Shown here in pieces: positions 1 to 28,816 of a stretch of 28,816 nt of DNA. Origin of the DNA: a virus. The notes beneath the pieces are model-generated. The model made no database searches. It saw only the letters and a list, made by a program, of their open reading frames with translations, and was not told where the DNA came from. The stretch covers positions 1 through 28,816 of IMG/VR virus record IMGVR_UViG_3300043466_000441, one strand, 5' to 3'. Within the stretch, counting starts at the first letter, position 1. Every line of letters begins with the position of its first letter. Position numbers and translations under genes: made by a program.

Positions 1-145
1 TATAAATATAGTAATTGACGCTATAAAAGAATTTCTTTCGTGGTTTGGTATTGGTGAGGGCGCAGCCGAAGAAGGTGAAGCCAACGCAGAAGAACGACAT
101 AAAAACGAAATGCGCAGACGTGAGGAATTGAGTGCGGTGCGTGAA
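1..145 (+). repeat. terminal direct repeat, left copy
   Basis: Identical to 28672-28797 over bases 1-126; bases 127-145 differ at four sites (127, 128, 130, 139), all synonymous. Indicates circular closure or terminal redundancy of the molecule. Confidence 0.9.
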
Positions 146-1738
146 ATGAATTTCAACAATGAACAAGCGCAAATTCAACGAAAAATAGATTTAGCAAAAG
201 CCGAAGGTAAAACAACAACGGAACTTGAAAAGCAAAAATTACTTGCTTCAATGCGTTACCAATTGTCATTACAAAAAGAGTTAAAGTTGAATGAAAAGGT
301 AATGCAAGCTTTAATTGACCAAGTTGAAATGGCTAACATTGATGCTGAATTAAAAGGGCAAGTTTTAGACGATTACACGAAAAGACGAGACGAAGCACGC
401 AAAGGTGCAAACGACGCCTTTAATTCAATTGCGGATTCATATAACCAACTTCAAATAATAGAAGCAACTGCGTCAACGGAATCCACAACCAAGGCTGCGG
501 AAAATAATAAAAAACGAATTGAAGACCGAAAAGAAGCTTTAGAAAAAATTGCTGAATTAGAAAATAAATTTCGTTATAACCAACTAAGCGAACGAAAACA
601 AGAACTAGAAGATATTGACGCAAACTATAAAGAGGCGTTTCAGTTAGCGAAAAAATACGGACAAAGCACGACCACTTTACTAGCAAATTACAACGCTGAA
701 AGACAAGCGGTAAATGACAAGTTTGACAAAGAAGAAGCGGAAAAAGCAAAAGAACAAGCGGACGCATTAAATACTTTGCAACGTGAACTTAATTATAAAA
801 CGTTAAGTGAAACGGAAGCGTCAAGACAAAAAGAAAGAGACGGTTTAAACGATTGGTATAAAGAAAAATTAGAAATATATAAAGACGATGCAGCTACAAC
901 CGCGCAGCTTCAGGAACAACAATTACTAGACGAACAAGCTTTAGTTGAAAAGTACGCAAAAGAAGACGCTGAAAAACTAAAAACATACAACGACCAAATA
1001 AATACACTACAAAAAGAACTTAACCAAGTAGGTTTAAGTGCCGAAGAAATAGCACGTCAAAACGAAAGGGCAGCTTTAGAAAGTTGGTATGCTGAAAAAA
1101 TGGAACTTGCAAAACTAGACGCTGCGGTTCAAGAAGAAATTCAGTTGGCTTACCAACAAAAGAAAATGGATTTAATTAAAGCGGAACGTGATGCTGAGGT
1201 TAAACTTGCTATTGAAAAAAGTAATGCAGTTGCAGACGCTACAAAGACGGGTTTAAGTACCGTTAACGATGTTATTCAATCCTTTGCTGGAGAAAGTGAG
1301 AAACAACAAGAAAAAGCATTTAAAGTTAATAAGGCGGCTAATATTGCAATGTCAGTAATTGACACTTTAAAAGGTGCGGTTGCTGCCTATACAAGTCAGA
1401 TAGTAGCTGGAGACCCGACAAGTATTATTCGTGGCGCTATTGCTGCGGCAATGGTTACGGCTGCGGGTATTGCAAACATTAAAAAAATAGCTTCAACACA
1501 ATTCAAAGGTGCTTCGGCTTCGGGTGCTTCGGGCGGTGCGGGTGCAAGTGGTGGCGGTGCGGTTCAACCCGCAACACCTCAAACTAACTTATTCGGACAA
1601 GGAAATAATATGAATACTTTACAAGGTGCGCAAAGCGTCGAAAGCCAACCGCAAGTTGTTAAAGCGGTGGTTGTTGAAAGCGATATTACAAGCTCACAAA
1701 GTAGAATTAAACGAATGGAAGAAAACGCGACATTATGA
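2..1738 (+). CDS. tape measure protein, C-terminal 578 residues (partial, continues from window end)
   Basis: The frame is open from base 2 with no start, and the missing start lies at 28133: the repeated ends let the two parts join in frame to a protein of 758 aa. Tape measure proteins set tail length and act in DNA ejection. This part is mostly charged coiled coil, with three imperfect repeats of about 70-77 aa (roughly bases 548-757, 758-988, 989-1204; each carries a pattern like LxxELNxxxLSExE followed by a Trp-Tyr-x-Glu-Lys segment in two copies). The C-terminal third has an alanine-rich hydrophobic segment (about 1320-1490), then a Gly/Ala/Ser-rich stretch, common in phage tape measures. 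The stop overlaps the next start in ATGA. The first internal ATG (110) is not the real start. Family by architecture, length and context; no catalytic domain seen. Confidence 0.9.
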   Translation: MNIVIDAIKEFLSWFGIGEGAAEEGEANAEERHKNEMRRREELSAVREMNFNNEQAQIQRKIDLAKAEGKTTTELEKQKLLASMRYQLSLQKELKLNEKVMQALIDQVEMANIDAELKGQVLDDYTKRRDEARKGANDAFNSIADSYNQLQIIEATASTESTTKAAENNKKRIEDRKEALEKIAELENKFRYNQLSERKQELEDIDANYKEAFQLAKKYGQSTTTLLANYNAERQAVNDKFDKEEAEKAKEQADALNTLQRELNYKTLSETEASRQKERDGLNDWYKEKLEIYKDDAATTAQLQEQQLLDEQALVEKYAKEDAEKLKTYNDQINTLQKELNQVGLSAEEIARQNERAALESWYAEKMELAKLDAAVQEEIQLAYQQKKMDLIKAERDAEVKLAIEKSNAVADATKTGLSTVNDVIQSFAGESEKQQEKAFKVNKAANIAMSVIDTLKGAVAAYTSQIVAGDPTSIIRGAIAAAMVTAAGIANIKKIASTQFKGASASGASGGAGASGGGAVQPATPQTNLFGQGNNMNTLQGAQSVESQPQVVKAVVVESDITSSQSRIKRMEENATL

Positions 1739-3225
1739 CAAGTTATTACGTACTATTAAATAAGTTAGAAACGTTCTTTAATGCTCACTTACAAGTAAAG
1801 AAATTTGGCGGTGAATTTAGAGAACAGATGCCAAACTTTTCAACGATGGACGAGCGTTACCCTTTGGTTTACGTTGTACCAACTTCGGAGACTTCAGGAA
1901 TGAACACGAACGTTTTCACGCTTGAGGTTTATTGCGTTGACATTATTCAAAAAGACCGCGCCAATATAAACACGATTTTAAGTGATTGCCAACTTATATT
2001 AAACGACCTTTATTTATACTACACAGACGGAAGTGATTTAAGTGTGACGGTAATAACTGACCCAACAATGACACCGTTAAACAACTTTGATTTGGACTAC
2101 GTTGCTGGGTGGGTTGGTACTTTTACTTTTGAGGTTGACCAATATTCAGTTTGCGCGATTCCTTTAGAACCAATAATACCCGTAACTAACGAATGTCCAC
2201 CTTCTCAATATTTAGTTGAATACGAAAACGGAACAGACATACAAGAGGGTACAATTCCAAGCGGTGGGAGTTTAATAATTCAAGTACCGAACCCGACTGA
2301 ATGCTTACCCGCTACGGTTGAACTCATAAACACGGCTTCAACTCTTTTACTTACTGAGTCAGTTGATTGCGGAACAACTGAACAGATAATTGCACCCGAC
2401 GGAATAGTTCATTTAAAGAAAGAAAACGACGGAACAATTACAAACGTAACAACTCCAAGCGGTGCAACAACTTTGTATGTGGTTCAAAATAACGACATTA
2501 CGGTTAACCAAGCTTTTCCTTTTGAGATTCACGCAACAGACCCTTTAAACATACGAGTTCATAATCCACAAGGCGCAGACATAACACCGCAGTCGGTAGT
2601 TTACCAAGGCAACAGTAATCACGTCACAATAACAATTAACCCTTCGTCTTTTGTTCCCGTTGGTGCAACCTTAATGAAGACGGGTCAAACAACGTCTTAT
2701 CGAACGGGTGACGACGGAGACATCGAGGCTGGACGTGCAACATCTTTCACGGTACTTGCTAGTAATAATCCATTTGGAAACACGAACCGATTTACAGATG
2801 AGTTAGGCGGTCAGACATATACAAATAATATTGCAATTGACTGGAGTACCTACAACGGTTCAAACGTATTAGGTATTTCAAGAATAAATATTGCAACTGG
2901 TAACACTTGGAATCAAGCAATAGACAATTCACTTTCTTATTCTATAGGTTCTTTTACAACTGGATGGAGATTACCAAATATTAGGGAGATTTTTAATCTT
3001 TTGAATTTTGTTAATGACCAAAACAATTTATTAAATTATTCTCCTTTCAATTTATCTTCATCGGGAAGAATTTACTGGAGTTCGACTACAATTATTGGAG
3101 CAACTACATTTGCATACGCACTTAATAATATTGGATTAACTACACAACAAGTTAAAACAAGCTCAACATTTTTTACTTATTTTCCAGTAAGAACATTCAC
3201 GGTAACAGGAACAACTTTAACTTAA
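1735..3225 (+). CDS. tail protein with N-terminal tail-completion-like part and C-terminal DUF1566/Lcl domain
   Basis: Start overlaps the tape measure stop (ATGA). Length 496 aa. Residues 1-140 look like a compact alpha/beta virion protein of the tail-completion or neck kind (weak assignment). Residues ~145-300 are beta-rich with repeated Asn-Gly and Cys-Pro-type patterns. From about residue 311 the sequence matches the DUF1566/Lcl pattern: KTGQTTSYRTGDDGD, then an RFTDE element, GWRLPNIREI near residue 409 and YWSSTT near 446, ending with an FPVR element. Such domains have a C-type-lectin-like or sulfatase-modifying-factor-like fold and often sit at the tips of surface or phage proteins, so a receptor-binding role is plausible (inference). 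The DNA of the last ~450 bases is more AT-rich than the first part, hinting at an acquired domain. Confidence 0.72.
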   Translation: MTSYYVLLNKLETFFNAHLQVKKFGGEFREQMPNFSTMDERYPLVYVVPTSETSGMNTNVFTLEVYCVDIIQKDRANINTILSDCQLILNDLYLYYTDGSDLSVTVITDPTMTPLNNFDLDYVAGWVGTFTFEVDQYSVCAIPLEPIIPVTNECPPSQYLVEYENGTDIQEGTIPSGGSLIIQVPNPTECLPATVELINTASTLLLTESVDCGTTEQIIAPDGIVHLKKENDGTITNVTTPSGATTLYVVQNNDITVNQAFPFEIHATDPLNIRVHNPQGADITPQSVVYQGNSNHVTITINPSSFVPVGATLMKTGQTTSYRTGDDGDIEAGRATSFTVLASNNPFGNTNRFTDELGGQTYTNNIAIDWSTYNGSNVLGISRINIATGNTWNQAIDNSLSYSIGSFTTGWRLPNIREIFNLLNFVNDQNNLLNYSPFNLSSSGRIYWSSTTIIGATTFAYALNNIGLTTQQVKTSSTFFTYFPVRTFTVTGTTLT

Positions 3226-3230
3226 AAAAT

Positions 3231-3458
3231 ATGACTTATAAATTTGAACAATTCAATGTTGAAATCATTGACCCTACGGTTGAGGTGATTAATGTAATAG
3301 ACAACATAAACACGAAAACTTGCAACGTTGACGTTTTACTAACTACGGACACGGCACAATTTGGCGTAAATTTAAACGGATTTACTTACGAGATAACTTG
3401 GGACGATGACGAAATAAAAGCGTGGGTTGAAATAGAACTACAAAAATACGAAGTGTAA
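3231..3458 (+). CDS. small conserved-type virion-region protein, unknown function
   Basis: A 75 aa acidic, beta-rich protein (start MTYKFEQFNVEIIDPTVEVI) of unknown function, lying five bases after the DUF1566 tail protein gene. Its TAA stop is directly followed by the ATG of the gp10-like gene, so the three are clearly one transcription unit. No signal peptide, membrane segment or known motif is visible. Its size and place, between tail and neck genes, suggest a minor structural or assembly role, but nothing in the sequence proves it. Confidence 0.7.
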   Translation: MTYKFEQFNVEIIDPTVEVINVIDNINTKTCNVDVLLTTDTAQFGVNLNGFTYEITWDDDEIKAWVEIELQKYEV

Positions 3459-3890
3459 ATGGCTAAAAAGTTTAAAGTAAAATACCCGACAAGAAACAAA
3501 CTTGCAAGGTCTTTGCAAAAAGAAATTCGTGCGCTTGGTTTAATTGACGAAGGAACGCTTTACGATTCAATTAAAATTAGTGCGGTAAGTGGTGATGTTA
3601 TTAATGAGTTAATGATAACTATTAACGCAATGTATTATTATTTATTCCTAGATGAGGGAACAAGTCGCGGCATACCACCTTATTCAATTACTGACAAATG
3701 GTTACAACGTCAAGACACTCAAGCGATAATAGGCGAAATAGTAAATGAGTATATTCAATGGCAATTTCAAACTTACCCGTTATTGGATTTAGCGCCAATC
3801 TTAAATAATCCAAAAGTTGAAATACAATTCAATTGGATTGATTCACCTTACCTAGATTTACCAACAGCACCGACAACAGCTTTCTTTTAA
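3459..3890 (+). CDS. HK97 gp10-like neck/tail-completion protein
   Basis: 143 aa. A basic N-terminus is followed by a Leu-x-Asp-Ser-Ile-like element (TLYDSIKISA, ~residues 33-42), then YYYLFLDEGTSRGIPPYSIT (~60-79). The order 'L-x-D-S-I, then Tyr/Phe-x-Glu-x-Gly-Thr, then Pro-Pro' is the usual hallmark of HK97 gp10-like proteins, which sit at the head-tail interface or tail terminator position. The ATG follows the previous stop without a gap. The stop (3888-3890) lies within a TTAA palindrome that also contains the stop of the convergent minus-strand gene, so the two transcription units meet tail to tail with no intergenic space. Family call by motif only. Confidence 0.65.
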   Translation: MAKKFKVKYPTRNKLARSLQKEIRALGLIDEGTLYDSIKISAVSGDVINELMITINAMYYYLFLDEGTSRGIPPYSITDKWLQRQDTQAIIGEIVNEYIQWQFQTYPLLDLAPILNNPKVEIQFNWIDSPYLDLPTAPTTAFF

Positions 3891-4621
3891 CTCAAAACGT
3901 GTTTCATTGAAAGCATATTGAAAACAAAAGTTAAAGGTAGGTCGGTTATTTCGTTAATCTTGGTTATGTCCTCGCCCGCTAAACTATAAAGCAAGGATTC
4001 CCAAGCGTATTTACTTTTTTTCTTTTCGGCTTCAACCTCTTTCTTTTCTTCGGGAGTTAATTCGGTTGTGTCCTCTTCGTCTTCGAATTGAGGTGCAAAT
4101 AAGTTTTCGTATTGCTTAGTAAAGTTATCACGAAATTTAAGATACTCGGAAACTAAACCAAACACCGCAGTAACTGGTATTTCTTTAAACACATCTGAAC
4201 GTTCGAATAAATTATAATTGTAAGGTTCAAAAACACGGTTACCCCACTCGTCAAGTTTAGTTTGTCTGTAAAATATAGCTGTGATAATCGGAATATTACC
4301 GATTTTGTCTTTAACTGTGAAATAATCAGCGTCAATAAATTCACCTAGCGTAATTTTTTCGAAAGGTTTGAAACTATATTTATCGATTTGTTCGTTGATT
4401 TTAACACGGGGTTCAGACCGTAACCAATTCAAATCTTTTAAAACGTTGTTTAGTTCGTCTACTTCAAGGTCGTAAAGGTCTTCGGGGTCTTCGTCAAGTA
4501 AAATTGAAAGCGTCTCGACTTGCATTTCGAAAACGCTATCAAAATCTTTTTCCTCTAAACTTGCTAACTCGGTAAACTGGTTAACCGTTATTTGATTCCA
4601 ACCCTTTGGCAACTTCATCAT
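3887..4621 (-). CDS. putative tail assembly chaperone-like protein B (paralogue of the upstream minus-strand gene)
   Basis: 244 aa, acidic, no membrane segment. The N-terminal half aligns by eye with the neighbouring minus-strand protein: both have an Ile/Leu-Thr-Ile/Val-x-Gln-Phe motif (ITVNQF here), an Asp-rich helix, and a Leu-Asn/Lys-x-Leu segment at similar spacing, then a Tyr-Ser/Thr-Phe/Tyr-Lys beta element. The C-terminal part adds a highly charged linker (EDEEDTTELTPEEKKEVEAE) and an ending WESLLYSLAGEDITKINEI. Tail assembly chaperones are typically such small acidic tandem proteins near the tape measure, often overlapping. Starts at a double ATG (4621 or 4618) inside the upstream gene, overlapping it by 41 bases in a different frame. 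Function is inferred from context and architecture. It could equally be another virion-assembly factor. Confidence 0.55.
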   Translation of the reverse strand: MMKLPKGWNQITVNQFTELASLEEKDFDSVFEMQVETLSILLDEDPEDLYDLEVDELNNVLKDLNWLRSEPRVKINEQIDKYSFKPFEKITLGEFIDADYFTVKDKIGNIPIITAIFYRQTKLDEWGNRVFEPYNYNLFERSDVFKEIPVTAVFGLVSEYLKFRDNFTKQYENLFAPQFEDEEDTTELTPEEKKEVEAEKKKSKYAWESLLYSLAGEDITKINEITDLPLTFVFNMLSMKHVLS

Positions 4622-5147
4622 TGATTTGTTTAGCGGTGTCTTTCATTTTCTCACCTATAAAAGCAATATAAGGAAGTGTAAATTCAGCGTTTAGTTTCTT
4701 GAATAGGTTTGCTTTGTGTTTAATATGAGCGTCCGTGTAGTGTTCTTGGTCTTTTAAATCCGTTCGTTTAAATAGCACCGCGATAACTTTAGAAATATAG
4801 CTGTTAGGGTTGTTCTTGATTATTTTTTCAATATGTTTCATATCGCGAACCGAAATTGTTAATTTCTTGTCGTGACTTTTGTAAGTGTATCCGTCAAGTT
4901 CAAACGACTTTAAAAACTTTTTAGATGCTTTGTAAGTGATAGCATTAAACTCTTTTACCTTTTCTTTAAACTCAGTGAATTCAAGTTCGTTAACTTCTGT
5001 TTCATCTGCACCCAAAAACACGAATATATTTACCCACTTTTCAAAGGCGTCTAATTCTTGGCTGGTTATTTCTGAAACCTTTTCAAACTGCTCAATTGTC
5101 AGTTCATTAATAACGTTTGGCACTTCTTTACTTCCGATTTTTAACAT
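4581..5147 (-). CDS. putative tail assembly chaperone-like protein A
   Basis: 188 aa from ATG at 5147; a GTG at 5180 would extend it by 11 residues, but a promoter-like TATATTTG on the minus strand (5160-5167) sits inside that extension, so ATG 5147 is favoured. It has LTIEQFEKVSEI near the N-terminus, an acidic helix LGADETEVNELEF, a GYTYKSHDKKLTI strand and a helical Lys-rich C-terminus. The same order is found in the overlapping downstream gene, so the two look like an ancient tandem duplication. No catalytic motif. With its partner it forms the only minus-strand operon in the window, read divergently from the protease/scaffold gene. A tail-chaperone role is inferred from position between tail and head genes and from the overlapping-pair architecture. 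Confidence 0.55.
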   Translation of the reverse strand: MLKIGSKEVPNVINELTIEQFEKVSEITSQELDAFEKWVNIFVFLGADETEVNELEFTEFKEKVKEFNAITYKASKKFLKSFELDGYTYKSHDKKLTISVRDMKHIEKIIKNNPNSYISKVIAVLFKRTDLKDQEHYTDAHIKHKANLFKKLNAEFTLPYIAFIGEKMKDTAKQINDEVAKGLESNNG

Positions 5148-5159
5148 AACTTTTTTTAA

Positions 5160-5167
5160 CAAATATA
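5160..5167 (-). promoter_or_regulatory. candidate Bacteroidota -7 box (TATATTTG) for the minus-strand pair
   Basis: On the minus strand the bases read TATATTTG, an exact fit to the Bacteroidota -7 consensus TAnnTTTG, 12 bases before the ATG at 5147. That would give an almost leaderless transcript. No clear -33 TTG is seen at the expected distance. The divergent 60-base gap also holds a direct repeat AAAATAACAC (5171-5180 and 5185-5194). Confidence 0.45.
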
Positions 5168-5170
5168 AAA

Positions 5171-5194
5171 AAAATAACACTTATAAAATAACAC
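5171..5194. repeat. short direct repeat AAAATAACAC x2 in divergent intergenic gap
   Basis: Two identical 10-base copies start 14 bases apart between the divergent genes starting at 5147 (minus) and 5208 (plus). Possible operator, but low-complexity AT sequence makes chance plausible. Confidence 0.35.
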
Positions 5195-5207
5195 CTATTA
5201 TTTAGTA

Positions 5208-6173
5208 ATGAAAGAGGATTTACCACTTTACAAAATAACTATCGACGAAGAGTATAGCGAAGGCGAAGAACTCGGTATTGATATGATTGCGTTCACGTCA
5301 AAGCCCGCCGTTATGGTTAAAGGTATGGCGTTTAAAGCTGTTGAAAATTTCTTTTTTAAAGACGAACCAAAAATGAGGATTGTTGCACCCGCAATGATAC
5401 CAATGAATATATATAGAAACGACGAAGGCGAAGAGTATTACGTTCAATTTACCGAACAAGAAATCGAGAACATTTACTCTAAGTTCATGCAAGACCTAAA
5501 CAATCAAAACTTGTTTAATCTTGAGCATACAGAAAAGAAAGTCCCAGCGTACATTTTAGAAGCTTGGATTGTTGACAACCCGAAAGAAGACAAGTCGTTT
5601 TCAACATACGGAATAGAAGTTCCAAAAGGGACTTTGATGTTAACCGCACAAATTACAGACAAAGAATATTACCAAGAGTTGGTAAATAAAGACCAAGTAG
5701 GCTTTTCAATTGAAGGGTTCTTAGGTCTTAAATTAAGTAATCAATTAAATAAATTAAGTATGAAATTACCTGACGGTGAACACTTAATCGAGGGTAAAAT
5801 CTACGTTGTAAAAGACGGCGAGATTATCGAGATTAAAGAAGAAGTTCCAGCGGAAATGGAGGTGGAAATGGCTGAGGAAGTCGTAGAAGCTGAAGTTGAA
5901 GCCGAAGAGGTTGCGGCAGCGGAAGTTGAAGAAAAAGTTGAAGAAGAAATTGCAATGGCAGTTGACCCTCAAACAGATTCTGAAGCGGTTCTTGCTATCG
6001 TGCAACCTGTTTTAGATGCAATGGCTACCGAGTTAATGAAAGCTATCGCAGAAGTAAAAGCATTGATTCCCGTTGTTGAAGAAACGGAAGAAGAAGAAGT
6101 TGAATTGTCGGAGCAAAAATTTTCCGCAATTGAAACGCTAAAAAAATACAGACAATTATTTAAAGAAAACTAA
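5208..6173 (+). CDS. XkdF-like prohead serine protease fused to an acidic scaffold domain
   Basis: 321 aa. The N-terminal ~175 residues match the XkdF/prohead protease pattern: LYKITIDEE opening, an FT-S-KPAV segment, a conserved histidine in NLEHTEKK (H107) and a serine in VGFSIEGF (S167), the probable catalytic His and Ser. Residues ~205-255 are very acidic with Val/Glu/Ala repeats, and the C-terminus is helical (LSEQKFSAIETLKKYRQLF), as in scaffolds that are degraded during capsid maturation. It lies one base before the major capsid gene, the classical protease-scaffold-capsid order. The GAA/GTT-rich repeats give the complementary strand long false open frames. Identification of catalytic residues is by motif only. 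Confidence 0.8.
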   Translation: MKEDLPLYKITIDEEYSEGEELGIDMIAFTSKPAVMVKGMAFKAVENFFFKDEPKMRIVAPAMIPMNIYRNDEGEEYYVQFTEQEIENIYSKFMQDLNNQNLFNLEHTEKKVPAYILEAWIVDNPKEDKSFSTYGIEVPKGTLMLTAQITDKEYYQELVNKDQVGFSIEGFLGLKLSNQLNKLSMKLPDGEHLIEGKIYVVKDGEIIEIKEEVPAEMEVEMAEEVVEAEVEAEEVAAAEVEEKVEEEIAMAVDPQTDSEAVLAIVQPVLDAMATELMKAIAEVKALIPVVEETEEEEVELSEQKFSAIETLKKYRQLFKEN

Positions 6174-6174
6174 A

Positions 6175-7116
6175 ATGAACAGAAAATTAAAATTCGATTT
6201 AGACATCGAAACAAACGCACTTTTGTGTGCAAACCCTGACGAGTTTTACTCGCGTGCGTATTTAACAGAAGACCTAGTAGATAACTACCGTACTTTGCCT
6301 GGAATTAAGTCAGCTACTAAACTTGCTAACGTTGCTTTCGGTAAAATCCTTGCAGCTTCAAACTGTAACTTTACAGCTCCAACAGATGCTCTTGATGCAA
6401 TCGACATCGATGTATGTCCTTTGTCTGCAATGGCTCAAATTTGTCAGTTTGATTTAGAGCAGTCTTTTGTTTCTTTGCAAATGGCTCAAGGTTCTAACGG
6501 TGATTTCACAGTAGCTTCTTTTATGAACTACTATTGGAATGAAATGAGTTTGAAAATCCAAGAAGATTTAGAGCTTATCAGATGGAGAGGTGATACAAGT
6601 TTAAACCCTGCAAATTACCCTGTTGAATCTTTGTGTGATGGTTACTTGAAAAAACTTTGTGCTGATGTTAATATCGCTGCAGGTCTTTATGCGGGTGCTA
6701 TTGATAGCACTAACGTTATTGCTCAAATGACTGCGGTTTACACGGCCTTACCTCCAGCGGTTAGACGTAGAAAATCAGAGTTAAGATTTTATGTTTCTTC
6801 TAACGTTGCTGCTGCTTATGAATTGGCTGCCGCTACTGGTAACACTCAAACTTACGTTACTTTGCCACTTGGATTAACTTTCTTGGGTGTTAAAGTTGTA
6901 GTTGCTGACGGTATGTTTGATGATACAATGGTGTTAACTTTGAAATCTAACCTTATCTACGCATTCGACGGAGAGGGAGATTCTAAAGCGTTGAAAGCGG
7001 TTAACTTAACTGACACAGTTGCAGAGCCTTACTTGAGAACTCGCGCAAATATGAAAGTTGGTTTTTACTACACTAACCCTGCGGAGATAGTAGTTTACTC
7101 ACTTTGTTTTGACTAA
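6175..7116 (+). CDS. major capsid protein (HK97-fold expected)
   Basis: 313 aa. Features typical of small HK97-fold capsid proteins of flavobacterial phages: a short N-terminal arm, a long helix segment (NYYWNEMSLKIQEDLELIRW), a GD-x-S-x-NP element (about residues 138-144), a late LRFYVSSNVAAAYELA helix and a C-terminal FYYTNPAEIVVY strand. Codon use differs from the neighbours, with many GCT, TCT, GTT, CTT and AAC codons, as expected for the most abundant virion protein. It follows the protease/scaffold gene by one base and is followed by a strong hairpin terminator (7137-7168). No protease cleavage site is evident to me. Confidence 0.85.
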   Translation: MNRKLKFDLDIETNALLCANPDEFYSRAYLTEDLVDNYRTLPGIKSATKLANVAFGKILAASNCNFTAPTDALDAIDIDVCPLSAMAQICQFDLEQSFVSLQMAQGSNGDFTVASFMNYYWNEMSLKIQEDLELIRWRGDTSLNPANYPVESLCDGYLKKLCADVNIAAGLYAGAIDSTNVIAQMTAVYTALPPAVRRRKSELRFYVSSNVAAAYELAAATGNTQTYVTLPLGLTFLGVKVVVADGMFDDTMVLTLKSNLIYAFDGEGDSKALKAVNLTDTVAEPYLRTRANMKVGFYYTNPAEIVVYSLCFD

Positions 7117-7136
7117 TTAATTTAATTAATAATTTG

Positions 7137-7168
7137 AAGGGGGTGGGGTTATCCCTTACCCCTTTTTT
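7137..7168 (+). terminator. intrinsic terminator after capsid gene
   Basis: Hairpin with arms AAGGGG/CCCCTT, an internal mismatch pair, an inner stem GGGG/CCCT (one G-U pair), a TTAT loop and a T6 tract (7163-7168). Probably partial termination that lowers downstream transcript relative to capsid. Confidence 0.8.
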
Positions 7169-7181
7169 AATACTTAAAAAT

Positions 7182-7688
7182 ATGGCTTGTACAGCATTAG
7201 AAGCAATCGTAAAAGGGTGTGATAATAACATCGGTTCGATTACTAAAATTTATATTAACGACCTTGAGAACGTAACTGCAGTTACAGAGGATGTTCCAAA
7301 CTGGATTATAACAGCAATAACCGTAACTGCTGACTTCGAAGAATTTGAGTTCAGACGTAACACTTCAAACTACACAGAAGAAGCTGCAATCGATTTAATT
7401 AACGGTTCGTCTTTCGTTACTCAAACGATAAACTTAATGTTTCACAGACGCGAGGGAGCGAAGTCAAGAGCTATTAAAATTCTTGGCGAAGGTCAAAGAG
7501 ATTTAGCGGTTATCGTTCTTGACGGTAACGGTAAGTATTGGTATTTTGAAAAAGTTCAAGTGACCGCTTACGGTGAAGGCTCAGGAACGGCGAAAGCTGA
7601 CGGTTCTAAATACTCTTTAGTATTGACTGCGGAAGCTGAAAACTTGGCTTACGAGGTTGACCCTGACGTTATCCCAACTGTAATATAA
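7182..7688 (+). CDS. major tail (tube) protein
   Basis: 168 aa from ATG 7182; a TTG at 7134 in the same frame is rejected because the extension would translate the terminator hairpin. The protein starts MACTALEAIVKGCDNNIGSI and has alternating beta strands (VTAVTEDVPNWIITAITVTA; FVTQTINLMFHRREG), an acidic middle, and a GSKYSLVLTAEAENLAYEVD C-terminus. This pattern of an N-terminal 'C-x-x-x-x-G-x-x-x-N-x-G' segment followed by strands is familiar from major tail proteins of Bacteroidota siphoviruses (family recognition, not proof). Flanked by two terminators, which isolates it as its own strongly expressed unit; codon use is also favourable, like the capsid gene. Confidence 0.72.
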   Translation: MACTALEAIVKGCDNNIGSITKIYINDLENVTAVTEDVPNWIITAITVTADFEEFEFRRNTSNYTEEAAIDLINGSSFVTQTINLMFHRREGAKSRAIKILGEGQRDLAVIVLDGNGKYWYFEKVQVTAYGEGSGTAKADGSKYSLVLTAEAENLAYEVDPDVIPTVI

Positions 7689-7705
7689 ACCACGCAAACA
7701 ACTTA

Positions 7706-7735
7706 AGACCCTCGATTTCTGTCGGGGGTTTTTTG
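7706..7735 (+). terminator. intrinsic terminator after major tail protein gene
   Basis: Stem ACCCTCGA (7708-7715) / TCGGGGGT (7722-7729) with one T-G pair, 6-base loop TTTCTG, followed by a T tract. It lies 19 bases after the stop. Confidence 0.85.
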
Positions 7736-7775
7736 TTTTATAACAAACACACTATTAACCCCATTATCTATTAAG

Positions 7776-8126
7776 ATGATTTATTTAGACAAAGGCGAAA
7801 TAAACACGTTTGTGTTAACATTAACAGAAAGCGCGACGCTAACCGCACCCGTTTGGTTGTTCGTCTTTGAAAACGAATTTAACACGGAAGCACAGCCTAT
7901 TTACTGGGTAGGTGTTGACACGTCACCATATACTTATCGGTACAATTTATTTACTTTAGAGGAAGGTGTTGACTTGACTTTGATAATTGGTCAATATACA
8001 TACAAAGTTTATGAAAGTCCCGTGCCAATAATAGTTGACCCAAACACGAATGCAAACGGTTTGAATTTAGTTGAGGAAGGTCGAATGGTGGTTAATGGTG
8101 ACGCACCAAGTTCAATATATGATTAA
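7776..8126 (+). CDS. beta-rich virion-associated protein, unknown function
   Basis: 116 aa, starting MIYLDKGEINTFVLTLTESA. Predominantly beta-strand with aromatic residues, an IIGQYTYKVYES strand and a GLNLVEEGRMVVNGD ending. Similar short proteins occur beside portal and tail genes in flavobacterial phages, but no function is known to me. It lies three bases before the portal gene, so the two are surely co-transcribed. The 87-base gap upstream carries the terminator at 7706 and no clear TAnnTTTG box. A minor head, decoration or neck role is a guess. Confidence 0.65.
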   Translation: MIYLDKGEINTFVLTLTESATLTAPVWLFVFENEFNTEAQPIYWVGVDTSPYTYRYNLFTLEEGVDLTLIIGQYTYKVYESPVPIIVDPNTNANGLNLVEEGRMVVNGDAPSSIYD

Positions 8127-8129
8127 TTT

Positions 8130-9434
8130 ATGAAAATATTCGGAATAGAAATCGGAGGTAAAAAAGACAGCGTTGAAGTTGTTCAAGGTAATAACTACCA
8201 AGCATTCAGCACGCCGTTTTTAAGAGTTGGCGAAGGCAACCTTTCACTACCTTACGTTAATTCAAGACAAGTTGTAAACGGTCGAATAAGATTCGGTTCG
8301 GACGACCTTTACCCACAGCTACTCAATCAGATGTATTACACGTCACCGTTACACGGGGCAATAGTGGACTACAAAACAAACGCCGCGGTCGGTGGTGGGT
8401 TTGAATTAACCGTCGATGCTCAAGCAACTGCAACGGAAAAAGTTGATGTTTACACCTTCGACAAGCGAACTAACTTAAAACAGCTTGTTCCCGTACTAAC
8501 GAAAGACGTTATTATCCATAACCGAGCTTACTTTTACCTTTGCTTTAACCAAATAGGCGACCTAATTAAAATCAAACATATCGGAGCTGAAAAGATTCGA
8601 AAGGACAAATACGGCGAAACATACTTTATTTGCGAGGATTGGAGTTCACAAATTGATATTAAAGAAATAAAGCCTTATCGATGGAACTTAAAACAACGTG
8701 AATGCTTGTATGTTTACGAAAATAAGTCCGTAGGTCAAGACGTTTATCCGTTACCGCAGTATTCAAGCGCAATGAATTGGGCTTTTTTAGACGGTGAAAT
8801 GAGTTACTTGCAAAAGTCGAATATAATAAACTCAATTTTCCCATCGTTTGCAATGATGTTCCCAAAGAAACCGCAGTCTGAAGAAGAAAAAATTGCAATT
8901 AAAAACACTATTGACAAGGCAAAAGGCGCTCAAAACGGAGGCAAAGCGATTGCATTCTTTGCAAACAACGCAGAAAGCCTTCCTAAAATAGAAAGCATTC
9001 CAACTAATTCAAACGACAATTTATTTCAAAACACTACCGAGTCAATAGATTCAAAGATTTGTCAAGCGCATATTATCGACCCTATCTTAATGGGGATTAG
9101 AGTAAGCGGAAAACTTGGTTCAGGAAGTGACATTAAACAAGCGTACATTATTTTCGAAAAAAACACGATTATCCCACTTAGAAATATTATTGAGGACATT
9201 GTAAACGACTTATTAAAAATCGCAGATGTTAAAGCTGACTTTACTATAAACAATTTTCAAATCGTTAACGAAACTATTGTAGAACTTGACGAAAATACAA
9301 GCGCAGTTAACGACGCTTTAAACACTATGAACCCCGAGTTAGCAAAAAAGGTAATTGAAACAATGACCGTTAACGAAATTCGTGCTATGGTTGGACTTCC
9401 AGCAATTCAAGAACCGCAAACACCGACATTATGA
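8130..9434 (+). CDS. portal protein
   Basis: 434 aa. The portal is the dodecameric ring at the capsid vertex through which DNA is packaged and ejected. Portal-like features: an N-terminal arm ending in YPQLLNQMYYTSPLHGAIVD (the wing-entry helix of HK97/SPP1-type portals), a middle with KHIGAEKIRKDKYG, a long segment QSEEEKIAIKNTIDKAKGAQ, and the typical C-terminal run IIDPILMGIR...LGSGSDIKQAY followed by a stem helix (NTIIPLRNIIEDIVNDLL). Stop overlaps the next ATG (ATGA). Unusually, it lies downstream of the capsid and major tail protein genes rather than next to the large terminase. Confidence 0.85.
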   Translation: MKIFGIEIGGKKDSVEVVQGNNYQAFSTPFLRVGEGNLSLPYVNSRQVVNGRIRFGSDDLYPQLLNQMYYTSPLHGAIVDYKTNAAVGGGFELTVDAQATATEKVDVYTFDKRTNLKQLVPVLTKDVIIHNRAYFYLCFNQIGDLIKIKHIGAEKIRKDKYGETYFICEDWSSQIDIKEIKPYRWNLKQRECLYVYENKSVGQDVYPLPQYSSAMNWAFLDGEMSYLQKSNIINSIFPSFAMMFPKKPQSEEEKIAIKNTIDKAKGAQNGGKAIAFFANNAESLPKIESIPTNSNDNLFQNTTESIDSKICQAHIIDPILMGIRVSGKLGSGSDIKQAYIIFEKNTIIPLRNIIEDIVNDLLKIADVKADFTINNFQIVNETIVELDENTSAVNDALNTMNPELAKKVIETMTVNEIRAMVGLPAIQEPQTPTL

Positions 9435-9940
9435 TTTATTTTATAACTGAAAACTACTTAAAGACCCAAACACCGATAACGGCAAACGTAGATGTTAACG
9501 ACGTTACTCCGTATATTCGAACTCAAAGCGATATGCGAGTACAACCTATTCTCGGAACGTACTTTTATAACTATATGCTAACGGGCTACAATGCGCAGAC
9601 TTTAAACAACGACGAAGAAACTTTAGTTACTTATATTCAACCCGTGGTTGCGTGGCGTTCTGCTGAAGATGCTGTTTTTGGCTTATCGTACCAACTTAAA
9701 AACAAAGGTATCCAACAACAATTTGGTGACTATTCAAACGCGGTTACACAAAACGAAGTGGCTTTTTCAATGGAGCATTACGGGCAAAAGGCAAGTTTTT
9801 ACGAGGCAAGGTTATTCAGATTCTTAAAGGAAAATAAAGACTTGTTTCCTGAATTTATTTCAGACCTTAACAAAGATTCAGATATAAGACCAAGCAAAAA
9901 AGAGGACACAGGATATACAACGCAAATTTTAATACTTTGA
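9431..9940 (+). CDS. head-tail connector/adaptor-like protein (DUF6712-like)
   Basis: 169 aa, helical. The N-terminal pattern (ITENYLKTQTPITANVDVND, then IRTQSDMRVQPILGTYFYN) is the one seen in the DUF6712-type proteins that follow portals in Bacteroidota phages and probably act as gp6-like head-tail connectors. Overlaps the portal gene by 4 bases. Ends with a Lys/Asp-rich tail. Family recognition from memory; the connector role is inferred from position directly after the portal. Confidence 0.65.
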   Translation: MIYFITENYLKTQTPITANVDVNDVTPYIRTQSDMRVQPILGTYFYNYMLTGYNAQTLNNDEETLVTYIQPVVAWRSAEDAVFGLSYQLKNKGIQQQFGDYSNAVTQNEVAFSMEHYGQKASFYEARLFRFLKENKDLFPEFISDLNKDSDIRPSKKEDTGYTTQILIL

Positions 9941-10362
9941 AAACATACTTAATTACTTTGTTTAATTCGTTGTTGGTCTTTTTAAGCCCTATTAAATTTA
10001 TTGTTTTACTCGTTGCCTTATCTACAGTTATCGATACTTTTTTTGGTGTATGGAAAGCTCACAAAGTAGGTGAAAGTATTCAGTCTAAAAAATTACGTCA
10101 CGGATTCGTACCTAAATTAATCACTTATTGTGCTGCGGTTATCATTACTTACGCCACAGATTACTATATTCTAAACGACCTTACACAAACGGTTGTAGCC
10201 GTTGACCATTTAAGCACTAAACTACTAGCGTTGGTTCTTATAAGCATCGAGGTCAAATCGATGGACGAAAGTTTCACGAAGGTTAAAGGTTATTCGTTTA
10301 TAACCAAGATTACCAATCTAGTTAGAAAAGTTAAAGACGTTAAAAAAGAACTCCAAGAATGA
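9937..10362 (+). CDS. holin (phage_holin_4-like)
   Basis: 141 aa with two to four hydrophobic segments (about residues 12-36, 61-82 and 90-104) and a charged C-terminal tail (NLVRKVKDVKKELQE). The motif DTFFGVWKAHK just after the first hydrophobic region is typical of the toxin-secretion/phage lysis holin family. It starts with TTG, which overlaps the previous TGA stop (TTGA); no other start gives an intact first segment. First gene of the lysis cassette, followed with 4-base overlaps by the spanin candidate and the endolysin. Acts in the inner membrane to trigger lysis. Confidence 0.75.
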   Translation: MKTYLITLFNSLLVFLSPIKFIVLLVALSTVIDTFFGVWKAHKVGESIQSKKLRHGFVPKLITYCAAVIITYATDYYILNDLTQTVVAVDHLSTKLLALVLISIEVKSMDESFTKVKGYSFITKITNLVRKVKDVKKELQE

Positions 10363-10826
10363 TAAACACAAATAAATTAACGTTCGTTTTATTGCTTGTT
10401 TTAGCGTACATTTTATTATTTAGGTGTTCAGCTACTTACCACCTTGAGAAAGCGGTTAAAAAAGGCGTTAAAATCGATTCTAGAGTTGACACGGTTCGAG
10501 TTTACTTTAGAGATTCGGTAATAAAAGACGGGTTTAAAGAATATTTTTATAACTACCGCGACACCATCGTACAAAATAACACGGTTTACGTGCCAAAAAC
10601 ACGATACCAAACTAAAACCGAGTACAAAATAATCAAAGAACAAATACAACAAGACGCCAAGACGGACAGACTGCAATTAAAGCAAGACGCAAAGACCGAC
10701 CGTAAAGAAATACAAGCGGAAAAAAAGACTTCATTAAGTTCAACACTCAAAGTTATTGCCGTTATTCTTGGACTTGTCTTATTAATTGTTTTACTTTTAA
10801 GAGCAAATAAAAAAATCGGACTATGA
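10359..10826 (+). CDS. candidate unimolecular spanin (u-spanin)
   Basis: 155 aa. N-terminal hydrophobic segment (residues ~7-21) is followed at once by a cysteine (C23, context LLFRCSATYH), which could be a relaxed lipobox. Then comes a ~105-residue polar periplasmic-type part with a tandem QDAKTDR repeat (98-104 and 109-115) and coiled-coil character. A single C-terminal membrane helix (about 130-147) is followed by Arg/Lys. Outer-membrane lipoprotein at one end plus inner-membrane anchor at the other is the topology of u-spanins, which fuse inner and outer membranes at the end of lysis. The location between holin and endolysin, each with 4-base overlap, supports this. The lipobox is not canonical, so it could instead be a two-membrane-segment protein. 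Confidence 0.6.
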   Translation: MINTNKLTFVLLLVLAYILLFRCSATYHLEKAVKKGVKIDSRVDTVRVYFRDSVIKDGFKEYFYNYRDTIVQNNTVYVPKTRYQTKTEYKIIKEQIQQDAKTDRLQLKQDAKTDRKEIQAEKKTSLSSTLKVIAVILGLVLLIVLLLRANKKIGL

Positions 10827-11380
10827 ACAATGTAAGAAAATACACCGACAAACAACTTTTAGACAAGGTTAAATCCTTAGACACCTTCGAAAGTATTCCT
10901 TCAAACTATTGGGCTTTATTTGTGCGCTCAAACGAAGACGCTGCGAACTTATTCGACGACAAGTGTTATATTTTCAACGGGTCGAAATTCGTGACGGTTA
11001 CAACTTGCACAACTAACAAAGGTCACAAAGGCACTGGAGTAGTTGAAGCGAACGTATGGAATTACGACGGTTATAAATTAGGACTGCACCGTGGTAAAAC
11101 TCCAGCGGGATTACAAGTAAAAGGTTTTGCTTATCGTCGCGACTTTACAACAGACGGAAAGACGAACCCAACAACAGAAATAAAAAACGATATTCGAGGG
11201 TTTAACTTTCACGCTGCAACTCACAATCTTAAATCGACAATAGTAGTTAGTCAAATTGGCGGTTGGTCTGAAGGTTGCCTTGTATTCAACAACACACCTG
11301 AATACGTTAAGATTTTAAACCTATTTAAACCTCAAAGGACTTGGTCTTTCGTAATAATAGACGAGTTTGAAGCGGAATAA
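10823..11380 (+). CDS. endolysin, L,D-transpeptidase-like cysteine peptidoglycan enzyme
   Basis: 185 aa without signal peptide. Histidines in GFNFHAATHN (H130, H134) and a cysteine in IGGWSEGCLVFNN (C152) match the His ... Ser-x-Gly-Cys layout of YkuD-like L,D-transpeptidase/peptidase folds, where the Cys is the nucleophile. Upstream strands GYKLGLHRGKTPAGLQVKGF fit the beta-sandwich. Several phage lysins of Bacteroidota use this kind of domain instead of a lysozyme (general knowledge). It is the last gene of the lysis cassette, overlaps the spanin by 4 bases, and its stop sits in the loop of a terminator hairpin. Cell wall degradation is inferred from motif plus context. Confidence 0.7.
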   Translation: MNNVRKYTDKQLLDKVKSLDTFESIPSNYWALFVRSNEDAANLFDDKCYIFNGSKFVTVTTCTTNKGHKGTGVVEANVWNYDGYKLGLHRGKTPAGLQVKGFAYRRDFTTDGKTNPTTEIKNDIRGFNFHAATHNLKSTIVVSQIGGWSEGCLVFNNTPEYVKILNLFKPQRTWSFVIIDEFEAE

Positions 11381-11395
11381 ACACCGCTTTTTTTA
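11370..11395 (+). terminator. intrinsic terminator overlapping the endolysin stop
   Basis: AAGCGG (11370-11375) pairs with CCGCTT (11384-11389), loop of 8 bases containing the TAA stop, followed by a T tract. Confidence 0.75.
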
Positions 11396-11413
11396 TTTAC
11401 CTAACCTTTTTTT

Positions 11414-12190
11414 ATGCGTAAACGATTATTCTTTGACATCGAAGTGAGTCCAAATATTGTCTTTTCGTGGCGTGCTGGTTATAAACTAAACATCGACCCT
11501 GACAACATTATCGAAGAACGTAAAATAATATGCGTATGTTGGAAATGGGAAGGCGAAGACGAGGTTCACTCTTTAACGTGGGACAAAAAGCAAAACGATA
11601 AGAAGCTACTCAAGGACTTTATCAAGGTACTCAATTCAGCGCACGAAATTGTCGGACATAACTCAGATAGGTTTGACACTAAATGGCTGCGCACACGAGC
11701 GATTATGCAAGGCGTTGATATGTTGGCTCACTATGTATCAATAGACACGCTTAAAAAGGCTAAAAACGGCTTCTATTTTAATTCTAATAAACTCGATTAC
11801 TTGGGTAAGGTTTTACTTGGTCAAGGTAAACTTGAAAACGGAGGGTTCGACACGTGGCGAAAGATAGTTTTAGAAAAAGACGAAGACGCTTTAGAACGTA
11901 TGGTTAACTATTGTAAAAAAGACGTTCAGATTTTAGAACAAGTTTATCATAAGTTAGAGCCTTACATTAAACCAACCCAACATTATGGTGTTGTATTTGG
12001 CGAAGAAAAATTTTCGTGTCCGCATTGTTCAAGCTATAATATAAAAGTTCATTCACGTTACGCAACCGCAGCGGGAACGATTAAATATCAAATGAGGTGT
12101 CGAAGTTGTCAAGGTGGAACGTTTATTTTTAATCAAAAGAACTTAACAGATTTATTAACACACCAATTAAAACAGAAAAATATTCATTAA
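11414..12190 (+). CDS. DnaQ/PolB-type 3'-5' exonuclease-like protein with C-terminal zinc ribbon
   Basis: 258 aa. Exo I motif FFDIEVSP (D8, E10), exo II HNSDRFD (N83, D88) and exo III YCKKDVQIL (Y166, D170) are all present, so a DEDDy-type nuclease fold with all four acidic residues is expected. After the fold there is a four-cysteine ribbon: CPHC (202, 205) and CRSC (229, 232), with basic residues between, likely DNA or RNA binding. Stand-alone proteins of this type occur in many phages that lack a DNA polymerase; the role may be DNA processing, repair or host DNA degradation. The gene sits alone between two terminators, and the upstream gap shows no obvious promoter, so expression may be by read-through from the lysis genes. 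Confidence 0.78.
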   Translation: MRKRLFFDIEVSPNIVFSWRAGYKLNIDPDNIIEERKIICVCWKWEGEDEVHSLTWDKKQNDKKLLKDFIKVLNSAHEIVGHNSDRFDTKWLRTRAIMQGVDMLAHYVSIDTLKKAKNGFYFNSNKLDYLGKVLLGQGKLENGGFDTWRKIVLEKDEDALERMVNYCKKDVQILEQVYHKLEPYIKPTQHYGVVFGEEKFSCPHCSSYNIKVHSRYATAAGTIKYQMRCRSCQGGTFIFNQKNLTDLLTHQLKQKNIH

Positions 12191-12230
12191 TTTAGCCCTA
12201 TCTTGTTTTTTCGGTTAGGTTTGATGTAAG

Positions 12231-12257
12231 AAGGCGGTAGAAATACCGCTTTTTTTA
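12231..12257 (+). terminator. strong intrinsic terminator closing the late region
   Basis: Nine-pair stem (AAGGCGGTA/TACCGCTTT, one G-U) closed by a GAAA tetraloop and followed by a T7 run. It separates the late genes from the early promoter region. Confidence 0.88.
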
Positions 12258-12261
12258 TGCT

Positions 12262-12305
12262 TATAACCTTAAATATTTATTTATTTTTTCAGTCTATAAC
12301 CTTAA
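12262..12305 (+). repeat. direct repeat TATAACCTTAA x2
   Basis: Copies at 12262-12272 and 12295-12305, identical over 11 bases, start-to-start 33 bases, so on the same face of the helix. Could be iteron-like or operator sites for an early protein. Confidence 0.45.
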
Positions 12306-12350
12306 TAAACATTGAAAAACTAAAAATAATTGAAAAAAATATTAAAATAA

Positions 12351-12359
12351 TTATCCACA
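12351..12359 (+). promoter_or_regulatory. perfect DnaA box TTATCCACA
   Basis: Exact match to the strong bacterial DnaA box. It is the only perfect copy I found by eye on either strand; a few 8-of-9 matches (for example near 8511, 2565 and 18266) lie inside genes. It is 15 bases upstream of the early -7 box, and a DnaA domain IV protein is encoded 1.1 kb downstream. Confidence 0.7.
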
Positions 12360-12374
12360 ATTAAAAAAGTTGTG

Positions 12375-12382
12375 TACATTTG
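12375..12382 (+). promoter_or_regulatory. early promoter, Bacteroidota -7 box TACATTTG
   Basis: Exact fit to TAnnTTTG, in the only sizeable gene-free region, directly before a 15-gene same-strand run. The predicted start of transcription is near 12389, leaving a ~23-base A-rich leader before ATG 12412. The preceding 15 bases AATTAAAAAAGTTGT are repeated before the similar box at 20060. No clear -33 TTG. Confidence 0.65.
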
Positions 12383-12411
12383 CATATATCAACAACGAAA
12401 AAACAGAAATT

Positions 12412-12564
12412 ATGAAAAAGCAAAATTATTTTATTACTTTCTTAAATAAAGAAAAAGGATTCCAAAAAGACACAGTTTATTTTAATAGTTATAACGAGGC
12501 TATTCAATGGGGTTTATTGAACTTGGAAAAGTTTAATTCAGATATGATAATGATTAACCTTTAA
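12412..12564 (+). CDS. small early protein, unknown function
   Basis: 50 aa from ATG 12412. A TTG 42 bases upstream is in frame but overlaps the promoter box, so it is rejected. Starts MKKQNYFITFLNKEKGFQKD; charged and aromatic, with no membrane segment. First gene after the early promoter, a position where phages often encode host-takeover proteins (context inference only). Leader AAAAACAGAAATTATG is of the same type as those of the next three genes. Confidence 0.65.
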   Translation: MKKQNYFITFLNKEKGFQKDTVYFNSYNEAIQWGLLNLEKFNSDMIMINL

Positions 12565-12574
12565 AAACAAGATT

Positions 12575-12649
12575 ATGAAAGACTTTTTAAAATTTGCACT
12601 CGCAGTTTATTTACTCGGTTTAATTATCGGAATTATTGAATCACTTTAA
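12575..12649 (+). CDS. 24-residue membrane micropeptide
   Basis: Reads MKDFLKFALAVYLLGLIIGI plus four residues (IESL). Nearly all of it is one hydrophobic helix, so an inner-membrane micropeptide is likely. Support comes from the leader CTTTAAAAACAAGATTATG, which is repeated before the next two genes, and from the tight spacing (10 and 12 bases). No homology claim can be made for so short a peptide. Function unknown. Confidence 0.5.
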   Translation: MKDFLKFALAVYLLGLIIGIIESL

Positions 12650-12661
12650 AAACAAGAAATC

Positions 12662-12820
12662 ATGACAGAAAAACTAATCGGTTATCAATTAAAAGCAAGC
12701 CATTACGCTAGATTAATTGACCAAGCGCAAAGAGAAAACAAACAAATATTAGTTGACGTTTACACGGACTTACTCAACCAATATAACGTATTAATTAACC
12801 TTTGTATTAATAACCTTTAA
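12662..12820 (+). CDS. small early protein, unknown function
   Basis: 52 aa, start MTEKLIGYQLKASHYARLID, probably one long amphipathic helix (QAQRENKQILVDVYTDLLNQ). Carries the shared leader TTTAAAAACAAG before its ATG and again after its stop. No motif recognised. Part of the early run from 12412. Confidence 0.6.
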   Translation: MTEKLIGYQLKASHYARLIDQAQRENKQILVDVYTDLLNQYNVLINLCINNL

Positions 12821-12831
12821 AAACAAGAATT

Positions 12832-13179
12832 ATGTATTATTTATTTAACAGAAAATTTGATTATTTTAAAACTTACTTAAACGACGAGTATGCCGAATTG
12901 GAAGTAAACGGTAAAATGTACCGAATTGACTTTGAGATTAAAAACTACACTTGCATTTATAGCAGTATGAAGTTCAACTTTATTAACGAGTTCTTTGATG
13001 ATGTTATTCTTGAGAGCGAAGACTTAGAAAAACACGGTCTCGATTCAAAGCTTATTGAATACATTCACGACGAAATTAACGACGAGATACGAATTTGGTT
13101 TGAACAAAACTATACCTACGACCCAGACGAAGACATTGAATTTTATTTAGAACAAAAACAACAATCATTTAATTATTAA
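12832..13179 (+). CDS. acidic early protein, unknown function
   Basis: 115 aa, very acidic with many Tyr/Phe (start MYYLFNRKFDYFKTYLNDEY). Asp/Glu clusters run through it (YIHDEINDEIRIWFEQNYTY), and the protein has the size and charge of DNA-mimic or inhibitor proteins, though nothing specific shows this. No cysteine cluster, no membrane segment. Preceded by the third copy of the A-rich leader. Confidence 0.65.
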   Translation: MYYLFNRKFDYFKTYLNDEYAELEVNGKMYRIDFEIKNYTCIYSSMKFNFINEFFDDVILESEDLEKHGLDSKLIEYIHDEINDEIRIWFEQNYTYDPDEDIEFYLEQKQQSFNY

Positions 13180-13182
13180 GCT

Positions 13183-13389
13183 ATGAAAATAACATTTGAA
13201 TTTGAAAACCTTGACGAAGCGGAACACTATTTAAAAGGAAGTGATTATTTCGAAGCATTGCATGAATTTAAAAATTGGTTACGCAGTAAATGGAAACACG
13301 GAGACTATGAACAATATCAATTTGAGATGCTTGATAATATTTACGAGAAATTCAACGAAACGTTAAACGATTATAAAATAGAAATATGA
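13183..13389 (+). CDS. small early protein, unknown function
   Basis: 68 aa, start MKITFEFENLDEAEHYLKGS, an alpha/beta protein with a conserved-looking opening strand and acidic helix, ending FNETLNDYKIEI. Proteins opening with 'MKITFEFdsldE' are common small unknown genes in Bacteroidota phages. Three bases after the previous gene, overlapping the next by 4 (ATGA). Confidence 0.65.
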   Translation: MKITFEFENLDEAEHYLKGSDYFEALHEFKNWLRSKWKHGDYEQYQFEMLDNIYEKFNETLNDYKIEI

Positions 13390-13523
13390 ATTACATCGAC
13401 TTAAACACAATTATAAATTACTGGCAAGGACAGAAACACGAAGGAGACAAAGGGGGCAACTTTAACCTTGAACTTTATTTACAATACTTAAAAGCGAAAA
13501 GCAATGAAATACAACAGAGGTAA
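13386..13523 (+). CDS. small early protein, unknown function
   Basis: 45 aa, start MNYIDLNTIINYWQGQKHEG. ATG overlaps the previous stop (ATGA), and its end overlaps the DnaA-like gene by 20 bases in another frame. It fills an otherwise empty 114-base gap in a compact operon, which supports it as real. No motif known to me. Confidence 0.5.
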   Translation: MNYIDLNTIINYWQGQKHEGDKGGNFNLELYLQYLKAKSNEIQQR

Positions 13524-13920
13524 AATAGCAAAGATAATCAATTGCCATAAATTCGAAATGATAGACTTTTATAACGCTTGTCCGTTTGTATTCGAAGGTG
13601 AATTTATAGATACAAGAAAAAGAGAAGTAGTTTTGTGGCGAACTGTTGGTGTTGTTTGGAAATGGTTAGATGGTTGTTCACTTGCTGAAAGCGGAAAAGA
13701 ATTTCACCGAGACCACGCAAACGTTATTCACTCGATAAAAGCGGTTATTAATGCTTATGAGGGTTACGGACACCCCGAAATAGTTGACAATATTGAATTG
13801 GTTAAATCTAAAATGCCTATGAATTACTATTCTGACGACGATTTATGGGTGAATTACGCAAAAAATTTAGTTCGATTAGATGAACTTTATGCAAAAAGAG
13901 TTAAATTAGCACAAATCTAA
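13504..13920 (+). CDS. stand-alone DnaA domain IV-like DNA-binding protein
   Basis: 138 aa. Residues ~37-86 match the C-terminal DNA-binding domain of DnaA: an opening TRKREVVLWRTVGVV helix, CSLAESGKEF (the SLxxIGxxF element of the helix-turn-helix) and RDHANVIHSIKAV, the counterpart of the DnaA signature RDHTTVxHAxxKI that reads the TTATCCACA box. There is no AAA+ domain, so it cannot form an ATP-driven initiator by itself. Residues 1-36 and 90-138 are not recognised. The operon begins with a perfect DnaA box 1.1 kb upstream, so it may bind there to start replication, recruit or block host DnaA, or control its own promoter (inference). Two T residues of the bacterial signature are A72 and N73 here, which might change specificity. 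Confidence 0.75.
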   Translation: MKYNRGKIAKIINCHKFEMIDFYNACPFVFEGEFIDTRKREVVLWRTVGVVWKWLDGCSLAESGKEFHRDHANVIHSIKAVINAYEGYGHPEIVDNIELVKSKMPMNYYSDDDLWVNYAKNLVRLDELYAKRVKLAQI

Positions 13921-13932
13921 AAACAAAATAAA

Positions 13933-14463
13933 ATGAAAAAACAAGAAGAAACAGTTGAGGTCGTGTTGACCTTTTTACAAAAGTTGCACAACGCAAAGCA
14001 ATCAATTAAAAAGATAGCGAAGAACGCTAAAAATCCACACTTTAAAAACAATTATGCCGATATTAACGCATTAATTGAAGAGGTCGAACCTATCTTATTA
14101 GAAAACAGGCTTCTATTATTACAACCTATCGAGGACGGTTACGTTTATAGTCGAATAGTTGACATTGATTCGGGTGAAATTTGTGAAAGTTGTATGAAGT
14201 TACCCGAAATTACCGACCCACAAAAGATAGGGAGCGCAGTTACTTATTACAGACGTTACACTTTGCAATCTCTTTTAAGTTTACAAGCTGTTGACGATGA
14301 TGCAAATTTAAGTTCTGAGGCTGTTAAAAGTCAAAAACAAGTATTAAGCCCTGAAAGATTTGAAAAGGCGTTAGAAGGTATTAAAAACGGCACTGTGTCC
14401 AAACAAGACTTAGCCAAGTTTGAATTAACTAAAGAACAACTAACTAAACTTAACGAACTATGA
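13933..14463 (+). CDS. ERF-family single-strand annealing protein
   Basis: 176 aa. Core ERF features: KNPHFKNNYADINALIEEVE (about residues 33-52), then EPILLENRLLLLQPI, and the hallmark GSAVTYYRRYTLQSLLSLQA (100-119) followed by an acidic DDDAN. ERF proteins anneal complementary single strands in phage recombination and circularisation. C-terminal ~40 residues form a short acidic/basic tail. The YqaJ-like exonuclease lies 440 bases downstream, giving the usual exonuclease-annealer pair. Ends in ATGA overlap with the next gene. Confidence 0.85.
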   Translation: MKKQEETVEVVLTFLQKLHNAKQSIKKIAKNAKNPHFKNNYADINALIEEVEPILLENRLLLLQPIEDGYVYSRIVDIDSGEICESCMKLPEITDPQKIGSAVTYYRRYTLQSLLSLQAVDDDANLSSEAVKSQKQVLSPERFEKALEGIKNGTVSKQDLAKFELTKEQLTKLNEL

Positions 14464-14681
14464 AAGAATTAACAGCTATTGAATGGCTTGAAATAGAATT
14501 AAAAGGTGTTTATGAAAGTGAATATTTTAATTTAAAAATAAAAGAAGCCAGAATATTAGAAGTAAAGCAAAGAGCAATTGAAGCAAAGAAAAATTATTTA
14601 GAAGGTTTTAAAGCATCAGTAGAAGCTATAAATGATTTATACAAAGACATTGAAAAACATTTTAATAATCATAAGATATGA
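14460..14681 (+). CDS. small helical protein, paralogue of next gene
   Basis: 73 aa. Starts MKELTAIEWLEIELKGVYES; the pattern Ile-Glu-Trp-Leu-x-x-x-Leu near the start and EAR-x-x-E in the middle is repeated in the next gene (IEYLIDEL, EARRMEE), so these two are likely tandem duplicates. Similar short 'TAxxWLxxxL...AKxME' proteins are very common in Bacteroidota phages; function unknown. Overlaps both neighbours by 4 bases. More AT-rich than the ERF gene before it. Confidence 0.65.
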   Translation: MKELTAIEWLEIELKGVYESEYFNLKIKEARILEVKQRAIEAKKNYLEGFKASVEAINDLYKDIEKHFNNHKI

Positions 14682-14905
14682 AAACACCAATTGAATATTT
14701 AATAGACGAATTGAACTCAATAGTTACAATTAATATAAGCGATGTTGAAAAATTTAATAAAATAATTGTTGAAGCTCGAAGAATGGAAGAGGAACATTTA
14801 TCAATTGCTTACGATTCTGGAATTGAATATATGGTTGACAGACTTGATAGTTCAATAAATCTTACTTATTCTAATAATTATTTTAAAAATCAATATAGAA
14901 AATGA
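14678..14905 (+). CDS. small helical protein, paralogue of previous gene
   Basis: 75 aa, start MKTPIEYLIDELNSIVTINI. Shares the IE-[WY]-L and EAR-x-x-E framework and the following Ala-x-x-x-Gly with the preceding gene. Ends with an Asn/Tyr-rich tail (NLTYSNNYFKNQYRK). Function unknown; placed between the annealer and the exonuclease. Confidence 0.65.
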   Translation: MKTPIEYLIDELNSIVTINISDVEKFNKIIVEARRMEEEHLSIAYDSGIEYMVDRLDSSINLTYSNNYFKNQYRK

Positions 14906-15567
14906 AAATAAGATGCTCACAATTAGGAAAAATTATGACAAGCTCTCGGTCAAAATCTGAGGTTTTAAGTCAGACCGCAAAAACCTATATCGAAGAACTC
15001 GCAAAAGAACATTTATTCGGGATTAAAAAGGTGTTTAAATCGCGTTACACGGACAAAGGTAACGAAGTCGAAGATAAAGCAATCGAACTAACCGAAGATG
15101 TTTTAGGATTCGAGTTTCTAACCAAAAACGAAGATTATTACCAAAACGATTACATTAAAGGGACACCCGACATTATAACGACCTCACTTGTAATTGACGT
15201 GAAAAGTAGCTGGTCAGGAGATACATTTCCGTTTTTTGAAACCGAACTACCAAATAAAGACTATTATTACCAAGTAATGGGTTATATGTGGCTTACTGGC
15301 AAGAAAAACGCTTTAATAAGTTATTGTTTAATTAACACACCTGAAGAAATTGTTAACGATGAAATTAGAAGAACCTCGTGGGGTAAATACGAAATCGAAC
15401 CCTCTGAAGAAACTATTCGAGATGTTGTGGCTTTACATAGTTTCGACCATATACCGAAAGACAGAAGAGTAAAAGCTTTTCACGTCGAATATAACGAAGG
15501 GGTTGTTAATGAGATGAAAACACGAATTGAACATTGTCGAACATATTTTAACGAGTTGATAAGATGA
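14902..15567 (+). CDS. YqaJ/lambda-exonuclease-like nuclease (PD-(D/E)XK)
   Basis: 221 aa. Shows the order of YqaJ-type viral recombinases: an N-terminal SQLGKIMTSS element, KGNEVEDKAIE (E55 or E57), then TPDIITTSLVIDVKSSWS with D90, D99 and K101 as the PD-(D/E)XK site, and YYYQVMGYMWLTGKKNALIS after it. It should degrade one strand of double-stranded DNA and feed ssDNA to the ERF protein. Four-base overlaps on both sides. C-terminal half has a FHVEYNEGVVNEMKTRIEHC helix, common in the family. Confidence 0.82.
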   Translation: MKIRCSQLGKIMTSSRSKSEVLSQTAKTYIEELAKEHLFGIKKVFKSRYTDKGNEVEDKAIELTEDVLGFEFLTKNEDYYQNDYIKGTPDIITTSLVIDVKSSWSGDTFPFFETELPNKDYYYQVMGYMWLTGKKNALISYCLINTPEEIVNDEIRRTSWGKYEIEPSEETIRDVVALHSFDHIPKDRRVKAFHVEYNEGVVNEMKTRIEHCRTYFNELIR

Positions 15568-15776
15568 ACATAACAAACGAAAGCATACAACACGAAGACA
15601 CCGTTTTAATAGCGGTTCTCGGGAAATACTGGGAACGTTCAAAACTCGGACAACAGAAATACGGGACTAATTTAGACCGCAAAGACGTTGACTTGTTAGG
15701 ATGGTTAAACCACTTGCAAGAGGAGTTGATGGATGCAACCCTTTACATTGAAAAATTAAAACGAGAATTAAAATGA
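15564..15776 (+). CDS. small helical MazG/dNTP-pyrophosphohydrolase-like protein
   Basis: 70 aa. The segment KYGTNLDRKDVDLLGWLNHL then QEELMDATLYIEKLKREL has the E-E-x-x-D helix pattern (EELMD) seen in phage MazG-like or all-alpha NTP pyrophosphohydrolases, though this copy is too short to hold the entire catalytic four-helix set. It might act as a dimer or be only a structural relative. Many phages carry such 70-90 aa genes between recombination and replication genes. Overlaps both neighbours by 4 bases. Confidence 0.55.
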   Translation: MNITNESIQHEDTVLIAVLGKYWERSKLGQQKYGTNLDRKDVDLLGWLNHLQEELMDATLYIEKLKRELK

Positions 15777-16462
15777 AAAAGTATATTTATGCAAATCAAT
15801 CGAGTTTGTGGGGTGAACCTGAATGCATAGGGTTTGGAACTGAAGAATTTTACGTTAAAGAAATACCGAAAGAAATAAGTAAAAAAATGATTATTGAAAA
15901 TCATTACTCAAAAAAAGTTTGTAACGATGCAACAACGCATATACATTTAGGGGTATTTTACAAAGATTCTTTAAAAGGTGCTTTACAACTTGGTTATGCT
16001 ATGAACCCATTGAGCCACGCCTCAATAGTTAAAGATAGTAAATTAGATGAATACAAAGAGCTTAATAGAATGTGGATTGACGATAATTGTATTGAATACG
16101 CTGAAAGCCGTGCGATAAGTTTTTGTGTAAAATACTTGAGGCGCAAATATCCTAAAGTTAAATGGATTCAATCATTTGCGGATGAACGCTGCGGAGGTTT
16201 AGGAATAGTTTATCAAGCGGCAAGTTTTGGGTTTTACGGTGAGCATAAAAGTACATTTTGGGAGTTTGAAAACGAGGTTTATCACAATTCAATAATTACC
16301 AATAATAATAGAAACAAAAAGGCGGAACTTGAAAAAAGAGGCTTTAATGAAACAGCTATAAAATACGAGTTGAGGCAATTTAGATATATTAAATTTTTAG
16401 AGCAACGTGAAAAGAAAAAATGTTTGTTGAAAGAACAACCATATCCTAAACATTATAAATAA
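15773..16462 (+). CDS. Mom-like DNA base modification protein (GNAT-type fold)
   Basis: 229 aa. Pattern of phage Mu Mom relatives: an ENHYSKK motif (~42-48), HLGVFYKDSLKGALQLGYAM (58-77), ELNRMWIDD (96-104), the central AESRAISFCVKYLRRKYP (110-127), then IQSFADERCGGLGIVYQAAS (132-151) and GFYGEHKSTFWEF. Mu Mom modifies adenines to a carbamoylmethyl-type base and so protects phage DNA from restriction. A similar anti-restriction role is likely here; the exact chemistry is not shown by the sequence. Its DNA is more AT-rich than the recombination genes before it. A 37-base gap follows, without promoter. Confidence 0.72.
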   Translation: MKKYIYANQSSLWGEPECIGFGTEEFYVKEIPKEISKKMIIENHYSKKVCNDATTHIHLGVFYKDSLKGALQLGYAMNPLSHASIVKDSKLDEYKELNRMWIDDNCIEYAESRAISFCVKYLRRKYPKVKWIQSFADERCGGLGIVYQAASFGFYGEHKSTFWEFENEVYHNSIITNNNRNKKAELEKRGFNETAIKYELRQFRYIKFLEQREKKKCLLKEQPYPKHYK

Positions 16463-16499
16463 TAATTAAAATAATTTACTTAAATTTAAAATAAAAAAG

Positions 16500-16709
16500 A
16501 TGGAACAAAGAGAAAACACAGGCGCGATATTCAAGAACGACAAAAAGACGACTGACGCACAGCCCGAGTACAAAGGAAAACTTAACTGGAAAGGCGAAGA
16601 AATCGAGATTGCTTTATGGGTAAAAGAGGGTAAAAATGGAAAATTCTTCAGCGCTAAACTATCAGAGCCTTTCAAGAAAAAAGAAAGCGTGTTCGACGTA
16701 CCCTTTTGA
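16500..16709 (+). CDS. small conserved-type protein (DUF736-like)
   Basis: 69 aa. The opening MEQRENTGAIFKNDKK and the segment GKLNWKGEEIEIALWVKEGK are typical of short proteins in Bacteroidota phages and plasmids that resemble DUF736; a small beta-barrel that binds nucleic acid is possible but unproven. Preceded by a 37-base AT-rich gap and overlapped for 74 bases by the next gene in another frame. Confidence 0.6.
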   Translation: MEQRENTGAIFKNDKKTTDAQPEYKGKLNWKGEEIEIALWVKEGKNGKFFSAKLSEPFKKKESVFDVPF

Positions 16710-16881
16710 GCGTCCATATAGGGTTTACACTTGGATTGAAAACAAAGTAGACTACTTTATTGTCCAGGCATACTCTAAAGAAGACGCTGTTAAACGGTTA
16801 GACCTTCATCCTAAATTAGTCTTTGAAGTGTGGACTATGGATGAATGGCGAAAATATTGCGATAGAAAAAAAACACTTTAA
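16636..16881 (+). CDS. small protein, unknown function (start uncertain)
   Basis: 81 aa if ATG 16636 is the start; the first ~25 residues overlap the preceding gene out of frame and look like shadow sequence (Ser/Lys-rich), while the conserved-looking part begins at RPYRVYTWIENKVDYFIVQA. No later ATG, GTG or TTG gives that part, so either 16636 is the start or the body is translated by +1 slippage from the upstream frame. The body is a small alpha/beta protein ending FEVWTMDEWRKYCDRKK. Function unknown. Confidence 0.5.
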   Translation: MENSSALNYQSLSRKKKACSTYPFERPYRVYTWIENKVDYFIVQAYSKEDAVKRLDLHPKLVFEVWTMDEWRKYCDRKKTL

Positions 16882-16903
16882 CTTTTTATACTATTATTTA
16901 GTA

Positions 16904-16996
16904 GGTTCGCTCTCACGTTATAGAACCAAAAAAGGATTATTTGAGCCTTTATTCAAATCACGAGGTGAGAGCCGTGACGCGAATAGGGGCTTTTTT
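16904..16996 (+). promoter_or_regulatory. candidate structured leader: kissing hairpins plus attenuator-type terminator
   Basis: Gene-free 134-base gap (16882-17015) before the replication genes. Hairpin 1: GGTTC (16904-16908)/GAACC (16923-16927). Hairpin 2: ATTTGA (16939-16944)/TCAAAT (16953-16958). Hairpin 3: CACG (16959-16962)/CGTG (16973-16976). The loop of hairpin 1 contains GCTCTCAC (16909-16916), which is the exact reverse complement of GTGAGAGC (16965-16972) in the loop of hairpin 3, so an 8-pair loop-loop helix is possible. GAGAGCC (16967-16973) can instead pair with GGCTTT (16988-16993) just before T6 (16991-16996) to make a terminator, excluding the kissing state. Could be a simple terminator with chance complementarity. 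Confidence 0.45.
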
Positions 16997-17015
16997 ATTG
17001 CTTAAAAATATAGTT

Positions 17016-17591
17016 ATGCGAGATTCAATGATTTTTTACCGTAGCTTTTACGAAAGTTTAGACGGAATGACTGAAACAACAAAAGCACAGGTTTACGATG
17101 CTATTTTTATTTATGGTTTAGACTTTAAAGAGCCCACTTTTACGGATGCAATGGCTAAATCTTTATTCACTTTGATTAAACCTCAAATCGATGCAAACGT
17201 AAAGAAATACCATAACGGAAAGAAACCTAAATTAAAGCAAGAAATAAGCAAAGCAGAAGCAAAAGACAAGCAAAGTAAAAGCAAAACAGAAGGCAATGTA
17301 AATGTTAATGTAAATGTAAATGATAATGTTAATGTAAATAAGAGGTTTATAGTACCTTCTTTACAAGAAGTTAGTAAATATTGTTTAGAACGTAACAAGG
17401 GTGTTGACGCTGAAAAGTTTATTAACTACTATACAAGCAACGGTTGGTTAGTTGGTAAGAATAAAATGAAGGATTGGAAAGCGTGTGTTAGGACATGGGA
17501 AAAAAGTTCTTTAGAACTTAATAAACAACAAAAGTCGAACGACCAGCTTTTCTACGAGAATGTAATGAAACAAGTAAATGCTTACAAATGA
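17016..17591 (+). CDS. replisome organizer / helicase-loader-like protein (DUF6291-type N-terminus)
   Basis: 191 aa from ATG 17016; an in-frame TTG at 16941 would run through the hairpin/terminator region and is rejected. N-terminal ~70 residues (MIFYRSFYESLDGMTETTKA ... TDAMAKSLFTLIKPQIDANV) match the DUF6291 type of winged-helix-like phage replication proteins. Next is a low-complexity NV-repeat linker (17296-17340). The C-terminal part (residues ~112-165, with KFINYYTSNGWLVGKNKMKD and WKACVRTWEKS) is the DNA-binding region often linked to loaders of the DnaB-type helicase. It overlaps the helicase gene by 4 bases, so the two are probably made together and act together. Confidence 0.7.
   Translation: MRDSMIFYRSFYESLDGMTETTKAQVYDAIFIYGLDFKEPTFTDAMAKSLFTLIKPQIDANVKKYHNGKKPKLKQEISKAEAKDKQSKSKTEGNVNVNVNVNDNVNVNKRFIVPSLQEVSKYCLERNKGVDAEKFINYYTSNGWLVGKNKMKDWKACVRTWEKSSLELNKQQKSNDQLFYENVMKQVNAYK
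17296..17340 (+). repeat. hexanucleotide AATGTA/AATGTT tandem repeat in coding sequence
   Basis: About seven units of AATGTN encoding alternating Asn-Val residues (one Asp) between the two domains of the replisome-organizer-like protein. Unit length six keeps the frame, so copy number can vary without disrupting the protein. Confidence 0.85.
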
Positions 17592-18481
17592 TTTTAAAAG
17601 ACGGACATAGCACAAATTACCTACTCGACTACAAAGACGGTAAAATTTCGATGGGTCTTGGCATAGGATGCGTTTTAGACGATTACATTCGATTCAAGCG
17701 AAAACAACTAAACATAGTTCTCGGACACGACAACGTAGGTAAGTCTTATTTTATGCTGTGGTACTTTCTTTGTTTGGCTGTTAAACACAATTTGAAGTTC
17801 GTGTTGTGGATGGGTGAAAACTCAAGCGGTCAAGTAATGCGTGACTTAATTCAAATGTATTCGGGAAATAAGTTTAGCGACCTATCAAAAGACGAAATAC
17901 TAACTTACAACAAGACTATTGAACAATGGTTTAAATTTGTCAGCAACGAACAAATGTACACACCTCAAGAGATGTTAAAGATAATTGAAACTCAAGAATG
18001 CGACGTTGCTTTTATAGACCCGTTCACTGGATTAAATCGAGGTATGCAACACAGCGACAATTACGAGTTCTTAAACACGACAAGAGACTTTTGTAACCGA
18101 ACGGGAAAGACTTTGTATATTTCAACACACCCTACAAGCGAAAGCGGACGTACTTCGATGCTTTACCCTCAAGACCACGTATGGAACGGACATCTTAAGC
18201 CACCATTGAAAGCGCATATTGAAGGCGGTAAACCGTTTTTAAATCGTTGCGACGATATGCTTGTAATCCACAGACTTGTAAAACACGAATCAATGAAATA
18301 CTTTACAATGATTGATATCGAAAAAATTAAAGACCGTGACACTGGGGGACAACAAACCGAGTTAAACCAACCGCTTTTATTTGATTACAATTTCGGTAAA
18401 GGTTTTACGATAGGTGGCGTTAATCCATTGCAACAAAAACACGAAATAAAAAGAAATACTAATTTTGATTTACCCTTTTAA
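17588..18481 (+). CDS. DnaB/RecA-type replicative helicase (short form)
   Basis: 297 aa. Walker A GHDNVGKS at residues 46-53 with preceding NIVLG strand, an FVLWMGENSSGQVM stretch typical of RecA-like motors, Walker B CDVAFIDPFTGL with D144, then TLYISTHPTSES (sensor His181) and a MLVIHRL strand near residue 235. The N-terminal domain of DnaB is absent, so this is a one-domain hexameric ATPase like those of many small Bacteroidota phages. It likely unwinds DNA at the phage fork, and is loaded by the preceding gene product. Follows by 4-base overlap. Because no polymerase gene is present, it must hand over to the host replisome. Confidence 0.78.
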   Translation: MILKDGHSTNYLLDYKDGKISMGLGIGCVLDDYIRFKRKQLNIVLGHDNVGKSYFMLWYFLCLAVKHNLKFVLWMGENSSGQVMRDLIQMYSGNKFSDLSKDEILTYNKTIEQWFKFVSNEQMYTPQEMLKIIETQECDVAFIDPFTGLNRGMQHSDNYEFLNTTRDFCNRTGKTLYISTHPTSESGRTSMLYPQDHVWNGHLKPPLKAHIEGGKPFLNRCDDMLVIHRLVKHESMKYFTMIDIEKIKDRDTGGQQTELNQPLLFDYNFGKGFTIGGVNPLQQKHEIKRNTNFDLPF

Positions 18482-18483
18482 CT

Positions 18484-19275
18484 ATGAAAATAGCTTGGTT
18501 TAGTTGCGGTGTAACTTCCGCAGTAGCTTGTAAATTAGCGCTTGAAATATACGGAACTGAAAACGTAGAACTTTACTATATTGTTATAGATTCAGCACAC
18601 GAAGACAATAAACGATTTATTGACGATTGTGAAAAGTGGTATGGTAAAAAGATTAATAAAGTTCAATCGGAAAAATACAAAGACCAGTTTGACGTTATCC
18701 AAAAGATTAAGTACATTAACGGAGTAAATGGTGCGCCTTGTACATTACATTTGAAAAAGAATGTCAGGTATAGAATAGAAAAAGAAATTGAGTTTGATGG
18801 TCAAATTTTCGGATTCGAGTTTGAAAAGAAAGAAATTAACAGAGCAATAAGATTTAGCCAACAATACCCTCAAGCTAAACCGCATTACCCTTTAATAGAT
18901 AGAAAGATTACAAAAAGTCAATGCGCTGAAATATTATTGAAAAACGGAATTAAATTACCTAAAATGTACGAATTAGGATTCCATAATAATAACTGCATTG
19001 GATGCGTTAAAGGTGGCAAGGGTTACTGGAACCACGTAAGAAAACATTTTCCAAACGAATTTAATAAGATGTCAGAACTTGAACAACAAATTGGTGCTAC
19101 TTGTATAAAAAATAAATATCTTAAAGACTTAAAACCAAACGAAGGAAAACACGAACCACCAATTGTTCCAGACTGTGGTACATTTTGCGAGATAGAGTTT
19201 GCAGATATTTTAGACCCAAACACGGAAAAAGTTCTTGCGGGTTACACTACAATTAAACAACTTAAACTATTTTAA
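18484..19275 (+). CDS. PAPS-reductase-like PP-loop ATPase family protein
   Basis: 263 aa. N-terminal WFSCGVTSAVACKLAL (residues 5-20) is the SGGxTSxxxAxLA-type PP-loop of adenine-nucleotide alpha hydrolases, with the sulfate/PAPS reductase-like arrangement after it (YIVIDSAHEDNKRFIDDCEK). Cysteines at 86 (APCT), 171 and 174 (CIGC), 207, 231 and 235 suggest an iron-sulfur or zinc site. Phages carry such genes widely; roles proposed include sulfur transfer to nucleic acid and base modification, but the substrate cannot be told here. A single Cys-to-Gly variant of the PP loop (SCG rather than SGG) is notable. Located between helicase and a coiled-coil gene. Confidence 0.7.
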   Translation: MKIAWFSCGVTSAVACKLALEIYGTENVELYYIVIDSAHEDNKRFIDDCEKWYGKKINKVQSEKYKDQFDVIQKIKYINGVNGAPCTLHLKKNVRYRIEKEIEFDGQIFGFEFEKKEINRAIRFSQQYPQAKPHYPLIDRKITKSQCAEILLKNGIKLPKMYELGFHNNNCIGCVKGGKGYWNHVRKHFPNEFNKMSELEQQIGATCIKNKYLKDLKPNEGKHEPPIVPDCGTFCEIEFADILDPNTEKVLAGYTTIKQLKLF

Positions 19276-19533
19276 ATGGATAAAGAAATAAGAATACAAC
19301 TTGCCTATATAAACCTCAACTCACTTTGGAATAAATTCGAGTTTCGAAAGCGTCTCGAACCAAAACGAGCGGAAGGTATCGCACAACAACAAGACGAACT
19401 CGAACAGGTTAAAGCCGTTTTAAACACGGTTGTAAAAGAAAACCGAGCGTTATCCAACAAGTTAATGTCAATGCAAATTGAACTACTTGAAACACAGAAA
19501 AAACTAACCGACTATAAAGAAGTATATGACTAA
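19276..19533 (+). CDS. small coiled-coil protein, unknown function
   Basis: 85 aa, start MDKEIRIQLAYINLNSLWNK; the rest is a long heptad-like coiled coil (QQQDELEQVKAVLNTVVKEN ... MQIELLETQKKL). ATG directly follows the previous stop. Overlaps the NinG gene by 8 bases. No specific function recognised; possibly a scaffold for a replication or recombination complex. Confidence 0.65.
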   Translation: MDKEIRIQLAYINLNSLWNKFEFRKRLEPKRAEGIAQQQDELEQVKAVLNTVVKENRALSNKLMSMQIELLETQKKLTDYKEVYD

Positions 19534-20068
19534 ACAAAAGAAATGCCGTTACTGTAAATCCGAGTTTACACCGTTTAACTCACTACAAAAATGCTGCACG
19601 AATTACGAATGCATTAAACAAGCGGTCAAAGATGCTGAGTTAAAAACGTGGAACAAGAAAAAGACGAAGTTAAAAAAGGACTTAATGACAACAAGCGACT
19701 GGCTGAAGATAGCGCAACAGACTTTCAATAAGTTTATAAGAGAACGCGACAAGGGTAAAATGTGTATTTCGTGCGGTCAACATATAAACGGAGTAAAACA
19801 CGCCTCGCATTATTACAGTGCTGGTGGTCACTCAAACGTCAGGTTTAACGAAAATAATGTACACGTAAGTTGTTATAAGTGTAATGTAGAACTTAGCGGA
19901 AATCTTTTAAATTACCAAATAGCGATACGTGATAAAATAGGCGGTGAAGAACTAATGAAACTACACGAACTCGCACACATAACAAAGAAATGGACTATCG
20001 AGGAACTCCAAGAAATAAACACGGTTTATAAGGAAAAGTTAAAAGAATTAAAAAAGTTGTATATTTGA
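19526..20068 (+). CDS. ninG: NinG/Rap-like recombination protein
   Basis: 180 aa. Pattern of the lambda NinG family: N-terminal zinc-binding cysteines C7, C10, C23, C29 (CRYC and CTNYEC), helical linker, then MCISCG (C80, C83), the hallmark KHASHYYSAGGHSNVRFNEN (91-110) and VSCYKC (C116, C119). NinG acts on recombination intermediates (HNH-like fold). Its last codons (KLYI and stop) are also the promoter-like box TATATTTG (20060-20067), so a promoter may lie in the gene end. Length close to the family norm (~200 aa). Confidence 0.85.
   Translation: MTKQKKCRYCKSEFTPFNSLQKCCTNYECIKQAVKDAELKTWNKKKTKLKKDLMTTSDWLKIAQQTFNKFIRERDKGKMCISCGQHINGVKHASHYYSAGGHSNVRFNENNVHVSCYKCNVELSGNLLNYQIAIRDKIGGEELMKLHELAHITKKWTIEELQEINTVYKEKLKELKKLYI
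20060..20067 (+). promoter_or_regulatory. candidate Bacteroidota -7 box TATATTTG, middle/late promoter
   Basis: Exact TAnnTTTG match preceded by AATTAAAAAAGTTGT, the same 15 bases found right before the early box at 12375. Position at the end of ninG, before the gene run that includes the sigma-like factor and terminase. No -33 TTG seen. Confidence 0.5.
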
Positions 20069-20072
20069 CACG

Positions 20073-20189
20073 ATGAACCGATTACTTAAAAAACTTTTAT
20101 GTATAAATTTTCGTCAAAATGATGCACGAAAAAGACGACGTGTTCAAAAAACGAAGAAAATTGAACGTGAACTAAATCCAGACGAATGA
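20073..20189 (+). CDS. 38-residue strongly basic peptide
   Basis: Reads MNRLLKKLLCINFRQNDARK then a run of Arg/Lys and KTKKIERELNPDE. Strong positive charge in the middle (RKRRRV) suggests nucleic acid binding. ATG lies 4 bases after the ninG stop, just 5 bases after the TATATTTG box; stop overlaps the next ATG (ATGA), which supports it being real. Unknown function. Confidence 0.5.
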   Translation: MNRLLKKLLCINFRQNDARKRRRVQKTKKIERELNPDE

Positions 20190-20410
20190 CACCAAGAGAG
20201 AAAGCGGAAGAGCTATTGCATAAAATGTATGTGGTGGACGCATACGATGATTATGATGATATATCAATGGAATACAGATATGCTAAACTATGCGCTTTAA
20301 TTGCAGTTGATGAGTTGATAAAAGAAAATGAGTCAATAGAAAATATTGTAAATGGTGGTTTAAATAAACAATATTGGGAATCAGTAAAACAAGAAATAGA
20401 AAAGTTATGA
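20186..20410 (+). CDS. small acidic helical protein, unknown function
   Basis: 74 aa, start MTPREKAEELLHKMYVVDAY; the opening 'TPKEKAxELxxKM' and the later AKxCALIAVDELI are typical of short phage genes common in Bacteroidota phages. No function known. Overlaps both neighbours by 4 bases. Confidence 0.65.
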   Translation: MTPREKAEELLHKMYVVDAYDDYDDISMEYRYAKLCALIAVDELIKENESIENIVNGGLNKQYWESVKQEIEKL

Positions 20411-20655
20411 CAATAGTTTATTTAATAGCTTTTGCATGGTGGTGGTGTGAATTTGAACCTATCCATTATTTTATTGATTACCTTTTCGGACGTTTTAAAC
20501 CATCTTTTTATCTTAATTGGATACACGGCGGTTTGTCTTGTATTAAGTGCGTTGCGTTTTGGAGCGCTTTTGCGTACACTGGAGACATTTTTACCGCTTG
20601 TTTGGTATCTTTACTCACTTATATCTTAAATCTATGTTTACAGAGGCTGAAATAA
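20407..20655 (+). CDS. small membrane protein with C-x-x-C-x-x-x-W motif
   Basis: 82 aa from ATG 20407 (an in-frame TTG at 20374 would overlap the previous gene more). Two or three hydrophobic segments (TIVYLIAFAWWW near the start; GGLSCIKCVAFWSAFAYTGD; ACLVSLLTYILNLCL). The C-x-x-C-x-x-x-W layout resembles DUF1360-type small membrane proteins. Could act in membrane change or superinfection control, but nothing shows it directly. Its end overlaps the next gene by 22 bases. Confidence 0.6.
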   Translation: MTIVYLIAFAWWWCEFEPIHYFIDYLFGRFKPSFYLNWIHGGLSCIKCVAFWSAFAYTGDIFTACLVSLLTYILNLCLQRLK

Positions 20656-20840
20656 AGTTTATAGAATTGGTTAAATCTTTGCCCGAGACAACACGCTATT
20701 CTAAGTCGGTAGCAAAGCAGTTTCAATCGATTAAAAATCGGGTGTTAGGTGAAAAAGACGACAATTGTATGTGCGGAATGGTTTATCGAAAAATCTACAT
20801 TAAAGACTTTTTAACGTGGTATGAAAGCGTTGCTCGATAA
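20634..20840 (+). CDS. small protein, unknown function
   Basis: 68 aa from ATG 20634 (upstream in-frame starts would translate the membrane gene out of frame). Starts MFTEAEIKFIELVKSLPETT and has a pair CMCGMVYRKIY near the end. A compact helical protein with two close cysteines; possibly a regulator located just before the sigma-like factor, which it overlaps by 20 bases. No family recognised. Confidence 0.55.
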   Translation: MFTEAEIKFIELVKSLPETTRYSKSVAKQFQSIKNRVLGEKDDNCMCGMVYRKIYIKDFLTWYESVAR

Positions 20841-21348
20841 ATACCTTCAATGTAATTACAAAGAGGTTGAAAAATACACCTCTTATTTTATCAAACGCTC
20901 TAAACTTAAGTTATCAGTTCAAACGGTAATTTCAAACGCTTACCTTCGTTATTTAAACATTAATCCTGAAGTTAAACACGACTACGAAGCGAAAGGTTAC
21001 CTTTTTCACCTAATCAAAACCGAAATAATTTGGAGGGACACCGAAAGCAAAAAGGAACTAACCAACGCAATTGACGATTATTTACAAAAAGAAGAACCTG
21101 ACGACTTTCTAATCAAACTTGAACACGAATTCAAACTCCAAAATCAAAGAGTTGCAATCGAAATTTACAGAAACACACAAAAGGACAGGGTTAAAAAGAT
21201 ATTCTTTGAGACCTATTTTGACAAGGGTTACAATACCGTTCGCTCAATCGCAAAACATTTTGATATTTCGGAGTTCAGTAGTCACGGATTAATTACGGAG
21301 ATGAAGCAAGACATTCGACAAATCTTAGAAAAACACGAATTAAATTAA
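20821..21348 (+). CDS. sigma-factor-like transcription regulator
   Basis: 175 aa. N-terminal helical half with a region-2-like look (SNAYLRYLNINPEVKHDYEA; YLFHLIKTEIIWR), an acidic spacer, and a C-terminal helix-turn-helix resembling sigma region 4 (TYFDKGYNTVRSIAKHFDIS then LITEMKQDIRQIL). Similar sigma-like genes directly upstream of the terminase genes are a common feature in phages of Bacteroidota and may switch on late genes (inference). No DNA-binding specificity can be told. The next gene starts 15 bases after the stop. Confidence 0.65.
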   Translation: MKALLDKYLQCNYKEVEKYTSYFIKRSKLKLSVQTVISNAYLRYLNINPEVKHDYEAKGYLFHLIKTEIIWRDTESKKELTNAIDDYLQKEEPDDFLIKLEHEFKLQNQRVAIEIYRNTQKDRVKKIFFETYFDKGYNTVRSIAKHFDISEFSSHGLITEMKQDIRQILEKHELN

Positions 21349-21362
21349 ATCTATTATCAATT

Positions 21363-21521
21363 ATGAAAGACTTTATAAGCTTAATAACCTTAATTAGTAC
21401 GGTAGGCTTCGCAGTTGGTTTATTCAACGATTCAGATTTGACTAATAAATTTGGCGCTGTGGCTTTGATTTCTTACATTACTTACTTATTTTTAAACGAA
21501 TGGCACAAACAGAACAAATAA
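21363..21521 (+). CDS. 52-residue membrane protein
   Basis: Start MKDFISLITLISTVGFAVGL; two hydrophobic helices separated by a polar FNDSDLTNKF turn, ending with a charged EWHKQNK tail. Could be an additional holin-like or membrane-associated protein, although the lysis cassette is elsewhere. ATG in a TTATG context 15 bases after the sigma-like gene; overlaps the next gene by 22 bases. Confidence 0.5.
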   Translation: MKDFISLITLISTVGFAVGLFNDSDLTNKFGAVALISYITYLFLNEWHKQNK

Positions 21522-21733
21522 AAGCTGAATATAAAGGTTGTGTGGTTAGCATTACCGACCCAATACTTGGAGTAAGGACTATCGAAGTGGATAGGATTAA
21601 ACCCGAACAGATTCCGCAGCTTAAGAAATACGGCTTTAGTTTTATTTTTGAGGTAATCCAAGAACCGAAACCAGTTGAAGAGGAAGTTAAGCCAAAGAAA
21701 CCAAGAAAAAGACGAACCAATGGAAAAAAATAG
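21500..21733 (+). CDS. small protein with basic tail, unknown function
   Basis: 77 aa, start MAQTEQIKAEYKGCVVSITD. Short beta-rich body (VRTIEVDRIKPEQIPQLKKY then FSFIFEV) and a Pro/Glu linker leading to a strongly basic C-terminus (KPKKPRKRRTNGKK). Layout resembles minor connector proteins with a flexible tail. Located among the genes preceding the terminase. Function unknown. Confidence 0.6.
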   Translation: MAQTEQIKAEYKGCVVSITDPILGVRTIEVDRIKPEQIPQLKKYGFSFIFEVIQEPKPVEEEVKPKKPRKRRTNGKK

Positions 21734-21923
21734 ATTCTTTATTATAGACACTGGGGAAAAGATGTTATCAATTGCCGAAACAATAGAAGACGCAATGAAG
21801 AAAAACGGATATCACTTTGTAAGTTACCTAACAAGTCAAGACCATTACCTAGCAATAGAAGAAATAGACGAAGACGAATTCTTAAACCACTTTAAAAAAT
21901 ATAAAGAAAATGCCAATACCTAA
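21720..21923 (+). CDS. small acidic protein, unknown function
   Basis: 67 aa from ATG 21720 (an in-frame TTG at 21675 lies well inside the previous gene). Starts MEKNRFFIIDTGEKMLSIAE; alpha/beta with acidic C-terminal half (EEIDEDEFLNHFKKYKENAN). No motif known. Overlaps the previous gene by 14 bases and the following gene by 14. Confidence 0.55.
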   Translation: MEKNRFFIIDTGEKMLSIAETIEDAMKKNGYHFVSYLTSQDHYLAIEEIDEDEFLNHFKKYKENANT

Positions 21924-22377
21924 ACCCGAAGAAACGAAGAACGCTTACTTAAATCGTTGTATGTCGGAAGCGAAAGACGAATACCCTAACCAAGAACAAA
22001 GAATAGCTTATTGCGAAGCTATTTGGGACAGCGAAAGACTAACCGCCCAGGATAAGATAAAAGAATACTTTGCAGAAAGCTTTAACGATTACCCCGACGC
22101 AGTTTCAAACAACGCAAAACGCGGAATAGAACTAAACGAGAAAGTAAATAATAAGTGCGCAACCCAAGTCGGAAAAGTTCGCGCACAGCAATTAGCCCAA
22201 AAGCAAAAGATAACCGTTGAGACCGTGAAAAGAATGTACAGTTATTTAAGCCGTGCTGAAGTGTACTATCAAAAAGGCGATACGAAAAGCTGCGGTTATA
22301 TTTCGTATTTATTATGGGGTGGTCTTGCTGGTAAAAGGTGGGCTGAAAGTAAATTGAAAGAATTAGGAGAACTATAA
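21910..22377 (+). CDS. conserved-type phage protein upstream of terminase, unknown function
   Basis: 155 aa. N-terminal MPIPKPEETKNAYLNRCMSE followed by EYPNQEQRIAYCEAIW is a repeated motif seen in Bacteroidota phages, often at the start of head-maturation or portal-linked proteins. The second part (YPDAVSNNAKRGIELNEKVN ... YISYLLWGGLAGKRWAESKL) is a separate helical domain also seen fused to capsid protease proteins. Here it stands alone before the small terminase. A packaging or capsid assembly role is suspected, not shown. Two cysteines in the first motif could bind metal. Confidence 0.6.
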   Translation: MPIPKPEETKNAYLNRCMSEAKDEYPNQEQRIAYCEAIWDSERLTAQDKIKEYFAESFNDYPDAVSNNAKRGIELNEKVNNKCATQVGKVRAQQLAQKQKITVETVKRMYSYLSRAEVYYQKGDTKSCGYISYLLWGGLAGKRWAESKLKELGEL

Positions 22378-22388
22378 AAACACGAACA

Positions 22389-22808
22389 ATGCCAAAACAC
22401 AAATACATAGAAACCCCCGAAAAGATGTGGGAACTATTCCAAGACTATAAGAAGAACTTAAAGCCAAGGGAAATTCAAAAAGCAACCGCAACGGGTGTCA
22501 AGTCCGAATGGCACACGCCACCGTTAACAATGGAAGGCTTCGAGTTGTTTGGACACGAAAACGGGGTAACGGTTGAACATTACTTTAGAAATGATAACGG
22601 AAATTATGACGCATATTGCACTATCTGTTCTATAATAAGGAAAGCAATCCGTCAAGACCAAATCGAGGGCGGTATGGTTGGACAGTTTAACCCCTCAATT
22701 ACTCAACGACTAAACGGGCTTACCGAAAAGACGGACGTCACTACCAACGGCAAAGAGATAAACGAGATTAAAGTAAACATCGTTAGGGGTGGCACTGGAG
22801 ATAAATAG
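22389..22808 (+). CDS. terS: terminase small subunit
   Basis: 139 aa. Pattern of DNA-packaging small terminases of Bacteroidota phages: MPKHKYIETPEKMWELFQDY opening, a TPPLTMEGFELFGHENGVTV segment, CTICSIIRKAIRQDQIEGGM (the DNA-binding helix part) and VGQFNPSITQRLNGLTEKTD. The C-terminus is a beta tail (EIKVNIVRGG) that probably contacts the large subunit. Overlaps terL by 20 bases in another frame. Leader AAAACACGAAC is shared with the tail genes. Confidence 0.8.
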   Translation: MPKHKYIETPEKMWELFQDYKKNLKPREIQKATATGVKSEWHTPPLTMEGFELFGHENGVTVEHYFRNDNGNYDAYCTICSIIRKAIRQDQIEGGMVGQFNPSITQRLNGLTEKTDVTTNGKEINEIKVNIVRGGTGDK

Positions 22809-23946
22809 CACGGTAATATTTGAACAGAACTTCGACGCATTACAAGACCCGTCGATAAGATTCATCATCAATCAAGGAGGTTCTCGTAGTTCCAAGACTT
22901 ACTCACTTTGTCAAGTGTTAATAGTCTATTGTTTACAGAACCCTAACAAGGTTGTATCGATAGTTCGAAAGACGTTCCCAGCTTTAAGGGCTACGGTAAT
23001 GCGTGACTTCTTCGAGGTGCTGAAGGATTTAGAGCTTTACGAAAAGAGTTCGCACAATATGAGTGAAAACATTTACCGCTTTAGTAACGGGTCGATAGTT
23101 GAGTTCTTTAGTGTTGACGATGAGCAAAAGGTTAGAGGTCGTAAACGTGACATCGGTTGGTGTAACGAAGCAAATGAACTTTGGTTTGAAGACTTTCAAC
23201 AACTTAATATGAGAACCGAAACGAAAATGATTTTCGACTATAACCCTTCAGATAGTTCAAGTTGGCTTTACGAACTACCGAAAAACGAAAGTCTATTAAT
23301 CAAATCCACGTACAAAGACAATCCGTTTTTACCCGAATCAATTATAAGACAAATCGAAGACCTTGCACGAACAGACGAAGCGCTTTATCAAATCTATGCT
23401 TTAGGTGAAAAGGCAATAAGCAAGACGAATATTTTCAACACTTGGGAGTTTATAACTCAAAAGCCTGAACGGTTTACTAACTACGTTTACGGTCTTGACT
23501 TTGGTTACAATCACCCGACGGCCTTAATGCGTGTGTATTGGTGCGAAGGTGATATTTACATAGAACCCGTTCTTTACGAGTCCTATTTAACGACGAGCGA
23601 ATTAATTGAGCGCTTTAAACAACTCAACATTGAACAAAACGTTGAAATACTTGCCGACTATTCAAGACCTGAAATAATTGCCGAAATGCAAAACGCAGGG
23701 TTTAACGTGAACAACGCAAACAAGAACGTCAAGTCAGGATTAAACGCGGTTAAAACTTTCAAGGTCTGGTGTAAGCAAGACGAGAACCTAAAGAAGGAAT
23801 ACGAAAACTACAAGTGGAAAAAGATAGGCGACAATATAACAGACGAACCCGTTAAACTTTACGACGATGCAATGGACGCCGTGAGGTATGCTGTGATGTT
23901 CATTAAAGAAATGTATTTCACCGATGACAGTTACTTAGCGTTCTAA
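22789..23946 (+). CDS. terL: terminase large subunit (Terminase_3-like)
   Basis: 385 aa from GTG 22789, inside the end of the small subunit gene; no ATG gives a complete ATPase domain. ATPase: Walker A GGSRSSKT (30-37), Walker B region DIGWCNEANEL with E127, coupling motif FDYNPS. Nuclease: GLDFGYNHPTALM (D237), ILADYSRPEII (D290) and DDAMDAVRYAV (D359 to D363) form an RNase H-like acidic set. These are the marks of the phage packaging motor that translocates and cuts concatemeric DNA. The window-end overlap and this terminase type are compatible with headful packaging. Confidence 0.92.
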   Translation: MALEINSTVIFEQNFDALQDPSIRFIINQGGSRSSKTYSLCQVLIVYCLQNPNKVVSIVRKTFPALRATVMRDFFEVLKDLELYEKSSHNMSENIYRFSNGSIVEFFSVDDEQKVRGRKRDIGWCNEANELWFEDFQQLNMRTETKMIFDYNPSDSSSWLYELPKNESLLIKSTYKDNPFLPESIIRQIEDLARTDEALYQIYALGEKAISKTNIFNTWEFITQKPERFTNYVYGLDFGYNHPTALMRVYWCEGDIYIEPVLYESYLTTSELIERFKQLNIEQNVEILADYSRPEIIAEMQNAGFNVNNANKNVKSGLNAVKTFKVWCKQDENLKKEYENYKWKKIGDNITDEPVKLYDDAMDAVRYAVMFIKEMYFTDDSYLAF

Positions 23947-23976
23947 AACACGATTAGAAATTAACCATTATAAGAT

Positions 23977-25392
23977 ATGGCAATAACAACAATAAACGAA
24001 CCTTACGACAGGACACCCGCTTACAATCCGATTAAGTTTTTATACAACTCAACCAATAAAAACAACCTTGGGTTTAAATATATTTTTGACGTTTACGAAA
24101 GTGGGACTTCAAACAAGATAGCTGAATATAGAGTCTTTCCAAGATACTCGGACGGCTACGGGGAAATTGATTTATCTAAACTACTTCAAAACAAACTAAG
24201 CTACGACTTCGACCCTAACTTAAGTGAAAGCGACCCAGCAACGAATAGTTATTATAAATACGATTTAAAGGTTGGTGAAGAGTTTGTTACCTCATATACT
24301 TACACGGCTAACCTAGTAAACAACGGTGGTAACGTTCAAATAACGCCAACTGTTGCACACACGTTCGTCGTAGGTGACCAAATCATTTTAAACGCTGGTG
24401 TTGCTAACACGGCAATTAGTGGGCTTTGGACGGTGATAGCAGTAAGTGGAACAACGAACTTTACAATAAATGCGCTTTTTGCTAATGTGCTAAACCCAAC
24501 TGATAACGGAAGCGTAAGTTATGCTGACAACCGAAAGACGGTAACACGGGACATTGAAACGGCTTTGGACAAGTATGTTTTCAACGGCGCGATAAGTTGG
24601 GCTAACTTTAGAGCTTACGATGAGATTCAATTCATTTTACCTGACATCAATGCAAGGTTACTCACTAACATACCAACGTCAGGGTTTAAGGTTACTGAAA
24701 CACAGGATTTATGGGTAAACATATTGAACAACTTTGACACAACTGGTTATATGGTGTTCGGTAATTCAGATGGTGACATCTTCGCAAAGCCAATTACTGA
24801 CAACGCTTTAATAACTCAAGTGGGGGTTGGTTTAAATAACTCAGGAACGTTAACCGCTTTAGTTGGAACTTTACCACTTTTAAAACCCACAACAACATAT
24901 TATTCTTTTGTTTACACGGACGCAAGTTACAACGACTCGTCTTTAATTTATAAGGTAGAAATTGACACCCGTTGTATTATCGAACCGTTCGAAATTGCTT
25001 TTCTAGATAGGTTAGGTTCATTCGGTTCTTTCGCTTTTCAGTTGAGAGCTTACGAACAAGGGGACGTTAATAAGCAGACCTATAAACAAGACGTTACTGG
25101 TTTTACTAGCGGTGGAATGTGGACTTATGGAAGGGAAGAAAAGGGAACGCGAGTAATTAACCCAACGGTCACAAAGACGATTCAACTAAACACCAATTGG
25201 TTAACTATTGAGATGGACAACTATTTCCAAGAATTAATGACCTCACCCGAAACATATATTAAAATAAATGGTCGTTATTACGCTTGTGTAATTCAAGAAA
25301 ATAACTTCGAGGTCGCAAGGCAAAAGAACAAGAATTTAATTAAGCATTCAATTAGTGTGATGCTTTCAAACCAAGACGCAATCAATGGTTAG
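23977..25392 (+). CDS. distal tail protein, unknown exact role
   Basis: 471 aa, nearly all beta. Starts MAITTINEPYDRTPAYNPIK; shows repeated YNPIKFLYNSTNK, YGEIDLSKLLQN and later FAFQLRAYEQGDVNKQTYKQ patterns known from long tail proteins near the tape measure in Bacteroidota siphoviruses. The central part (residues ~105-165) contains an inserted beta domain (TYTANLVNNGGNVQITPTVA). Ends with MLSNQDAING and overlaps the next gene by 8 bases. Expected location: distal tail hub or baseplate. Leader AAAACACGATTAG ... ATTATAAGATATG is repeated before the tape measure gene. Confidence 0.65.
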   Translation: MAITTINEPYDRTPAYNPIKFLYNSTNKNNLGFKYIFDVYESGTSNKIAEYRVFPRYSDGYGEIDLSKLLQNKLSYDFDPNLSESDPATNSYYKYDLKVGEEFVTSYTYTANLVNNGGNVQITPTVAHTFVVGDQIILNAGVANTAISGLWTVIAVSGTTNFTINALFANVLNPTDNGSVSYADNRKTVTRDIETALDKYVFNGAISWANFRAYDEIQFILPDINARLLTNIPTSGFKVTETQDLWVNILNNFDTTGYMVFGNSDGDIFAKPITDNALITQVGVGLNNSGTLTALVGTLPLLKPTTTYYSFVYTDASYNDSSLIYKVEIDTRCIIEPFEIAFLDRLGSFGSFAFQLRAYEQGDVNKQTYKQDVTGFTSGGMWTYGREEKGTRVINPTVTKTIQLNTNWLTIEMDNYFQELMTSPETYIKINGRYYACVIQENNFEVARQKNKNLIKHSISVMLSNQDAING

Positions 25393-28102
25393 AATACAAT
25401 TACAAAACGGATACCTTGACGTAAAGGATAACACAGCGTTCCCGTTAAACTTTCAAGTCGGCGACATTCGTGACGTGTCAACCCGTAAAGGAGCGTTCTC
25501 AAAGACGATAGTTCTTGAAGACACAAAGAACAACCACGACCTTTTAAACCATTACTACGACGTAAATATTGAAGCGGGTACATTTGACATAAACACGATT
25601 ACAAAATGTAGTGTAATTCAAAACGGTATTCCTGTAATGGAAGACGCAAGTTTGCAACTGATTTCGGTTAAGAAGACCCAAACCAATGACGCTTACGAAC
25701 AAAGCGTTACTTACGAGGTTTTGGTTAAAGATTCACAATCGGATTTCTTTACCGAACTAGGTGCAACCGAATTAACAGACCTAGACTTTTCAGATTTAAA
25801 CCACACTTACGATAGTTCAACGATTGTTGCAAGTTGGTCAAACACGGTTGCTGATGGTTATAAATATTTGTTACCTTATTCGGGTGATAACTTTTACCCA
25901 CTCAAAGAAATGAAACCCGCTATTTATGCGAAGACTTATTTCGACCGTATCTTTTCGAATGCTGGGTTTAGTTACGACTGGTCAACGTTAAGCGCATCTT
26001 ATTTTGATAAGTTGTTAATTCCTTACAATGGTGAACTAGAGAATATTGATTATTCAGCTTATAATGTTGAGGCTAACCAAGTAGTGACTATTGACGGTCT
26101 ACAAACGACGGTCGGGCAAAATGTTTCGTTTAGTGAACCTTTAATTTCTTGGACTGAAACACTAGACGGTTTTAACTTATTCACACCTTTAACGGGAATT
26201 TATACCAATACTTTTACGGTCAATCCAGGCGAAGCAATAAACTTTAATTTTAATTGCGCTTACGATATTGACTTAATCAATTCAACGGGTGCTAACGCTT
26301 TCTTAAATGGTTTTGGAACGGTTAACGTTGGTGCTGGTTATCGTTACGTTATAAGATTGTTTGTTTATGTTAATGGCGTTCAAGTTACCTCAACTTCATT
26401 ATCTACTTTTGCACAATTTGACGACCAATTTTTAGAGGGTGGAACACTTGCAAACGGAACGACTAACCTCGGTTCATTCAACCGAACTTTTAATTTAGCG
26501 GTTTCAAACTTACAACCAACGGACACAATTCAAGTTTATGCGGGTATTTCGGTTCTTGAATATTTGGGTATTGGCGGTAATGGATATTTACGTTGGCAAA
26601 ATGTAGGCGGTAATAATGTATTAATCGACGTTAGCCTTACAAACCTAGATATTGAAATGACAATCGAGCCGAGTACAAATATAACGGGTTCAGGTGGAAC
26701 ATTAATAATAAATAATTACGTTCCTAAAAAAATAAAACAATCGGATTTCGTTAAGTCGATTTTCACAATGTACAATCTTTACACCGAGATAGACCCCGAC
26801 AACCCGAACAAACTTATTCTTTCACACCGTGACGATTATTACGATGCAGGTCAAGAGAAAGACTGGACTTATAAACTAGCAAAAGACCGCGAACAAGATT
26901 TAAAATTCCTTCCTGAAATTACTTCAAAGCGATTAATACTAACTTACAAAGACGACAAGGACAGTCCGAATACAACTTACTTTAACGCCACAAATGAAAT
27001 TTACGGTCAAGTTGAATATGTATTCGAGAATGAGTATGTAAAGAACGTTGACAAAAAAGAAATCTTATTCAGTCCCACACCGATGGGTAAAACTATTTTC
27101 GATGCTGTTGTTCCTTTAATTGCGGGAGCTGCGCCAAAGACGAACATAAGAATACTTTTTGACGGTGGTTTATTTCCTTGCAACCCTTTTAACATTTACG
27201 ACTACGGAACAACGGGACAGACTAACCTTGTTCAATATCCGTCGATAATTCATTTTGATAACCCTGACGTCCCAACCTTTGATTTAAATTTCGGGGTGTG
27301 TGATTATTACTTTTACCAACAAAACGTCTTAACCAATAATAACCTCTTTAATCTTTATTGGAGAAGAACGATAGGACAAATTGACACGGGTAAAATGTTA
27401 ACCGCTGAATTCGATTTGAGAGAAACTGACATCGCTACTTTAAAACTAAACGACAAGATTAGAATCGATAACAGCTGGTGGAATATAAACAAAATTATTG
27501 ATTACGATTGCAACAACCCAAAGTTAACGAAGGTCGAATTGTTGAGCGTGGATACTGAAATTGATTACGCTAGATTTACAACGGGTAAACCAATTTTCCC
27601 AACACCGAGTGAGGTTGGTAATATAACCACTCCGATAATAAATAGTAACTACGAAAACACGAATGTAATAAGCCTAGGAAGTAACGCTTTAGTCTTCGGT
27701 CAAGGTAACGTAATTCAGTCAGGTTTTCAAGGTGTAGTTATCGGTAATAATAAGTCAGTAAGTTCGGGAGATAGTGGTATTTGGACGGACAATATAAACG
27801 GTAAGTCATTAAGCAACTTTAACCCTTACGGAATATTTTTCAACCCAACTTTTATCGACCAAGACTATACGGCAACCGCAGACGATACGCTTATAATTTC
27901 GGATGGTGCAGCTTTAGTTGATGTTACTTTACCACCAGTTGGAAACTTTGGTAAAACCTACTATATTAAAAACGTTTCAACTTTTAATGTTGACGTTCAA
28001 GGAACGGGTGGCGACTTAATTGACGGAGCGTTAACTTTTACTTTAACACAATGGGACGCTGTTACTATTTTAGATTCAGGGACGGAGTGGTTAACCATTT
28101 AA
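25385..28102 (+). CDS. large tail tip/baseplate protein with C-terminal spike-like domain
   Basis: 905 aa. The N-terminal ~260 residues (MVRIQLQNGYLDVKDNTAFP and LQLISVKKTQTNDAYEQSVT) and the SKRLILTYKDDKDSPN region near residue 515 are typical of the big tail hub proteins that follow the distal tail gene in Bacteroidota siphoviruses. The long middle part is beta-rich, with lectin-like Gly/Asn loops. From ~residue 760 there is a left-handed helix-like repeat (NVISLGSNALVFGQGNVIQS, then GVVIGNNKSVSS) and after it a domain ending YYIKNVSTFNVDVQGTGGD, which resembles C-terminal tail-spike folds. Probable role in host surface attachment and tail opening. No peptidase site recognised. Confidence 0.68.
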   Translation: MVRIQLQNGYLDVKDNTAFPLNFQVGDIRDVSTRKGAFSKTIVLEDTKNNHDLLNHYYDVNIEAGTFDINTITKCSVIQNGIPVMEDASLQLISVKKTQTNDAYEQSVTYEVLVKDSQSDFFTELGATELTDLDFSDLNHTYDSSTIVASWSNTVADGYKYLLPYSGDNFYPLKEMKPAIYAKTYFDRIFSNAGFSYDWSTLSASYFDKLLIPYNGELENIDYSAYNVEANQVVTIDGLQTTVGQNVSFSEPLISWTETLDGFNLFTPLTGIYTNTFTVNPGEAINFNFNCAYDIDLINSTGANAFLNGFGTVNVGAGYRYVIRLFVYVNGVQVTSTSLSTFAQFDDQFLEGGTLANGTTNLGSFNRTFNLAVSNLQPTDTIQVYAGISVLEYLGIGGNGYLRWQNVGGNNVLIDVSLTNLDIEMTIEPSTNITGSGGTLIINNYVPKKIKQSDFVKSIFTMYNLYTEIDPDNPNKLILSHRDDYYDAGQEKDWTYKLAKDREQDLKFLPEITSKRLILTYKDDKDSPNTTYFNATNEIYGQVEYVFENEYVKNVDKKEILFSPTPMGKTIFDAVVPLIAGAAPKTNIRILFDGGLFPCNPFNIYDYGTTGQTNLVQYPSIIHFDNPDVPTFDLNFGVCDYYFYQQNVLTNNNLFNLYWRRTIGQIDTGKMLTAEFDLRETDIATLKLNDKIRIDNSWWNINKIIDYDCNNPKLTKVELLSVDTEIDYARFTTGKPIFPTPSEVGNITTPIINSNYENTNVISLGSNALVFGQGNVIQSGFQGVVIGNNKSVSSGDSGIWTDNINGKSLSNFNPYGIFFNPTFIDQDYTATADDTLIISDGAALVDVTLPPVGNFGKTYYIKNVSTFNVDVQGTGGDLIDGALTFTLTQWDAVTILDSGTEWLTI

Positions 28103-28132
28103 AACACGAACGAAATTTTACTATTATAAATT

Positions 28133-28816
28133 ATGGCGGGAACGATTAACGTTGGGACAATTCAAGTAGGTGGTTTAAAAGAACTCAAAGCAGAACTTAA
28201 AGCGGTTCGTGACGAGTTACTAAATGCAACCGACCCGAAAAGAATGCAAGAACTCGCAACCGCAGCGGGTGAACTCAAGGACAGAATAGGAGACGCAAAC
28301 GAACAAATCACGGTCTTTGCAAGTGGTTCTAAATTCGAACAAATAAACAACTCTTTTGGAAGTCTCAAAGATTCAATAATGAACTTGGACTTTGAAGAAG
28401 CAAGTGACAAAGCAAAAATATTTCAACAAACTGTAACATCGATAAATCCTGAAACAATATCAAACGGTATTAAAGGCTTAACTTCAACCGTTGCCACGTT
28501 AGGTAAAACGTTTATTCAATTTGGAATAATGTTATTAACTAACCCTATCTTTTTACTGGTTATCGCTATTACGGCAATCGTTGGAGCTATTGCAGCTTTA
28601 ATGAATGCACTCGGAATACTTCAACCTATACTAGATATTATCGGAGTGGTTTTTGGGTTTATTGGTGACGTTATAAATATAGTAATTGACGCTATAAAAG
28701 AATTTCTTTCGTGGTTTGGTATTGGTGAGGGCGCAGCCGAAGAAGGTGAAGCCAACGCAGAAGAACGACATAAAAACGAAATGCGCAGACGTGAGGAGCT
28801 TAGTGCGGTTCGTGAA
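28133..28816 (+). CDS. tape measure protein, N-terminal 228 residues (partial, runs off the window)
   Basis: Starts at ATG after an A-rich leader and is open to the last base. The first ~120 residues are polar and helical (start MAGTINVGTIQVGGLKELKA). Residues ~125-195 are a long hydrophobic zone with several possible membrane-crossing helices, as expected for a tape measure that inserts in the inner membrane during ejection. The last 48 codons (28673-28816) encode the same amino acids as bases 2-145, so this piece continues as the gene at the window start. The combined 758 aa would give a tail of about 110 nm by the usual 0.15 nm per residue rule (inference). It lies 30 bases after the large tail protein gene and shares its leader type with the gene at 23977. 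Confidence 0.9.
   Translation, partial: MAGTINVGTIQVGGLKELKAELKAVRDELLNATDPKRMQELATAAGELKDRIGDANEQITVFASGSKFEQINNSFGSLKDSIMNLDFEEASDKAKIFQQTVTSINPETISNGIKGLTSTVATLGKTFIQFGIMLLTNPIFLLVIAITAIVGAIAALMNALGILQPILDIIGVVFGFIGDVINIVIDAIKEFLSWFGIGEGAAEEGEANAEERHKNEMRRREELSAVRE
28672..28816 (+). repeat. terminal direct repeat, right copy
   Basis: Right copy of the terminal repeat; joining at this overlap gives a 28,671-base circle. Variant bases at 28798, 28799, 28801 and 28810. Confidence 0.9.

Follow-up and report, generated by a model that had tools for sequence, protein, structure and literature searches.

What might a phage use the DNA-binding domain of DnaA for, once this domain has been separated from the AAA+ ATPase? 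The question is raised by a small gene in the window analyzed here, i.e., the whole of IMG/VR record IMGVR_UViG_3300043466_000441 (28,816 bases). The initial annotation took its product for a DnaA domain IV without an AAA+ part, pointed to a perfect DnaA box at the start of the same operon, and proposed that the protein could recruit or out-compete host DnaA, mark a phage origin, or regulate the early promoter. We examined the identity of the protein, its likely target and the alternatives for its function.

The gene lies in the early block of a small Bacteroidota virus

The two ends of the record (1-145 and 28672-28816) overlap by 145 bases, of which the first 126 are exact and the last 19 include 4 mismatches; an end overlap of 127 bases was also found in two relatives. 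Because its ends overlap, the genome is very likely complete at ~28.67 kb, with a circular assembly, and the mismatched tail suggests strain variants within the sample. The terminase and replication proteins are akin to those of Bacteroidota phages, and the window is a small virus of Bacteroidota bacteria.

The open reading frame for the DnaA-like protein is kept in more than 15 viral contigs, and its surroundings are given in Table 1. The DUF6291 protein encoded downstream is a probable replisome organizer or helicase-loading protein. The terminator ahead of the early region is conserved in relatives, and was missing from the list produced by a consensus scan. The same block also encodes a Mom-like DNA modification protein (15773-16462; Pfam Mom 1.2e-60; phrog_1384 8.9e-48). 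Further on, a PAPS-reductase-like protein is encoded (18484-19275; phrog_424 3.1e-49); in Rhizobium phage RHph_N28_2, a PAPS reductase gene is likewise close to the gene for the DnaA-like protein. Within the DUF6291 gene, a tandem 6-bp repeat (AATGTA, 7.5 copies, 17295-17339) encodes an NVNVNVN linker; its position is reminiscent of phage origins within replisome-organizer genes, and we draw no tie between it and the DnaA-like protein.

Table 1. Positions in the window of the genes, promoter elements and protein segments discussed in the text.
Feature	Residues	Position	Strand	Description	Basis
Intrinsic terminator, probable, of upstream operon		12234..12256	+	GCGGTA-GAAA-TACCGC followed by a T run	Read from sequence
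DnaA box 1, TTATCCACA		12351..12359	+	Over the -33 region of the early promoter	Exact sequence; conservation and substitution pattern in relatives
DnaA-box-like repeat 2, TTGTGTACA		12370..12378	+	19 bp downstream of box 1, same orientation; overlaps the -7 element	
-7 element of Bacteroidota sigma-A type, TACATTTG		12375..12382	+	TAnnTTTG	Sequence; invariant in relatives
Stand-alone DnaA domain IV gene	138 aa	13504..13920	+	ATG start; stop codon included	ORF, Pfam, PDB profile, fold matches
Basic loop	35-41 (IDTRKRE)	13606..13626	+	R38 aligns with E. coli R399, a minor-groove contact	
First helix of the helix-turn-helix	60-66	13681..13701	+	A61 aligns with E. coli P423	AlphaFold2 and alignment
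Recognition helix region	70-86	13711..13761	+	D70, H71, A72, N73, H76 correspond to E. coli D433, H434, T435, T436, H439	
ERF-type single-strand annealing protein		13933..14463	+	In the operon of the DnaA domain IV gene	Pfam ERF 1.5e-19; phrog_2324 8.1e-36
Phage exonuclease		14902..15567	+	In the operon of the DnaA domain IV gene	phrog_5715 9.5e-61
DUF6291 protein		16941..17591	+		Pfam DUF6291 3.4e-17; phrog_15768 1.6e-43
DnaB-like RecA-fold ATPase or helicase		17588..18481	+	Matches Cellulophaga phage primase/polymerase	phrog_18375 5.4e-22 (primase/helicase)

The protein is a DnaA domain IV without the ATPase

The Pfam family Bac_DnaA_C (PF08299) matched residues 37-81 of the protein (E=9.7e-5, 22.8 bits) and was the sole significant Pfam family for all 18 members of the alignment, i.e., the window protein and 17 relatives (best E=4.5e-15). 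Thus, the profile match expected by the initial annotation was obtained, but with the window protein itself below the gathering score of 31.5, which was exceeded by three of the relatives (L058, L097 and L013, with 35.7, 39.0 and 39.5 bits). When the PDB was searched with a profile built from close relatives, the top five matches were five DnaA chains, each weak on its own (E 0.07-0.19). An AlphaFold2 model from a deeper alignment, which replaced a first model with a mean pLDDT of 53, placed helices at residues 2-12, 19-25, 39-55, 60-66, 71-86 and 91-103, in the order expected for DnaA domain IV. This model is itself of low confidence (mean pLDDT 61), and although its top four fold matches in the PDB were all DnaA, they reached only E values of 0.2-0.5. 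The fold evidence is weak but consistent, and the assignment to DnaA domain IV is carried by the sequence evidence.

The 138-aa reading frame has no AAA+ domain, and its C-terminal 40-50 residues gave no match. The DnaA initiator profile TIGR00362 scored 18 bits against a cut-off of 343.9 and matched with its C-terminal end only, so that the architecture of full-length DnaA is absent. The [RK]DHxxVxH signature is present as RDHANVIH at residues 69-76, as the initial annotation had read it, together with the basic loop and the helix-turn-helix. Judged by its sequence, the protein is a stand-alone DnaA domain IV without the ATPase, and this part of the initial annotation was upheld by the Pfam and PDB-profile matches and by the length of the protein, with weaker but consistent fold matches.

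Most DNA-contact residues are retained

In E. coli DnaA, base contacts are made by residues 399, 423, 432-435 and 438-439 (PMC5043019; PMC7561715). With DnaA domain IV (PF08299; PDB 1J1V, 3PVP, 2HCB, 8BTG), which gave its best sequence and fold matches, the window protein shares the helical order, the basic loop and helix-turn-helix and, by alignment, the contacts equivalent to R399, R432, D433, H434 and H439. It differs from DnaA in lacking domains I-III and the ATPase, in being one residue shorter before the RDH motif, in about 50 unmatched C-terminal residues, and in three replacements: T435 to A and P423 to A, both at base-contact positions, and T436 to N. A change of T435 reportedly impairs specific binding by E. 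coli DnaA, as Sutton and Kaguni are said to have found in 1997. When three divergent phage families were aligned, R38, H71 and H76 were invariant, K39 and R40 were nearly so, and R46, L60 and A72 were likewise invariant or nearly invariant.

The initial annotation had correctly noted the replacement of two signature threonines (A72 and N73, corresponding to T435 and T436). Among relatives of the same group, which share the promoter, the signature reads RDHSTVIH, RDHANVIH, RDHAVTVH or RNHAVTIH, and in the most distant member, L013, it reads RDHATVIH. Because relatives with the same promoter have other residues at these positions, and sister phages retain the DnaA-like RDHSTVIH, the A72/N73 substitutions appear from the alignment as a trait of a sub-lineage. 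Alanine at the T435 position was also considered as a hallmark of phage proteins, and was rejected, since S or T is found there in Polaribacter, Pelagibacter, Rhizobium and sister phages.

A DnaA box overlies the early promoter

The consensus of Bacteroidota sigma-A promoters is TAnnTTTG at -12 to -5 (PMC9723704). A matching element, TACATTTG, was found at the early promoter, within the long intergenic region. The start of box 1 precedes this element by 24 bp and the DnaA domain IV gene by 1.15 kb; by the consensus numbering, the box spans about -36 to -28. The same 24-bp spacing was found in all except the most distant relatives; in L013, the most distant of the family, the box is absent at the equivalent place. 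Seven versions of box 1 occur in the relatives (TTATCCACA, TTATACACA, TTATTCACA, TTTTGCACA, TTTTGCACG, TTGTTCACA and TTATTTACA), all with at most one mismatch from TTWTNCACA. The perfect DnaA box that had been reported at the operon start is there, but its perfection is not needed, as the exact 9-mer is shared by a part of the relatives only. Repeat 2 may be plain promoter sequence. One promoter version (TTTTGCACG...TTATG) is paired with both RDHSTVIH and RDHANVIH proteins (in L001, L002, L058 and others), which suggests that promoter segments have been exchanged between these phages.

Box 1 is probably a selected site

One exact TTATCCACA was found in the window where 0.13-0.23 would be expected by chance, so a single copy is not improbable in itself. 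We counted the minimum number of changes per box column on a tree of 20 distinct DnaA domain IV proteins, one per phage. For positions 1-9 of box 1, the counts were 0, 0, 7, 0, 7, 2, 0, 0 and 4; i.e., 14 of the 20 inferred changes fell on positions 3 and 5, the W and N of TTWTNCACA, and positions 1, 2, 4, 7 and 8 had none. Assuming an even spread over the nine columns, at least 14 of 20 changes in these two positions has a P of about 7e-6, and if it is granted only that some pair of columns is hot, positions 3 and 5 would be this pair with a probability of 1 in 36. Conservation also extends to box-1 bases past the TTG of the -33 element. In box 2, only columns 3 and 5 are again variable; however, these bases belong to a promoter 22-mer, which was also found in four unrelated contigs, and we therefore give this pattern little weight. 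From the pattern of substitutions, box 1 is probably a conserved, selected site. A mere promoter coincidence, which the restriction of the exact 9-mer to some relatives would suggest, is less favored in view of the tree-based count.

A scan of the collection found 33 viral contigs with the promoter 22-mer. Every one of these with box 1 and at least 1.2 kb of downstream sequence has a DnaA domain IV gene 0.6-1.7 kb downstream, so that box and gene occur together in the sequences scanned. In the four 22-mer contigs without box 1, no DnaA domain IV gene was seen; two of these contigs extend for no more than about 1 kb downstream, so that the absence is weak evidence in their case.

Protein and site may also have changed together. 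Six proteins, which form one clade, have N at the D433 position, and T at box position 6 accompanies them in 5 of 6 cases, vs. 0 of the 14 others (Fisher 4e-4, a value that is overstated for what is a single clade event). D433N and C6T fit an amino acid and a base that change together as a pair, and we treat the association as a lead rather than a proof, because it reflects one evolutionary event. The T6 box should be a poorer box for host DnaA, which would favor the phage protein as its reader.

The window has no origin-type cluster of boxes

In the window and in five relatives, TTATCCACA, TTATNCACA and TTWTNCACA occurred about as often as expected, with no oriC-like cluster of DnaA boxes, and the counts were not raised in four other phages. 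No iterons were found in the long intergenic region. The proposal of the initial annotation that the protein marks a phage origin through DnaA boxes was rejected as unsupported, with box frequencies at chance and no cluster. In other phage families with DnaA domain IV, no box was found at the early promoters checked.

A different pattern was seen in the 48.7-kb Polaribacter phage P12002L, which has a stand-alone DnaA domain IV and contains no TTWTNCACA where about 9 would be expected; the minimum in 300 Markov shuffles was 2, and permuted words averaged 8.4, none of them with zero copies. Box avoidance of this kind was not seen in the window family.

Stand-alone DnaA domain IV genes are annotated in many phages

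With one relative and a bacterial DnaA domain IV as tblastn queries, stand-alone DnaA domain IV genes were found in annotated phages of Flavobacterium (Muminvirus), Cellulophaga, Polaribacter, Tenacibaculum, Leeuwenhoekiella, Pelagibacter, Rhizobium and Bradyrhizobium, often near replication proteins, and labeled as DnaA protein, DnaA helix-turn-helix protein or hypothetical. The window protein as query found nothing at E≤0.01 in the phage collection, and scans of genome contigs found no host or prophage copies of the gene. Previous studies reported DnaA in Polaribacter phages (PMC4615864) and a DnaA-like protein in all HTVC010P-related genomes (PMC6811365). With stand-alone genes annotated in many phages, the novelty implied at the outset did not hold. 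The window protein, which has no ATPase and is encoded in an early/replication gene block, is of this known kind; the new element is a DnaA-box site that is conserved over the early promoter, with natural variants of protein and site. A search of the open-licence literature found no report of a function test of a stand-alone phage DnaA domain IV.

Muminvirus gp026, Cellulophaga phi19:3 gp013, Tenacibaculum Gundel1_36 and Polaribacter P12002L_0046 likewise consist of DnaA domain IV only (about 110-160 aa), are encoded in early/replication blocks, and are annotated as DnaA protein or DnaA helix-turn-helix protein. These flavobacterial-phage proteins differ from the window protein in being 25-30% identical where aligned, in their neighbors, and in having no early-promoter box in those checked. 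The Pelagibacter phages (Skadi, HTVC010P group) also encode a stand-alone DnaA domain IV as well as an annealing protein, but they have alphaproteobacterial hosts, and their DnaA-like protein keeps DHTTVLH and has an extra N-terminal region. In TnpA-REP subclass 2.1 (PMC6006769), a C-terminal Bac_DnaA_C shows the DnaA domain IV fold re-used outside DnaA, possibly with a changed target; there it is fused to a Y1 transposase and is not a phage early gene. The record MT835860 ('Bacteriophage sp.') looks like a bacterial chromosome contig, with a full-length dnaA adjoining dnaN- and recF-like genes (the latter two by ORF reading), and several other DnaA matches may be similar.

Discussion

Among the functions offered by the initial annotation, regulation of the early promoter drew the best support, through the conserved box at the operon start. 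We tentatively favor the reading that the protein binds its own early promoter, where it would compete with RNA polymerase or host DnaA and tune the early genes. The module would be a DnaA domain IV detached from its parent protein, with a bacterial DnaA as its probable source, and would grip sites of the DnaA-box type by the same basic loop and helix-turn-helix. Because the AAA+ motor is absent, it can neither form an ATP-DnaA filament nor melt an origin. Its likeliest target would be box 1 over the -33 region, to which the weaker repeat at the -7 element may be added. Once bound to box 1, it would keep sigma-A RNA polymerase from the promoter or drive host DnaA off the site, and would in this way determine how strongly or when the early operon is expressed, i.e., the DnaA domain IV gene itself, the recombinase and the exonuclease, and the primosome genes if they are co-transcribed. 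We infer binding, competition with host DnaA and repression over activation; a feedback repressor or host-DnaA competitor is the probable mode, since occupancy of -36 to -28 should block sigma-A. Against this reading count the two altered base-contact positions, the missing box in L013, and the early promoters of other phage families with DnaA domain IV, where no box was seen.

The main rival, less probable but serious, is that the protein is an accessory replication factor, which marks the phage origin or helps to place the primosome (DUF6291 and the DnaB-like ATPase), as in a split initiator with recognition and helicase loading on separate proteins. The company of these genes speaks for it: DnaC-like or replication proteins are encoded near DnaA domain IV in Tenacibaculum Gundel_1, Leeuwenhoekiella Arctus_1, Cellulophaga phi19:3 and Polaribacter P12002L, DUF1376 in Rhizobium and Bradyrhizobium phages, and a replisome organizer in ctOK67, and the window gene shares an early operon with the ERF and exonuclease genes upstream of the DUF6291 and ATPase genes. 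However, the replication genes of the window are 3 kb further downstream, and the intergenic region lacks the box cluster or iterons of an origin. A more elaborate form of promoter control, which we consider unlikely, is an early promoter responsive to DnaA, at which the ATPase-less phage protein and host DnaA would contend for the -33 box, tying early expression to the host initiator, with helix and box changing together as in D433N and C6T.

Interference with the host is quite improbable in our judgment. As a dominant-negative, the protein would occupy boxes at oriC and the dnaA promoter, stopping host initiation and freeing the machinery for the phage, and this would suit a gene of the early operon whose product belongs to a domain that recognizes DnaA boxes (PMC11511705) and keeps most base-contact residues. 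The altered contacts make such action at host oriC less likely: A72 (T435), A61 (P423) and the N at D433 in one clade suggest drift from the host box, and the T6 promoter boxes of that clade should suit host DnaA less well. The least probable reading, in our estimate, sees no more in the box than a piece of the -33 region that is maintained by RNA polymerase, or by host DnaA as an activator, with the phage protein binding elsewhere or with altered specificity. The promoter 22-mer in unrelated contigs without box 1, the chance expectation for the exact 9-mer and the changed contact residues agree with this, but the substitutions concentrate on the degenerate positions of the DnaA box, and the conserved bases extend beyond the TTG. 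Part of box 1 could still be retained as a -33 promoter element, and its reader could be host DnaA instead of the phage protein.

This phage family offers a concrete candidate target, namely a conserved DnaA-box site in its own early promoter, and the protein as well as the site comes in natural variants. The choice between replication factor, host inhibitor and transcription regulator thereby becomes testable with short DNA fragments, and the family provides a natural set for asking how the specificity of DnaA domain IV shifts once it is freed from oriC.
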